Shown: in pieces, positions 1 to 64,000 of the stretch | How positions within the stretch are numbered: the stretch's first letter is position 1 | Layout of the letters: every line of letters starts with the position of its first letter | NCBI GenBank assembly: GCA_011389865.1 | Contig: JAABTL010000003.1 | Coordinates: forward strand, 1 to 64,000 | DNA from: Trueperaceae bacterium | Lineage (GTDB): Bacteria > Deinococcota > Deinococci > Deinococcales > Trueperaceae | Length of the DNA stretch: 64,000 nucleotides | Reading direction: 5' to 3' | The notes under the pieces: generated by a model | Told to the model about the DNA's origin: nothing | Database searches by the model: none | The model's input: only the letters and a program-made list of their open reading frames with translations | Made by a program: the position numbers and the translations under genes

Positions 1-963
1 GCAGCCGACGTGCGCCGCCCGCGGGGCGACCGTGGCGCCGGCGCCTGGTTCGCCGGGGCCTGCCGCCGCCACGGCAGCGGACGCTGGCGCACCGTCGGAC
101 GCCGCCGCCGCAGCGGACGCGAGCGCCAGCGCGGCGCGGGCGACGGCGAGCTCGTCGTGCGTGCGGGAGCCGCGTGCGAGCGATTCCACCGTGCGGCGGT
201 AGCGGTCTCGGGTGGCGAAGGACATCCGGGCGTAGTCGCCGCTCGGGTCGTCGCGCAGCGCCCGTTCGAGCACGCTGCAGCGCTCGAACCACGCGCGCCA
301 GTCGGCCGCCGCCAGCGCCCGCAGCGTGCGCACCGCGGCGGCGATGGGCGCGGCGGGCGCGGCCGGCTCGTCGCCCCAGCTCGGCGCGGCTGCGCCGGCC
401 GGCGGAGCCCCGTCGCCAGCGGCGCCCCGTTTGCCGGCGGGCGGTGGCGCCGCGCCGGGCTGCGCCACCGCGGCCGCGGCTGCCGGCGCCAGGCGCTCGA
501 GCACGGCGAGGCGCAGCAGTGCCGGTAGTGCCCACAGCTCGCCGATGGCCAGGGGCGCGACCGCCTGGTAGTCGTCGAGCAGCTCGGCGAGCGCGTCGAT
601 GTCGAGGGGGGCCTCGAGCCGGTCGAGCAGTTCGCGCGCGAGCGATTCGGCGCGCGGTCGGCCGGCGTCGGGTCCGCGCCCGGGCGCCTGGAGGCGCGCG
701 TAGTAGCCGCGTGGCAGGCTGAGGCGCACCTGCTCGAGGGCGTCCTGGATCACGTGGTCGTTGTCACGTAGCCACTCCACCGCCACCGGCAACTCGCCCG
801 GTGCGTAGCGGCGGCCCGCCAGGCGCCGGTAGGTGGCGGCGAGCCCGCGCTCGAGGCGCCGCAGCCGCGGCCCCAGGGGCGCGGGCGGGGCACCCGTCGA
901 CGAGGCGAGGTGGGCGCGCGCCAGGCCGGCCATCTCCTCGCGGAGACGAGCCTGGGGGCTCAT
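1..963 (-). CDS. Cyclic beta-1,2-glucan synthase-like protein (NdvB family), N-terminal part, cut by window edge
   Basis: The frame starts at ATG 963 and stays open to the window edge (321 codons); it is absent from the ORF track because no stop falls inside. Early residues read EWLRDNDHVIQDALEQVRLSLP and PRGYYARL, followed by APLAIGELWALPALLRL and, later, YARMSFATRDRYRRTVE. These are hallmarks of the N-terminal region of the very large NdvB/cyclic glucan synthase family, which has a glycosyltransferase plus glycoside phosphorylase-like domains. A low-complexity Ala/Pro-rich insert lies between the two blocks. Its ATG overlaps the stop of the Usp gene (ATGA), so the two are co-transcribed. 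The catalytic domains lie outside the window, so the product (periplasmic glucan or something else) cannot be decided. Confidence 0.75.
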   Translation of the reverse strand, partial: MSPQARLREEMAGLARAHLASSTGAPPAPLGPRLRRLERGLAATYRRLAGRRYAPGELPVAVEWLRDNDHVIQDALEQVRLSLPRGYYARLQAPGRGPDAGRPRAESLARELLDRLEAPLDIDALAELLDDYQAVAPLAIGELWALPALLRLAVLERLAPAAAAAVAQPGAAPPPAGKRGAAGDGAPPAGAAAPSWGDEPAAPAAPIAAAVRTLRALAAADWRAWFERCSVLERALRDDPSGDYARMSFATRDRYRRTVESLARGSRTHDELAVARAALALASAAAAASDGAPASAAVAAAGPGEPGAGATVAPRAAHVGC

Positions 964-1970
964 CGCGCGGCCGGATCGTCGGCGGTCGGTGCGGCCGCGT
1001 CGTCGGTGCTGGGTTCGAGCACGAGAGCGGCGTCGGCAGGGCGGCGGCCCCCGTCGGTCGCGCCCTTCGGGGCGTCCTGGAAGACGACGATGGGGAGAGC
1101 GCTGGTGGAAAGCAGCCGCTGCGCCACGGCGCCCCACGGGAACGGCGCCCCGCTCGCGCCGTGGGCGGCGAGCGCGATGAGGTCGACGCCCTCCTCGGCC
1201 GCCACCGAGCGGATGCCCTCGGCGACCTGGGCGGCGCGCCCGACGCGGCTGCGCACCCGCAGGTCGGTGTGTGCGAGCCGCGCCTCCATCTCGCTCAGGT
1301 AGCGGGCGGCGCGCTCGGTCTGGAGGGCCGCGAGCCGCGCCAGGAGCTCGGCCTCCTCGCCGGAGGGGGGCAGCCGTTGCCAGGCCGGCGGGGGCTCGGG
1401 CACCAGGTGGAGCAGGAGCAGGGTCGCCTGCTGTTGGCGGGCGACGGCGGCAGCCAGGCCCAGGGCCCACTCGCCGGCGGGCGAGCCGTCCAGGGGGACG
1501 AGGAGGTGGCGGTAGCCGACCGCTCGGGCGGGGGGGCCGGCGTCGGCGCCGCGCCGCACGACCATGACGGAGGCGGGCGCGAGCGACAGCACCTTGTGCG
1601 TGGTGCCGCCGAAGGCGAAGGCCTCGGCCTCGCCGCGCCCGTGCGCGGCCATGACGACCAGCGCGACGTCGTGGCGGCGCGCGTGGCGCACGATCTGCTC
1701 GGCGGCGGCGCCGATCTCCACCGCGACCGCGGCCTCGACGCCGATCTCCGCGAGTCGGTCCGCGACCGAGCGCAGGTACGCCGCGGACTCGGCGTGGAGC
1801 AGGCGCCAGTCGAGGTCGCGGGAGACCTTCTCGGACGGCAGCGACGGCGTCTCGAGGACCTGCAGGAGCAGGAGGCCGTCGGCCAGCGCGCCCACCAGGC
1901 CCGCCGCGTGCCACACCGCGGTCTCCGCCGCGGCCGACCCGTCGAGCGGGACGAGCAGGTAGCGCTTCAT
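960..1970 (-). CDS. Tandem-domain universal stress protein (UspA family)
   Basis: This 336-residue cytosolic protein has two Usp domains. The first opens with KRYLLVPLDGSAAAETA and has an AAHGRGEAEAFAFGGTTHKV segment resembling the ATP-binding G-x2-G-x9-G-S/T loop. The second starts near residue 150 with YRHLLVPLDGSPAGEWALGL and ends in LPIVVFQDAP. The C-terminal 30 residues are Ala/Asp-rich and probably disordered. Such double Usp proteins bind nucleotides and help cells survive starvation, low oxygen or other stress; the exact role is not visible. A TAGCGT box ends five bases before the ATG and there is no Shine-Dalgarno, so the mRNA is probably leaderless. It reads into the glucan synthase-like gene through an ATGA overlap. 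Confidence 0.88.
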   Translation of the reverse strand: MKRYLLVPLDGSAAAETAVWHAAGLVGALADGLLLLQVLETPSLPSEKVSRDLDWRLLHAESAAYLRSVADRLAEIGVEAAVAVEIGAAAEQIVRHARRHDVALVVMAAHGRGEAEAFAFGGTTHKVLSLAPASVMVVRRGADAGPPARAVGYRHLLVPLDGSPAGEWALGLAAAVARQQQATLLLLHLVPEPPPAWQRLPPSGEEAELLARLAALQTERAARYLSEMEARLAHTDLRVRSRVGRAAQVAEGIRSVAAEEGVDLIALAAHGASGAPFPWGAVAQRLLSTSALPIVVFQDAPKGATDGGRRPADAALVLEPSTDDAAAPTADDPAAR

Positions 1971-1975
1971 ATCGC

Positions 1976-1981
1976 ACGCTA
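1976..1981 (-). promoter_or_regulatory. Candidate leaderless -10 box of the Usp gene
   Basis: TAGCGT on the minus strand lies five bases before the ATG at 1970, in the Deinococcus-type leaderless arrangement. No Shine-Dalgarno is present. Confidence 0.45.
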
Positions 1982-2063
1982 CGCTCTGCGCACGCGCGGC
2001 GGGCTCGTGGTGCGATGGACCCGAGGACCGGTGCGCGCTAGAATGAAGGGTTGCCGCGCAGGC

Positions 2064-2623
2064 TCAGTCGGTCGCCGCCGCGACCCCCACCTCGTCGGCC
2101 AGCTCGGCCCCACGTTCCAGCGCGGCCCGGTTCGCCGGCAGCAGATGCCGGTGCCGCTCCGGCAACACCTTCTCGAGCGTGGCCGCCACGTGGTCGAGCG
2201 TGAACACCGCGCGCCGCGACAGCAGCGCGCCGACGAGCACCATGTTGGTCAGCCGCGGGTTGCCGAGTTCGGCCGCGACGTCGTCGGCGGGGATGGGGAT
2301 CACGTCGACGTCGGTCCGCCGAACCTCGCGGTCGATCAGCGACGCGTTGACGATCAGCAGCCCGCCCGGCCGCACCAGCGGCTCGTAGCGGTCGAGCGAA
2401 GGCAGGTTGAGCACGATCGCGGCCTCGGGGCGCGCCACCACGGGCGAGCCGATCGGCTCGTCGGCGATGACGACCGTGCAGTTGGCGGTGCCGCCGCGCA
2501 TCTCGGGGCCGTACGAGGGGTACCAGGTGGTGTGCAGATCGGCGTCGAGCGCGGCGTGCGCGAGCAGCTGGCCGGCGAAGAGCACGCCCTGGCCGCCGAA
2601 ACCCGCGATGATCAGGTCGGTCT

Positions 2624-2627
<4 letters not shown>
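2064..2627 (-). CDS. korC: 2-oxoacid:ferredoxin oxidoreductase, gamma subunit
   Basis: This 187-residue subunit begins [20 protein letters not shown], the glycine-rich start typical of the gamma subunit of 2-oxoglutarate/2-oxoisovalerate:ferredoxin oxidoreductases. It continues with [14 protein letters not shown] and NMVLVGAL, both family signatures. With KorA, KorB and KorD it forms a cytosolic complex that oxidatively decarboxylates a 2-oxoacid to acyl-CoA while reducing ferredoxin, and it can also run in the carboxylating direction. Its ATG overlaps the korB stop region by four bases, and it is the last gene of korDABC. The substrate (2-oxoglutarate or a branched-chain 2-oxoacid) cannot be fixed from sequence alone. 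Confidence 0.9.
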
Positions 2628-4530
<1,903 letters not shown>

Positions 4531-4539
4531 CGTGGCCCC

Positions 4540-4764
4540 CTACGCCTTGACCGCGCGGAAGACGGTGATCGCGGCCTCGGGGCAGGCGATGGCGCACATC
4601 TCGCAGCCGGTGCAGAGCTCGGCGGGGTCGTCGAGCTCCGCGGGGTGCACACCGCGGGCGTTGAAGCGTTCGTTGGCGACCCTGAGCAGCCCCTTCGGAC
4701 AGACGGGGATGCACAGGGCGCAGCCCTTGCAGAGCGACTCGTCGACCTTCACGGTGCCCTTCAT
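4540..4764 (-). CDS. korD: 2-oxoacid:ferredoxin oxidoreductase, delta (ferredoxin) subunit
   Basis: This 74-residue 2[4Fe-4S] ferredoxin-like subunit has the paired motifs CKGCALCIPVCPKG and CTGCEMCAIACPEA. It accepts electrons from the beta subunit cluster and passes them to soluble ferredoxin. It is the first gene of korDABC and has a good ribosome-binding site (AGGAGG, six bases before ATG). A TAACCT box on the minus strand at 4790-4795 is a plausible -10, but I see no convincing -35. The gene is divergent from the hydrogenase operon, so the spacer of about 216 bases carries control signals for both. Confidence 0.93.
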   Translation of the reverse strand: MKGTVKVDESLCKGCALCIPVCPKGLLRVANERFNARGVHPAELDDPAELCTGCEMCAIACPEAAITVFRAVKA

Positions 4765-4869
4765 GCGGTCCTCCTGACTCGTTGCCTCCAGGTTAGCGCC
4801 TGGGGCCTGAGAACCGTGTCCCTTTCGTCATATCCGCCTGGTGTGGTAGGCGGCGCGGCCGGTCTGCCC

Positions 4870-4980
4870 AGGACGTTCCTCACTCGTGCCGAGTTTCACG
4901 AGGTGCGAGGATGCCGGCACGGACTGCCCCAAGTCTCCGGTCAGGCACCCGCGCGTTCCGCGGGTCGGAAGGACGGCGAC
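4870..4980 (+). promoter_or_regulatory. Structured leader of the hyd operon, related to the hox operon leader
   Basis: Three parts are visible. First, AGGACGTTCCTCACTCGTG begins a dyad in which CTCGTG (4883-4888) and CACGAG (4897-4902) are separated by eight bases. Second, a perfect hairpin ACCCGCG-CGTTC-CGCGGGT lies at 4947-4965. Third, CGGAAGGACGGCGA at 4966-4979 includes a Shine-Dalgarno seven bases before the hydB ATG. The first and third parts recur almost unchanged upstream of the hox operon (10649-10792), with a different hairpin between. This could be a protein-binding dyad, a structured RNA, or both. The match to the second leader is observed; the function is inferred. Confidence 0.5.
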
Positions 4981-6192
4981 ATGGCCGTACGCAGGCTCGA
5001 GGCGGCCGCGCTGGACGCGCTCTTCGGAGCGCTTCGTCGGCGCGGCTACACGCTCGTGGGGCCCACGCTCCACGACGGCGCCATCGTCTACGACGAGTTG
5101 GACGGCGCCGATCAACTGCCGATCGGGTGGACGGAGGTGCAGGACGCCGGCCACTACCGCGTCGTCCGGCGCGACGACGACGCCCGCTTCGGCTACACGG
5201 TGGGTCCCTACGCATGGAAGCGCTACCTCCATCCGCCGGCCCTGCGGCTGTGGCGCGCAGAGCGCGACGCCGAGGGGGGCTTCGAGCTGCTCGACGACGC
5301 GCACGAGGTGCCCAGGTACGCCTTCGTCGGCGTGCGGCCCTGCGACGTCGCGGCGATCGCCATCCAGGACCGCGTGTTCATGGGTGGCGCCCACGTCGAC
5401 CACGACTACCAGGCCCGCCGTGCGGGCGCCTTCATCGTCGCGGTCAACTGCACCGAGCCGGGGGGCACCTGCTTCTGCGCCTCGATGGATACCGGGCCCA
5501 AGGCCCGCGCCGGCTACGACCTGCTGCTGACCGAGATCGTGGAGCCCGGCCGCAACGGCCAGCGCGCGGAGCCCGTCTACCTGCTCGAGGTCGGCAGTGA
5601 GCGTGGCGAGGAGCTGCTGAGCGAGCTCGGCGGCCGCCCCGCGCGCGACGACGAGGTCGCCGAGGGCGAGCGTCGGCTGGCCGAGGCCGCGGACAAGATG
5701 GGCCGCACGCTCGACACCCACGGGCTGGCCGACGCGCTGCGGCGCTCGCTCGACAACTCCCGCTGGGACGAGCCCGCGGCGCGCTGCCTCGCCTGCGGCA
5801 ACTGCACGCTGGCGTGCCCCACCTGCTTCTGCAACACGGTGGAGGACACGACCGACCTCACCGGCGCCTTCGCCGAGCGCACCCGCCGCTGGGACTCGTG
5901 CTTCACCCACGACCTCTCCTACATCCACGGCGGTCCCGTGCGCGTGTCGCTGAAGTCGCGCTACCGCCAGTGGGCCACCCACAAGCTCGGCACCTGGATG
6001 GAGCAGTTCGGCACCTCCGGCTGCGTCGGCTGCGGCCGCTGCATCACCTGGTGCCCCGCGGCCATCGACCTCACCGAGGAGGTCGCCGCGATCGCCGCCA
6101 GCGCGCAGGCGCGCGCGACCCGGCGGCAGGCGCGCGTGGCGCCGAGCCCCGAGACCGGAAAGGGGGTCGGCGATGCTGCAACCACCCGCTGA
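4981..6192 (+). CDS. hydB: Group 3b [NiFe] hydrogenase, beta subunit (iron-sulfur protein)
   Basis: This 403-residue protein matches the HydB/HyhB subunit of NADP-linked cytosolic hydrogenases (sulfhydrogenase type). It has [11 protein letters not shown], a Cys-rich patch [13 protein letters not shown], then [16 protein letters not shown] and, near residue 345, [13 protein letters not shown], which bind [4Fe-4S] clusters that carry electrons between the NiFe module and the flavin subunit. The ATG at 4981 is chosen because a strong Shine-Dalgarno precedes it and upstream codons in the same frame look non-coding. The gene overlaps hydG by 20 bases. It opens a five-gene operon hydB-hydG-hydD-hydA-protease, the standard group 3b order. 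Confidence 0.9.
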
Positions 6193-7057
6193 CAGGCCCT
6201 TCGCGCCGCCGCCCGCGGTGGCCGCGCCGGACCTCGATCCCATGCGCACCGTCCCCTTCCGGGTGGCGGGGCTGCACGTCGACAACGAGGACACCTTCAC
6301 GCTCGAGCTCACGCCGCCCGCCGGCCACGAGCTCGCCCCCTTCAAGCCCGGGCAGTTCAACATGCTCTACGTGTTCGGGGTGGGCGAGGTGCCCATCTCG
6401 ATCAGCGGCGACCCCGACCGCCCCGGCGTGCTGGTGCACACGACCCGCGAGGTCGGCGCCGTCACCCAGGCCATGCGTGGCCTGCGGATCGGCGACGCCA
6501 TCGGCGTGCGCGGGCCCTTCGGCAGCAGCTGGCCGGTCGAGGCGGCCGAGGGCCGCGACGTCGTGCTCATCGCCGGCGGCATCGGCCTCCCGCCGCTGCG
6601 CCCGGCGCTCTACCACGTGCTCGCCCGGCGCGAGCGCTACGGGCGGGTGATGTTGCTGTACGGCGCGCGCACCCCCGAGGACATGATGTTCCCCGACGAG
6701 CTCGCCAAGTGGCGGGCGATGTTCGACCTCGAGGTGCACGTCACCGTCGACCGCGCCACCGGCAACTGGCGCGGCAACGTCGGCGTCGTCACGCCGTTGG
6801 TCAAGCGGGCGCCCATCGACCCGCGCCGCACGGTCGCGATGATCTGCGGCCCGGAGATCATGATCCGCTTCGCCTGCCAGGAGCTCGCGCGCCGCGGCGT
6901 CAGCCCCCAGGACACGTACGTGTCGCTGGAGCGCAACATGAAGTGCGCCGTCGGCCTGTGCGGCCACTGCCAGGTGGGCGGCCACCTCGTGTGCCGCGAC
7001 GGCCCGGTGTTCTCCTACGACCAGGTCGAGCGGCTGCTCGACCAGGGGGAGGTGTGA
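6173..7057 (+). CDS. hydG: Group 3b [NiFe] hydrogenase, gamma subunit (FAD/NAD(P)H-binding)
   Basis: This 294-residue ferredoxin-NADP reductase-like subunit has an FAD domain ([22 protein letters not shown]), a nucleotide-binding stretch ([15 protein letters not shown]) and a C-terminal [2Fe-2S] site ([16 protein letters not shown] plus a fourth Cys in HLVCRDGP). It exchanges electrons between NAD(P)H and the iron-sulfur chain of HydB. The motif order and length match HydG/HyhG of group 3b enzymes and the related dihydroorotate dehydrogenase PyrK family; the operon settles the assignment. The first 20 bases overlap hydB, and the next gene starts two bases after its stop. Confidence 0.9.
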
Positions 7058-7058
7058 C

Positions 7059-7910
7059 GTGGCGCCCCTCGTGAGCGCGGTCTCCCGGACCGCCGACCCC
7101 TTCGTCCGCACCGGCAAGCGGCCCACGCTGGCCGTGTGGAAGTTCGCCTCCTGCGACGGCTGCCAGCTGACGCTGCTCGACTGCGAGGACGAGCTCCTCG
7201 CCGTCGCCGGCCAGGTCGACGTCGCCTACTTCCTCGAGGCCTCCAGCGCCACCGTGGAGGGCCCCTACGACGTCTCGCTGGTCGAGGGCTCGATCACGAC
7301 GGCGCACGACGCCAAGCGCATCCGCGAGATCCGCGAGATGTCCGGCAAGCTCGTCACGATCGGCGCCTGCGCCACTGCCGGCGGTATCCAGGCGCTGCGC
7401 AACTTCGCTGGCCCCGACGGCGGCCCCGACGTCTCGGCCTACGCCGCCGCGGTCTACGCCCACCCGGAGATCCTCGACACGCTGCCCACCTCCACACCGA
7501 TCTCCGAGCACGTCTTCGTCGACTTCGAGCTGCGCGGCTGCCCGATCGACAAGCACCAGCTGCTCGAGGTCGTCAGCGCCACCCTCGCCGGGCGCAAGCC
7601 GCAGATCCCCAACTACTCGCTGTGCCTCGAGTGCAAGCGCAGCGGCGCGGTGTGCGTGATGGTCGCCCACGGTCAACCCTGCCTGGGGCCCGCCACCCAG
7701 GCCGGCTGTGGCGCGATCTGCCCCAACTTCTCGCGCGGCTGCTACGGCTGCTTCGGCCCGCACGAGGGCCCCAACATGCCCGCCCTGGGCGACCGCTTCG
7801 CCGAACTCGGCGTCGACGCCGACGGCTGGCTGCGCGCCCTGCGCACCTACAACGCCTACGCGGGGCCGTTCCGGAAGGAGGCCGATCACGTTGAACGCAC
7901 CCGTTCCTGA
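7059..7910 (+). CDS. hydD: Group 3b [NiFe] hydrogenase, small (delta) subunit
   Basis: This 283-residue small subunit starts at GTG 7059, one base after the hydG stop codon. The proximal-cluster motif is present as [14 protein letters not shown], followed by [14 protein letters not shown] and [12 protein letters not shown], and later [13 protein letters not shown]. Further cysteines in [28 protein letters not shown] and RGCYGCFGP bind the medial and distal clusters. No Tat signal is present, so the enzyme is cytosolic. It pairs with HydA to form the NiFe catalytic core. The 3-prime end overlaps the large-subunit gene by 20 bases. Confidence 0.93.
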
Positions 7911-9207
7911 GGCCCCCGCGGCCGGCACCCGACGCATCGACGTCGAGGCCCTTGCCCGCGTGGAGGGCGAGGGCGCCCTGCACGTGCGCATCGACGGCAA
8001 CACGCTCGAGCACGTCGCGCTGCGCATCTACGAGCCGCCGCGACTGTTCGAGGGCTTCCTGCGCGGCCGCCACTACACGGAGCCGCCCGACATCACCGCC
8101 CGCATCTGCGGCATCTGCCCGGTCGCCTACCAGATGAGCTCGTGCCACGCGCTCGAGGCCGCCTGCGGCGTCACCGTGGACGGCCAGCTGCGCGAGCTGC
8201 GGCGCCTGCTGTACTGCGGCGAGTGGATCGAGAGCCACGCGCTGCACGTCTACATGCTGCACGCGCCGGACTTCCTCGGCTACCCGAGCGGCATCCACCT
8301 GGCGCAGGACCACCGCGCCACCGTCGAGATGGGCCTGCGGCTGAAGAAGCTCGGCAACGACGTCATGATCGTGCTCGGCGGCCGCGAGATCCACCCGGTC
8401 AACGTGCGCCTGGGCGGCTTCTACCGCCTGCCGCGCCTGGCCGAGCTGCGCGCGCTGCGCGAGCCGCTGCTGCGCGCCCGCGACGACGCGCTGGCGACCG
8501 TGAAGTGGGTCGCCGGCTTCGAGTTCCCCGACGTCGAGCCCGACCGCGTCTTCCTCGCGCTGTCGCACCCCGACGAGTACGCCATCAACGAGGGCACGGT
8601 GCGCACCGACCGCGGCCTCGACGTCCCCGTCAGCGCCTTCGAGGAGCACGTCCGCGAGGAGCACGTCGCGCACTCCACCGCGCTGCACGCCACCGTCGAC
8701 GGCGAGCCGTACATGGTCGGCCCGCTGGCGCGCTACGCGCTCAACTTCGCGCAGCTGTCGCCGCTGGCGCAGGAGGCCGCGCGCGACGCCGGCCTCGGCC
8801 CGGTGGAGCGCAACCCCTTCAAGAGCATCGTCGTACGCGCCGTCGAGATCGTCTACGCCTGCGACGAGGCGCTGCGCATCATCGACCAGTACGAGCCGCC
8901 CGAGCATGCGTCCGTCGAGGTGCCGCCGCGCGCCGGCCGCGGCCACGCCTGCACCGAGGCGCCGCGCGGCACGCTCTACCACCGCTACACGATCAACGAC
9001 GAGGGCATCGTCCTCGACGCCCGCATCGTGCCGCCCACGGCGCAGAGCCAGTCGGTGATCGAGGAGGACGTGCGCGACGTCGTGCGCGGGCACCTCGACG
9101 TGCCGACCGACCAACTGCAGCACCTGTGCGAGCAGGCGGTGCGCAACCACGACCCCTGCATCTCCTGCTCCGCGCACTTCCTGAAGCTCGAGGTGGAGCG
9201 CCGCTGA
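7891..9207 (+). CDS. hydA: Group 3b [NiFe] hydrogenase, large (alpha) catalytic subunit
   Basis: I place the start at TTG 7891 because GGAAGGAGG lies just upstream and the residues before it in the longer ORF are a shadow of hydD. The protein is then 438 residues. The NiFe ligands are Cys73 and Cys76 in [12 protein letters not shown] and Cys423 and Cys426 in DPCISCSAH. The nine residues after that His (FLKLEVERR) are the C-terminal extension removed by the maturation protease encoded next. The L1 text [12 protein letters not shown] is typical of group 3b. The enzyme couples H2 to NADP(H) and, in some archaea, reduces sulfur. Confidence 0.93.
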
Positions 9208-9208
9208 C

Positions 9209-9748
9209 GTGAGCACGCTCGTGGTGGGGGTGGGGAACGACGACCGGGGCGACGACGGGCTGGGGCCGCTCGCCGCGCGCCTGCTGGCGGAGACGCTCGC
9301 GCCTCCGCGCGCCGAGGGGCGGGCCGAGGCGGGCGGCGACCACGCCGGCCCGCCGCCCGGCGTGCAGGTCATCCCCTGGACCGGCGACCCGCTGGGCCTG
9401 CTGGACCGCTGGGACGGCGTCGACCGGCTGGTGCTGATCGACGCGGTGGTGTCCGGGGCCGCCCCCGGCACCACCCGTCGCTACGGGCCCGACGCGCCCT
9501 TCGCGCGGACGGCCGAGGCCTCCACCCACGGGCTCGGAATCGCCGAGGCGCTGGCGCTCGGCCGCGCGCTCGGGCGCCTGCCCGGGCGCATCGAGGTCTG
9601 GGGCATCGAGGCGGTCGAGTTCGCCGCCGGCGCCCCGCTGACGCCCGCCGTGGCGGAGGCCGTGCTCGCGCTCGTCGCGCGGCTGGGTGAGGAACTGGGT
9701 GAGGTGGCGCCGCGTACGGCGCAACACGCTGGAGGAGCGGCCGGCTAG
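9209..9748 (+). CDS. Hydrogenase maturation endopeptidase for HydA (HycI/HyaD family)
   Basis: This 179-residue protein begins TLVVGVGNDDRGDDGLG, the family start whose first acidic residue (Asp in GNDDRGDDG) contacts the nickel of the precursor large subunit. VLIDAVVSG and STHGLGIAEALAL give the second acidic and the His regions, and GIEAVEFAAG is the usual late motif. It cleaves the C-terminal extension of HydA after nickel insertion. The start is GTG one base after the hydA stop. It is the last gene of the operon and differs clearly from the HoxW protease at 15.9 kb, as expected for enzymes dedicated to different large subunits. Confidence 0.9.
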   Translation: MSTLVVGVGNDDRGDDGLGPLAARLLAETLAPPRAEGRAEAGGDHAGPPPGVQVIPWTGDPLGLLDRWDGVDRLVLIDAVVSGAAPGTTRRYGPDAPFARTAEASTHGLGIAEALALGRALGRLPGRIEVWGIEAVEFAAGAPLTPAVAEAVLALVARLGEELGEVAPRTAQHAGGAAG

Positions 9749-10006
9749 ATCGTCGAGCTTGGATCGGCCGGGCACCGCGGCATGGCGCGCGCCGATCCGG
9801 CGGTCGTCGGGACTTTCGGCACTGGCGACCGGGCGCCAGAGGCGTGTACTGAGATCGACGCACAGCACCGTTGCGAGGGTCGCCCGATCGTCGGCGCGAC
9901 CGGCCCGTGGCGCCCGGCTGCGCGGGGGGAGGTGGTGGCTTGGCCAGCAGCGGCGCCCGGCGAGCCGAAACCGTTCGCCTCCTGGTCACGGATGGGAGCA
10001 ATCGCC

Positions 10007-10423
10007 ATGACACCCACCGACCCCGAAGTGCTGGCCCACCGCTGGCACATGGATCTGTTCGTCAAGGGCGACCTACGTGCAGCCGAGGACTTCGTGAGCC
10101 CGGACTGCGTCGCCCATCTCTTCGGGCGAGAGTTCGCCGGCGTGGAGGGTGCGCGCCAACTCGCCACGATGCTGCGCACGGCCTTCCCCGACGTCCGCAT
10201 CACGCACCACGAGGCCATCGTCGCGGGCGATCGCGTCGCGATCCGCTGGACCGGCGAGGGGACCCATCGGGGCGACTACCTGGGGGTGCCGCCGTCGGGC
10301 AAGCCGATCCGCATCGACGGCATCGACGTCATGCACCTGCGCGACGGCATGATCGCCGAGGTCTGGATCTCCTACGACAACCTCGGGACGATGCAGGCGA
10401 TGGGGGCCATCCCGGCGGGTTGA
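10007..10423 (+). CDS. SnoaL-like domain protein (ester cyclase family)
   Basis: This 138-residue single-domain protein belongs to the NTF2-like fold. Characteristic stretches are FVSPDCVAHL, TAFPDVRITHHEAIVAGDRVAIRW, GVPPSGKPIRIDGIDVMHLR and GMIAEVWISYDNLGTMQAMG, close to the SnoaL/ester cyclase group. Members range from polyketide cyclases to small-molecule-binding proteins of unknown role, so no substrate can be named. GGGAG about nine bases upstream supports ATG 10007; an earlier in-frame ATG at 9992 would add five residues. It sits alone between the two hydrogenase operons in the same direction, without an obvious link to hydrogen metabolism. Confidence 0.72.
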   Translation: MTPTDPEVLAHRWHMDLFVKGDLRAAEDFVSPDCVAHLFGREFAGVEGARQLATMLRTAFPDVRITHHEAIVAGDRVAIRWTGEGTHRGDYLGVPPSGKPIRIDGIDVMHLRDGMIAEVWISYDNLGTMQAMGAIPAG

Positions 10424-10648
10424 GTCGCCGCCGGCACGTCCGGCACGCCGGCTGGGCGAGGGCGGCGCCCAGCCGGCGTGGATGCTGGACCGCGACACGT
10501 CGCTGCAGGTGGGCGTCGTCGGGAACATCATCACCGCCTTCGAGGAGGCGCGCCCCGGTGCGACGGTCGACCCGCCGTGCCCGACGTGCACGAGGCTCCC
10601 GGCCGCACGCTCGCCTTAGGCCGCGCCGGCGACGACAGGCAGCGACCG

Positions 10649-10792
10649 AGGACGTTCTTCACTCGTGACGGAGTGCACGAGGTGGACATACTCGTGTCGG
10701 TGAGCGGCGCTGCCGGAGCGCTACGACCCCATCGATCACCAAAGGCTGCCCATGCCGAAAGGCTTCGCCATGGGTCGCGGAAGGACGGCGAG
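10649..10792 (+). promoter_or_regulatory. Structured leader of the hox operon, related to the hyd operon leader
   Basis: AGGACGTTCTTCACTCGTG (10649-10667) matches the hyd leader block with one mismatch (C to T). The dyad is CTCGTG (10662-10667)-N8-CACGAG (10676-10681). A further ACTCGTG follows seven bases after CACGAGGT, giving three half-sites. A hairpin with arms CCCATG and CATGGG (10749-10774), internally extended by CGAA/TTCG, comes next. CGGAAGGACGGCGA (10778-10791) is identical to the block before hydB. It leads into a 20-codon reading frame, not directly into hoxE. Confidence 0.5.
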
Positions 10793-10855
10793 ATGACGAC
10801 GACACCCCACGCCCGCGCGGCAACCCGACGCTCGGACCCCGGAGGGCGCCCATGA
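10793..10855 (+). CDS. Putative 20-residue leader peptide upstream of hoxE
   Basis: An ATG seven bases after GGAAGGA opens a frame of 20 codons ([20 protein letters not shown]) that ends with TGA overlapping the hoxE ATG (ATGA). It is not in frame with hoxE. The ribosome-binding block is the one conserved with hydB, so the start is likely to be used, and hoxE, which has only a GGAGGG within this frame, would be translationally coupled to it. The peptide has no known homologue that I recognise; it is rich in Thr, Arg and Pro. A loss of frame that once fused it to hoxE is a possible alternative. Confidence 0.45.
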   Translation: MTTTPHARAATRRSDPGGRP

Positions 10856-11441
10856 GTGCGCTGCGCGCGGCGGCCGGCGCGGCATCGGGCACGGCCGGCG
10901 CCGCCGGCGGCCCGCCGCCCGCCGACGACCCGCGGGTGGCCCTGCTGACCACCCAGCTCAAGAAGGTGCGCTACCGCGCCGACGCGCTGATCGACGTGCT
11001 GCATGCCGTGCAGGACATCTACGGCTACCTGTCGCCCGAGGTGCTCACCACCGTGGCCGACGCCCTGCAGCTGCCGCCGAGCCGCGTGCTGGGGGTCGCG
11101 ACCTTCTACCACCTCTTCAGCTTCGAGGCCCGCGGCGACCACACCTGCACCGTGTGCACCGGCACCGCCTGCTTCGTGAAGGGCGCCGACGCGCTGATGG
11201 CCGGTGTCACCGAGGCCTACGGCGTGGCGCAGGGCGCCACCCGCGAGGACGGCTCGCTGTCGCTGCTCGAGGCGCGCTGCATCGGTAGCTGCGGCCTGGC
11301 GCCGGTGGCGCTGATCGACGGCGCGGTCGTCGCCAAGGCGACGCCCGACGCGCTGATCGCGGCGATCCGCACCGCGATGGAGGCTTCCGAGTCCGCCGAG
11401 GACGCGGTGCGCGAGGCCGCGGCCGGCGAAGGGGGTGCCGC

Positions 11442-11445
<4 letters not shown>
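10852..11445 (+). CDS. hoxE: Bidirectional [NiFe] hydrogenase, HoxE diaphorase subunit
   Basis: This 197-residue thioredoxin-like [2Fe-2S] protein is related to NuoE. The four cysteines lie in [14 protein letters not shown] and [16 protein letters not shown]. Upstream text [20 protein letters not shown] and [16 protein letters not shown] is diagnostic of the NuoE/HoxE helical region. It is part of the HoxEFU diaphorase that passes electrons between NAD(H) and the HoxYH hydrogenase. The first 25 residues are Ala/Gly/Pro-rich. The gene overlaps hoxF by four bases. The operon order hoxEFUYH followed by the protease matches group 3d enzymes. Confidence 0.92.
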
Positions 11446-13147
<1,702 letters not shown>

Positions 13148-13148
<1 letters not shown>

Positions 13149-13873
13149 TGGCCGGCGTCAACCTGAAGATCGACGGCGTCGAGATCGAGGCGCCCGTCGG
13201 TGAGAACCTCATGCAGGCCGCCACCCGCGCGGGCGTCCGCGTCCCCGGACTGTGCCAGCTCGACGGGCTCTCGGTCGTCGGCGCCTGCCGCCTGTGCATG
13301 GTCGAGATCGCCGGGACGCCGCGTCCGCGCCCCGCCTGCGCCACCCCGGTCGGCGAGTCGATGGACGTCCACACCGACACGCCTCGGCTGCGCGAGCACC
13401 GCCGCGTGCTGCTCGAGATGCTCTTCGCCGAGGGCCAGCACATCTGCGCTGCCTGCGTCGCCAGCGGCGCCTGCGAGCTGCAGAACCTCGCCGCCGAGCT
13501 CGGCGTCGACCACGTCAACTTCACCCCGCCGCCCACGCGGTTGGAGATGGACCTGTCGCACCCGCGCTTCGGCTACGACCCGAGCCGCTGCGTGCTCTGC
13601 ACCCGCTGCGTGCGCGCCTGCGCCGAGGTCGAGGGCGCCTTCACCTGGGGCGTCGCCGGCCGCGGCCGCGAGACCCACCTGGTCGCCGACCTCGGCGTGC
13701 CGTGGGGGGAGGCCGAGAGCTGCACCTCGTGCGGCAAGTGCGTCTCCGCCTGCCCGGTGGGCGCGCTCTTCGAGAAGGGCACGTCGGTGGGCGAGCGGCG
13801 CGTGACCCGCGCGCTGGTCTCCACCCTCACGGCCCGCCGCGACCGTGAGTCGCACCGGGAGGTGCTCAAGTGA
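13148..13873 (+). CDS. hoxU: Bidirectional [NiFe] hydrogenase, HoxU iron-sulfur subunit
   Basis: This 241-residue protein corresponds to the N-terminal part of NuoG. It has a plant-type [2Fe-2S] site ([27 protein letters not shown]), the His-Cys [4Fe-4S] motif ([16 protein letters not shown]), and two ferredoxin-type sites, [18 protein letters not shown] and [16 protein letters not shown]. It carries electrons from HoxF to HoxY. The gene starts on the last base of hoxF and overlaps hoxY by four bases, consistent with a tightly coupled operon. Confidence 0.94.
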
Positions 13874-14418
13874 GCAAGCCGCGCGTCGCGACCGTCTGGC
13901 TGGCCGGCTGCAGCGGCTGCCACATGTCCTTCCTCGACCTCGACGAGTGGCTGATCGACCTCGCGCAGGCCGTCGACCTCGTCTACAGCCCCATCGCCGA
14001 CGTCAAGGACTTCCCCGACGACGTCGACGTCACCCTCGTCGAGGGCGCGGTGGCCAACGCCGACAACCTCGAGCTGCTGCTGCAACTGCGCGAGCGGAGC
14101 AAGATCGTCGTCGCGTTCGGCGACTGCGCGGTGCACGGCAACGTCAGCGCCATGCGCAACCCGCTGGGCGACCCCGGCGAGTTGGTCGCCGAGGCGTACC
14201 GCGACGCGGTCACGAGCCTGCACGGCCACCTGCCCGACCCGGAGAACGGCATCGTGCCGGCCCTGCTGCCGCGCGTGATGCCGGCGCACGAGGTCGTGCG
14301 CGTCGACGCCTACCTGCCCGGCTGCCCGCCGTCGGCCGACCGCATCCGCACCGCCGTCGAGGCCCTCCTCGCCGGGACGAGCCCCGAGCTGGCGCCCTCG
14401 CAGCGCCGCTTCGGCTGA
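13870..14418 (+). CDS. hoxY: Bidirectional [NiFe] hydrogenase, HoxY small subunit
   Basis: This 182-residue small subunit has the proximal-cluster motif [19 protein letters not shown], the [17 protein letters not shown] region and [11 protein letters not shown], giving the four cysteines of a single [4Fe-4S] cluster. The short length without further cluster domains is normal for HoxY. No export signal is present. It hands electrons from the HoxH NiFe site to HoxU. A spacer of only 15 bases containing GAGGGGGGAGG, a good ribosome-binding site, separates it from hoxH. Confidence 0.94.
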
Positions 14419-14433
14419 GAGGGGGGAGGCCGC

Positions 14434-15876
14434 ATGCCCCGCACGCTACTCATCGATCCCGTGACCCGCATCGAGGGCCACGCCAAGATCACCGTCCGCC
14501 TGGACGACGCCGGCGCCGTCCAGGACACCCGCTTCCACGTCACCGAGTTCCGCGGCTTCGAGGCCTTCTGCCGCGGCCGCTCCGTCTACGAGATGCCCGC
14601 GCTCACCGCCCGCACCTGCGGCATCTGCCCGGTGTCGCACGTGCTGACGGGCGCCAAGGCCGGCGACGCCGTCCTCGGCGTCGAGCCGCCGCCCGCCGCT
14701 AGGGCGCTGCGCCGGATGATGAACCTCGGCCAGATCCTGCAGTCGCACTCGCTGTCGTTCTTCCACCTCAGCGCCCCCGACCTGCTGCTCGGCTTCGACT
14801 CCGCCCCCGGTGCCCGCAACGTCTTCGGCCTGATCGACGCCGAGCCCGAGATCGCGCGCCGCGGCATCCGCATGCGCCGCTTCGGCCAGGAGGTCATCGC
14901 GGCCCTCGGCGGGCGCAAGATCCACCCCGCCTGGGCCGTCCCCGGCGGCGTCCTCGGCAACATCGACCCCGAGGCCGTGGAGCGCCTGCGCGCCGAGCAC
15001 GAGACGATCGTGCACGACGCCAAGTGGGCGTGGGCGCGCTACGGCGAGCTCGTCGACGCGCACCCCGCCGAGGTCGCCGCCTTCGGCGACTTCCCCAGCC
15101 TGTTCTTCGGCATCGTGTCGCCCGACGGCGCCTGGGAGCACCACGACGGCCTGCTGCGCTTCATCGACGCCGAGGGCAACCGCGTGGGCGAGGACTTCCC
15201 GGCCGAGCGCTACGCCGAGTTCATCGGCGAGGTCGCCGACGCCGACACCTACCTCAAGTCGCCCTACCACCTGGGCGCCCAGGGCGGGGCGCCCGTGGGG
15301 CCGCAGGCCCCCGGCACCTACCGCGTGGGCCCCCTGGCGCGCGTCAACCTCGCCGAGCGCATGGGCACCCCGCTCGCGGACGCCGCCCTGGCGGACTTCC
15401 GCGGCGAGTTCGGCCGCGTGCCGCTCGGCTCGTTCCACTACCACGGCGCCCGCCTGATCGAGATCCTGGCCTGCGCCGAGCAGCTCGGGGAGCTGCTGAA
15501 CGACCCCGAACTCGGCAGCGGCCCGCTGCGCGCCGAGGCCGGCATCAACCGGCTGCGCGGCGTGGGCGTGAGCGAGGCCCCGCGCGGCACGCTGTTCCAC
15601 GACTACCGCGTCGACGAGGACGGCCGCATCACCGGCGTGCGCATGATCATCGCCACCGGCCACAACAACCTCGCGATGAACCGCACGATCGGCCAGATCG
15701 CCGAGGCCTTCGTCAAGGGTCCCGACGTGGCCGAGGGCGCGCTCAACCGGATCGAGGCGGGCATCCGCGCCTACGACCCCTGCCTCAGCTGCTCGACCCA
15801 CGCGGTCGGCCAGATGCCGCTGGTGCTCCGCGTCGAGGCGGCCGACGGCACCCTCCTGAGGGAGCTGGCACGCTGA
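14434..15876 (+). CDS. hoxH: Bidirectional [NiFe] hydrogenase, HoxH catalytic large subunit
   Basis: This 480-residue protein holds the NiFe site: Cys62 and Cys65 in ARTCGICPVSHVLTGAK, and Cys450 and Cys453 in DPCLSCSTH. The 24 residues after that His are the extension removed by HoxW. TRIEGHAKITV at the N-terminus, GGRKIHPAWAVPGG and EAPRGTLFHDY are further family markers. The protein has the full length for group 3d. With HoxEFUY it forms an NAD-linked cytosolic enzyme that can consume or evolve H2, serving as a redox valve. Confidence 0.94.
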   Translation: MPRTLLIDPVTRIEGHAKITVRLDDAGAVQDTRFHVTEFRGFEAFCRGRSVYEMPALTARTCGICPVSHVLTGAKAGDAVLGVEPPPAARALRRMMNLGQILQSHSLSFFHLSAPDLLLGFDSAPGARNVFGLIDAEPEIARRGIRMRRFGQEVIAALGGRKIHPAWAVPGGVLGNIDPEAVERLRAEHETIVHDAKWAWARYGELVDAHPAEVAAFGDFPSLFFGIVSPDGAWEHHDGLLRFIDAEGNRVGEDFPAERYAEFIGEVADADTYLKSPYHLGAQGGAPVGPQAPGTYRVGPLARVNLAERMGTPLADAALADFRGEFGRVPLGSFHYHGARLIEILACAEQLGELLNDPELGSGPLRAEAGINRLRGVGVSEAPRGTLFHDYRVDEDGRITGVRMIIATGHNNLAMNRTIGQIAEAFVKGPDVAEGALNRIEAGIRAYDPCLSCSTHAVGQMPLVLRVEAADGTLLRELAR

Positions 15877-15878
15877 CG

Positions 15879-16394
15879 ATGCAAGACGACGGGGACGGGG
15901 CGGCGGGTGCGCCGGACGCCGTGACGGCGCCGAGTTCCGGCGCCCCGCCCGTCGTCCACCAGGGCGACCGCGTGCTGCTCCTCGGCATCGGCAACGACCT
16001 GCGCGGCGACGACGGCGCCGGCCCCCGCGTGGCCCGCGCGCTCGAGGGGCGCGTGCCGTGGGAGGTGCGCGCCGTTCACGGCCTGACGCCCGAGCTGGCC
16101 GACGACTTCGCCGAGGTCGACCTCGCCCTGTTCGTCGACGCCCACGCCGACGTCGCGCTCGCGCGCCCGACGTGGACGCACCACCGGGTCGAGGCCGCCG
16201 CCCCCGGCACCCCCCTGCTGGGCCACACGCTGGACGTCCCCGCCCTGCTGGCGCTGACCGCCCAGCTCCACGGCCGCGCGCCGCGGGCGGCGACCCTCTC
16301 GCTGCCGGCGCGCGACTTCTCCCTGGGGGAGACGCTGACGCCGGACGCGGAGGCGGGCGTGGCGGCGGCGGTGGCGGGGTTGCTGGTGCTCTGA
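15879..16394 (+). CDS. hoxW: Hydrogenase maturation endopeptidase for HoxH (HoxW type)
   Basis: The 171-residue protein starts at ATG 15879, two bases after the hoxH stop. After an Ala/Pro-rich 27-residue lead comes RVLLLGIGNDLRGDDGAGPRVA, the family start with the nickel-contacting acidic residue. LALFVDAHADV supplies the second acidic region. LLGHTLDVPALLALTAQLHG and ATLSLPARDFSLGETLTP complete the fold. The neighbourhood assigns it to HoxH processing. It closes the hox operon; no clear terminator follows before the next promoter-like box at 16426. Confidence 0.88.
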   Translation: MQDDGDGAAGAPDAVTAPSSGAPPVVHQGDRVLLLGIGNDLRGDDGAGPRVARALEGRVPWEVRAVHGLTPELADDFAEVDLALFVDAHADVALARPTWTHHRVEAAAPGTPLLGHTLDVPALLALTAQLHGRAPRAATLSLPARDFSLGETLTPDAEAGVAAAVAGLLVL

Positions 16395-16425
16395 GCGTTC
16401 GCCCCCCGCGAGCGATCCCAGGTGC

Positions 16426-16431
16426 TAGCTT
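16426..16431 (+). promoter_or_regulatory. Candidate leaderless -10 box of the nucleotidyltransferase gene
   Basis: TAGCTT ends six bases before ATG 16438, and no Shine-Dalgarno lies between. This gives the sugar gene pair its own start separate from the hox operon. Confidence 0.45.
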
Positions 16432-16437
16432 CGTGCC

Positions 16438-17268
16438 ATGGACCTGATCTGCCTCGCCGCCGGCGCCGGCACCCGCATGGGGCGCCTGGGCGGCTACCTG
16501 CAGAAGTGCATGTACCCGGTCGGCCTGCGGCCCTTCCTCGAGCATGCCTTGGCGCAGGTGCTCGCCAGCGACGCGGTCGACCCCGGCCGCGACCGGCTGG
16601 CGCTGGTCGTCGGGCACCTCGCCGAGCAGGTGCGTGGGCACTTCGGGGACGCGGTCGACGGCCTGCCGATCGTCTACGTCGAGCAGACCGAGCGCCTGGG
16701 GACCGGCCACGCGCTGTCGCTGGCGGCGGACGTGCTGCGGCCGGTCGCGCCGGCGATCGCGTGGCAGGCCGACCTGTTCCCGACCACGGCGATGGTGGAC
16801 GCGGTCGCCCGGCACCCGGCGCCGAACGTCGTGACGCTGGGCCGCGGCCACGAGGACGAGTCCGACCGGCTGCGTGCCAGCGTCGAGAGTGATCGTGTAA
16901 CGCGCGTGTGGGACGGTGATGGGGAGCTGTTCGACGTCGGCCTGTGGAAGCTGGCGCCCGCCGTGCTGGGGCGCATGACCGAGGTGCGGGCGGAGAAGGG
17001 GGAGTACCGCATGCTGCCGAACCTGCAGCGCAGCCTGGACGACGGTGCCGAGGTCGGCTACGTCGTCGCCGACGCCTGGATTCACCTCGGCGGCACCCTG
17101 CCGACGCCCGAGGCCAACGTGCGCGACGTGGTGCGCCGCGTGTGGGCCGCGAGCGACGCGCTGCTGGCGGGCCGGGCGACCGACGCCTACTCTGGCGCCG
17201 GGGCAGGAGACCCAGGGGGGTTCCGCGCAGCGGAACCCCAGGCGTCGACCGGAGGTCGACGCACATGA
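16438..17268 (+). CDS. Sugar-phosphate nucleotidyltransferase-like protein
   Basis: This 276-residue NTP_transferase fold protein starts DLICLAAGAGTRMGRLGGYL, a variant of the G-x-G-T-R signature, then QKCMYPVGLRPFLEH where the usual signature has PK in place of QK. QTERLGTGHALSLAADVL matches the nucleotide-binding loop of the family. Such enzymes join NTP and a sugar 1-phosphate into an NDP-sugar. Its stop overlaps the start of a GHMP sugar kinase (ATGA), a pairing that recalls the HddA/HddC steps for nucleotide-activated heptose, though the sugar here is unknown. The last 22 residues are encoded by DNA that forms two hairpins and are probably not part of the fold. Confidence 0.78.
   Translation: MDLICLAAGAGTRMGRLGGYLQKCMYPVGLRPFLEHALAQVLASDAVDPGRDRLALVVGHLAEQVRGHFGDAVDGLPIVYVEQTERLGTGHALSLAADVLRPVAPAIAWQADLFPTTAMVDAVARHPAPNVVTLGRGHEDESDRLRASVESDRVTRVWDGDGELFDVGLWKLAPAVLGRMTEVRAEKGEYRMLPNLQRSLDDGAEVGYVVADAWIHLGGTLPTPEANVRDVVRRVWAASDALLAGRATDAYSGAGAGDPGGFRAAEPQASTGGRRT
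17217..17262 (+). promoter_or_regulatory. Twin perfect hairpins covering the GHMP kinase ribosome-binding site
   Basis: The first hairpin is GGGGTTCCGC-GCA-GCGGAACCCC (17217-17239, 10-bp stem). The second is GCGTCGACC-GGA-GGTCGACGC (17242-17262, 9-bp stem). The Shine-Dalgarno GGAGG (17251-17255) sits in the loop and first stem bases of the second hairpin, nine bases before the kinase ATG. Ribosomes finishing the upstream gene would melt it, so kinase translation should depend on upstream translation. Confidence 0.6.
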
Positions 17269-18230
17269 TCGTTGCCCGCACCCCCCTGCGCATCCCGCTG
17301 GGCGGCGGCCTCACCGACCTGAAGGCCTACGCCGTGCGCTTCGGCGGCACGACGGTCAGCTCGACGATCGGCCTGGCGGCCCACGTGACGCTGCTGCCGA
17401 GCCTCGACGGGCGCTTCGAGGTGGTCGCCGAGGGCCGGGTGGAGACCGCCGAGCACCTCGATGACCTGCGTCACGACCTCGTGCGCGAGGCGCTGCGCTC
17501 GGTGGACCCGGCGCACCCGCCGGTGCGGCTCGCGGTGTGGGTCGACGTCGCGGGACAGAGCGGCCTGGGGACCTCGGGTGCGGTGACCGTGACCCTCCTG
17601 CATGCTCTGCGGGCCTTCCGCGGCGAGACGCCCGACGGCGCCGTGCTCGGCGCCGAGGCCGCGAACATCGAGGTCGAGGTGCTGCAGGGCGCCTCCGGCT
17701 ACCACGACCCGCACGTGTGCGCCCGCGGTGGCCTGCTGCGGCTCGACTACGACGGACCGCGGGTGCGCGCGCGCGAGGTGGGCATGGCGCCCGAGGCCCG
17801 CGCGGCCTTCGAGGGCTCGCTGCTGCTCTTCTCCAGCGGCCGGCAGGCGCGCACCAAGCCGTCGCTCGACCTCCTCAGCAGCCACTTCGAGGAGGCGCTG
17901 CCGGTGCTGCACGACCTCAAGGCGCTGGCGAACGAGCTCGAACGCGCCCTCGAGGCCGGAGACCTGGCGCGCGCCGCCTGGTGCATCGGCGAGAAGCAAC
18001 GGCTCAAGGAGCGGCTGCCGGGCCACTTCGTCGACGACCACGTGCGCGACGTGACCGCGCGGGTGCGCGCGACGGGCGCCGCCCCGCAGCTCCCCGGCGG
18101 GAAGATCAGCGGTTACGTGCTCGTCTGCTGCCCCGACGGTCAGCACGACGCGGTGCGGGCGGCGCTGTCCGAGCTGCACGAGGTGCCCCTGCGGTTGACC
18201 CGCGGCGGCTCGACGTTCTTGGCCATCTGA
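17265..18230 (+). CDS. GHMP-family sugar kinase (heptose 7-phosphate kinase-like)
   Basis: This 321-residue protein begins MIVARTPLRIPLGGGLTDL, the GHMP opening that positions the sugar. The ATP loop is VAGQSGLGTSGAVTV near residue 96. LLLFSSGRQARTKPSLDLLS and the C-terminal GGKISGYVLVCC correspond to motif 3. The closest characterised relatives by pattern are D-glycero-D-manno-heptose 7-phosphate kinases (HddA) and L-fucose/D-arabinose kinases. It is translated from an ATGA overlap with the nucleotidyltransferase gene and probably phosphorylates the sugar which that enzyme then activates. Confidence 0.8.
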   Translation: MIVARTPLRIPLGGGLTDLKAYAVRFGGTTVSSTIGLAAHVTLLPSLDGRFEVVAEGRVETAEHLDDLRHDLVREALRSVDPAHPPVRLAVWVDVAGQSGLGTSGAVTVTLLHALRAFRGETPDGAVLGAEAANIEVEVLQGASGYHDPHVCARGGLLRLDYDGPRVRAREVGMAPEARAAFEGSLLLFSSGRQARTKPSLDLLSSHFEEALPVLHDLKALANELERALEAGDLARAAWCIGEKQRLKERLPGHFVDDHVRDVTARVRATGAAPQLPGGKISGYVLVCCPDGQHDAVRAALSELHEVPLRLTRGGSTFLAI

Positions 18231-18283
18231 GCGGACGTCGACCGAGTTCGCGGCGGCGCTGGCTCGACTCCTGCGGTGCGTCC

Positions 18284-18313
18284 TTGACGCGTAGGAGACG
18301 ACACCCTTAGACT
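18284..18313 (+). promoter_or_regulatory. Sigma70-type promoter upstream of tctC
   Basis: TTGACG (18284-18289), an 18-base spacer and TAGACT (18308-18313) form a good housekeeping-type promoter. The start would be near 18320, leaving an untranslated leader of about 58 bases before tctC. Confidence 0.6.
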
Positions 18314-18377
18314 GCTTTGCACACAACCCGTGGATCATGAAGTCGCGTACCGTCGCTCGCCTCGGAGGAGGAGTCTC

Positions 18378-19340
18378 ATGTCACGTCTCGTCACCCTCAT
18401 CCTCGTCACCGCAGCGCTCAGCCTGTCGGCCGCCTTCGCGCAGCCGTCCGGCGTGCAGTGCATCGCGCCGTCCGATCCCGGCGGTGGTTGGGACTTCACC
18501 TGCCGCACCATCGCGCCCGTCCTGAGCGAGCTGGACCTGATCAACGGCCAGGTGCGCGCCATGAACATGGCCGGCGCCGGTGGCGGCGTCGCCTTCGCCC
18601 ATGTGGTCGGTCAGCAAGAGGGCAACGAGAACCTGCTCGTCGCCGCTTCGACGGCCACCACCACCCGCCTCGCGCAAGGCCAGTTCCCGGGCTCCACCGC
18701 CGCTGACGTGCGCTGGGTGGCGGCCGTCGGCGCCGACTATGGCGTGATCGGGGTCGCCCCCGACAGCCCGTACACCTCACTCACCGAGCTGATGGACGAG
18801 TGGGCCGCCGAGCCGGCCTCGCTGACGGTCGTGGGCGGCTCGGCCGTGGGCGGTTGGGACCACCTCAAGGTCCTGCTCGCCGCGCAAGCCGCCGGCGTCG
18901 AGAACGTCGAGCGGATCCAGTACGTCTCCTTCAGCAGCGGCGGTCAGGCGATCATCGAGATCGTCGGCGGCCGCGCCGACGTGTTCACTGGCGATGTCTC
19001 CGAGGCGCTGCCGCAGATCGAAGCGGGGAACCTGAAGATCCTCGCCGTCCTCGCCGACGAGCGCATCGAGAGCATGCCCGACGTGCCGACCGCCGCGGAA
19101 CAAGGGATCGACTTCGTGGGCGCGAACTGGCGCGGCTTCTACGTCCCGGCCGGCATCAGCGAGGAGCGCTACCAGTACTGGGCCGACGCCTTCCGTCAGC
19201 TCGAAGCCTCGGAGGAGTACGCCGAGATCCGGGTCCAGAACGGCTTGGCTCCGTTCGCCCGTTTCGGCGACGAGATGGAGCAGTTCGTCCTCGACCAGGT
19301 CGCCGACATCGCGGAGTTGTCCGCCCGCATCGGCGAGTGA
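18378..19340 (+). CDS. tctC: Tripartite tricarboxylate transporter substrate-binding protein
   Basis: ATG 18378 is preferred over the longer ORF start at 18330 because GGAGGAGGAG precedes it and a clean signal peptide follows (RLVTLILVTAALSLSAAFA, cleavage after AFA). The 320-residue exported protein has the TctC pattern: IAPSDPGGGWDFTCRTIAPVL, where the family contacts the ligand carboxylate, then GGSAVGGWDHLKVLLAA, YVSFSSGGQAIIEIVGG and a late YVPAGISEERYQYWADAF. It would bind a di- or tricarboxylate in the periplasm and deliver it to TctAB; the ligand is not known. A strong hairpin separates it from tctB. Confidence 0.88.
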   Translation: MSRLVTLILVTAALSLSAAFAQPSGVQCIAPSDPGGGWDFTCRTIAPVLSELDLINGQVRAMNMAGAGGGVAFAHVVGQQEGNENLLVAASTATTTRLAQGQFPGSTAADVRWVAAVGADYGVIGVAPDSPYTSLTELMDEWAAEPASLTVVGGSAVGGWDHLKVLLAAQAAGVENVERIQYVSFSSGGQAIIEIVGGRADVFTGDVSEALPQIEAGNLKILAVLADERIESMPDVPTAAEQGIDFVGANWRGFYVPAGISEERYQYWADAFRQLEASEEYAEIRVQNGLAPFARFGDEMEQFVLDQVADIAELSARIGE

Positions 19341-19376
19341 TGGCTGGAATCGACTCGTCGGCATAGCGACCGGGTC

Positions 19377-19410
19377 GGAGGCGGAGGCGCGCCCGCGTGC
19401 CTCCGCCTCC
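19377..19410 (+). terminator. Strong hairpin between tctC and tctB
   Basis: GGAGGCGGAGGC and GCCTCCGCCTCC form a perfect 12-bp stem with a 10-base loop. There is no run of T after it, so it is probably a partial terminator or an mRNA-end stabiliser. Such an element would let the binding protein be made in excess over the membrane subunits. Confidence 0.6.
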
Positions 19411-19492
19411 CGCCTGACGCCGAGGTGACCGTGTAGTTGACTGCTGGCCAGTACATGGGCCACACCAGTTCGGACGAGGAGGCGCAGACGAG

Positions 19493-19933
19493 GTGAGTGA
19501 CCGCATCGCCGCCGCGGTGTTGATCGTCGTCGCGGTGGGCTACATCATCATGGCGACGGGCATCCAGATCGGCATGTTCTCGGATCCGCTCGGGCCGAAG
19601 GTCGTCCCGATCCTGGTGGCCGTGTTCGTGATCGCTTCGTGCACGGCGCTGTTGCTGGTTCCGCGGTCCACCACGAGTTGGCCCGACGGGCCCACGGGGC
19701 TGCGGTTGCTGCTGTGCCTCGGCGGGTTCGTGGCGTACGCGCAGCTGCTGGTCCCGTTGGGCTTCATCGTGGCCACGACCCTCGCCTACACGCTGTTCGC
19801 CGTGCTGTTCCACGCCAAGCCGTGGCGCGCGTTGCTGGCCGGCGCCGTCTTCGCGGTGGCGTCGTACGTCCTCTTCTCGGTGGCGCTGGACCTCTTCCTG
19901 CCCACCGGGCGGTTGTTCGCGGGGTGGTTCTGA
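19493..19933 (+). CDS. tctB: Tripartite tricarboxylate transporter small membrane subunit
   Basis: This 146-residue membrane protein has about four hydrophobic segments: IAAAVLIVVAVGYIIMATGI, PILVAVFVIASCTALLLV, LRLLLCLGGFVAYAQLLV with FIVATTLAYTLFAVLF, and ALLAGAVFAVASYVLF. This is the DUF1468/TctB layout. The start is GTG 19493, with GAGGAGG upstream. It is followed directly by tctA, whose GTG lies immediately after its stop codon. TctB supports the large permease TctA; its own role in transport is not well defined in the family. Confidence 0.85.
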   Translation: MSDRIAAAVLIVVAVGYIIMATGIQIGMFSDPLGPKVVPILVAVFVIASCTALLLVPRSTTSWPDGPTGLRLLLCLGGFVAYAQLLVPLGFIVATTLAYTLFAVLFHAKPWRALLAGAVFAVASYVLFSVALDLFLPTGRLFAGWF

Positions 19934-21481
19934 GTGGAGGCCTTCACCGCCCTGATGGGGGGGTTCCAGACCGCGCTGACGCCCCTGAACCTGCTCTTGG
20001 TGTTCATCGGCGTGTTCCTCGGCACCGTGATCGGGATGATGCCCGGGATCGGTCCGATCAACGGCATCGCCATCCTCATCCCGATCACCTTCGCGCTCGA
20101 CGTGGACCCGACCGCGATGATGATCCTGTTCGCGGGCATCTACTACGGCTCTCAGTACGGCAACTCGATCAGCGCGATCTTGCTGAACGTCCCCGGCACG
20201 GCCTCCTCCGTCGCCACCACGCTCGACGGCTACGAGATGGCGAAGCAAGGACGCGCCGGACCGGCGCTGGCGATGTCGGCGATCGCGTCGTTCATCGGCG
20301 GCACGCTGGCGATCTTCGGCTTGGCGTTCCTGGCGCCGGCGTTGGCGCAATGGGCCATCCGCTTCGGACCGGCCGAGTACTTCGTGCTGATCATCTTCAC
20401 CTTCACGACCATCTCGGCACTGACCGGCAAGTATTTCGTGAAGGGCCTGATCGCCACCGGCGTCGGCCTGCTGCTCGCGTTGATCGGCCTGGACCCGGGC
20501 ACCGGCGTTCCGCGCTACACCTTCGGCCTGCTGCCGCTCTTCGACGGCATCGACTTCGTGTCGGCCACCATCGGCCTGTTCGCCGTGGCCGAGGTGTTCG
20601 TGTTGCTCGAGCAGACCCGCGCCGGAGGCGAGCTCCGCGCCAAGGTCGGCCGCGCCATGATCAGCGCCGCAGAGTTCACGCAGAGCTTCTGGGTGATGAT
20701 CCGCAGCGCGGTGAGCGGCTTCTTGGTCGGGGTGCTGCCCGGCGCCGGCGCGACGATCGCGGCCTTCCTCGCCTACTCCAACGAACAGCGCTGGGTCGAC
20801 AGGAAGGGCACCTTCGGTCAGGGCGACATCCGCGGCGTCGCCGCGCCCGAGGCCGCCAACAACGCGGCCGTGTCGGGTGCGTTGATCCCGCTGCTCACGT
20901 TGGGTGTGCCGGGCAGCGGCACCACCGCCGTGATCCTGGCGGCGCTGCTGTCGCTGAACCTGAACCCAGGACCCTTGTTCATCTCGCAGCAGCCCGACCT
21001 GTTCTGGGGCCTGGTGGCCTCGATGTACGTGGGGAACGTCATGCTGCTCTTCTTGAACCTGCCACTGGTGGGGCTGTTCATCCGCATCCTGCTCATCCCC
21101 CGGTGGGTCTTGGTGCCGGCCGTCGCGGTGATCGGCTACGTCGCGGTCTTCTCGGTCAGCGGCTCGGTGTTCGACCTGACGGTGATGACGGCGCTGGGCG
21201 TGCTCGGCTACCTGATGCGCAAGCTGAAGATCCCGGTCGCGCCGGTCATCCTCGCGCTGGTGCTGGGGCCCTTGATGGAGGTCAACCTGCGGCGCGCGCT
21301 GGCGCTGGCCCAGGGAGACTGGCAGGTGCTGTTCGGGTCGGGGATCGCCATCGTGTTGTGGCTGATGGTGGCCGCTTCGATCCTGCTGCCGATCCTCACC
21401 CGCCGTAAGCCGCTCGTGGCGATCGCGCCGGCGGCCAAGCGGAGCGAGGACGACCAGGACGAGGACGCGTCGGGCAGCTAG
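19934..21481 (+). CDS. tctA: Tripartite tricarboxylate transporter large permease subunit
   Basis: This 515-residue inner-membrane permease has about a dozen hydrophobic segments. Family markers include GMMPGIGPINGIAILIPITF, GIYYGSQYGNSISAILLNVP and VLPGAGATIAAFLAYSNE, with a repeat of the PG motif in GVPGSGTTAVILAALL. It moves the substrate presented by TctC, driven by an ion gradient in characterised members. It is the last gene of tctC-tctB-tctA. A short GGGCC-GAGT-GGCCC hairpin begins at the stop codon. No citrate-type two-component regulator is adjacent. Confidence 0.92.
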   Translation: MEAFTALMGGFQTALTPLNLLLVFIGVFLGTVIGMMPGIGPINGIAILIPITFALDVDPTAMMILFAGIYYGSQYGNSISAILLNVPGTASSVATTLDGYEMAKQGRAGPALAMSAIASFIGGTLAIFGLAFLAPALAQWAIRFGPAEYFVLIIFTFTTISALTGKYFVKGLIATGVGLLLALIGLDPGTGVPRYTFGLLPLFDGIDFVSATIGLFAVAEVFVLLEQTRAGGELRAKVGRAMISAAEFTQSFWVMIRSAVSGFLVGVLPGAGATIAAFLAYSNEQRWVDRKGTFGQGDIRGVAAPEAANNAAVSGALIPLLTLGVPGSGTTAVILAALLSLNLNPGPLFISQQPDLFWGLVASMYVGNVMLLFLNLPLVGLFIRILLIPRWVLVPAVAVIGYVAVFSVSGSVFDLTVMTALGVLGYLMRKLKIPVAPVILALVLGPLMEVNLRRALALAQGDWQVLFGSGIAIVLWLMVAASILLPILTRRKPLVAIAPAAKRSEDDQDEDASGS

Positions 21482-21646
21482 GGCCGAGTGGCCCGCGACC
21501 GCTCACCGCGTCTCCCGCCCCCCGGGGTCGGTGCACGGCCGCGTACCGCGGCAGCCGGCGGCGGGTTCGTCGGCGACACGGCCGACGACCCCGAGTGGTG
21601 ATGCGTACACACGGCGACCGGGTCAGAACTCCCGGCATGCGCGCGG

Positions 21647-21652
21647 TATGCT
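21647..21652 (+). promoter_or_regulatory. Candidate -10 box for hppA
   Basis: TATGCT lies 102 bases before the hppA ATG in an otherwise featureless 272-base spacer. No strong -35 is seen. An untranslated leader of roughly 95 bases would result. Confidence 0.3.
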
Positions 21653-21753
21653 TCTAACTCGGAGTTCATCTGGCGGCCCTCCGTCGCCGCGTGGACGTTC
21701 ACGGCGGCACGTGACGGATGAGAACCCGGACGGGTCGCCCCCCTGGAGGTTGT

Positions 21754-23778
<2,025 letters not shown>

Positions 23779-23809
23779 TCCAGCGACCCCGTAGATCTCG
23801 AACGTCATC

Positions 23810-23839
23810 TCGCGGCCCACTGGAGACGGTGGGCCGCGA
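23810..23839 (+). terminator. Hairpin downstream of hppA
   Basis: TCGCGGCCCAC and GTGGGCCGCGA form a perfect 11-bp stem with an 8-base loop, starting 32 bases after the hppA stop. No T-run follows, so it may be a pause or partial terminator. Confidence 0.55.
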
Positions 23840-23933
23840 ACTACGTCAGGGTGATCGGTTCGCTCGGGGGTCGTTCGCGGGGGTCCGGGACCGCGCGTCT
23901 TCGCCGGGTGTCACCCGCCCGCGGGGAGGCGAC

Positions 23934-24011
23934 ATGACAACGCCCGCTAGCCTTTTCCTGCTCTGCGGGGTCGGCCTCGTGTGGGCGTTCGTTCCCCTGG
24001 TGAGCCTCTAG
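23934..24011 (+). CDS. Possible 25-residue membrane peptide
   Basis: An ATG with GGGGAGG four bases upstream opens a 25-codon frame, MTTPASLFLLCGVGLVWAF followed by VPLVSL. Nearly the whole peptide is hydrophobic and could form one membrane helix. In size and character it resembles the small helper subunits of some transporters (for example MetS-type peptides), but I cannot assign a family. It lies 155 bases after hppA on the same strand and before a terminator-like hairpin at 24197. The evidence is only the ribosome-binding site, composition and position. Confidence 0.35.
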   Translation: MTTPASLFLLCGVGLVWAFVPLVSL

Positions 24012-24309
24012 TGGCTGCGGACGCTGTCCGAAAGGCGGTGATCTTCTTGTATTTCGATCACGGACCTCCTTTCGCTTCATATGGTAGCGCCGGGGCGTTC
24101 GCGGTGATGGTATGCGCTTCACGGACTTTCGGACCCGGAATGCGTTAGAATTCTCGTTGGGTGCCGCGTGGGTACCCGCGCCTTTGCTTGCATGCACCCC
24201 CGTCCTCGCGTCGGGGGCGCGTTTCTTTGGTGCGTGGGCGCGCGGGCGCCCGGTCGCCCGCGAACGCCCGGGAGAGTTAGCGTGCCCGGGCGAGGCGCCA
24301 AGGCCAGGA
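24012..24309 (+). other. AT-richer structured spacer between convergent hppA and RND pump genes
   Basis: No convincing gene is seen in these 298 bases. GTGATC and GATCAC (24038-24061) form a stem that GTCC/GGAC can extend, while CGAAAGG (24029-24035) and CCTTTCG (24068-24074) offer an alternative pairing. TAGAAT at 24146-24151 resembles a -10 box, and a terminator-like hairpin follows 46 bases later, so a small RNA of roughly 70 bases is conceivable. The sequence is clearly lower in GC than the surrounding genes. Confidence 0.35.
24197..24228 (+). terminator. Intrinsic terminator-like hairpin, plus strand
   Basis: CCCCCG and CGGGGG pair across a 9-base loop and are followed after three bases by GTTTCTTT. 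It would end plus-strand transcripts from hppA, the small peptide frame, or a local small RNA before they run into the convergent RND gene. Confidence 0.5.
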
Positions 24310-27300
24310 TCAGCCGGCCGTTGCCCCCGCCCTTTTCGTCGCCACTGCCGCGCCTTTCGCCGCCGCCCGCTCGGCGTAGCGGCGCCGCTCGAAGCGGTAG
24401 AACGCCGCCGGCACCACGAACAGCGTCAGGAAGGTCGACGACACCACGCCGCCGAGGATGACCAGGCCCAGCGGCTGGCGAAACTCGTTCCCCTCGCCCA
24501 GGCCTAGCAGCAGCGGCACCGAGATGACGACGATCGTCAGGGCCGTCATGAGGATCGGTCGCAGGCGCAGCCGGCCGGCGCGCACCAGCGCCTCTCTCAG
24601 CGACTCGCCCTCCTGCAGCTGCCCCACCACGACGTCGAGCAGCAGGATGGCGTTCTTGGTCACCAGGCCGATGAGGATGACCACGCCCAGGACGCTGATC
24701 ACGTCGAGGGGTGTGCCGGTGAGGAAGAAGAGCCAGAAGGCGCCGACGAGGGCCAGCGGCACCGTCAGCAGCAGGTAGAGCGGGTAGCGCAGGCTGTTGA
24801 ACTGGCTCGCGATCACCAGGAAGTTGAGCAGCAGCGCGAGGGCGAACGCGATCGGTCCGTAGAACACCAGGTCGCCGAGCAGGTCGGGGCCGACGCCGGT
24901 GGTGACGCGCACCAGTCGGTCGGTGACGCCGGCAGCGGCGAACGCCTCCTCGACCTGGCTGCGCACCTGGAACTGGCCGGGGGAGCCGTCGACGATCTCG
25001 GCCGAGACCGTCGCCACGTACGACTGGTTGGCGCGGTCGATGGAGGTCGGTGCGGCCCGCAGCTCGAAGCGGCCGAGCAGGCCCAGCGGCAGGTAGGAGC
25101 GCAGGGCGGGGGCGAAGATCGGCAGCGACAGCAGCGTCTGCTCGTCGGCCACCGCGGCCGGGTTGACGCGGACGACGATCGGCGTCTCCTCGCCGGCCTC
25201 GCGCAGCTCGCCGGCGCGCACGCCGACGTTGTAGGCCCGCAGCGTGCCCGCCACCTCGCTGGTGGTGAGCCCGGTGCCGGCCAGCGCCGCGCTCGAGACG
25301 ACGAACACGCGCTCCGCGACGCTGCCCTCCAGGCTGGAGCGGACGTCGCGCAGCCACGGGTTGTCGGCCATGACGTCGCGCGCCAGGCGGTCGCGTACCT
25401 CGAGCAGCTCGCGGTCGTTGGCGGCCAGTGTCAGCGACAGGCCCGTCTCCACCGGGATCGCGCCACCGTCGTCCGAGGCGACCGACACGCGCGCCTCCGG
25501 GTAGGCGGCGAGGGCCGCCACGACCCGTGGCCGCAGCTCGTCGGCGACGTCGAACGCCGAGGCGTCGCGGCCGTCGAGCAGCTCCAGGCGCACGGTGGCG
25601 CGCACGGCGTTGGGGTTGCCGAAGGGGCCGCCGGTGCCGACGGTGGCCACGACGTCGCGCACCGCGGGGTGGTCGCGCACGACGCGCTCGGCGAGCGCTG
25701 CGACCGTGTCGGTGCGCGACAGCGGGGTGCCCGGGGGCAACTCGATCTGGACGGCCACCTGCCCGGCGTCGACCGGCGAGACGAAGTTGAAGCTGATCAG
25801 CGGGAAGATGACGCCGAGGCTGCCAACCAGCAGCGCGGCGACCACGAGCGTGGCGTTCGCGCGGTCGAGCACCCATCCGAGCGCGTCGCCGTAGCCCTCC
25901 CGCAGCTGCCGTACCGCACCATCGGTCAGCTCGTGCAGGCTGCGCAGGGGCGCGCCGACGAGGTGGTAGGCGGCGCGCCCGAGGTAGCGGCCCGCGCCCA
26001 GGAGCGGCGCGAGCAGCGCGGCGAGCAGCAGAAGCGCGACGACCGCCAGGGCGGCCGCGAGCGGCCAGCCGTCCGGCGCGCCCAGCCACGACGGGCTGAC
26101 GCGCTCCAGCCAACCGCCGAAGCCGCCGGGCCACCAACCCTGGCGGGTGACCAGCAGCACGGTGCCGGCCGCGGCCAGCAGGGCCACGGCGAAGCGCCTG
26201 CGGCGCCACAGCCGCAGCGTCCACGCGACGTCGCGGCGGACCGCGCCGAGGGCCCCGGGCACGTCGCGCCAGGCCGGCGGGAGCGGGTTCGGGAGGTAGG
26301 CGAGGCGCACGGTCAGGAAGAACATCGCCTCGAGGTAGCTCACCGCGATCGTGGCCGCCAGCGACAGACCGAACTGACTGAAGAACTGTCCGATGACGCC
26401 CGGCAGGAAGCCGATCGGGATGAACACCGCCAGCAGCGAGAGCGTGGCGGTGAGGACCGCCACCGAGACCTCGCCCGCGCCCTGCAGCACGGCCTCCTTC
26501 AGGCCCAGGCCCAGCGCGCGGTAGCGGTCGATGTTCTCCGCGATGACGATCGAGTCGTCGACCACCAGCCCCACCGCGACCGTGATCGCCAGCAGCGTGA
26601 CGACGTTGAAGGTGAAACCCAGCAGCCCGAAGACCACCACCGCGCCGGTCAGCGTGATGGGGATGGCGAGCACGACCGAGAAGGTCGACCCTAGGCGGCC
26701 GACGAAGAGCAGCACGACGAAGGCCACCGCCAGCACCGCCAGGAGCGTCTCGGTCAGCGTGTCGCGCACGGAGTTCTCGATGAACACCGTGCTGTCGCCG
26801 ATCGTGCGGACCTCGTAGCCGTCGGGCAGCTCGATCTCCGCGAGCCGCGCGCGCACGCCCCTGGCGGTCGAGACCGAGTTGGCGCCCGACGCCTTGCGGA
26901 CCTCGAGCAGCACCGCGCTCTCGCCGTTGAGCCGCACGAAGCGCTCCGGCGCGGCGAGCGTGTCGCGCACGGTGGCGACGTCGCTGACGAGCACCCCGCG
27001 GCTGGGGTCGACGAACAGCTCGGCGACCTCGTCGGCGTCGGCCGGCTCGCTGCGCACCGACAGCAGGATGCGCTCGCCGCCGACCTCGATGCTGCCGGCG
27101 GGGACGGTGGCGGAGGCGGCCCGGATGGCGCCGGCCACCTGCGAGGGCGACAGGCCTAGCGCCTCCAGGCGGGCCGGGTCGAGCAGCACCTGCACCTCGC
27201 GGGCGACCGGCGCGAGGGTGGTCACGGCCGCCACGCCGGCGACCTGCTGCAGCTGCGTCTCGATCCGTTCGCGGGCGACGCTGCGCACCTCGAGCAGGTC

Positions 27301-27747
27301 CTCGCCGGGCGCGATGAGCGCCAGCGTGAGGATCGCCTGGTCGTTCGGGTCGAACTTCTGGATGACGGGGTCGGAGGCGTCCTCGGGGAGCGTCGGGGCG
27401 ACCCGGTCGACCGCCTGCTTGACGTCGATGGCAGCCTGGTCGACCGAGGTGCCGAACACGAACTGGACGATGACGAAGGCGAAGCCCTCGCCGCTGAACG
27501 AGCTGATGTCGGTGACGCCGGAGATGGTCGCGACGGCGTCCTCGATCGGTTCGGCCAGCTGGCGGGCGGTCTCCGCCGAGCCCGCGCCCGGGTAGGTGAC
27601 GTTGACGGCGACGATCGGGAACTCGAACTCGGGGAGCAGGTCGACGCCGATGCGGCTGCCGGCCGAGAGGCCGAAGAAGACGACCGCTAGGAAGATGGAG
27701 AGCGCGAACACCCAGCGCTCGACGAAGAAGGCGACCAGCCGGTTCAT
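24310..27747 (-). CDS. RND-family efflux pump, inner-membrane subunit (AcrB/MexB-like)
   Basis: This 1145-residue protein has the RND plan. It starts FFVERWVFALSIFLAVVFFG, has the first periplasmic porter region, and has TM4 with the proton-relay pair Asp397-Asp398 in AVGLVVDDSIVIAENIDRYR. The second half includes SPVDAGQVAVQIELPPGTPL and a final helix cluster with GLVTKNAILLLD and GVVSSTFLTLF. The normal cytoplasmic link between TM6 and TM7 is replaced by about 145 residues (488-632) that contain two extra hydrophobic stretches near 519-533 and 562-584. It takes up drugs or lipids from the periplasm or membrane, driven by protons. It is the last gene of marR-tolC-tolC-adaptor-RND. Confidence 0.93.
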   Translation of the reverse strand: MNRLVAFFVERWVFALSIFLAVVFFGLSAGSRIGVDLLPEFEFPIVAVNVTYPGAGSAETARQLAEPIEDAVATISGVTDISSFSGEGFAFVIVQFVFGTSVDQAAIDVKQAVDRVAPTLPEDASDPVIQKFDPNDQAILTLALIAPGEDLLEVRSVARERIETQLQQVAGVAAVTTLAPVAREVQVLLDPARLEALGLSPSQVAGAIRAASATVPAGSIEVGGERILLSVRSEPADADEVAELFVDPSRGVLVSDVATVRDTLAAPERFVRLNGESAVLLEVRKASGANSVSTARGVRARLAEIELPDGYEVRTIGDSTVFIENSVRDTLTETLLAVLAVAFVVLLFVGRLGSTFSVVLAIPITLTGAVVVFGLLGFTFNVVTLLAITVAVGLVVDDSIVIAENIDRYRALGLGLKEAVLQGAGEVSVAVLTATLSLLAVFIPIGFLPGVIGQFFSQFGLSLAATIAVSYLEAMFFLTVRLAYLPNPLPPAWRDVPGALGAVRRDVAWTLRLWRRRRFAVALLAAAGTVLLVTRQGWWPGGFGGWLERVSPSWLGAPDGWPLAAALAVVALLLLAALLAPLLGAGRYLGRAAYHLVGAPLRSLHELTDGAVRQLREGYGDALGWVLDRANATLVVAALLVGSLGVIFPLISFNFVSPVDAGQVAVQIELPPGTPLSRTDTVAALAERVVRDHPAVRDVVATVGTGGPFGNPNAVRATVRLELLDGRDASAFDVADELRPRVVAALAAYPEARVSVASDDGGAIPVETGLSLTLAANDRELLEVRDRLARDVMADNPWLRDVRSSLEGSVAERVFVVSSAALAGTGLTTSEVAGTLRAYNVGVRAGELREAGEETPIVVRVNPAAVADEQTLLSLPIFAPALRSYLPLGLLGRFELRAAPTSIDRANQSYVATVSAEIVDGSPGQFQVRSQVEEAFAAAGVTDRLVRVTTGVGPDLLGDLVFYGPIAFALALLLNFLVIASQFNSLRYPLYLLLTVPLALVGAFWLFFLTGTPLDVISVLGVVILIGLVTKNAILLLDVVVGQLQEGESLREALVRAGRLRLRPILMTALTIVVISVPLLLGLGEGNEFRQPLGLVILGGVVSSTFLTLFVVPAAFYRFERRRYAERAAAKGAAVATKRAGATAG

Positions 27748-27757
27748 GCGGTCGCGA

Positions 27758-29107
27758 TCACTCGACCACGACGCGGACGGGGGCGCCGTCGCGCACGTCC
27801 AGGGGCCGCGGCGAGATCACCAGGGCGCCCGGCACCAGCGCCTCCTCGGGCTCGCCGACGACCACCGCCACGTTGCCGCTCTCGGCCACGACCCGCACCT
27901 CGGTGCGGCGCGCCACGCTGCCCGTGCCCTCGTCGGCTACCTGGAACAGGTAGGTGCGGCCGGCGTCGGCGAGCAGCGCACCGGACGGGACCCGCAGGCC
28001 CTCGCCGAGCGTGACGTCGTAGCGCACCTCGGCCAGGGCGCCCGGGGGCGTGCGTGGCGCGTCGGCGTCGATCAACGCGAGCACCGTGACGAGCCGCGCC
28101 TGCTGGGCCTGGCGCTCGAGACGGGTGATGGTCGCCTGCAGCTCGATCCCGGCGTAGTCGATCGTCACCACGCCCGCGTTCTCGAGCACCGGCGCGTCCT
28201 CGGGCGGCACGGTGAACGACGCCACCTTGGGGCCGCTGCCCAGCAGGCGCGCCACCGGGCTGCCCGCGCCGACGAACTCGCCGACCTCGACGAAGAGCTC
28301 GGCCACGTCGCCGGCGAACGGGGCGAGCACGACCGTCTCGGCGAGCGCGTCGCTCGCCTGGCGCAGCTGGAGCTCGGCCTGCTGCACCTGCAGCTCGAGC
28401 AGCGCCAGGTCTTCGGTGTCGGCGCGGCCCGCGCGCTCGACGGCATCGCGCGCCTGCAACGCGGCCGACTGGGCCTGCGACGCCTGCGCCCGCAGGGCAT
28501 CGACGTCCGTGGGCGCCACCGCTCCGAGCTCGAGCAGCGACTCGGCCTCGGCGAGCTGGCGGCGGACCAGCGCCAGGTTCTGCTCCGCCGTGGTGGCGGC
28601 GGCGGCGGTCTGCAGGGTGGCGTCGGTCGAGCTGCGGCGGGCGCGCTCGAGCTGGATCTCGGCCTGTGCCAGGGCGAGCTCGGCGCCGTCGAAGGCCACG
28701 CGCGCCTGGTCGTCGTCGAGTCGGACGAGCGGATCGCCCTCGGCCACGGTGGCGCCCTCGCGCGCGAGGATGGCGGCGACGCGGCCGGTCGCACCCGACG
28801 CCACCCGGCTCTCCTGCGCGGGCCGGAGCGTGACCGAGGCGCTGCGGGTGGCGACGAGGGGACCGACGTTGGCGGGCGCGGCGCGCACGGCGCGCGCCGG
28901 ATCAGCGGACGCCGTGGCGGCTGCCGTGGAGCCGGCGTCCGCTTGGGCGTCGTCACCCGACCCGTTGCCGCAGGCCACCAGCGTCGCGCCGAGGGCGAGC
29001 GTCAGGGCCAGCGCGGCGACCAGCGCACGGCCGCCGTGCACGGCGGACTTGCCGCGCACGGCCGTGCGCGGCGCGTTCACCGCGGCTTGACGGTCCTCAG
29101 CGACCAT
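27758..29107 (-). CDS. RND efflux periplasmic adaptor (membrane fusion lipoprotein)
   Basis: The 449-residue protein has a long N-terminus, then a signal segment ending LALGATLVACGNGSGDD, where LVAC is a lipobox, so it should be a lipid-anchored periplasmic protein. Family features follow: a barrel-sandwich strand VAAILAREGATVAEGDPLVRLDDDQ, a long alpha-helical hairpin (about residues 150-250, rich in Ala/Glu/Gln heptads), LAPFAGDVAELFVEVGEFVG, and a beta-barrel. It bridges the pump and TolC. It overlaps the upstream tolC gene by 11 bases and precedes the pump gene by ten. The true start could lie later than the track ATG. Confidence 0.9.
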   Translation of the reverse strand: MVAEDRQAAVNAPRTAVRGKSAVHGGRALVAALALTLALGATLVACGNGSGDDAQADAGSTAAATASADPARAVRAAPANVGPLVATRSASVTLRPAQESRVASGATGRVAAILAREGATVAEGDPLVRLDDDQARVAFDGAELALAQAEIQLERARRSSTDATLQTAAAATTAEQNLALVRRQLAEAESLLELGAVAPTDVDALRAQASQAQSAALQARDAVERAGRADTEDLALLELQVQQAELQLRQASDALAETVVLAPFAGDVAELFVEVGEFVGAGSPVARLLGSGPKVASFTVPPEDAPVLENAGVVTIDYAGIELQATITRLERQAQQARLVTVLALIDADAPRTPPGALAEVRYDVTLGEGLRVPSGALLADAGRTYLFQVADEGTGSVARRTEVRVVAESGNVAVVVGEPEEALVPGALVISPRPLDVRDGAPVRVVVE

Positions 29108-30278
29108 CCCATCCCTCCAGCGGCACCAGGGTGCCGGCCTGTAGGTCGAGCAGCGCCAGCATGAGGCCGTGCTCGGCCTGCACGGCCTGCAGCTCGGCCT
29201 GCCGGGTCGTCAGTCTGGCCTGCTCGAGCGCGATCTCGGCGATCAGGCCCGCCTCGAAGCGGCGCACCTCGATCGCCTCGCGCTCGAGCGCCTGCGTCAG
29301 GGCGTCACGCGCGATGCGGTCGGTCTCGCGGGCGGTGACGACCGCGTTCAGGAGCGCGCGCGTGCGCAGCGCGAGGCCGCGCCGCGCCTCGGCGGCTCCG
29401 GCCTCCGCCTGGGCGAGCTGCGTCTCCGCCTGCTCGATCTGGGCGCGCGACGCGAAGCTCGGGTCGAGCAGGTCGACGCCGATCCGGGCCAGCTCGACGC
29501 CGTGGGTGATCTGCAGGAGGGTGGGCAGGCCCTCGAGCGCGGCCTCGAACGCCGCGTCCTCCGGCAGCGGTCGCTCGAGCCGCTCGCGCGCGAGCGGCTG
29601 CAGGGCGACGGGTCCCTGGTGGCCCGTCAGGCCGGCGAGGTCCGCGCGCGCCAAGGCCAGGCCGTCGCGGGCTGCCGCGAGGTTCTTCTCGGCGTCCTCG
29701 AGGCTGGTGACCGCCTCCTCGACGTCGAGTCGGGTGGCGCTGCCGCGCTCGGCGCGCAGGCGGGCGATGTCGACGGCACGGTCGGACAGGTCGCGCGCGG
29801 CGGTCGCGAGCTCCACTTGCAGCTCGGTCTCGCGCACCCGGGCCCAGGCGCCCGCGACCTCGGCCAGCGCGTCGAGGCGGGCGGCGCGTGCCTCCGCCTC
29901 GGCCAGCGCGACGGCCTGGCGGGCGCGGGTCAGGTCGAGTCGCAACGCCAGCGGGTCCGCCTCGGTGCGGACCAGCGCCCGCTCCGCCTCGGCGAGGTCG
30001 AGTTCGGCGGTGACGACACCGACGCGCCCGTCGACGGTGGCGAGCAGGTCGTCGAGGCCGGCCGGGTCCGCGGTAGGCGTGGGCACGGTCGCGTCTTGGG
30101 CGAACGCGGTGGCGAGGATGCCGGCGGCGACGATGCCGGCGGCGATCCACGCGCGCGGGCGCGCGTAACCGCGCGGGCGCGCGTGAACGAGCGGGCGCGC
30201 CAAGCGCGCGTGTGCGGACGCGCGGGCGAGCCGGCGGAGGCCGGCGGCGGGCGCGGTGGGGCGGTGGGACGGCGTCAC
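29097..30278 (-). CDS. TolC-like outer membrane efflux protein (second copy)
   Basis: The start is taken at GTG 30278 because it overlaps the stop of the preceding tolC gene (GTGA) and has GGAGG upstream. The 393-residue product has an Arg-rich lead, a signal segment WIAAGIVAAGILATAFA, and then long Ala/Leu/Glu/Arg helices typical of outer membrane factors, with repeated segments such as ELDLAEAERALVRTEADPLA. It is short and lacks clear beta-barrel segments, so it may be a diverged or periplasm-only family member. It lies between another tolC gene and the adaptor gene in one operon. Confidence 0.75.
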   Translation of the reverse strand: MTPSHRPTAPAAGLRRLARASAHARLARPLVHARPRGYARPRAWIAAGIVAAGILATAFAQDATVPTPTADPAGLDDLLATVDGRVGVVTAELDLAEAERALVRTEADPLALRLDLTRARQAVALAEAEARAARLDALAEVAGAWARVRETELQVELATAARDLSDRAVDIARLRAERGSATRLDVEEAVTSLEDAEKNLAAARDGLALARADLAGLTGHQGPVALQPLARERLERPLPEDAAFEAALEGLPTLLQITHGVELARIGVDLLDPSFASRAQIEQAETQLAQAEAGAAEARRGLALRTRALLNAVVTARETDRIARDALTQALEREAIEVRRFEAGLIAEIALEQARLTTRQAELQAVQAEHGLMLALLDLQAGTLVPLEGWDGR

Positions 30279-31789
30279 GGCAGGACCTCCGAGAGGGGAA
30301 CGGCGTAGGCGGTGTAGGTGTCGAGCACGGCGGAGAGTTGGTCGATGCGCGCCCGGGCGTGGCCGAGGACGGCCTGGCGCCACTGCAGATGGGCCTGCAG
30401 GCGCTCCAGCTCGCTCGCGCCGCCGGCGGCGTAGCGCGCGTCGGTGGCGTCGCGTTCGAGCGTGGCCAGCTCGAGCTCGAACGCGCTGAGATCGACGCGG
30501 GCGGCGGCCGTCGCCATGGCGGCCTCGAGCCCCTGCTGGGCGAGGTTGGCGCGGTCGACGACCGCCGCGAGACCGGCGTCGGCGGCGGCCCGCTGTTGCC
30601 GTAGCGCGTCGCTCTCCATGAGGGACTGGGGCGAGAACGACCAGGAGAGCGAGACGCTCAGGACGCCGCGGACGGTGGGTGCGGTGCCCTCGGGCGCCAG
30701 GCCCTCCAGGCCGCCGCCCCCGTTGCCCCCGCCGCCGCTGGCGTAGCTGATCGCCGGTTGCAGCGTGCGGCTCTCGAGCCCGACGGTGACGGAACCGCCG
30801 TCGTCGAGGAGCCAGGTGTAGCCGCCCTGGAGGGTCGGCAGGAGGGCGCGCTCCGCGTTGCGGGCACCGACGTCCGCGAGGGCGAGATCGAGCGTGGCAC
30901 GGATCACGTCCGGCGGGGTGCCGAGCACGGGCGCCAGCGCGAAGGGACCATCGAGCCGGGCGTCGCCGGCGAGCGACGCGCTGCGGGCGACGGCCAGCTC
31001 GCGCTGCCGCCGCGCGTCGCGCAGCGAGGCCATGGCCTCGCGTCGGGCAAGCTCCGCGCGCCCGACCTCGAGCGCGCTGGCGCCGCCGACCTCAGCGCGC
31101 CGGCGGGCACCGCTCTCGGCGAGCTCGGCCAGCGCGAGCCCGTCCTCCGCGAGGCCGACGCCGAGGTCGGCCAGCCACACGCCCAGGGCGGCCTGCACCG
31201 CCTGCGCCTCGAGGCCCGCGCGGGCCTCGCGCGCCTGCAGATCCGCGCGCTCGGCCTCGATCCGGCGCTGGTCGCCGAGGTCGGCGAGGTCGCCGAAGAG
31301 GAAGGGGCGGAGCACCACGCGGACCGAGAAGCTCTCGCTGGCCTCGTCGATGTCGAAGAGGTCCTCGAAGGGCGGCGGGAGGGGGTCGGTGGCCGGGTCG
31401 ACCTGCAGGCGCTGGAGGTCGAACTGGCCCGAGAGCGCGATGGGCGCGCGGACCGCGTCGGCGCGGAGGGCGGCGGCGCGGGCTAGGGCGTCGGCGGCCG
31501 CCAGCGCGGGGTGGCCATCGAGGGCGCGCAGCAGGGCGGCGAGTTGGTCGCTGGCGGCGGGGTCGACCTCGGTCGAGGGCACCTCGGTCGCTGCCGAGGG
31601 GCTCGTGCCTGCGGCCGGGGTCCCCTGCGCGGCGGCCGTGGCGGCGAGCAGCGCGGCGAGCAGCGCGGCCGCGGCCCATCGGTGGCGCCGTTCCGGGCGC
31701 CGCGCCGGGCCGGCGCGCTGCGCCGGGCCGGCGTGCTGCGGCGGGCGGGCGCCCGGCTGGGCTCCGCCGCTCGGGCGAGGCTCGGTCAC
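30275..31789 (-). CDS. TolC-like outer membrane efflux protein (first copy)
   Basis: GTG 31789 overlaps the marR stop (GTGA) and gives a 504-residue protein; the longer track start runs inside marR. A signal segment AAAALLAALLAATAAAQG follows an Arg-rich N-terminus. The body shows outer membrane efflux features: LQRLQVDPATDPLPPPFEDL, helical coiled regions, and the strand-like text SVRVVLRPFLFGDLADLG and LPTLQGGYTWLLDDGGSVTVGLESR. A glycine run (SGGGGNGGGG) lies near residue 370. It forms the exit duct for the RND pump. Two TolC genes in tandem is unusual. Confidence 0.82.
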   Translation of the reverse strand: MTEPRPSGGAQPGARPPQHAGPAQRAGPARRPERRHRWAAAALLAALLAATAAAQGTPAAGTSPSAATEVPSTEVDPAASDQLAALLRALDGHPALAAADALARAAALRADAVRAPIALSGQFDLQRLQVDPATDPLPPPFEDLFDIDEASESFSVRVVLRPFLFGDLADLGDQRRIEAERADLQAREARAGLEAQAVQAALGVWLADLGVGLAEDGLALAELAESGARRRAEVGGASALEVGRAELARREAMASLRDARRQRELAVARSASLAGDARLDGPFALAPVLGTPPDVIRATLDLALADVGARNAERALLPTLQGGYTWLLDDGGSVTVGLESRTLQPAISYASGGGGNGGGGLEGLAPEGTAPTVRGVLSVSLSWSFSPQSLMESDALRQQRAAADAGLAAVVDRANLAQQGLEAAMATAAARVDLSAFELELATLERDATDARYAAGGASELERLQAHLQWRQAVLGHARARIDQLSAVLDTYTAYAVPLSEVLP

Positions 31790-32253
31790 GCTTGCCCCGT
31801 GCGGGTCAGCAGGTCGACGACGCGCGACGTGGCGCGCAGGTCGTCGAGCGGGACGGGGGACAGCCGCTCCTCGGCGGTGGCGAGCCACACCTCGCCCGCC
31901 CGCTCCAGCGTGGCGAGACCGGCGTCGGTCACCTGTAGGTGCACGCGGCGACGGTCGCTCGGGTCGACGGCGCGCGCGACGAGCTCGCGCCCCTGCAGCT
32001 CGCGGAGGACCGCGGACACCGCGCTCTGGACGGTCTCTAGCTGCTCCGCGAGGGCCTTCGGCTGGTCGATGCCGCGCTGGATCATCAGGAGCACGAGCAC
32101 CTGCGAGGGGCTGAGGCCGAGCGGCTCGAACGCGCGCTGGGCCAAGTGCTGGACGGCGCGGAGTGCGGCCATCGCGTGCAACGCCAACTCGCGCACGATG
32201 GTGGCGCGCTCGGCGGCGTCGCTGGCGGGGGGCACGTCGGGGGGCTGCGGCAT
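31786..32253 (-). CDS. MarR-family transcriptional regulator of the efflux operon
   Basis: This winged-helix regulator has 155 residues from ATG 32253; a GTG at 32262 would add three. LGLSPSQVLVLLMIQRG and LETVQSAVSAVLRELQGREL are the recognition-helix region, and VDPSDRRRVHLQVTDAG is the wing with the conserved DxRxx pattern. It is the first gene of the efflux operon. Two palindromes TTCAC-N4-GTGAA lie 18 and 57 bases upstream of its ATG, so it very likely represses itself and the pump, with release by a pump substrate. Confidence 0.9.
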   Translation of the reverse strand: MPQPPDVPPASDAAERATIVRELALHAMAALRAVQHLAQRAFEPLGLSPSQVLVLLMIQRGIDQPKALAEQLETVQSAVSAVLRELQGRELVARAVDPSDRRRVHLQVTDAGLATLERAGEVWLATAEERLSPVPLDDLRATSRVVDLLTRTGQA

Positions 32254-32270
32254 GGACCTCACAGCATTCG

Positions 32271-32286
32271 CTTCACCTGTGTGAAG
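32271..32286 (-). promoter_or_regulatory. MarR operator 1 (CTTCAC-N4-GTGAAG)
   Basis: A perfect palindrome with 6-bp arms and a CTGT centre lies just upstream of the marR start. A second copy has its centre 38 bp away. Confidence 0.7.
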
Positions 32287-32309
32287 TACCGTCAGCCAGC
32301 CGACAATCG

Positions 32310-32323
32310 TTCACCCGTGTGAA
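32310..32323 (-). promoter_or_regulatory. MarR operator 2 (TTCAC-N4-GTGAA)
   Basis: The palindrome has 5-bp arms and a CCGT centre, in the divergent spacer between marR and the phosphoglucomutase gene. It may affect both directions. Confidence 0.7.
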
Positions 32324-32387
32324 GCACATCGTGCCGTGGCTCACGTTGGGTTAGCCTTGGATGATACGAGCTACCCGAGGAGGCTGC

Positions 32388-34031
32388 ATGCCCGTGCACC
32401 CCGACGCCGGACGCCCCGCCGCACCCGAACACCGCGCCCACGTGCCCAGGCTCGTGGCGGACTACTACACCCACGCCCCCGACGCCGCCGACCCGCGCCA
32501 ACGGGTGGCGTTCGGCACCTCGGGCCACCGCGGTCGCGCCAGCGAGGGCGCGTTCAACGACGCCCACGTGGCAGCCATCGTCGAGGCGGTCGTCGAGCAC
32601 CGCCGCGAGGCCGGTGTCGGCGGCCCCCTGTTCCTCGGGGCCGACACGCACGCGCTCTCCGAACCCGCGTTCCGGACGGCGCTGGAGGTGTTGGCCGGCC
32701 ACGGGGTCGAGGTGGTCGTCGAGCGCGACCTCGAACCGCTGCCCACGCCGGTCGTCTCGCACGCGATCCTGCGGCACGCCGCCGTGCGCGGCCAGCGTGC
32801 CGACGGCATCGTGATCACGCCGTCCCACAACCCGCCGCAGGATGGCGGCATCAAGTACAACCCGCCCCATGGCGGGCCGGCGGGCGCCGACGTGACCGGT
32901 GCGATCGAGCGGCGAGCCAACGCGTTGCTCGAGGCCGGCGGCGGCGCGACGAGGCGCAGCGACTGGCGCGCCGCGATCTCGGCCGACACCACGCACCGGC
33001 GTGACGTGGTGGGGCCCTACGTCGACGACCTGCGCAGCGCTCTCGACCTCGAGGCCGTGCGCGCGGCCGGCGTGCGGATGGGCGTCGACCCGATGGGCGG
33101 CGCCAGCCTCGCCACCTGGGACCGTGTGGCCGACACGTACGCGCTCGATCTCGTCGTCGTCGACCGCACGATCGACGCCTCCTTCGCCTTCATGCCGCTC
33201 GACCACGACGGCAAGGTGCGCATGGACTGCAGCTCGCCCTACGCCATGGCGAACCTGCTGCGCCTGCGCGACCGCTTCGACGTGGCCTTCGGCAACGACC
33301 CCGACGCGGATCGTCATGGGATCGTGGTGCCCGGCAGCGGGTTGCTCGACCCCAACGCCTACCTCGCGGTGGCGATCGACTACCTCCTGGGCCACCGCGA
33401 CGGCTGGTCGCCCGACCTGGCGGTCGGCAAGACGCTGGTGTCGAGCGCGCTGATCGACCGCGTCGTCGCGCGGGCAGGGCGCCGGCTCGAGGAGGTGCCG
33501 GTCGGCTTCAAGTGGTTCGTCGAAGGGCTCCACGACGGGCGCATCGCGTTCGGCGGCGAGGAGTCGGCGGGCGCCAGCTTCCTGAGGCGCGACGGCCGCA
33601 CCTGGACGACCGACAAGGACGGCATCCTGCTGGCGCTGCTGGCGGCCGAGATGACGGCGGTGACCGGCGACGATCCCGGCAAGCGGCACGCGGCGCTGAC
33701 GGCCGAACTCGGCGCGACCGCCTACCGTCGCGTCGACGCGCCCGCGACGCCCGAGCAGAAGCGTGCCCTCGCCAGCCTGTCGCCCGCTGCGGTCACCGAC
33801 ACGGAGCTGGCGGGCGACCGCGTCACCGCCGTGCTGACGCGCGCGCCGGGCAACGACGCCCCGATCGGCGGCCTCAAGGTGGTCACCGAGCGCGGCTGGT
33901 TCGCCGCCCGGCCGTCGGGCACCGAAGACGTGTACAAGATCTACGCCGAGAGTTTCGGGGGCGAGGCCCACCTGGAGCGGCTGATCGCGGAGGCGCGGGA
34001 GCTGGTCGCACGTGCGTTTGGGGGTGTCTGA
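32388..34031 (+). CDS. pgm: Phosphoglucomutase (alpha-D-phosphohexomutase family)
   Basis: ATG 32388, with GAGGAGG before it, gives 547 residues, the length of E. coli-type Pgm. The active-site serine is in [20 protein letters not shown], the Mg2+ loop is [13 protein letters not shown], the sugar loop is [15 protein letters not shown] and the phosphate loop is [13 protein letters not shown]. It interconverts glucose 1- and 6-phosphate, feeding glycogen, trehalose or cell-surface sugar synthesis. TAGCCT at about 32352 may be its -10 box. The gene is divergent from marR and shares the operator-bearing spacer. A 12-bp hairpin overlaps its stop codon. Confidence 0.95.
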
Positions 34032-34051
34032 GGGTTACGCCCTCAGACACC
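34023..34051 (+). terminator. Terminator hairpin overlapping the pgm stop codon
   Basis: GGTGTCTGAGGG-TTACG-CCCTCAGACACC is a perfect 12-bp stem. The pgm TGA lies within the left arm. No clear T-run is present. Confidence 0.6.
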
Positions 34052-34063
34052 ACCAAACGCCTG

Positions 34064-34088
34064 GTGTGCCCGGCGCAGCCGGGCACAC
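34064..34088 (-). terminator. Terminator hairpin for the Usp gene
   Basis: GTGTGCCCGGC-GCA-GCCGGGCACAC is a perfect 11-bp stem five bases beyond the end of the minus-strand Usp gene. With the previous hairpin it insulates two convergent genes. Confidence 0.6.
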
Positions 34089-34092
34089 ACCT

Positions 34093-34914
34093 TCAGGTCG
34101 CGGGCACGCTGAGGATCGGGATCGGGCTGGAGCGCACCAGCGCGTCGCCGCGCGCGCCCATGATCAGGCCTGCCAGGGCGCCGTGGCGCTTCATGCCGAC
34201 GACGATCGCGTCGGCGCCGAGTTCGTCCGCGAGCTTGGGCAGCGTGTCGATCGGGTTGCCGCCGGCGACGACGATGCGCTCCGCACGCCCTGCCGACAGC
34301 GTTTCGAGGCGCGACTGGGACGAGCCCGCCTCGCCCGGCGGCCCCCCCTCGACGTGCGCCAGCACGAGCTTGACGTCGGTGCGCTCGGCGAACCAGTTGG
34401 CGAAGGTCCAGGCGCCCAGGGCGGCCTCCTGGAAATCCGTCGCCACCAGTAGCCGGCGGACCTGCTGCGTCGGGCAGTCCTCGCGGACGGTCAGCACCGG
34501 GGTGGTGGTGCGGCGTACGACGCGGCCGGCGACGCCGCCGAGGAAGACGTCGTCGAACGGCGTGCGCCCGTGGGCGCCCATGACCAACAGGTCGAAGTCC
34601 GTCGCCAGCCGCAGGAGCTCGCGCAGCGGCTCGCCCCAGACCAGCTCGGTGGTCGCGCCGCCGTCGGTGAGGAGAGCGAGTCGGTCCATCAGGCCGCGGG
34701 TCTCCGCCTGCCGCTCCTCCTCGAGGTGCCGCTGGAGTTCCGGGACGATCGCGTCGGACCCCGTGGGCGGGGAGGAACGGCCGCGGCCCTCCTGGAAGCG
34801 CTGCTGCACGTGCACCACGTGCAGATCCCCCGAGGCGCGGCGGGCGATGTCGACGGCGAGGGTTCTGGCGAGTTCGGCGGTGTGGCTGAAGTCGGTCGCG
34901 TGAAGGATACGCAT
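34093..34914 (-). CDS. Tandem-domain universal stress protein
   Basis: This 273-residue protein has two Usp domains. Domain 1 starts MRILHATDFSHTAELARTLA and contains LLVMGAHGRTPFDDVFLGG with the expected nucleotide-loop pattern and VVRRTTTPVLTVR. Domain 2 (from about residue 150) starts RRLLVATDFQEAALGAWTFA; its equivalent loop, VGMKRHGALAGLIMGARGDA, is weaker and may not bind ATP. GGAGG lies four bases before the ATG. It is divergent from a second Usp gene 429 bases away. The role in stress or low-energy survival is inferred from the family. Confidence 0.88.
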   Translation of the reverse strand: MRILHATDFSHTAELARTLAVDIARRASGDLHVVHVQQRFQEGRGRSSPPTGSDAIVPELQRHLEEERQAETRGLMDRLALLTDGGATTELVWGEPLRELLRLATDFDLLVMGAHGRTPFDDVFLGGVAGRVVRRTTTPVLTVREDCPTQQVRRLLVATDFQEAALGAWTFANWFAERTDVKLVLAHVEGGPPGEAGSSQSRLETLSAGRAERIVVAGGNPIDTLPKLADELGADAIVVGMKRHGALAGLIMGARGDALVRSSPIPILSVPAT

Positions 34915-35343
34915 GGGTCCCTCCAGCTGAGACGTTCCCTGTCCCGGGCGCCGAATCGGCGCGGCTGGCGGCCCGATGCCGGCGCTCGCCTCATGCTAGC
35001 AGGATGCTGGGGGCACCAAAGGGTCCGGCCACCGTGAGCGGGCTGCCGGGGGTGGTCACGGTGACCGGAGCCGGTCGCGAATCGCTGTTGCGACCCACGA
35101 ACCCGGTACCCCTAGTGAACCGCATCACGATGTGGCGCGGGTCCGTGAAACTCCGACACGCGGTCGCCGGCGCGCGTCGTCGCGCGGCGCACGCGGTCGC
35201 CGACGCACGCCAGCTGCGGTGCGCCGCGCGGCCACGCGCGCCGGCGCCGGAGGCCCTAGACTGAACGTAGGCAAGCGCGTCCGCGAGGTGCCTACGCCGA
35301 CCCGGTCGAGGGGCTCGTGCGCCGCTTGCGCAGGAGGTGCCGC
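34915..35343. other. Divergent spacer between two Usp genes
   Basis: No gene is supported in these 429 bases. A palindrome GGTCAC-G-GTGACC sits at 35054-35066 and could be a regulator site. TAGACT near 35258 is a candidate -10 box for the plus-strand Usp gene. The sequence ACGCGGTCGCCG occurs twice near 35158-35205. No terminator or repeat array is seen. Confidence 0.4.
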
Positions 35344-35793
35344 ATGTACCGCAAGATCCTCGTTCCGACGGACGGCAGCGCGTGCGCCCAGCACGCGGTC
35401 CACGAGGCGGTCGAGCTGGCGAAGGCGATCGACGCCGAGATCACCTTCCTCTACGCGCTCGAGAACCCGCTCACCACCGGCACCGCCAGCCCCGAGGCGC
35501 TGCCCTACTCGGCGCAGCTGTGGGACGACCTCAAGGCGATGGCCGACGAGGCGCTCCAGGCGGCCAGCGCGATCGCGGAGTCGAGCGGCGTCCACGCCAC
35601 CGCCGTGCGGGTCGACAACCGTGCGCCGGTGCAGGCGATCCTCGAGGCCGAGGACGAACACGACCTGGTGATCATGGGCACCCACGGGCGCCGGGGGTTC
35701 AACCGCTGGATGTTCGGCTCGGTCGCGGAGGGCGCGCTCCGCAGGGCCAAGCGGCCCTTCCTCCTCATCCGCAGCGGCGAGGCCGAGGGCTGA
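35344..35793 (+). CDS. Single-domain universal stress protein
   Basis: ATG 35344, seven bases after GGAGG, gives a 149-residue UspA-type protein. It starts MYRKILVPTDGSACAQHAV and contains VIMGTHGRRGFNRWMFGSV, which fits the G-x2-G-x9-G-S ATP-binding loop, then AKRPFLLIR. It precedes the histidine kinase gene by 14 bases, so Usp, sensor kinase and response regulator look co-transcribed. This link of a Usp with a soluble kinase recalls low-oxygen response loci, though that is analogy only. Confidence 0.9.
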   Translation: MYRKILVPTDGSACAQHAVHEAVELAKAIDAEITFLYALENPLTTGTASPEALPYSAQLWDDLKAMADEALQAASAIAESSGVHATAVRVDNRAPVQAILEAEDEHDLVIMGTHGRRGFNRWMFGSVAEGALRRAKRPFLLIRSGEAEG

Positions 35794-35807
35794 CCGGCCC
35801 TGCGCCG

Positions 35808-36920
35808 GTGAACGATCCACCCGCCGGGCGCGCCGGGCCCGTCGGGCACGTGAGACCCGACGGTCCCGCCGGTCACCGCAACCTCGAGCTCGAGACGCTG
35901 CTCGAGTTGTCACGGGCGCTGGAAGGTGCCCCGACCGGTTTCGAGGCGGCGGCGCTGGCGTTGCGGACGCTGGTCGCCGAGGGTCGCTTCGCCGCGGGGG
36001 AGGTGTGGTGGCGCGCCGAGGACGGGCCGCGGTGGAGGACGATCGGCGCCGGCGCCGATGGCGATCGGCCCGACGCGGTGATCGTCGACGAAGTGATGGC
36101 GTCGGGTGCCCCGCGTCGTGTCGAGGGGTGGTGGCTGATCCCCGTCGCGTCGGAGGGCGTGTTGGGCCTCGGTGGCGGTCCCGACGTTTCGGGCTCGTTC
36201 CTCCTCGGCGTCGCGGAGGTCGTCACGGCGACGGCCCAAGGGGGCCACCTGCGGCGGAGGCTGGAGGAGAAGGAGGCGCAGCGATCGCGGCTGCTGCGGG
36301 CGCTGCTGACCGCCCAGGAGGAGGAACGCGGCCGCATCGCGCGCGACCTGCACGATCAGATCGGCCAATCGCTCACGGCGATGCTCCTGGGCCTCGACCG
36401 GCAGCTGGAGCGTCTGGATCCCTCGGGCGATGGCGCGCACGGCGAACTGCGACGCCTGCGGGGGCTGACGGCCGTGACGCTCGCCGACGTGCGCCGCATC
36501 GCGCTCGACCTGCGCCCGTCGGTGCTCGACGAGTTGGGTCTGGCGGCGGCGCTGCGCCGCTTCGCGCGTGAGCTGCACGAGCGCTACGGCATCGCGGTCA
36601 CCGTGTTGGTCGAGGTCCCCGAGCGACTGTCGCGGCAGGTCGAGACGGTGCTCTACCGGGTGGCGCAGGAGGCGCTGACCAACGTGGTGCGGCACGCGCA
36701 GGCCGCCGAGGCCTCGATCGTCGTCACCGTGTCGCGCGGCTCCGTCCAGTTGGTGGTGGAGGACGACGGCGTCGGCTTCGACCCCGCGGCGCTGGCGCCG
36801 GCCGAGCGCATCGGGCTGATCGGCATGCGCGAGCGACTCGAGCTGCTCGGCGGCAGCCTGCGCCTCGAGAGCGCGCCCGGCAGCGGCTGCAGCGTGCACG
36901 GAAGGCTGCCGCTCCCATGA
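35808..36920 (+). CDS. Soluble sensor histidine kinase (NarL-partner type)
   Basis: I use GTG 35808, giving 370 residues. No membrane helix is present. Residues 25-145 look like a degenerate GAF-type sensor, which is not certain. A coiled linker leads to the dimerisation motif EEERGRIARDLHDQIGQSLT with the phospho-acceptor at His182. The ATPase domain shows NVVRHAQAAEASI (N box) and VVEDDGVGFDP, then GLIGMRERLELLGG. It phosphorylates the NarL-type regulator encoded next, with which it overlaps by four bases. The signal is internal to the cell; redox or a small ligand are options. Confidence 0.88.
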   Translation: MNDPPAGRAGPVGHVRPDGPAGHRNLELETLLELSRALEGAPTGFEAAALALRTLVAEGRFAAGEVWWRAEDGPRWRTIGAGADGDRPDAVIVDEVMASGAPRRVEGWWLIPVASEGVLGLGGGPDVSGSFLLGVAEVVTATAQGGHLRRRLEEKEAQRSRLLRALLTAQEEERGRIARDLHDQIGQSLTAMLLGLDRQLERLDPSGDGAHGELRRLRGLTAVTLADVRRIALDLRPSVLDELGLAAALRRFARELHERYGIAVTVLVEVPERLSRQVETVLYRVAQEALTNVVRHAQAAEASIVVTVSRGSVQLVVEDDGVGFDPAALAPAERIGLIGMRERLELLGGSLRLESAPGSGCSVHGRLPLP

Positions 36921-37636
36921 GCGGCCGCTTGGACGACGGTGGACGCGCCGGCAACCATGGGCCGCGCGGTGGGTCCGGCGCGCGCGCCGGCAACGGCGTG
37001 CCCGGCCGGATCCGCCTCTTCTTGGTCGACGATCACCGCATCGTCCGCGCCGGGGTGCGGGCGCTGCTGCAGGCCCACGAGCATCTGGAGGTGGTGGGGG
37101 AGGCCGACAGCGGCGAGGACGCCATCGCGCGGGTGCCGGAGCTGCGGCCGGACGTGGTGCTCATGGACCTGTCGCTGCCCGGGATGAACGGTATCGCGGC
37201 CGCGGGCCAGCTGCGGCGGCTGGTCCCGGCACCGAGGCTGGTGGCGCTGTCGATGCACGAGGACGCGGAGTACGTGCAGGGCTTCCTCGAGGCGGGCGGA
37301 TCGGGCTACGTGCCCAAGTCGGCGGTCGAGACGCAGCTCGTCGACGCGATCATGGCGGTGATGCGCGGCGAGTACTACGCGCCGCCGCAGCTGCTCGCGG
37401 AGGTGGCGCGCGCCGTCGGGCGGCCCGACCCGTACAAGCACGTCCGGCTCACCCGCCGGGAACTCGAAGTCGTGCGCCGCATCGCGCAGGGCAGCACCTA
37501 CCGCGAGATCGCCGAGGCGCTGTCCATCTCGGAGAAGACCGTCGCCACCTACCGCGAGCGCGCGGGCGAGAAGCTCGGCGTGCGCAACCGCGCGGGGCTG
37601 GTGCGCTGGGCGCTGGAGCGCCATCTGATCGACTGA
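36917..37636 (+). CDS. NarL/FixJ-family response regulator
   Basis: This 239-residue regulator has a 30-residue Gly/Arg-rich lead, then a receiver domain: LFLVDDHRIVRAGVRALLQ with the acidic pair, Asp84 as phosphorylation site in VVLMDLSLPGMNG, a Ser-containing LVALSMHED, and Lys in YVPKSAVET. The LuxR-type helix-turn-helix is LTRRELEVVRRIAQGSTYRE followed by SISEKTVATYRERAGEKLGV. It overlaps the kinase gene. Targets are not known; the Usp genes and perhaps the hydrogenase operons are candidates. Confidence 0.93.
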   Translation: MSGRLDDGGRAGNHGPRGGSGARAGNGVPGRIRLFLVDDHRIVRAGVRALLQAHEHLEVVGEADSGEDAIARVPELRPDVVLMDLSLPGMNGIAAAGQLRRLVPAPRLVALSMHEDAEYVQGFLEAGGSGYVPKSAVETQLVDAIMAVMRGEYYAPPQLLAEVARAVGRPDPYKHVRLTRRELEVVRRIAQGSTYREIAEALSISEKTVATYRERAGEKLGVRNRAGLVRWALERHLID

Positions 37637-37735
37637 GTGAGCGCGTGGGCCTTGGCGCACCGGCGGGCGCCCGGCCAGCAGACGCCCGTGCCCCGGTACG
37701 CGGCGGACGTCGGTCACGCCGCTCCGGCGTGGCGG

Positions 37736-37741
37736 TAGCAT
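37736..37741 (+). promoter_or_regulatory. Candidate leaderless -10 box of the MFS gene
   Basis: TAGCAT ends six bases before the GTG at 37748, with no ribosome-binding site. Confidence 0.45.
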
Positions 37742-37747
37742 GCCCGC

Positions 37748-39007
37748 GTGCAGGCGAGGGGCTGGGGCCAGCCGAACCGCAACTTCCTCCTGGGCGTCTA
37801 CAACGGCGTCCTCGTCAACGGTGGCGAGGCGTTCTTCCACTCGGGCCTGGTGCTCGCGCCGTTCCTGGCCGCGCTCGGTGCGCCCGCCTGGGCGATCGGC
37901 CTGATCCCGGCCCTGCGGGTGGGCGGCTGGTTCCTCCCGCAGCTGTTCGTGGCCACCCGCCTCGCCCACGTGCCGTTCAAGCTGCCGCTCTACCGTCGGA
38001 CCTCGACGCTGAGGGTGATGGCGTTCGTGGCGCTGACCGTAGCGGTGTTCCTGGTCGGCGACCGGCCTGCGGTCCTCGTGCCGCTGACGCTGGCGATGGT
38101 GTTCGCGAACTCCGTCGCCGGCGGCGTCGGCGGCGTGCCCTTCGCCGACGTCACCGCCAAGGTGGTGCCCCACTATCGGCTCGGCACCTTCTGGGCGCTG
38201 CGCAACGGCATCGGTGGCCTGCTGGCGCTGCTGTCGGGCCTCGTCCTGCGGCGGGTGCTCGACAGCGAGCTGGCCTTCCCGACCGACTTCGCCCTGGTCT
38301 TCCTGCTGGGGACCCTGCTGACCGCCGGCGCCTACCTCAGCTTCGCGCTGGTCCGCGAGCCCGAGGGCAAGATCGCGTTGAAGCAGCCGCTCGGCGGCAC
38401 GCTGAAGCGCCTGCCCGGCGTGCTGCGCGGCGATCCGAGCTTCCGCCGTTACCTGCGGGTGCGCTTCCTGGCGCTGGCGGGCATGCTGGCCGAGCCCTTC
38501 TACGCCGTCTACGCGATCGAGCGGCTCGGCGCCCCGGTGAGCGCGTTGGGCACCTACGTCATCGTCGCGACCTTCGCGTCGATCGCGATCAACTTCGCCT
38601 TCCGCCGTCCCGCCGACCGCGGCCGCAACGTCGACGTGCTGCACGTGGCGATCGCGCTGTTGGCCGCGGCGCCCGTCGTCGCGCTCGTCGCCGGCGACTG
38701 GCGGGTCTTCGCGCTCGTGTTCGCGTTCTCCGCGGCGGGCAACTCCGGCATGGGCATCGCCGCCTGGAACCTGCTCTACGCCGTGTCGCCCGAGGCCGAC
38801 CGACCGCTGTACGTGGGGGTGGCCAACAGCGTGCTGGCGCTGCCGAGCCTGGCGCCGGTCGCGGCGGGTGCGGCGCTGGCGTGGCTCGGTTTCGGCGGCG
38901 CCTTCGCGATCGCGGCCGGCCTGGCGCTGACGAGCCTGGCCCTGTCGTTCCGCTTCACGGAGCTGCGGGCGCTCGATCGCGCCGCGCTCGAGGGCAAGCA
39001 CCGCTGA
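37748..39007 (+). CDS. MFS-type membrane transporter
   Basis: This 419-residue protein is nearly all hydrophobic, with about 11-12 helices, starting NFLLGVYNGVLVNGGEAFFH. A basic cytoplasmic loop lies mid-way (REPEGKIALKQPLGGTLKRL), separating two six-helix halves. DVTAKVVPHYRLGTFWALRN resembles the loop between helices 4 and 5 of MFS members found near cell-surface or unknown-function genes. The substrate is unknown. The start codon GTG sits six bases after a TAGCAT box, so translation is probably leaderless. A tandem repeat and a hairpin follow. Confidence 0.8.
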   Translation: MQARGWGQPNRNFLLGVYNGVLVNGGEAFFHSGLVLAPFLAALGAPAWAIGLIPALRVGGWFLPQLFVATRLAHVPFKLPLYRRTSTLRVMAFVALTVAVFLVGDRPAVLVPLTLAMVFANSVAGGVGGVPFADVTAKVVPHYRLGTFWALRNGIGGLLALLSGLVLRRVLDSELAFPTDFALVFLLGTLLTAGAYLSFALVREPEGKIALKQPLGGTLKRLPGVLRGDPSFRRYLRVRFLALAGMLAEPFYAVYAIERLGAPVSALGTYVIVATFASIAINFAFRRPADRGRNVDVLHVAIALLAAAPVVALVAGDWRVFALVFAFSAAGNSGMGIAAWNLLYAVSPEADRPLYVGVANSVLALPSLAPVAAGAALAWLGFGGAFAIAAGLALTSLALSFRFTELRALDRAALEGKHR

Positions 39008-39013
39008 GGCGCT

Positions 39014-39067
39014 CGGGTGCCGGCGCGGTCTTGGCGACGGCGGGTGCCGGCGCGGTCGTGGCGCCGG
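39014..39067. repeat. Two tandem 27-bp repeats
   Basis: Units at 39014-39040 and 39041-39067 match at 25 of 27 bases; each starts CGGGTGCCGGCGCGGTC. The second unit contributes most of the terminator hairpin. Confidence 0.8.
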
Positions 39068-39070
39068 CAC
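39044..39070. terminator. Hairpin between convergent MFS and DarA-like genes
   Basis: GTGCCGGCGC and GCGCCGGCAC form a perfect 10-bp stem with a 7-base loop, 37 bases after the MFS stop and 6 bases beyond the end of the minus-strand gene. It could serve both strands. Confidence 0.55.
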
Positions 39071-39076
39071 ACAGGG

Positions 39077-39406
39077 TCAGAGCCGGTGGAAGGCCTCGAC
39101 GTTCAGCACGAAGACGATCGCCCCGCCGACCGGCACCTCCATCGGCTGGGAGGCGAACGCGCCCTCGACCGCGTGCAGCGGCGAGCCCGCCGTCACGACC
39201 TTGGTGCGCTCGCGGCAGTTGGCGTGGATGATCTCCTGCACCAGGGCGACGTCCTTGTCCTCCACGCCGATGATGAGCGTGGTGTTGCCCTCGCGGAGGA
39301 AACCGCCGGTCGACGCCATCTTGGTCGACTGGAAGCTGCGTTCCCGGAGCGCCTGCTCGAGCTTGGCGGCGTCGGCGTCCTGCACGATGGTCAGGAGCAG
39401 TTTCAT
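39077..39406 (-). CDS. darA: Cyclic-di-AMP receptor, PII-like (DarA/PstA family)
   Basis: The 109-residue protein reads MKLLLTIVQDADAAKLEQAL, STGGFLREGNTTLIIGVED and PVGGAIVFVLNVEAFHRL. These match the B. subtilis DarA pattern (IVQDQD..., TGGFL..GNTT..IGVED, VGGA.VFVL) along the whole length. Such trimers bind cyclic-di-AMP in the cytosol and relay it to unknown partners. I choose ATG 39406; an ATG at 39418 in the track overlaps the TACCAT -10 box and is less likely. The family is common in Firmicutes and Deinococcota and not in Proteobacteria, which helps place the organism. Confidence 0.88.
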   Translation of the reverse strand: MKLLLTIVQDADAAKLEQALRERSFQSTKMASTGGFLREGNTTLIIGVEDKDVALVQEIIHANCRERTKVVTAGSPLHAVEGAFASQPMEVPVGGAIVFVLNVEAFHRL

Positions 39407-39416
39407 GGTGACCGAC

Positions 39417-39422
39417 ATGGTA
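39417..39422 (-). promoter_or_regulatory. Candidate -10 box of the darA-like gene
   Basis: TACCAT on the minus strand lies ten bases before the ATG at 39406, with no Shine-Dalgarno between. Confidence 0.4.
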
Positions 39423-39474
39423 GCAGACCGTGGCCAGGGGTTCGTCATGCCGCCGTCGGACGCCCGCCCCGAGG

Positions 39475-39503
39475 TTGACACCCCGGTGGCGCGAACGTAC
39501 GCT
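39475..39503 (+). promoter_or_regulatory. Strong sigma70-type promoter for the M24 peptidase gene
   Basis: TTGACA (39475-39480), a 17-base spacer and TACGCT (39498-39503) give a near-consensus promoter. The leader to ATG 39618 would be about 108 bases. Confidence 0.7.
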
Positions 39504-39617
39504 TGCGGGCGAGTCGGCAACCCGTCACCGCCGTCCTGGACGCGGATGACGTGACCAGGGTCCGCGGCCCCGACGCGGTCCGAACACGCCGGACGAACCC
39601 GCGCGCCCGGAGGAGTC

Positions 39618-40811
39618 ATGACGCAGAGCGACCTGATGCTGATCCGAGAGAAGCACGCCCAGCTCGACGGGCTGCTGCCGAAGCTGGAGGCCGACGCCTG
39701 GGTGGTCTTCTGTCGTGAGGGCAGCGATCGCTCCACCCTGCTGTTCGCGGGCCAAGCGATGGTGGGCCTGTCGGCGTTCGTGTTCACCCCGGCGGGGCGC
39801 AAGATCGCGCTGGTGGCCGACTACGACCGCATGGGTATCGAGCAGCCGGGGGTGTTCGGCGAGGTGATCGCGTACGGCCGCGAGGGGCTCGACACCCACC
39901 TGCGGGCCGTGTGGGCGGAGCTGAAGCCCGGCGTGGTGGCCCTCAACCAGCACGAGGAAGACTACCTGGTCGACGGGCTGACGGTAGGCCTGCTGCGGAA
40001 GCTCGAGAAGACGGTCGGAGACGAAGGCCTCGGCGCCCGTGCGGTGTCCTCGGCGCCGGTGCTCGAGCCGCTGCGGGCGCGCAAGTCGCCCGAGGAGCTG
40101 CGGCGGCTGCGGCGCGCCGTCGAGCTGACCGAGCAGCTGCTCGACGAGGCCGGCCAGTTCATGCGCGTCGGCCTGACGGAGCGCGACGTCGCCGAGTTCA
40201 TCAAGCGGCGGCAGCGCGAGCTCGGCGTCACCCACTCCTTCAGCGACGGCGCCGCCGTCATGACGGGCACTGCGGGCCTCGGGCACCGCAGCGCGGGCGA
40301 TGCGCCGCTGGTCGAGGGCGACACCGTCGTCATCGACATGGGCGTCTTCGTCGAGGGCTACACCTCCGACGTCATGCGCACCTACTACCTGGCGCGCCCC
40401 GAGGAGAGCGCCCCGCCGCCCGAGGTCCAGCGGCGCTTCGACGCGGCGATGGCGGCCGTGCACGCCAGCGTGGCCGCGATGCGACCCGGCGTCGCGGGCC
40501 ACGAGGTCGATGCCGTCGCCCGGCGCGTGCTCGAGGAGCACGGAGCGCCCGTCTACACGCACGCGCTCGGCCACCAGATCGGCAGGACCGTCCACGACGG
40601 CGGCACCACCCTGGCGCCGCTCGGCGACCGCTACGGCAGCCGCGGACTCGGGTCCCTCGAGGTGGGCGAGGTCTACACCGTCGAGCCGGTCGTGCACGGC
40701 CGCACCGGGGTCGACGGGCACCCGATCGGGCCGGAGCAGGACGTCGTCGTCACCGAGACCGGCGCCGAGTTCATCTCGACGCCGCCCACCGGGCTCGTGT
40801 TCGTCCGGTAG
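39618..40811 (+). CDS. M24-family Xaa-Pro peptidase
   Basis: This 397-residue protein has an N-terminal creatinase-like domain (LEADAWVVFCREGSDRSTLL) and a C-terminal pita-bread domain. Metal ligands are seen in VVIDMGVFVEGYTSDVMRTY (two Asp), THALGHQIGRTVHDGG (His), VGEVYTVEPVV (Glu) and VVVTETGAEFIS (Glu). It would remove N-terminal residues next to proline or split Xaa-Pro dipeptides in the cytosol. GGAGG lies six bases before the ATG. It is followed by dipeptide-type permease genes, which suggests joint use of imported peptides. Confidence 0.9.
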   Translation: MTQSDLMLIREKHAQLDGLLPKLEADAWVVFCREGSDRSTLLFAGQAMVGLSAFVFTPAGRKIALVADYDRMGIEQPGVFGEVIAYGREGLDTHLRAVWAELKPGVVALNQHEEDYLVDGLTVGLLRKLEKTVGDEGLGARAVSSAPVLEPLRARKSPEELRRLRRAVELTEQLLDEAGQFMRVGLTERDVAEFIKRRQRELGVTHSFSDGAAVMTGTAGLGHRSAGDAPLVEGDTVVIDMGVFVEGYTSDVMRTYYLARPEESAPPPEVQRRFDAAMAAVHASVAAMRPGVAGHEVDAVARRVLEEHGAPVYTHALGHQIGRTVHDGGTTLAPLGDRYGSRGLGSLEVGEVYTVEPVVHGRTGVDGHPIGPEQDVVVTETGAEFISTPPTGLVFVR

Positions 40812-40819
40812 GCCGGGCC

Positions 40820-41803
40820 GTGCTGCAGTACGTCCTCAGGCGCCTCGTCTCGCTGGTCTTCATCCTCCTCGGTGTCTCCGTCCTGGTGTTCCTGCTCGTG
40901 CACCTGGCGCCGGGCGACCCCGTCCGGATCATGCTCGGTGAGGAGGCGACGCAGGTCGACATCGACCGCCTCAACCGGCTGTACGGCTTCGACCAGCCGC
41001 TGCCGGTGCAGTACTTTCGCTGGATCGGCAACGCGCTGCAGGGTGACCTGGGCGTGTCGATCCGGCAGCAGCTGCCCGTGACGCGGTTGATTCTCGAGCG
41101 CATGCCGGCCACGATCGAACTGGCGCTGTGGTCCCTGGTGATCGCGATCGGGGTGGGCATACCGCTCGGGGTGCTGTCGGCGGTGCGCCGGAACACCTGG
41201 ATCGACTTCGGCTCGATGTTCGCCGCGCTGGTCGGCGTGGCGGCCCCGAACTTCTGGGTGGGGCTGATCCTGCTGTCGCAGGTCGCCCTCTACGTGGCCT
41301 GGCTGCCGATCGGGGGGCGGGGTCCGTCGTTCGGCGACGCGCTGATCGCCCTGTTCACCCGCTTCGACGGCGCGATGCTGTGGGACCACGTCCGCTACGC
41401 GCTGCTGCCGGCGCTCGCGCTCGGGACCTCGATCATGGCCCTCATCACGCGACTGACGCGCTCCAGCCTGCTGGAGGTGTTGGGGCGCGACTACGTGCGC
41501 ACGGCGCGAGCCAAGGGCCTCAGGGGCCTGACGGTGGTGTACGGCCACGCGCTGAAGAACGCGCTGCTGCCCGTCGTCACGGTGGTGGGCGTGCAGTTCG
41601 GCGCCCTGCTCGGCGGCTCGATCGTCATCGAGGTCGTGTTCTCGTGGCCGGGCGTCGGCCGCCTGATCGTCAACGCCATCAGCCAACGTGACTTCCCGGT
41701 GGTCCAGGGGAGCGTCCTGATGCTGGCGGTGGTCTTCGCCTTCGTCAACCTGCTCGTCGACCTGAGCTACAGCTTGATCAACCCGAGGATCCGCTATGGC
41801 TAA
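40820..41803 (+). CDS. Dipeptide/oligopeptide ABC transporter permease (DppB type)
   Basis: Starting at GTG 40820, the 327-residue permease has six hydrophobic segments and the family opening MLQYVLRRLVSLVFILLGVS with VLVFLLVHLAPGDPV. The cytoplasmic EAA-type loop that contacts the ATPase is DYVRTARAKGLRGLTVVYGH. VVFSWPGVGRLIVNAI is another marker. It begins eight bases after the M24 peptidase stop and overlaps the DppC gene by eight bases. No substrate-binding protein or ATPase gene is adjacent, so those parts must come from elsewhere. Confidence 0.92.
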   Translation: MLQYVLRRLVSLVFILLGVSVLVFLLVHLAPGDPVRIMLGEEATQVDIDRLNRLYGFDQPLPVQYFRWIGNALQGDLGVSIRQQLPVTRLILERMPATIELALWSLVIAIGVGIPLGVLSAVRRNTWIDFGSMFAALVGVAAPNFWVGLILLSQVALYVAWLPIGGRGPSFGDALIALFTRFDGAMLWDHVRYALLPALALGTSIMALITRLTRSSLLEVLGRDYVRTARAKGLRGLTVVYGHALKNALLPVVTVVGVQFGALLGGSIVIEVVFSWPGVGRLIVNAISQRDFPVVQGSVLMLAVVFAFVNLLVDLSYSLINPRIRYG

Positions 41804-42701
41804 CGTGCCGACCGTCGTCGCCGTCCCCGCGCCGCGTCGCGGCAACCCGATGCTGCGCAAGCTCCTGCGCAACAAGAACGTCGTTGCGGGCTCGACCGTC
41901 ATCGCCCTGCTCCTGATCGTGGCGGCCATCGGTCCCTGGATCACGCCGATGGATCCCTACCGGCAGGACATCTGGGAGCGCTACGCCGCGCCGCGCGGCC
42001 TGATCGTCGAGGGGCAGTTCAACACGCAGTTCATCCTGGGGGCCGACGAGCTCGGCCGCGACCTGCTCTCCCGGCTGATCATCGGCGCGCGCGTGTCGCT
42101 GATGGTCGGCTTCGTCGCGACCTCCATCTCGCTGCTCTTCGGCGTCACCCTGGGGGCCATCTCTGGCTACGTCGGCGGCTGGGTCGACAACCTGATCATG
42201 CGGCTGATGGACGTCATCCTGGCCCTGCCCGGCATCCTGCTCGCGATCGCGATCGTCGCGGCGCTCGGCCCGAACATCGTCAACGCGATGATGGCGATCG
42301 CCGTGGTCCGCATCCCACAGATCGCGCGCGTGGTGCGCTCCGACGTCCTGGCGATCCGCGAGGAGGAGTTCGTCGAGGCGGTCAAGGCGCTCGGCCAGAA
42401 CCACGTGGTGGTGCTCTTCAAGCACATCCTGATGAACGCTTGGGCCCCCACGCTGGTCATCGCGACGCTGGGGATGGGGACCGCGATCGTCGCGGAGGCG
42501 GCGCTGTCGTTCCTCGGGTTGGGCGCGCAGCCGCCGCAGATCTCCTGGGGACGCATGCTGTCGGTGGGACGCGAGGCGATCCGCAGCGCGCCGCACGTGA
42601 CGCTCTACCCGGGCCTCGCCATCACGGTCGTCGTGCTGGGCTTCAGCCTGCTCGGCGACGGCCTGCGCGACGTCTTCGACCGCCGGTTGCAGGACAGCTG
42701 A
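41796..42701 (+). CDS. Dipeptide/oligopeptide ABC transporter permease (DppC type)
   Basis: This 301-residue permease partner has an N-terminal cytoplasmic lead and six helices. Markers are ITPMDPYRQDIWERYAAP, FILGADELGRDLLSRLIIGA, the EAA loop REEEFVEAVKALGQNHVVVL, and EAALSFLGLGAQPPQISWGR. With the DppB-type protein it makes the membrane channel of a peptide (or, in some relatives, nickel or sugar) importer. A nickel role would suit the hydrogenases but cannot be argued from these subunits alone. The next gene is convergent, 16 bases away. Confidence 0.92.
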   Translation: MANVPTVVAVPAPRRGNPMLRKLLRNKNVVAGSTVIALLLIVAAIGPWITPMDPYRQDIWERYAAPRGLIVEGQFNTQFILGADELGRDLLSRLIIGARVSLMVGFVATSISLLFGVTLGAISGYVGGWVDNLIMRLMDVILALPGILLAIAIVAALGPNIVNAMMAIAVVRIPQIARVVRSDVLAIREEEFVEAVKALGQNHVVVLFKHILMNAWAPTLVIATLGMGTAIVAEAALSFLGLGAQPPQISWGRMLSVGREAIRSAPHVTLYPGLAITVVVLGFSLLGDGLRDVFDRRLQDS

Positions 42702-42717
42702 GGCAGCGCCGCTCTCC

Positions 42718-43311
42718 TCACGGGCTCTTCTGCCACACCGCCCGCTCGCCCGCGCCCAGCGCCTCGAAGAGGCTGCGGCCGTAGTAGACCGCGGGCCGCG
42801 CCTCGGACGCGTCCAGCAGCCACCGCTCGTCGTAGGCCTCCGGCCGGTGGTGCACGGCCACCACCTCGCCGACGAAGAGGTCGTGGTCGCCGGTCTCGTG
42901 GACGGCGGTGACGCGGCACTCGTAGGCGAGGTAGGCGTCGCGCAGGATCGGCAGGTCGAGCGCGGTGCCGGTCGTGGCCGTCAGGCCGAAGCGCGCGAAC
43001 TTGTCGAGCCCGTCGCGCGCGCTCGTCGAGCCGACGCCGGCGATCGCGTCCGCGCGCTCGAACGGGAGGAAGTGCACCGCGAAGGCGCCCGATGCCCTCA
43101 CCAGCTCGTGGGTGTGGCGCGTGCGGCCCAGCGCGACGCCGTAGAGCGGGGGCTCGGCGGAGAGCGCGGTGTGCCAGCCGGCGCTCATCACGTTGCGCTC
43201 GCCCGAGAATGAGGAGGTGACCACGGCGACGGTGCCGGGGTAGTAGCCGAAGAAGCGCCCGGGGGGCGCGGAGGTGACCAGGGGCGAGGCGGGGTCCGTG
43301 TCGACGCTCAT
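42718..43311 (-). CDS. Flavin reductase-like (FMN-binding split barrel) protein
   Basis: This 197-residue protein has the flavin reductase fold pattern: PGRFFGYYPGTVAVVTSSFS, NVMSAGWHTALSAEPPLYGV, ASGAFAVHFLPFERADAIAG and DHDLFVGEVVAVHHR. It probably binds FMN and uses NAD(P)H, or is one of the many flavoproteins of unknown role in this family. TACCAT ends seven bases before its ATG and no ribosome-binding site is seen, so it is likely leaderless. It stands alone between convergent and divergent neighbours. Confidence 0.85.
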   Translation of the reverse strand: MSVDTDPASPLVTSAPPGRFFGYYPGTVAVVTSSFSGERNVMSAGWHTALSAEPPLYGVALGRTRHTHELVRASGAFAVHFLPFERADAIAGVGSTSARDGLDKFARFGLTATTGTALDLPILRDAYLAYECRVTAVHETGDHDLFVGEVVAVHHRPEAYDERWLLDASEARPAVYYGRSLFEALGAGERAVWQKSP

Positions 43312-43318
43312 GGCACGG

Positions 43319-43324
43319 ATGGTA
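43319..43324 (-). promoter_or_regulatory. Candidate leaderless -10 box of the flavin reductase gene
   Basis: TACCAT on the minus strand lies seven bases before the ATG at 43311. Confidence 0.45.
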
Positions 43325-43442
43325 CCCAGGGGGAGGCGCCGGTGGCGTCGCGCCAGCGTGCGGGAGGCGCCGCGGCGCCCTGCCGGCGGCCTCTCGCGCG
43401 GGCGCCGCCCTGGGTATCGTCGGGCGTGATCGGAGGAAGCGC

Positions 43443-44810
43443 ATGACCACCCCCACCGCCCGCCTCGCCTACGAGCGCGTCCACGCCGGCGACTGGTCCG
43501 CCAAGATCCTGCCGCTGCGGCGCCAGACCGAGGTCGTCAACGGTTGGCTCGCGGAGCGCCTGCGCAGCGTGCTACCCGAGGTGATGCGCCGCGAGGGCTG
43601 CGACATGTGGCTCGTCGTCGCCCGCGAGTACAACGAGGACCCGGTCCTGATGAGCCTGCTGCCCGCGCCGATGATGTCCGCGCGGCGGCGGACGATCCTG
43701 GTGTTCCACGCGCCGGGGGCGGCCGACGATGCGCTCCCCGGCGATCCGGGCGAGGGCACGGCCGGCGTCGGCTTCGAGGCGATGGCGATCGCCAACGCGG
43801 GGATCGGTCTGGACGGGTACTACGCCCCGATGTGGGACAAGAGCCGCACCGCGCAGGCCAAGGAGGACCAGTGGGCGTGCCTGCGCCGCGTGATCGCCGA
43901 GCGCGATCCGCGGCGCATCGGCATCGACGTCGGCGAGCATTTCGCGTTCGGCGATGGCCTGTCGCACCACGAGCACGAGGCGCTGCGCGGCGCGCTCGGC
44001 GAGGAGCTGTGGGCCCGCACCGCGTCGGCCGAGCGGGTGGCCGTGGGCTGGCTCGAGCGCCGCACCCAGGGCGAGATCGACGCCGCCGGGGGCATCAACC
44101 AGATCGCCCACGGGATCATCGGCGAGGCCTTCTCCAGCCGGGTCGTCCACCCGGGGGTCACCACCGCCGTCGACGTCGCCTGGTGGATGCGCCAGCGCGC
44201 GGCCGATCTCGGCCTGTCGTGCTGGTTCCATCCGACCGTGTCGATCCAGCGGCGCGGCACGCACGTCGGCGACATCGGCAGCAGCCCCGACGAGGTCATC
44301 CGCCCCGGCGACCTGCTGCACTGCGATTTCGGCCTGCACTACCTCGGCCTGGCGACCGACACGCAGCAGAACGCCTACGTGCTGCGGCTCGGCGAGGAGG
44401 CGCCGCCCGCCGGCCTGGAGCTGGCCCTGGTCGCCGCCAACCGGCAGCAGGACCTGCTCGCGGCCGAGATGGTGGCCGGCCGCAGCGGCAACGAGATCCT
44501 CGCGGCCGTGCGGGCGGCGATGGCGGCCGACGGGCTCGAGGGGCGCATGTACACCCACCCGATCGGTGTCCACGGCCACGGGGCGGGCCCGATGATCGGC
44601 CTCTACGACCAGCAGGACGGCGTCCCCGGCCGCGGCGACCTGCCGCTGCACGACGACACCCTGCACTCGTTCGAGATGTTCGTCGAGGTCCCCGTGCCGG
44701 AGTGGGGTGGTCAGCAGGTCAAGCTCGCCAGCGAGCAGATCGTGGCGTTCACCGGCGGGCGTATCCACTACCTCGGCGGGCGGCAGACGGCGCTGCACCT
44801 GATCCACTGA
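43443..44810 (+). CDS. M24-family metallopeptidase-like protein
   Basis: This 455-residue protein belongs to the Xaa-Pro aminopeptidase group. An N-terminal half (EGCDMWLVVAREYNEDPVLM) is followed by the catalytic-like half. LHCDFGLHYLGLATDTQQNA carries two Asp at metal positions, PIGVHGHGAGPMIG gives a His, HSFEMFVEVPVPEWGGQ gives a Glu and VKLASEQIVAFTGG the last Glu. The sequence differs from the M24 protein at 39.6 kb, so they are not recent duplicates. GGAGGAAG lies four bases before ATG, and a TATCGT box at 43415-43420 is a likely -10. Confidence 0.85.
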   Translation: MTTPTARLAYERVHAGDWSAKILPLRRQTEVVNGWLAERLRSVLPEVMRREGCDMWLVVAREYNEDPVLMSLLPAPMMSARRRTILVFHAPGAADDALPGDPGEGTAGVGFEAMAIANAGIGLDGYYAPMWDKSRTAQAKEDQWACLRRVIAERDPRRIGIDVGEHFAFGDGLSHHEHEALRGALGEELWARTASAERVAVGWLERRTQGEIDAAGGINQIAHGIIGEAFSSRVVHPGVTTAVDVAWWMRQRAADLGLSCWFHPTVSIQRRGTHVGDIGSSPDEVIRPGDLLHCDFGLHYLGLATDTQQNAYVLRLGEEAPPAGLELALVAANRQQDLLAAEMVAGRSGNEILAAVRAAMAADGLEGRMYTHPIGVHGHGAGPMIGLYDQQDGVPGRGDLPLHDDTLHSFEMFVEVPVPEWGGQQVKLASEQIVAFTGGRIHYLGGRQTALHLIH

Positions 44811-44907
44811 GGGCGGCGACGCCGTCGTGGACGGGCGGGGCGGGTTCGTCACGCATCGTCGTCCAGCTCCCGTTGCGCTCGGCGTCTGGTACCGTTGAGC
44901 GGAAGCG

Positions 44908-44994
44908 ATGTCCGCAGAGCGGCAACGTGTGCGCACGTCCATGGAAGACCAGCCGGTGCCGAGCGTCAGGCGGGCGGCGGGGGTAACGGCGTGA
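44908..44994 (+). CDS. Possible 28-residue upstream peptide coupled to the MFS gene
   Basis: ATG 44908 follows GGAAG and a TACCGT box (44890-44895). The frame encodes 28 residues (MSAERQRVRTSMEDQPVPSV and so on) and stops at a TGA that overlaps the MFS start (GTGA). The MFS gene itself has only a weak ribosome-binding site, so coupling is plausible. The peptide has no recognisable family. Composition gives no proof that it is made. Confidence 0.3.
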   Translation: MSAERQRVRTSMEDQPVPSVRRAAGVTA

Positions 44995-46169
44995 TCGCTC
45001 GCCGCGAGCTCGCGCTGCTGTGCATGGCCGGCGCGCTGGCCGCCACCGGCTACACCATGATCGGCCTGCTGACGCCGTTGGTGGCGCTGCGCTTCGGCGC
45101 CGGACCGGCCGCGGTGGGCGCGCTGGTTTCCGCGGGGTTCCTGCTTCCGCTGCTCATGGCCGTCCCCGCGGGCACCTGGGCCGATCGCTGGGGCGCGCGC
45201 CGGATGGTTCGCGTCGGCTTCCTCGCGTTCGGGGTGGCGGCGCTGCCGATGGCGGCGTGGCCGTCGTGGGCGACGCTGATCTTCGCCTTCGTGCTGGCCA
45301 ACCTCGCGCACCTGGTCTACGTCGTCGGGTCGCAGGCGCTGGTGGCCGACCTCGGTGATCCCGGTCCCGCGCGCGAGGCGGCGTACGGTTGGTGGACGAC
45401 GTCGGTCGCCGTCGGGCAGGCCATCGGCCCGCTGGTCGGCGGCTTCGCCCTCGACCTCTTCGGCGCGCGGACGGGGTTCGCCGCCATGACGCTGTTCATG
45501 GGGCTGGCGTTGGCCCTGACGCTGCCGATGCGGGTCTCGGGGCAGGTGGAGTCGGCGCCGGCGCGCTTCGAGTGGGCGACCGCGCGCCGTCTGCTCGGCG
45601 ACCGCACGGTGGGCCTGGCGATGCTGACCAGCAGCGCGGCGATGTGGGCGTCGACGGTGCTGTACACCTTCCTGCCGGTGCGGCTGGAGCTCCTGGCGAT
45701 GCCCGCGGCCTCGATCGGCGCGCTGCTGTCGCTGCGGGCGGTGGTGGCGGTCATCGTGCGGCCGTGGATGCCGCGGATGGTGGCGGCGCTCGGCGGCCGC
45801 GAGAGGACCGTGGTCCTGACGCTGCTGGCGATGTCGTTCGGTCTGTTCGGGGTCGCCGTCGGCGGCGCGTCGTGGTGGCTCGCCGGCTTCATGGTCGTGT
45901 TCGGCGCGGGCTTCGGCCTGTCGCAGCCGGTGTCGATGGTCATGGTCGCGGACCGCGTCGCGGCGCGCGAGCGCGGCGCGGCCCTGGGCGTCCGGCTGAC
46001 CGGTAATCGGCTGGCGCAGTTGCTCTCCCCGGTGGCGTTGGCGGTCGTCGCGGAGCGTCTCGGGCTGCCGCCGTTCTTCGTGTTGCACGCGTTGCTGGTG
46101 CTGGTGGCGGCGCTGTTTCTCGCGTCGCTGACGCGCCGCAAGCCCCGGACCGGCGGCATCGAGACGTAG
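44991..46169 (+). CDS. MFS transporter
   Basis: From GTG 44991 the product has 392 residues with about 12 helices. The MFS loop between helices 2 and 3 is PAGTWADRWGARRMVRVGFL, close to the G-x3-D-R-x-G-x-R-x consensus, and the equivalent C-half loop is RPWMPRMVAALGGRERTVV. The track start at 44895 adds 32 low-complexity residues and overlaps the small upstream frame, so I prefer the later GTG. The family includes drug exporters and sugar transporters; no substrate is assigned. An operator-like site follows nine bases after the stop. Confidence 0.85.
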   Translation: MIARRELALLCMAGALAATGYTMIGLLTPLVALRFGAGPAAVGALVSAGFLLPLLMAVPAGTWADRWGARRMVRVGFLAFGVAALPMAAWPSWATLIFAFVLANLAHLVYVVGSQALVADLGDPGPAREAAYGWWTTSVAVGQAIGPLVGGFALDLFGARTGFAAMTLFMGLALALTLPMRVSGQVESAPARFEWATARRLLGDRTVGLAMLTSSAAMWASTVLYTFLPVRLELLAMPAASIGALLSLRAVVAVIVRPWMPRMVAALGGRERTVVLTLLAMSFGLFGVAVGGASWWLAGFMVVFGAGFGLSQPVSMVMVADRVAARERGAALGVRLTGNRLAQLLSPVALAVVAERLGLPPFFVLHALLVLVAALFLASLTRRKPRTGGIET

Positions 46170-46177
46170 ATCTCAGA

Positions 46178-46200
46178 ACGCAACGATTGCAGGACGCAAG
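46178..46200. promoter_or_regulatory. Copy of the MarR operator-like element
   Basis: ACGCAACGATTGCAGGACGCAAG matches the element before the marR gene at 47.3 kb at 19 of 23 positions, including an inner TTGC-N5-GCAA palindrome. It lies between the MFS stop and the truncated oxidoreductase, with no intact gene start downstream on either strand. Confidence 0.5.
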
Positions 46201-46227
46201 CGTCATGGGTCGCCTGGAGGGCGTCGA

Positions 46228-46785
46228 TCACCCGCTCGGGCAGCGTCGCCCGCCCTTGTAGGCGGGGGTCTCGGTGGGGACCCCTCGACTGGTGAGGTAG
46301 AGGAACGTGCGGTCGGGCTCGGTGGCCGCGACCCGCTCGGCGACCATGTCGATCGCCGCGTCCCAGGCGAGGCGCCGGAAGCCGCGATCGCCGCGGCGGC
46401 GCAGCAGGGGGAAGGGGAGCCGGCCCAGTGCGCGCAGGTCGCGCGCGCGCAGCGAGCGCAGGTCGGCGACGTCGCTCAGGCGGGTCGGGTCGAGCTCCGG
46501 GAGCGTGTTGAGCCGCAGCAGCCGCAGGCGCACGTTGCACAGGTGGATGCCGTCGACCGTCCAGTCGCGCATCCCGTGCGTGCCGAGGGCGCAGCCGTCG
46601 CAGGTGCCCTGGTTCAGGATGCGCCAGGCGTAACCGAGGCGGTCGCGGTTCTCCCAGGCGGCGCGGAACACCTCGGCGAAGTCGTCGAGCTTGCGCAGAG
46701 GGACACGGCTGGCCCAGCTGTTCGGGGCCCATCCGGGTCTCGGCGCGCGGAACGGCGCGAGCGGTCGGCTGCGGAAGACGCCCAT
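46228..46785 (-). pseudogene. Truncated molybdopterin oxidoreductase (FdhF/YdeP-like), N-terminal fragment
   Basis: The fragment starts at ATG 46785, with GAGGTGG upstream, and has 185 codons. It reads YAWRILNQGTCDGCALGTHG, HLCNVRLRLLRLNTLPELDP, LRALGRLPFPLLRRRGDRGF and DRTFLYLTSRG, which match the beginning of the molybdopterin-dependent FdhF/YdeP-like family, normally over 700 residues. After SRG the text loses all similarity and stops 20 codons later. The cofactor and most of the active-site domains are missing, so the product cannot be functional. A deletion that joined it to the end of the MFS gene region is the simplest explanation. Confidence 0.8.
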
Positions 46786-46816
46786 CGATGCCCACCTCGT
46801 CGGTTTGGCGAACAGC

Positions 46817-47305
46817 CTAACGCGCGTCGGGGGTAGCCTGAGTCGTGGCTGCCTCACCTTCGTCCTCGGGGTCGAGCCCCGCCGCCAGGCGCGTCAGGGC
46901 ATCGAGCACGGCGGCGCTCCGCTCGGGCCCGAGTTCGCCCAGCATGGGGGCGACGCGCGCCTCCAGCGCCGCGTGGGCCGCCGCCAGGACGGTGTGTCCG
47001 TGGGGCGTGACGCTGAGGACGCGGCGCCGGTGGTCCTCGGGGTCGAGCGCGCGACGCACGAGGCCGGCGCTTTCGAGCGCGGCGAGGCGGCGCGACACGC
47101 CGTGGGGCGGGATGCGCAGCGCGGCGGCGATCTCGCCGGGCGCGAGGTCGGTCATCGCGACGGTCTCGAGGAACACGAAGTCGTCGAGGTCGAGGCCTGC
47201 CGAGGCGCGCATGTCGGGCGCCGCGCGCGCCTCGAGCCGTCGCCAGGCGCCCGCCAGGCCGTGGACGAGACGGCGCGCGTGGCCGGCGCCGGGGTTGGCG
47301 GTCAT
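46817..47305 (-). CDS. MarR-family transcriptional regulator
   Basis: From ATG 47305 the protein has 162 residues. Winged-helix text is LAPGEIAAALRIPPHGVSRR, LAALESAGLVRRALDPEDHR and RRVLSVTPHGHTVLAAAHAA, the MarR pattern of recognition helix and wing. The longer track ORF runs through the promoter and is not credible. A -10 box (TACGAT) ends six bases before the ATG, with TTGCGT 18 bases before it, so the mRNA is leaderless. A 23-base element that covers the -35 is repeated at 46178, so this regulator probably binds both. The neighbour on one side is the truncated oxidoreductase. Confidence 0.87.
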   Translation of the reverse strand: MTANPGAGHARRLVHGLAGAWRRLEARAAPDMRASAGLDLDDFVFLETVAMTDLAPGEIAAALRIPPHGVSRRLAALESAGLVRRALDPEDHRRRVLSVTPHGHTVLAAAHAALEARVAPMLGELGPERSAAVLDALTRLAAGLDPEDEGEAATTQATPDAR

Positions 47306-47311
47306 GCAAAT

Positions 47312-47342
47312 ATCGTACGACGCAGGGATTGCAAAACGCAAG
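47312..47342 (-). promoter_or_regulatory. Promoter and operator of the second marR gene
   Basis: On the minus strand TTGCGT, an 18-base spacer and TACGAT form the promoter. The repeated element at 47320-47342 (TTGC-N5-GCAA plus a second TGCGT 16 bases on) covers the -35 and spacer, as expected for self-repression. Confidence 0.55.
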
Positions 47343-47428
47343 GAGGGCGATTGGGTGCCGCGCGGCGGTGAGAGGTCCAGCGCCCGCGCGCGTCGCGGTA
47401 TCCGGCCGTCGCGGCCTGGCCGCCGCCC

Positions 47429-48496
47429 GTGAGCGTCATCCGCTGGCGTTGGTGGACCGGCGCCGCCCCCGCCGCGGACGAGGCCGGCACCACGGGTCCC
47501 GCCGACGCCCATGTCGGCGCCGCCGCCTCGGGCGCCGCCGCTCCGGGCGCCGCCGCTCCGGGCGCCGCCGCGGAGGCGCTCCCCACGGGCCGCGATCTCG
47601 CTGATCTGGCCCGCCGGCTACACGCTGCGCTCACGGAGGGGGCGACGACGATCGAACTCGACGTCCCGGATCCCGACGCGGTCGACGACGCGGGGGCCGC
47701 CGTGGGCCCCGTCGCGGGGCGCTGGCGCGGCTGGTTCGATCTGGCCGAACTCCTCGGCTGCCGGCTCGAGGCGCCGCGCTCGCTGGGCGGTGGGCGCGTC
47801 GCGCTACGCCTGGTGCCGCTGCCGCCCGAGGCCGACTGGCACGGGAAGGCCGCCGCCGGCGCCACCGGCGCGGCCGCGAGCGAGCGCTACGCGGACCCGG
47901 CGGGATTCGGCGCGGTGCGCAAGCTCGACCACCCGGGTTTCCTGCTGCCGCTGCTCGAGGCCCTCGAGCGGGTGCGGCCGCCCGACGGCGGGCGGGTGCT
48001 GGTGCTCGGTTGCCACCGCGGCGACGAGGTCGCGGCGCTCGGGCTGCTCGACCCGCCGCCCGTCGGCGTCGACGTCGTCGGCGTCGACCACGCCGAGTCC
48101 GCCTTGGCGGAGGCGGCGCGCCGGTTCCCGGCCGCTCGCTTCCTGCGCCGCGACGTCGCCGACCTGCCGCCGGAGCTGGGGCGCTTCGACCTGGTCGTCG
48201 CCGTCGCGGTGCTGCAGAGCCCGGCGGTCGACGACCGGGCGCTGCTGCGGCGGCTGGTGCAGGCCCACCTGACGCCCGCGGGTGCGCTGCTGCTCGGCCT
48301 GCCCAACGGTCGCTTCCGCGATCGCGAGCCCGTGTGGGGCGCGCGGACCCGCAACTACCGCGAGCCGGACCTCTCGCTCGTCGTCCGAGACCTCGCCGTC
48401 TACCGCCGCTACCTGCACCAGCACGGCTTCCGGACCCACGTCGGTGGGCGCTACGACCTGCTGCTCAGCGCATGGCGCGGGGCCCGGCAGGCGTAG
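47429..48496 (+). CDS. SAM-dependent methyltransferase-like protein
   Basis: From GTG 47429 the protein has 355 residues. The class I methyltransferase fold begins near residue 185: RVLVLGCHRGDEVAALGLLD (motif I), VDVVGVDHAESALAEAARRF (acidic end of strand 2) and LGRFDLVVAVAVLQ (motif IV). LLRRLVQAHLTPAGALLLGL is the usual helix/strand after it. Residues 20-50 are a low-complexity Ala/Gly/Pro stretch encoded by a 15-bp repeat. The N-terminal 180 residues resemble nothing I recognise. The substrate is unknown. It is divergent from marR and precedes archease and rtcB on the same strand, so an RNA-related role is possible but unproven. Confidence 0.75.
   Translation: MSVIRWRWWTGAAPAADEAGTTGPADAHVGAAASGAAAPGAAAPGAAAEALPTGRDLADLARRLHAALTEGATTIELDVPDPDAVDDAGAAVGPVAGRWRGWFDLAELLGCRLEAPRSLGGGRVALRLVPLPPEADWHGKAAAGATGAAASERYADPAGFGAVRKLDHPGFLLPLLEALERVRPPDGGRVLVLGCHRGDEVAALGLLDPPPVGVDVVGVDHAESALAEAARRFPAARFLRRDVADLPPELGRFDLVVAVAVLQSPAVDDRALLRRLVQAHLTPAGALLLGLPNGRFRDREPVWGARTRNYREPDLSLVVRDLAVYRRYLHQHGFRTHVGGRYDLLLSAWRGARQA
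47531..47571 (+). repeat. 15-bp tandem repeat inside the methyltransferase gene
   Basis: GGCGCCGCCGCTCCG occurs twice in full (47531-47545, 47546-47560) and once in part, encoding Gly-Ala-Ala-Ala-Pro units in the flexible N-terminal region. Copy number may vary between strains. Confidence 0.75.
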
Positions 48497-48500
48497 CGCG

Positions 48501-48506
48501 TACCAT
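48501..48506 (+). promoter_or_regulatory. Candidate leaderless -10 box of the archease gene
   Basis: TACCAT ends eight bases before ATG 48515; no typical Shine-Dalgarno is present. Confidence 0.4.
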
Positions 48507-48514
48507 CGAGGTGC

Positions 48515-48961
48515 ATGCCCTGGCAGGTGTTCGACCACACGGCCGACCTCGGCCTGCGGTTCGAGGCCCCTACCCGCGAAGCGCTCTTCGAGGAGGCGGG
48601 ACGGGCGTTCGTGGCGCTGATCGTCGAGGAGCCGGACGCGGTGGTGCTGTCGCGGGAGCGCCTCGACGTGGCGTTGGCGGCGGCCGACCCGGCCGACCTG
48701 CTGTTCGACTGGCTCCACGCGCTGCTGGTCGCCTTCGAGGTGCGCCACCTGCTGCTGGCGCGCTTCGCCATCGAACTCGTCGAGCTCGACGAGTTCGACG
48801 AGCGGGGCGCGGGCCTGCAGCTGCACGCGAGCGCCTGGGGGGAGCGGGTCGATCCCGCCCGCCACCGGCTGGTGCGCGAGGTCAAGGCGATCACCTACCA
48901 CGGCCTGTGGCTGCGGCCGCAGGGCGCGGGCTGGGCGGCCGAGGTGATCGTCGACGTGTAG
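48515..48961 (+). CDS. Archease (RtcB activator)
   Basis: This 148-residue protein has the archease pattern: FDHTADLGLRFEAPTREALF with the metal-binding Asp, DWLHALLVAFEVRHLL, and a C-terminal VKAITYHGLWLRPQ and WAAEVIVDV. Archease helps RtcB turn over by promoting guanylylation of its active-site His. It sits directly before rtcB, 63 bases apart, the usual pairing. The presence of both suggests RNA repair or tRNA splicing. A CGCGCCGC-TGG-GCGGCGCG hairpin separates the two genes and may lower rtcB expression. Confidence 0.9.
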   Translation: MPWQVFDHTADLGLRFEAPTREALFEEAGRAFVALIVEEPDAVVLSRERLDVALAAADPADLLFDWLHALLVAFEVRHLLLARFAIELVELDEFDERGAGLQLHASAWGERVDPARHRLVREVKAITYHGLWLRPQGAGWAAEVIVDV

Positions 48962-48963
48962 GG

Positions 48964-48982
48964 CGCGCCGCTGGGCGGCGCG
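48964..48982 (+). terminator. Hairpin between archease and rtcB genes
   Basis: CGCGCCGC-TGG-GCGGCGCG is a perfect 8-bp stem two bases after the archease stop, without a T-run. It is probably a partial terminator or processing site. Confidence 0.4.
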
Positions 48983-49024
48983 GCACCGCCGGGTCCCACG
49001 CCACCCGGCCGATCGGAGGACGCG

Positions 49025-50488
49025 ATGAAGCGGCCCGACCTCCACCGCAGGCTCGAGCGCATCGACGAGGTGCGCTGGCGCATCCCACGCGGCGCGCTGC
49101 CGGGCATGCGCTGCGACGGCGTGGTCTTCGCCGACGACGCGCTGATCGAGGCGCTCGGTGACGACCCCGCGCTGGAGCAGGTGGCGAACGTCGCCACCCT
49201 GCCGGGCATCGTGGGGGAGAGCCTGGCGATGCCCGACATCCACTGGGGTTACGGCTTCTGCATCGGTGGCGTCGCCGCCACCGATCCTGCCGCGGGCGGC
49301 GTGGTGTCGCCCGGCGGCGTCGGCTACGACATCAACTGCGGCGTCCGGCTGCTGCGCAGCGATCTGCACGAGGAGGACCTGGTCGGTCGCCTCGAGGGGC
49401 TCGTCGACGCGCTGCAGGCCCACGTCCCCGCCGGCGTGGGCCGCTCCGGCCCGTACCACTTCGGGCCGCGCGAGCTCGACGCGCTGATGCGTGACGGCGT
49501 GCCGTACCTGGCAGGTCGCGGCTTGGCCACCGCCGACGACGTGCGCCACTGCGAGGCGGACGGTCGCGTCGAAGACGCACGGCCCGACCTCGTCTCCGAC
49601 GTCGCGAAGGCGCGCGGGGCGGAGCAGTGCGGCACGCTGGGATCGGGCAACCACTTCGTCGAGGTCCAGGTCGTCGACCGCGTGGAGGACGCGGAGGCGG
49701 CGGCCGCGTTCGGGCTGGAGGCGGGGCAGGTGTGCGTGCTGACCCATTCGGGGTCGCGCGGCCTCGGCTACCAGGTCTGCGACGACGCCCTGCGCGCCCT
49801 GCGTGGCGTGCCCGAGCGCTACGGCATCGAGCTCCCCGACCGGCAGCTCGCGTGTGCGCCGATCGGCTCGCCCGAGGGCGAGCATTACCTGGGCGCCATG
49901 CGCGCCGCCGCCAACTTCGCGTTCTGCAACCGGCAGCTCCTCGCCACGGAGGTGCGCGAGGCGTTCGAGCGCTTCTTCGGGCGGCCCTGGCCGCGCCTCG
50001 GGCTCGAGCTCGTGTACGACGTCGCGCACAACATCGCCAAGTTCGAGCGGCACGCCGTCGACGGGGCGGAGCGGATGCTGTGCGTGCACCGCAAGGGTGC
50101 CACCCGCGCGTTCCCGGCCGGGCATCCGGAGGTGCCCGCCGTCTACCGCGCGGTCGGCCAGCCGGTGATCGTCCCCGGGGACATGGGGCGCGCCAGCTGG
50201 GTGCTGCGGGGCGGGCCGCGGGCGATGGCGCGCAGCTTCGGCACCACCTGCCATGGCGCCGGCCGCGTGATGAGCCGGACGGCGGCGGTCAAGGCCGCCA
50301 AGGGCCGCGACCTGCGCGCCGAGCTCGCGGCCCGCGGGGTCGTCGCGCGCGCCAGCAGCCGGCGCGGCCTCGACGAGGAGCAACCCGACGCCTACAAGGA
50401 CGTCGACCGGGTCGTCGACGTCGTGCATCGCGCGGGCCTGTCCACCCGCGTCGCGCGGCTTCGGCCGCTGGGGGTCGTCAAGGGCTGA
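49025..50488 (+). CDS. rtcB: RNA-splicing ligase RtcB
   Basis: This 487-residue ligase joins 2-prime,3-prime-cyclic phosphate (or 3-prime phosphate) and 5-prime hydroxyl RNA ends using GTP and Mn2+. Metal and guanylate residues are seen in GVGYDINCGVRLLRS (Asp, Cys), GTLGSGNHFVEVQ (His), LTHSGSRGLGYQV (His), VHRKGATRAFPAG and FGTTCHGAGRVMSRTAA with the His that receives GMP, plus EEQPDAYKDVDRVVDVVHRA near the end. The full length is normal. GGAGG lies five bases before the ATG. It forms an archease-rtcB pair. Confidence 0.96.
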   Translation: MKRPDLHRRLERIDEVRWRIPRGALPGMRCDGVVFADDALIEALGDDPALEQVANVATLPGIVGESLAMPDIHWGYGFCIGGVAATDPAAGGVVSPGGVGYDINCGVRLLRSDLHEEDLVGRLEGLVDALQAHVPAGVGRSGPYHFGPRELDALMRDGVPYLAGRGLATADDVRHCEADGRVEDARPDLVSDVAKARGAEQCGTLGSGNHFVEVQVVDRVEDAEAAAAFGLEAGQVCVLTHSGSRGLGYQVCDDALRALRGVPERYGIELPDRQLACAPIGSPEGEHYLGAMRAAANFAFCNRQLLATEVREAFERFFGRPWPRLGLELVYDVAHNIAKFERHAVDGAERMLCVHRKGATRAFPAGHPEVPAVYRAVGQPVIVPGDMGRASWVLRGGPRAMARSFGTTCHGAGRVMSRTAAVKAAKGRDLRAELAARGVVARASSRRGLDEEQPDAYKDVDRVVDVVHRAGLSTRVARLRPLGVVKG

Positions 50489-50514
50489 GCGGCGGCGCGG
50501 CGCCGCCGCGAACG

Positions 50515-50520
50515 TATGCT
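50515..50520 (+). promoter_or_regulatory. Candidate leaderless -10 box of the third MFS gene
   Basis: TATGCT ends seven bases before ATG 50528. The preceding GC-rich inverted sequence (50491-50510) may terminate rtcB transcripts. Confidence 0.4.
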
Positions 50521-50527
50521 CGGCGCC

Positions 50528-51868
50528 ATGGCGCGTACGCGACCGGGCGGGATGGTGGGGTTCACGATCGTGTGGGCCGGGCAGCTGCTGTCGCTGCTCG
50601 GCTCCGGCATGACGGCATTCGCCATCACCATCTGGGCGTGGCAGGAGACGGGCCAGGCCACGACGCTCGCGCTGGTCGCCCTGTTCTCCTTCGCCCCGAC
50701 GATGCTGCTGAGCCCGATCGCCGGCGCGTTGGTCGACCGCTGGAACCGCAAGCTGGTCATGATGCTCTCCGACCTGGGGGCGGGCCTCGCGACGATCGCG
50801 ATGCTGGCCTTGTACCGCGCGGGCGCGCTCGAGATCTGGCACCTCTACGTCCTCGGCGCCTGGGCCGGCGCGTTCGCGGCCTTCCAGTTCCCCGCCTACT
50901 CGGCCGCGATCAGCACCATGCTGCCGAAGAGCCAGTACGTCCGCGCGAGCGGCATGCTGTCGCTCGCGGAGTCCGCGTCGGGGATCGCCGCCCCGGTCCT
51001 CGCCGGGCTGCTGCTGGCGGTGGTGGGCGTGGCGGGCGTGTTCGTCATCGACATCGTCACCTTCGTCATCGCCGTCGTGACCCTGCTGATCGTGGCGATC
51101 CCCCAGCCTGACGCGTCGCTGGAGGGGACCGCGGCCCGCGGCGGGCTGTGGCGCGACGCCGGCTACGGCTTCCGCTACATCGTCGCGCGACCGGCGCTGC
51201 TGCGCCTGCAGCTCCTGTTCACGGTCAACAACTTCATCGCCACCTTCGGGACGCTGGTGGTCGCTCCGATGGTTCTGGCGCGCACCGGCGGCGACCAGCT
51301 GTCGCTCGCCGGCGTCCACGCCGCGATGGGCGCCGGCGGTGTCGCGGGCGGCTTGGCGCTCAGCGTGTGGGGCGGGCCGCGGCGACGCATCCACGGCGTG
51401 CTGCTGGGGATGGCGGGGTACGGCCTGCTCGGCACCCTGCCGCTGGGGCTCGGGCCCTCGCAGCCGTGGTGGATGGCGGCGGCGTTCCTCGGCTCGTTCA
51501 TCGTCCCCGTGCTCAACGGCTCGAACCAGGCGATCTGGCAGGCCAAGGTGGCGCCCGACGTCCAGGGCCGCGTCTTCGCCGCGCGCCGCTTCATCGCACA
51601 GGGGACGGCGCCGCTGGCGATGGTGGCCGTCGGGCCGGTGGCCGACCGGATCATGGAACCCGCGATGCGGCCGGGCGCCGCGCTCGCCGAGGCGTTCGGC
51701 CCGCTGGTGGGCGTCGGTCCCGGCGCCGGCATGGCGCTGATGCTGGTCTTCGCGGGCGCCGTCACCGGCCTGGTCGGCTTGCTCGGCTACCTCAGCCCGC
51801 AGGTGCGCGACGTCGAGTCGCGGCTCCCGGACCACACCGGCGCGGCCCTCGGCGACCCCGTCCGGTGA
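50528..51868 (+). CDS. MFS transporter (MFS_3/enterobactin exporter-like)
   Basis: From ATG 50528 (446 residues) it has about 11-12 helices. It starts GFTIVWAGQLLSLLGSGMTA and has the motif-A loop IAGALVDRWNRKLVMMLSDL, typical of the MFS_3 group that includes enterobactin and macrolide exporters. ASGMLSLAESASGIAAPVLA and NGSNQAIWQAKVAPDVQGRV are also seen in that group. The track start at 50516 would begin inside the -10 box, so the later ATG is preferred. No siderophore genes are nearby, so the substrate stays open. Confidence 0.87.
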   Translation: MARTRPGGMVGFTIVWAGQLLSLLGSGMTAFAITIWAWQETGQATTLALVALFSFAPTMLLSPIAGALVDRWNRKLVMMLSDLGAGLATIAMLALYRAGALEIWHLYVLGAWAGAFAAFQFPAYSAAISTMLPKSQYVRASGMLSLAESASGIAAPVLAGLLLAVVGVAGVFVIDIVTFVIAVVTLLIVAIPQPDASLEGTAARGGLWRDAGYGFRYIVARPALLRLQLLFTVNNFIATFGTLVVAPMVLARTGGDQLSLAGVHAAMGAGGVAGGLALSVWGGPRRRIHGVLLGMAGYGLLGTLPLGLGPSQPWWMAAAFLGSFIVPVLNGSNQAIWQAKVAPDVQGRVFAARRFIAQGTAPLAMVAVGPVADRIMEPAMRPGAALAEAFGPLVGVGPGAGMALMLVFAGAVTGLVGLLGYLSPQVRDVESRLPDHTGAALGDPVR

Positions 51869-52004
51869 GCGCGTCGATCAACGCCGGGACGCCGTCGAGC
51901 TCGCGCCGACCGACCCAGCCCAGCGCCGCGCCGTCCGGCGCAGCCGCACCGTCCGGCGCAAGCCCCGCGCCCGGCTGCGGCGCGTGCGGGTGGCGCGTGC
52001 GCGG

Positions 52005-54419
<2,415 letters not shown>

Positions 54420-54755
54420 CTGGGACCTCCTGCCGCCACGATCGCCCCTTGGTAGGGCCGCGGTCGGCACGCGTACGACCCGAGCGCCGATCCCCTCCCG
54501 ACGAGGTGCGGCCGTCCGGCGCATGGGTGAGGACAGGCTAGCGCGGTCGTGCGCTCGTTCACAAGGTAGCAACGTCCTCGTGTGGCACGGCCGCGGAGGA
54601 CGCGCCCAGGGACTCCGGACCCTGAAGCCATGACCCCCGCGGGCCTACGATGAGCACGTCGGAACCGATGCGCCGATCCGGCGCCGCCGTTGGCGGCCTT
54701 GGGTGCCGCCGACGGCGGCCCGTCGGTGGCGTCGTCCGGATGGGAGGTCCCACAC
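54420..54755. other. Divergent spacer between ppsA and the FAD module
   Basis: These 336 bases hold a minus-strand promoter for ppsA (54535-54564) and a TACGAT box at 54646-54651 that may be the plus-strand -10 for the FAD module, about 105 bases before its ATG. GGGAGG at 54741 is the ribosome-binding site of that module. No gene is supported. Confidence 0.5.
54535..54564 (-). promoter_or_regulatory. Sigma70-type promoter of ppsA
   Basis: On the minus strand TTGTGA, an 18-base spacer and TAGCCT precede ppsA; the leader would be about 110 bases. Confidence 0.5.
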
Positions 54756-56204
54756 ATGCGTTACGACGTCGCGGTGATCGGTGGCGGCGTGATCGGCTGC
54801 GCCATCGCGCGCGAACTCTCGCGCTACCACCTGCGGGCCGTCGTCATCGAGCGCGAGTGCGAGGTCGGGCTCGGCACCAGCAAGGCCAACAGCGGCATCA
54901 TCCACGCCGGCCACCACGGCGCAGAAGGCTCGCTCAAGGGCGAGCTGGAGTGGCGCGGCAACCAGATGTGGGATGCGCTGGCCGACGACCTGCACTTCGG
55001 CTTCAAGCGCGTCGGCGACCTGACCTGCGCCTTCGACGAGGACCAGCGCGCCACGCTGCGGCAGATCATGGAGCAGGGCAAGCGCCGCGGCGTCCCCGGC
55101 CTCGAGCTGTGGGGCCCGGAGCGCATCCGGCGCGAGGAGCCCCACCTGTCGCACGACATCGTCGAGGCCCTCTACGCGCCGACCGCCGGCGTGGTCAACC
55201 CCTACGAGGCCTGCTTCATGCTCGCCGAGAGCGCGGTGCGCAACGGTGTCGACCTCGCGCTCGAGCGGACGGTGGTGGGCATCCGCCCCAGCGAGAAGGG
55301 CTTCGAGATCGCGGCGGTCGTCGGCGACGACGCGACGCCCGAGCTCATCAAGGCGCGCTTCGTCGTCGACGCCGCCGGCCTGCATGCCGACGCGATCGCC
55401 GACATGGTCGAGGCGGGCGGCTTCCGCATCCGCGCCCGCAAGGGCGAGGAGTACCTGCTCGACAAGCGCCTCGTCGGCTACGTCAAGCGCGTCATCTTCC
55501 CGTGCCCGACGCCGACCTCCAAGGGCATCCTGGTCATCCCCACCTACGACGGCACCCTCATGGTGGGCCCCACCGCCACCTGGGCCGACAAGGACGACCT
55601 GGCCACCACCGCCGAGGGCAGCGCCGAGGTCTTCGCCGGCGCGCGCAAGCTCGCCCCCGGCATCAGCGAGAAGGACTGCATCGCGGAGTTCGCGGGCCTG
55701 CGCGCCGTTTCCGACACGGAGGAGTTCATCCTCGGCCCCTCGCGCGTCGCCGGCTTCGTGCTGGCCGCCGGTATGCAGTCCCCGGCCCTGACCGCGGCGC
55801 CCGCCGTCGCGACGGTGGTGCTGGACGCGCTGCGCGACGACGGCCTCGAGCTCGTCGCCAAGGACGACTTCGAGCCCGGCGTCCCCGCGCCGGTGCGCTT
55901 CGCCGAGCTCTCCTCCGCCGAGCAGCGCAGCCTGGTCGCCCGCGACCCCGCCTACGCTCGGCTGGTGTGCCGTTGCGAGATCGTCACCGAGGGCGAGGTC
56001 CGGGACGCGATCGACCGCGGTGCCCGCACCCTCGACGGCATCAAGTTCCGCACCCGCGCCGGCATGGGCCGCTGCCAGGGCGGCTTCTGCACCTGGGGCT
56101 GCATGGAACTGCTGCACGAGCGGCTCGGCATCCCGCTGACGGCCGTCACCAAGCGCGGCGGCGACTCGTACGTCGCGATCCCGCGCCTGGAGGGGGCGGC
56201 ATGA
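54756..56204 (+). CDS. FAD-dependent oxidoreductase with BFD-like [2Fe-2S] domain (GlpA-like)
   Basis: ATG 54756, eight bases after GGGAGG, gives 482 residues. The N-terminal FAD fold is [20 protein letters not shown] with [20 protein letters not shown], a DAO-type enzyme related to glycerol-3-phosphate dehydrogenase and 2-hydroxyglutarate oxidase. The C-terminal BFD domain has four cysteines in [18 protein letters not shown] and [16 protein letters not shown]. It is the first of three overlapping genes (FAD/[2Fe-2S], FAD/NAD(P), DUF1667) known in other bacteria as a glycerol-3-phosphate oxidising module. No glycerol kinase or facilitator is nearby, so the substrate here is uncertain. Confidence 0.85.
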
Positions 56205-57481
56205 TCACGCCCAAGCCCGCCCAGCTGCAGCCGCGCTACGACGTCGTCGTCGTCGGTGGCGGCCCCGCCGGCCTCGCCGCCGCCGTCGGCGCCCGCGAGA
56301 GCGGCGCCGAGCGCGTGCTCGTCATCGACCGCGAACCCGAGGCGGGCGGCATCCTGCAGCAGTGCATCCACCCGGGCTTCGGCCTGCACCACTTCGGCGA
56401 GGAGCTCACGGGGCCCGAGTACGCCCAGCGCGCGATCGAGCAGACGCTCGAGCGCGACGTCGACGTGCTCTCCTCGGCCTACGTGCTCGACGTCGCGAGC
56501 GACCGGCGCCTCAAGGTGACCTCGCGCGACCACGGGGTCGCCTTCCTGGACGCGGGCGCGGTCGTGCTGGCGATGGGCGCACGGGAGCGCACCCGCGGCG
56601 CCATCCGCATCCCCGGCGAGCGCCCCGCGGGCGTCATGACCGCCGGCTTCGCGCAGAAGCTGGTCAACCTCGGCGGCATGCTGCCGGGCCGCCGCGCCGT
56701 CATCCTCGGCTCGGGCGACATCGGCCTGATCATGGCCCGCCGGCTCGTGCTCGAGGGCGTGGAGGTCGAGGGCGTCTATGAACTCATGCCGCACGCCAAC
56801 GGGCTCAACCGCAACCTCGTGCAGTGCCTGCACGACTACGACATCCCGCTGCACCTGTCGACCACCGTCGTCCACATCGACGGCCGCGAGCGCGTCGAGA
56901 AGGTCACGGTCGCGCCGGTCGACGAGGCGTACCGGCCGAACATGGCGAAAGCGCGCGACATCGCCTGCGACACGCTGCTGGTGTCGATCGGGCTGATCCC
57001 GGACAACGAGCTCGCGCACCGGCTCGGCCTGCGCCTCGACCCCGTCACCACCGGCCCCGTCGTCACCAGCACCATGGAGACCACGCGCGACGGGGTGTTC
57101 GCCTGCGGCAACGTCGTCCACATCCACGACCTCGTCGACTACGTCAGCCAGGAGTCGGAGCTCGCGGGCCGCGGGGCAGGCGCCTACGCGACCGGCACCC
57201 CGACGCCGCCCGACAACGTGCGCCTGACGCCGGGCGAGAACGTCCGCTACTGCGTGCCGCCCACGATCACCACCGACCGCGAGCACACCGTCTACATGCG
57301 CGTCACGAAGCCGATGGCGCCCTGTACCCTGCACCTGGGCGACGTCTACAAGCGCCCGCTGCGTTACGTGTTCCCCGGCGAGATGGTGACGCTCAAGGTG
57401 CGACCCCGCTTCCTGGAGGGATTCCACGGCGGCTCGCTGCCCGTCAGCATCGTTCCCCGGGAGGAGGGGGGGTCGGCATGA
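56201..57481 (+). CDS. NAD(P)/FAD-dependent oxidoreductase of the GlpA-like module
   Basis: The 426-residue protein overlaps its predecessor by four bases (ATGA). FAD binding is seen in [19 protein letters not shown], the second nucleotide fold in [20 protein letters not shown], and the FAD-closing motif in [40 protein letters not shown] is a family signature; unlike thioredoxin reductase no CxxC redox pair is present in the NAD domain. It probably passes electrons from the dehydrogenase to NAD(P) or a quinone. The C-terminal 90 residues form a separate small domain. Confidence 0.87.
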
Positions 57482-57885
57482 GCGACGAACGTCACGACGT
57501 CGCCGGCGCCGAGGACGACGCCCACGTGTCGCACTACCTCTGCATCGGCTGCCCGCTCGGTTGCCGCCTCGAGGTCGAGGAGGAGGACGGCGAGATCGTC
57601 GAGGTGCGCGGCCAGTCGTGCAAGAAGGGCGAGGCCTTCGCGCGCCAGGAGCACACCGATCCCCGGCGCGTGGTGACCACCACCGTGGCCATCGAGGGGA
57701 GTCTGTGGCCGCGGCTGCCCGTCAAGACCGAGGGCGACGTGCCCAAGGACTCGGTGATCGACGTCTGCAATCTGCTGCACGAGCTGAGGCTCGAGGCGCC
57801 GGTCACGATGGGTCAGGTGATCGCCGCCGACGTCCTCGGGACCGGCGTCGACGTCGTCGCCAGCCGCGACCTGCCGAGGCGGTAG
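57478..57885 (+). CDS. DUF1667 protein of the GlpA-like module
   Basis: This 135-residue protein overlaps the preceding gene by four bases. It has [20 protein letters not shown] and [16 protein letters not shown], a CxxCxxxC plus later Cys set suited to an iron-sulfur cluster, then [20 protein letters not shown] and [14 protein letters not shown], the DUF1667 consensus. Its job is not established; co-occurrence with the two flavoproteins suggests an electron-transfer or assembly subunit. It ends the three-gene unit. Confidence 0.88.
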
Positions 57886-57958
57886 CCGCCGGCAGGGGCG
57901 CCGGCGCCGCGCGGCGCCATCGCGACCCCGCTGACGGTTCGGGCCGCGACCCCCGCGG

Positions 57959-57964
57959 TACGCT
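57959..57964 (+). promoter_or_regulatory. Candidate leaderless -10 box of the YbhN-like gene
   Basis: TACGCT ends eight bases before ATG 57973. Confidence 0.4.
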
Positions 57965-57972
57965 TCCGCCCC

Positions 57973-59022
57973 ATGGAGCGGCACGCAACGACACCCGGCC
58001 CACGCGGGGCGCCGACCTGGCTGCGTCGCTCGGCGCCCAGGCTGCGCCGGGCGGCGCCCAAGGTGCGCCGCGTGCTGCCCTGGCTGGCGTTCGCCGCCAG
58101 CCTCGCCGCCACCGCCGGCCTGGTCGTGGTGAGGGGCGAGGACCTCGCCGTGCTCGACTCCCTCGACCCCGGCGCCACGCTGCTGCTCGTCGCCCTCCAG
58201 GCGGTCTACCTCGTCGTCCAGAGCGGGCGCTTCCACGTGGTGCTCGTCAAGCTGGCCGACACCCGCGTCGGCTTCGGCGCCTGGCTGCAGCTGTTCGTCA
58301 TCGGGCGGTTCCTCAACCTCTTCTTGCCGCAGGCCGGCAACGTCTACCGCGCCGTCGAGCTCAAGCGGCGCTTCGCCGTCGGCTACACGCGCTTCGCGGC
58401 GGCCTTCGTCAACGCCCCGTGGGTCGCGATGGTGCTCAACTTCGTGCTCGGCGCGGCGGTGGTGGCGCTGGTGCAGCCCGAGGCGCGCGTCGGCGGCTGG
58501 TCGCTCGCCGGGTTGCTGGCGCTCGCCGCCGTCGCGACCGCGGCCGCGCCACTGCTGGCCGCACTGCTCCTGCCGCTCGTCCCGCGCCGCTTCCGTCTGC
58601 TCGCCTGGCTGCACGGACGACTCGCGGAGATGGTCGCCGTCACCCTCGGCAGCCTGCGGGACGCCGGCTACCTGCTGCGGGTGATCGCCTGGACGCTCGC
58701 CGCCTTCGTGCAGGCGACCGCCATGCTGTGGGTCGGCTTCGTCGCGCTCGGCAGCGACGTCGGCCTGGCGGAGGCGGTCGCCTTCTACGTGCTGCTGCAG
58801 CTGGCGACCTACCTGCCGCTGACGCCCGGCAACCTCGGCGTGCAGGAGTTGGCGTTCGGCGTGCTGGCCGTCGGTCTCGGCAGCGCCGCGGTCGACGGCG
58901 TGGTCGTCTCGGCGCTGGTGCGGGTGACGGGCGTGATCGCGCTGGTCGCGTTGGCGCTCCCGTTCGGCGGGGTGCAGGCGCTGATGGCGAGCCGCGCGGT
59001 CCCGGCGGCGAGCGCGTCGTAA
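57973..59022 (+). CDS. Lysylphosphatidylglycerol synthase-like membrane protein (YbhN/UPF0104 family)
   Basis: This 349-residue protein has a basic N-terminus and about eight helices. QAVYLVVQSGRFHVVLVKLA, IGRFLNLFLPQAGNVYRAVE and LATYLPLTPGNLGVQELAFG are the standard YbhN markers. These proteins correspond to the membrane half of lipid aminoacyl transferases without the soluble catalytic domain, and some act in flipping of lipid-linked sugars or phospholipids. A direct role cannot be assigned. It is followed nine bases later by a methyltransferase gene with its own -10 box inside the shared space. Confidence 0.87.
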   Translation: MERHATTPGPRGAPTWLRRSAPRLRRAAPKVRRVLPWLAFAASLAATAGLVVVRGEDLAVLDSLDPGATLLLVALQAVYLVVQSGRFHVVLVKLADTRVGFGAWLQLFVIGRFLNLFLPQAGNVYRAVELKRRFAVGYTRFAAAFVNAPWVAMVLNFVLGAAVVALVQPEARVGGWSLAGLLALAAVATAAAPLLAALLLPLVPRRFRLLAWLHGRLAEMVAVTLGSLRDAGYLLRVIAWTLAAFVQATAMLWVGFVALGSDVGLAEAVAFYVLLQLATYLPLTPGNLGVQELAFGVLAVGLGSAAVDGVVVSALVRVTGVIALVALALPFGGVQALMASRAVPAASAS

Positions 59023-59025
59023 TCT
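59020..59025 (+). promoter_or_regulatory. Candidate leaderless -10 box of the methyltransferase gene
   Basis: TAATCT ends five bases before ATG 59031 and overlaps the stop codon of the YbhN-like gene. Confidence 0.45.
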
Positions 59026-59030
59026 GGCGC

Positions 59031-59831
59031 ATGGCCCACGACGCCGAATCCGCCGACGCCGCGCTGCCCTTCCACGTCCAGGAGAACCGCCGCTACTGGG
59101 ACGAGATGGCCCACGAGTGGGTCGGCGGCGGCGAGCGTGCCTGGGCCCGAGACGAGCCCGATTGGGGGATCTGGGGCGTGCCGGAGCACGAGCTCGACCT
59201 GCTGCCCGCCGACATGCGCGGCCTCGACGCCGTGGAGCTCGGCTGCGGCACCGGCTACGTATCGGCCTGGATGGCGCGCCGCGGCGCGCGCGTGACCGGC
59301 ATCGACAACTCCGCCGAGCAGCTGGCGACCGCCAGGAGGCTGGCGGCCGAGCACGGGATCGATCTGACGCTGGTGCACGGCGACGCCGAGGCGACGCCGT
59401 TCGCCGACGCCTCGTTCGACTTCGCCATCAGCGAGTACGGCGCGGCCATCTGGTGCGACCCGGAGCGCTGGCTGCCCGAGGCGCACCGCATCCTGCGGCC
59501 CGGCGGGCGCCTGGTCTTCCTCGGGCACCACCCGTGGGCCCAGGTGTGCGCGCCGCTCGACGGCTCCCCGGTCGTCCAGCGGATGGAGCGCCCCTACTTC
59601 GAGCTCGGTCGGCTCGACTGGACCGAGGCGACGATCGAGCCCGGCGGCGTCGAGTTCAACCTCACCGTTTCGGACTGGTTCGCGCTCTTCCGCCGGGTCG
59701 GCTTCGCGGTCGAGGACTACCGCGAGCCGCGCCCGGATCCGGGCGACGACGCCGAGGACCGCTTCTTCGTCACCCGGGGCTGGGCGCGCCGCTTCCCCAG
59801 CGAGCAGGTGTGGAAGCTGCGCAAGCTCTGA
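59031..59831 (+). CDS. SAM-dependent class I methyltransferase
   Basis: This 266-residue protein has motif I in LDAVELGCGTGYVSAWMARR, acidic loop GARVTGIDNSAEQLATARRL, motif II/III in VHGDAEATPFADASFDFAIS and the after-helix ILRPGGRLVFLGHHPWAQ. The N-terminus reads VQENRRYWDEMAHEWVGGGE, a pattern common among methyltransferases of unknown substrate in Actinobacteria and Deinococcota. Small-molecule methylation is likely; nothing nearby points to a substrate. The gene lies downstream of the YbhN-like gene, convergent with an FAA hydrolase gene 37 bases away. Confidence 0.87.
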   Translation: MAHDAESADAALPFHVQENRRYWDEMAHEWVGGGERAWARDEPDWGIWGVPEHELDLLPADMRGLDAVELGCGTGYVSAWMARRGARVTGIDNSAEQLATARRLAAEHGIDLTLVHGDAEATPFADASFDFAISEYGAAIWCDPERWLPEAHRILRPGGRLVFLGHHPWAQVCAPLDGSPVVQRMERPYFELGRLDWTEATIEPGGVEFNLTVSDWFALFRRVGFAVEDYREPRPDPGDDAEDRFFVTRGWARRFPSEQVWKLRKL

Positions 59832-59868
59832 CGCCGGGGGCGCCGGTCGGTTCGCGCCCGCCCATCGT

Positions 59869-60741
59869 TCAGCCGGCGGTCGCCTTGCGGTCGCGCACTG
59901 GGCAGGCGATCTCGCCGATCCCCGGGATGACGCAGCCGATCGTGGCCCCGTGGCGCAGCACCACCGCACCGGGGGTGCCGGTCGAGATGACGTCGCCGGG
60001 CTCGAGCGTCATCACCTGGGAGAAGAAGGCGACCAGCGTGCGGGGCGAGAACATCATGTTCGCGACGGTGTTGCTCCGGTGGGCGACGCCGTCGAGCGTG
60101 GTGCGCACCTCCAGCGCCGCCAGCTCGCCGACCTCGTCGAGCGTCACCAGGTGCGGCCCGAACGCGAAGAAGGTGTCGAAGCTCTTGGCGCGCGTCAGGA
60201 AGCGCGGGTTGCGCTGCAGGATGTCCTCGGCGGTCATGTCGACGATGGGCACGACGCCGGCGACGGCTTCCAGGGCCTCGTCTTCGCTCAGGTCGCGGCA
60301 GCGACGCCCGATGACCAGTCCCAGTTCCGCCTCGCCGGTGGTGCGTTGCGACTGCGGCGGCAGCACGACCTCGTCGCCCGGCCCGACGATGGTGGTCGCG
60401 GGCTTCATGAAGGTGGCGGGCTCGTCGGGCCGGCGCTCGCCGAGGTCGCCGGCGTGCTCGGCGTAGTTGAGGCCGACGCCGAGGATCTTGCGCGGGTGGC
60501 GCAGTGGCGGCCCGATGCGCCAGCCGGCGTCGGCGGCGGGCAGCGCGGCGATCGCGTCCGGGTTCGCGGACGCCCACGCCCGTAGCGCGTCGAATGCGCC
60601 GGCGTCGAGCAGCGCATCGATCCGCCCGGGCCAGTCGGCGCGGGCGGATCGGGCCACGTCGGCGACCAACACGTGCCCCTGTGCCGTGCGCAGGGCGGCG
60701 GCGTCGGCCCGATCGGGGTGGACGAGGTTGGCGAGGCGCAC
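59869..60741 (-). CDS. Fumarylacetoacetate hydrolase-family protein
   Basis: The 290-residue protein starts at GTG 60741, 12 bases beyond the M42 stop. The core reads RKILGVGLNYAEHAGDLGER, EAELGLVIGRRCRDLSEDEA and VPIVDMTAEDILQRNPRFLT, and the metal-binding Glu residues of the FAH fold are in the first two (GEAELG, with a preceding His in NYAEHA). LEPGDVISTGTPGAVVLRHG is the final marker. Members include acylpyruvases and 2-oxopent-4-enoate hydratases, which act in aromatic or sugar-acid breakdown, or decarboxylate oxaloacetate. The exact substrate is unknown. Confidence 0.87.
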   Translation of the reverse strand: MRLANLVHPDRADAAALRTAQGHVLVADVARSARADWPGRIDALLDAGAFDALRAWASANPDAIAALPAADAGWRIGPPLRHPRKILGVGLNYAEHAGDLGERRPDEPATFMKPATTIVGPGDEVVLPPQSQRTTGEAELGLVIGRRCRDLSEDEALEAVAGVVPIVDMTAEDILQRNPRFLTRAKSFDTFFAFGPHLVTLDEVGELAALEVRTTLDGVAHRSNTVANMMFSPRTLVAFFSQVMTLEPGDVISTGTPGAVVLRHGATIGCVIPGIGEIACPVRDRKATAG

Positions 60742-60753
60742 GGGGCCGGCGGG

Positions 60754-61848
60754 TCAGGCGCCCGAGGCGGACGCCTTGGTCGGGGCGGACGCCTCGGCAG
60801 GCGCGGTGGCCGCGCCCGGGGTCGACAGGAAGGCCGTCAGCAGCGCGACCGCGGCCTCGAGGTCGCGCTTGGCGAGCATCTCCACCACCGTGTGCACGTA
60901 GCGCGACGGGTTCGAGAGCGTCACGCTGGCGACCCCGCCGCGGCTCCGCTGGATGGCGCCCGCGTCCGTGCCGCCGAGCGGCAGCACCTCGAACTGGTGG
61001 GCGATGCCCTCGGCGTCCGCCACGTCGGCGAGTGCGTCGACCAGCCACCCCTGGCTGATCGTGGAGCTGTCGCGCACCTTGATCGCGACGCCCTGGCCGA
61101 GCCGGGTCACGGACAGGTGCTCGGGCGTGCCTGGGGTGTCGACCGCCAGCGTCGTGTCGAGCGCGACGCCCACGTCGGGGTGGACCGTGAAGGCGCTGGT
61201 GATGGCGCCGCGCAGGCCCACCTCCTCCTGCGTGCTGAAGACGGCGGCCACCCGCACCTCGGGCGACGCGAGCCGCCGCAGGGTCTCGACGAGCACCCAG
61301 CAGCCGCTGCGGTCGTCCATCGCCTTGCCGCTGACCACCTCGCCGAGGTCGACGAAGGGTTGCACGAGCGTGACCATGTCGCCGATGCGGACATCGGCCT
61401 TCACCGTCTCGGCCGGCAGGCCGAGGTCGACGACGAACTCGTCGAGCGTGGGGATCTTCTTGCGGTCCTCGGGTGTGGCGATGTGCACCGGCTTCACGCC
61501 GGGGTTGAGCACGCCCACCCGCGGGCCGCCCTTGTGGGTGTGGACCCGGACCAGGCGGGCGAAGAGGTTGCGCACGTCGAAGCCGCCGTGGTTCTGCAGC
61601 CGGATGAAGCCCTTGTCGTCGACGTGGCGCACCACGAAGCCGATCTCGTCCATGTGCGCGCTGACCATGACGAGCGGCGCGTCGGCCGGCCCGTCCAACT
61701 CGACGATGAGGTTGCCCATGGGGTCGACGCGGGCACCCGCGGCCAGGTCGCCGAGCGCCTCGTGGATCACCTCGCGGACCGCCTCCTCGCGCCCGGGGAT
61801 ACCGTCGGTCTCGGAGAGCCGCTTCAGCAGGTCGTAGTCGTGGTTCAT
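60754..61848 (-). CDS. M42-family glutamyl aminopeptidase/endoglucanase-like peptidase
   Basis: From ATG 61848 the protein has 364 residues. Zinc ligands and catalytic residues are seen in VMVSAHMDEIGFVV (His, Asp), KAMDDRSGCWVLVE (Asp), FSTQEEVGLRGAITS (Glu-Glu), VALDTTLAVDTP (Asp) and the C-terminal VTLSNPSRYVHTVVE (His). M42 proteins form 12-mer tetrahedra that trim peptides in the cytosol. The last 20 residues are an Ala/Ser tail. TAGCCT lies five bases before ATG, so it is probably leaderless, and the FAA hydrolase follows it in one unit. Confidence 0.92.
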   Translation of the reverse strand: MNHDYDLLKRLSETDGIPGREEAVREVIHEALGDLAAGARVDPMGNLIVELDGPADAPLVMVSAHMDEIGFVVRHVDDKGFIRLQNHGGFDVRNLFARLVRVHTHKGGPRVGVLNPGVKPVHIATPEDRKKIPTLDEFVVDLGLPAETVKADVRIGDMVTLVQPFVDLGEVVSGKAMDDRSGCWVLVETLRRLASPEVRVAAVFSTQEEVGLRGAITSAFTVHPDVGVALDTTLAVDTPGTPEHLSVTRLGQGVAIKVRDSSTISQGWLVDALADVADAEGIAHQFEVLPLGGTDAGAIQRSRGGVASVTLSNPSRYVHTVVEMLAKRDLEAAVALLTAFLSTPGAATAPAEASAPTKASASGA

Positions 61849-61853
61849 GCGCG

Positions 61854-61859
61854 AGGCTA
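61854..61859 (-). promoter_or_regulatory. Candidate leaderless -10 box of the M42 gene
   Basis: TAGCCT on the minus strand lies five bases before ATG 61848, within the 53-base gap after the DUF4139 gene. Confidence 0.45.
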
Positions 61860-61901
61860 CCACCGGGTGGTGGGGGCCTCGCGCCCTGACCCGGCCGAGA
61901 T

Positions 61902-63968
61902 TCAGCCGCCCGCGGCGGCTGCCAAGCGTGCGATCAGCTCGTCGAGCTCGCGCTGCGCCTCGGCCCGCTCGCTCCGCCGGTCGGCGATGGCCTCGCGCAA
62001 CTCGGTGAGCAGGTTCTCCTGCGCCTCGAGGTCGGCGAGGTAGCGGCGGTACAGCGACGAGTTGCGCTCCAGGGCCGCCATGTTGTCGCGGATGCGGGAC
62101 TGGTCGCGGAACACCTCGTTCACCTGCGCCTCGAGCGCCACCACCTGCCGGTCGAGTTCGGCCATGCCGCGCTGCAACTCGAGGACGGCCTCGAGCGCCT
62201 CGCGGTCGGCGTCGCTCAGGTCGACGTTCTCGAGGTAGAAGGCGATCTGGTCGCCGCCGACGTTGTTCACGGCCGTCTGCCGGCCGTCGAGACGCTCCAT
62301 GACGACCGTCAGGACGCACGTGTCGTCGTCGCAGACGAGGTGCGATGGCACCGTCGGGTCGACGGGGGCGCCCGTACCGATCTCGATGCCGAAGCGCCAG
62401 GCGTCGCCGGTCTCGACCGGGCCCTCCGGCGATACCACCGCGAAGCCGCCGCGTTGCGGGTGCTCGACGACCACGAAGCGCTCCCCGTCGCCACGGGGCT
62501 CGAGCCGGTAGCGGGTGGTGTGAACGCTGCGCCACGACGTCTCGAGCACGCTGCCGCGGAGCACCGCGGAGACGACGCGCTCCGGCTCGCTGGCGCTCGC
62601 GACGGTGACCCGCACGTCGAGGTCGACGGCGTAGGCCAGCATGCGGCTGTCGTCGGGCACGACGTCGGCCATCATCGCCTGGCCGGCGAAGCCGCCCTCG
62701 TCGAACACGGTCACGGGACCCGCCGCCAGGTGCAGGCCGCTGTCGTTCACCAGCCGCACCGCTCGCAGCGGGTGGTCGCGCAGCACGTCGGCGTCGTACC
62801 AGCTGACGGCGTGCGCCTCGACGGTGGCCACGACGATGGGGATCATCGCCGACTCGAAGCGACCCACGGTCACCGGTTCGCTCACGCGGTACGCGAAGGT
62901 GGCGCCGCCGGCGACGCCCTCCGCGGCGGCCTCCACGCCGGCGCCGCCGAAGCTGGGCGCGGCCGACTCGAGCGCGTCCGCCATCATCGCGGGCGACGGC
63001 GCCATCATCGCGCGACCGGCCTCGGCCTCTATCGGCGCGAGTTGGCCCTCGTCGGCGACGGGATCGATGCGGGGCGCCGTCGCCACGTCGACGCGCGGGC
63101 GGTCGACGTAGACGGGCGCGTAGAGGCTGGCGACGAAGCTGATGGGCTGGCCGGCGACGAACCACACCGACACGTCCTCGAGGTCGAGCGCGGTCGGGTT
63201 GTCGAGGATGGCCCACCCCTGCAGCTCGGCGCGGCCGGCCTCCTCGAGCGCGAGCCGGTAGCTCGCCTTCCACACGGGCATCTCGCGCACGTACGCGACG
63301 CGCACCTCGCGCTCGCCTTCGCCCACGAAGCGCAGCCGCACGCTGGCGGCGTCGCCGCCGCGGTAGCGGGCGATGGCGGCGAGCGCCGCGTCGAGCTCGG
63401 CCTGCAGCGCCTCGCGTTCGAAGGCGACCGCGCGCACCTCGTCGAGGTCCACGCGCTGCAGGCCGTCGTCGGTCGCCAGCGTCAGCAGCGTGCGCGGGGC
63501 CTGGTCGGGCACCGCCACGCGCTCGACGTTGACGATCACGCCCCGCAGCGTCTCCGTCGCGTCGATGCGCACGGCCTCGCCGCGCGCCTGCGCGAGCAGC
63601 TCCGCCAGCGTCGGGTCGCCGGAGAGGTCGAGGGCGTAGCTCGACAGCACCCGCCCCAGCGGATCGCGGGCGCCGTAGCGCACCGCCTCGACGCGCCCGC
63701 CGCCGAGGTCCTGCACCACCAGGCTCTGCAGCAGGTCGTCCATGTGCTCCGGGGGGACCGGCAGCTCGATCTCCTGGGTGCCGACGACGGTACCGGCGTG
63801 CTCGAAGTAGCCGACGCCGTTGGTGAACAGCACCAGGTGCTGCACCGGCAGCTCGGTCGTGAGGGCCTCGGCGGCGGGTTGCGCGCACGCCCAGGCCATC
63901 GCCGCGGCGACGACCAGGACGGCGATCCGCGTCGGCTTCCGACGTGCGCCCTTGCTCGTGATGTCCAT
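61902..63968 (-). CDS. DUF4139 domain protein, exported
   Basis: This 688-residue protein starts with a signal segment (RIAVLVVAAAMAWACAQPAA); the Cys in AWAC resembles a lipobox, so it may be a lipoprotein. It then shows HLVLFTNGVGYFEHAGTVVG, family text at the start of DUF4139 proteins, VYVREMPVWKASYRLALEE-type sequence (AYVREMPVWKASYRLALEEA) and LQGWAILDNPTALDLEDVSV, the DUF4139 core. Residues 575-685 are a long coiled coil (LEAVLELQRGMAELDRQVVA and following). A Met/Ala-rich linker lies near 330-345. The role of the family is unknown; an envelope location is likely. TAGCAT lies six bases before the ATG. Confidence 0.82.
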   Translation of the reverse strand: MDITSKGARRKPTRIAVLVVAAAMAWACAQPAAEALTTELPVQHLVLFTNGVGYFEHAGTVVGTQEIELPVPPEHMDDLLQSLVVQDLGGGRVEAVRYGARDPLGRVLSSYALDLSGDPTLAELLAQARGEAVRIDATETLRGVIVNVERVAVPDQAPRTLLTLATDDGLQRVDLDEVRAVAFEREALQAELDAALAAIARYRGGDAASVRLRFVGEGEREVRVAYVREMPVWKASYRLALEEAGRAELQGWAILDNPTALDLEDVSVWFVAGQPISFVASLYAPVYVDRPRVDVATAPRIDPVADEGQLAPIEAEAGRAMMAPSPAMMADALESAAPSFGGAGVEAAAEGVAGGATFAYRVSEPVTVGRFESAMIPIVVATVEAHAVSWYDADVLRDHPLRAVRLVNDSGLHLAAGPVTVFDEGGFAGQAMMADVVPDDSRMLAYAVDLDVRVTVASASEPERVVSAVLRGSVLETSWRSVHTTRYRLEPRGDGERFVVVEHPQRGGFAVVSPEGPVETGDAWRFGIEIGTGAPVDPTVPSHLVCDDDTCVLTVVMERLDGRQTAVNNVGGDQIAFYLENVDLSDADREALEAVLELQRGMAELDRQVVALEAQVNEVFRDQSRIRDNMAALERNSSLYRRYLADLEAQENLLTELREAIADRRSERAEAQRELDELIARLAAAAGG

Positions 63969-63974
63969 GCCCCG

Positions 63975-63980
63975 ATGCTA
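63975..63980 (-). promoter_or_regulatory. Candidate leaderless -10 box of the DUF4139 gene
   Basis: TAGCAT on the minus strand lies six bases before ATG 63968, near the window edge. Confidence 0.45.
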
Positions 63981-64000
63981 AGCCCCGCGGATGAGGAGCG

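Follow-up and report, generated by a model that had tools for sequence, protein, structure and literature searches.

In-frame insertion as the probable origin of a double hairpin at a nucleotidyltransferase–kinase junction in Trueperaceae

In bacteria, the Rickettsia palindromic elements (RPE) lie in frame within protein-coding genes, and the CGTC-tagged REPs have no known dedicated transposase (PMC3733652). Elements composed of two hairpins are described from the mitochondrial DNA of Allomyces (Paquin et al. 2000, as cited in PMC2800124), and translational coupling by RNA unfolding is documented as well (PMC12548453; PMC6728339). The present study concerns two perfect hairpins that stand side by side where a sugar-nucleotidyltransferase gene meets a sugar kinase gene in a Trueperaceae bacterium. 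Our analyses suggest, with good confidence, that this junction element belongs to a genus-specific population of double hairpins and was inserted in frame into the 3′-terminal part of the nucleotidyltransferase gene. The window, that is, the whole 64,000-nucleotide stretch analyzed, has a GC content of 73% and belongs to a contig of 149,930 bases in a genome of 3.05 Mb. The features of the junction are as follows.

16438..17268, plus strand: sugar-nucleotidyltransferase gene, 276 amino acids; both hairpins lie in a lineage-specific tail formed by its last ~28 codons.
17265..18230, plus strand: GHMP-family sugar kinase gene, 321 amino acids; heptose-phosphate kinases are its closest solved relatives.
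17211..17264, plus strand: double-hairpin element, homologous to a 51-nt unit of which the relative G002 has three tandem copies.
17217..17239, plus strand: hairpin 1, a 10-bp perfect stem, GGGGTTCCGC-GCA-GCGGAACCCC, with a GCA triloop and a C-G closing pair.
17242..17262, plus strand: hairpin 2, a 9-bp perfect stem, GCGTCGACC-GGA-GGTCGACGC, with a GGA triloop and a C-G closing pair.
17251..17255, plus strand: GGAGG Shine-Dalgarno-like motif, read directly from the sequence, nine bases 5′ of the kinase ATG.
17265..17268, plus strand: ATGA overlap of the kinase start (ATG, 17265-17267) and the nucleotidyltransferase stop (TGA, 17266-17268).

The first protein matches Pfam NTP_transf_3, its best NCBIfam match being archaeal GlmU-like enzymes at a score below the cut-off, and the second matches Pfam GHMP_kinases_N. 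An earlier, sequence-only reading of this DNA had described mismatch-free stems of 10 and 9 bp next to each other at the end of the nucleotidyltransferase gene, the second containing the GGAGG of the kinase gene, and both statements hold. The two stems are separated by an AG linker of 2 nt, a 66-nt RNA fold consists of exactly hairpins 1 and 2 (−37.9 kcal/mol, z = −5.5, with 0 of 200 shuffled sequences doing as well), and the GGA of the motif forms the triloop of hairpin 2 with the last GG in its 3′ arm. In a fold window of 101 nt, a competing structure rearranges hairpin 1 and retains hairpin 2.

The gene pair is widespread, and the hairpins are not. The nucleotidyltransferase was found in 30 of 61 genomes searched (own genome included, E ≤ 1e-20) with the kinase following it, the relatives with the kinase being Trueperaceae metagenome-assembled genomes. 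The tail with hairpin 2 occurs only in G000 (the own genome), G001 and G002, three of the five species of one Trueperaceae genus (G000–G004, all incomplete assemblies); it is absent from the 27 other relatives with the gene pair, including G003, G004 and all other genera, which have a short, tight stop/start junction without a double hairpin. Across the 30 junctions, one of which (L031) was read with an unlikely start codon, the 4-nt overlap is found at 17, and the remainder are other overlaps, none longer than 14 nt, or gaps of no more than 10 nt. In G002 the junction carries three 51-nt units, tandem and in frame. In G001 the start-proximal hairpin is perfect but built of a different stem, and the region corresponding to hairpin 1 forms no palindrome, which leaves the order of events uncertain. 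All three species have a Shine-Dalgarno-like motif inside hairpin 2, reading GGAGG, GAAGG or GAAGGGG.

Single perfect hairpins are common in this DNA: the window holds 22 matches with a stem of at least 9 bp, at 15 places, compared with a mean of 12.6 in Markov simulations. Window positions 10444-10480 hold a single perfect hairpin of 15 bp whose loop has 7 bases. In 831 kb of the 3.05-Mb own genome, from which its densities were taken, single hairpins with loops of 3–8 reach 153 per Mb against 27–180 elsewhere and so are not special to the genus. Their frequency in the window and in its simulations, and the similar densities in several GC-rich relatives, are what a reading as chance palindromes of a very GC-rich coding region, with no common origin, would predict. 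That reading seems to us hardly tenable, because adjacent pairs (stem at least 9, gap at most 8) stand far above simulation, at 12 in 831 kb versus 0, 2, 0, 0 and 0 in five simulations, and because insertions that are present in one species and absent in another, shared ends and covarying stems are unexpected by chance. In the small samples from other genera, 736 kb in all (336 kb of G009 and 100 kb each of G010, G008, G019 and G023), there was one such pair, in G010, with a different sequence. Perfect triloop hairpins with a stem of at least 10 number 41 in the 831 kb versus 10 in one Markov simulation; those of the form C(GNA)G number 15 versus 1 simulated, and 1 in the 736 kb of other genera.

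Many members of the population share a layout in which a GCAGTT...AACTGC palindrome is followed by a linker (CAA/TTG, AAT, CA or AG) and a second palindrome, at times in tandem. Matches to GGCAGTY...RACTGC, with both strands as listed, number 19 in G000, 16 in G001, 14 in G002, 6 in G004 and 0 in G003; on inspection, those in G008 and G009 were not perfect palindromes, and the listed matches of the pattern GGTTC...GAACC from other genera were likewise imperfect. Two contigs of G004, C312 and C170 (L140, L219), are possible contaminants from a species near the own genome: the pstB on C312 is 97% like that of the own genome, the pstB on another G004 contig is 88% like it, and the listed contamination of this assembly is 6%. 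Hairpin 1 of the junction lacks the GCAGTT...AACTGC ends typical of most members, and the assignment of the junction element to the family rests on its architecture, linker and loop type and on the copy in hemF described below. The sequence-only reading had proposed a search for further copies of the palindrome. The exact junction palindrome has no further copy in the own genome at up to 3 mismatches, since members share architecture and just part of their sequence; the architecture is what recurs, in the 12 pairs counted above. Blast of the G002 tandem unit against the five genomes gave only weak, short matches beyond the junction locus, and the several inspected showed no comparable double hairpin, a hairpin cluster in G004 having come to light by pattern instead. 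The window has no match in Rfam.

Relatives of the junction element also lie inside genes. In hemF (L118:9512-9566, contig C1 of the own genome), an in-frame double hairpin accounts for 34 extra codons and has in common with the junction element the AG linker and the outer arms GCGTCG...CGACGC-AC. The stretch is missing from ten other aligned proteins (an eleventh sequence, from G004, did not fit one frame), G008 having a shorter insert of different sequence. In ileS (L119:9429-9492, also on C1), a 69-nt in-frame insert with a double hairpin is found in G000 and G002 only and is absent at that place in G001, G003, G004, G009 and G008. Its second hairpin has two pairs altered on both sides between G000 and G002, and native codons in the other genomes can be aligned with its right arm. 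Together with presence and absence within the genus and the tandem units of G002, these copies and the elements at gene ends support what had been offered earlier as an alternative, namely that a palindrome was inserted and lengthened the reading frame.

Elements also sit at gene ends, some of them between convergent genes, and often span the stop codon. One of them is the second double hairpin of the window, which is polymorphic among the species of the genus.

34014..34088, no strand assigned: second double hairpin of the window, lying between two convergent gene ends, one of which has its stop codon within the first arm.

In several further elements the stop codon, by simple GC-frame gene calls, likewise lies inside the first arm or at its edge. 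At pstB and at the gene terminating in MRFGS*, native coding sequence down to and including the stop codon makes up the left arm of the first hairpin, opposite a right arm that repeats it in inverted orientation; the inverted copy is absent in G003 and G004 (MRFGA*) and at the pstB of G008, G009 and G010. That so many elements lie right at gene ends, including between convergent genes, could mean that they are transcription terminators or mRNA 3′-end stabilizers of the genus, one of which happens to lie within an operon. We regard this as improbable. No U-tract follows the elements inspected, the junction element being followed by ACATGATC; transcripts would be cut short at the copies in hemF, in ileS and between two overlapping genes; and in G010, of another genus, pstB is followed by a hairpin and a T-run like those of a classical intrinsic terminator (L311), where the genus studied here has double hairpins.

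Three stem pairs of hairpin 2 are altered on both sides relative to G001, and in the junction element as a whole, aligned as five units (G000, G001 and the three tandem units of G002), 4 of 19 pairs are altered on both sides, and the paired cells amount to 90.5%, compared with 30–53% when partners are slid. For the pstB element, the corresponding figures are 5 of 41 pairs and 99% of cells. Such covariation shows that pairing has been maintained, whether by selection or by copying, within three to five related rows, some of which are tandem copies.

Another reading is that hairpin 2 is a selected coupling device, hiding the ribosome-binding site of the kinase until translation of the end of the first gene opens it. 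The presence of a Shine-Dalgarno-like motif inside hairpin 2 in all three species agrees with this model, as does the perfection of the start-proximal hairpin in each of them despite three changed stem pairs, while some other hairpins at the locus have decayed; moreover, coupling by RNA unfolding has precedents, cited at the outset. We nevertheless think a selected device unlikely. The overlap is conserved beyond the three species and the hairpins are not, and the same architecture recurs where no start codon is near, both in hemF and ileS and at the ends of genes. In addition, opening the kinase start (bases −15 to +5) costs 15.2 kcal/mol, the 84th percentile of 163 own-genome starts with a Shine-Dalgarno motif, taken by a simple ORF rule, and the costs in the hairpin-free G003 and G004 are 15.1 and 18.6 kcal/mol. 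These comparable values indicate that hairpin 2 does not make the kinase start unusually closed. The strict, hairpin-enforced coupling of the two enzymes that had been proposed from the sequence thus finds no support, given a junction that is tight family-wide without hairpins and an opening cost that is not exceptional. Translational coupling through the 4-nt overlap itself is likely, by analogy with described cases (PMC6728339, PMC12548453).

Collectively, the comparisons favor a model of in-frame insertion in an ancestor from which some species of the genus descend. Members of the inserting population consist of two adjacent perfect palindromes with a linker of 2–7 nt and, often, C(GNA)G triloops, and one of the hairpins would form at insertion, by inverted copying of the adjacent native sequence through foldback or template switch. 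The pattern expected of such copying is clear at ileS, at pstB and at the MRFGS* gene end. At the junction it is only suggestive, and the right arm would there be native pre-start sequence: the 12 bases 5′ of the G003 start (GGGGGTCGGCGC) are similar to the right-arm region at the junction (GGAGGTCGACGC), a resemblance that fits an inverted-copy origin but could also be due to chance. With the element in place, hairpin 2 contains the ribosome-binding site of the kinase, in its loop and right arm. Fresh initiation at the kinase is then predicted to be weak, with translation probably owed mainly to ribosomes completing the upstream gene, as the ATGA overlap implies, and any effect of the element on protein production is predicted to be secondary. 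Neither a donor element nor a transposase or target duplication could be found for the double hairpins, and their movement is therefore inferred from presence and absence. Priming of foldback synthesis by stable GNA triloops was also considered; the copied ileS hairpin has no such loop, and the proposal remains an idea.

If the inverted-copy pattern is true, conserved genes, among them ileS and hemF, would be gaining in-frame palindromes through a mutational process that can, in a single step, enclose a ribosome-binding site in a hairpin. Perfect, covarying hairpins beside start codons then need not be regulatory, since compensatory changes are no argument for regulation if one arm was copied from the other. 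More tentatively, and at somewhat less than even odds in our judgment, these hairpins may represent a class of bacterial double-hairpin elements whose insertion copies the native neighbor in inverted form, building a locus-specific hairpin beside the element's own palindrome, with the arms kept matched by repeated copying or by selection. In the part of the literature covered by our search, there was no description of such elements in Trueperaceae.

Several known systems share parts of this picture. The RPE and the CGTC-tagged REPs resemble the present elements in being short palindromic repeats in frame within genes, here hemF, ileS and the nucleotidyltransferase tail; they differ in that each element here has two different hairpins, with stems that vary widely between copies and species. 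A CGTC end tag was not seen in the members inspected, CGTC occurring within hairpin 2 (GCGTCGACC) and not as a shared end. The REP/BIME sequences associated with the RAYT transposase likewise place palindromes at gene ends, often in tandem. However, the GTAG tetranucleotide of those sequences was not seen at a palindrome end in the members inspected by eye, and an origin of this type was set aside, Y1_Tnp (PF01797) being found in none of the five genus genomes, which are incomplete assemblies, versus 6 of 26 genomes searched. For translation, the closest parallel is the coupling of genes VII and IX of phage f1 (PMC12548453), which combines a −4 nt overlap with a hairpin just 5′ of the downstream start; at the junction described here the hairpin is a lineage-specific insertion, known from sequence alone. 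Finally, the double-hairpin elements of Allomyces, as the citing paper describes them, also consist of two adjacent hairpins, differ in frequency between close species and lie at times within genes. The setting here is a GC-rich bacterial chromosome, in which a two-hairpin unit recurs and is present or absent at the same site in close relatives.
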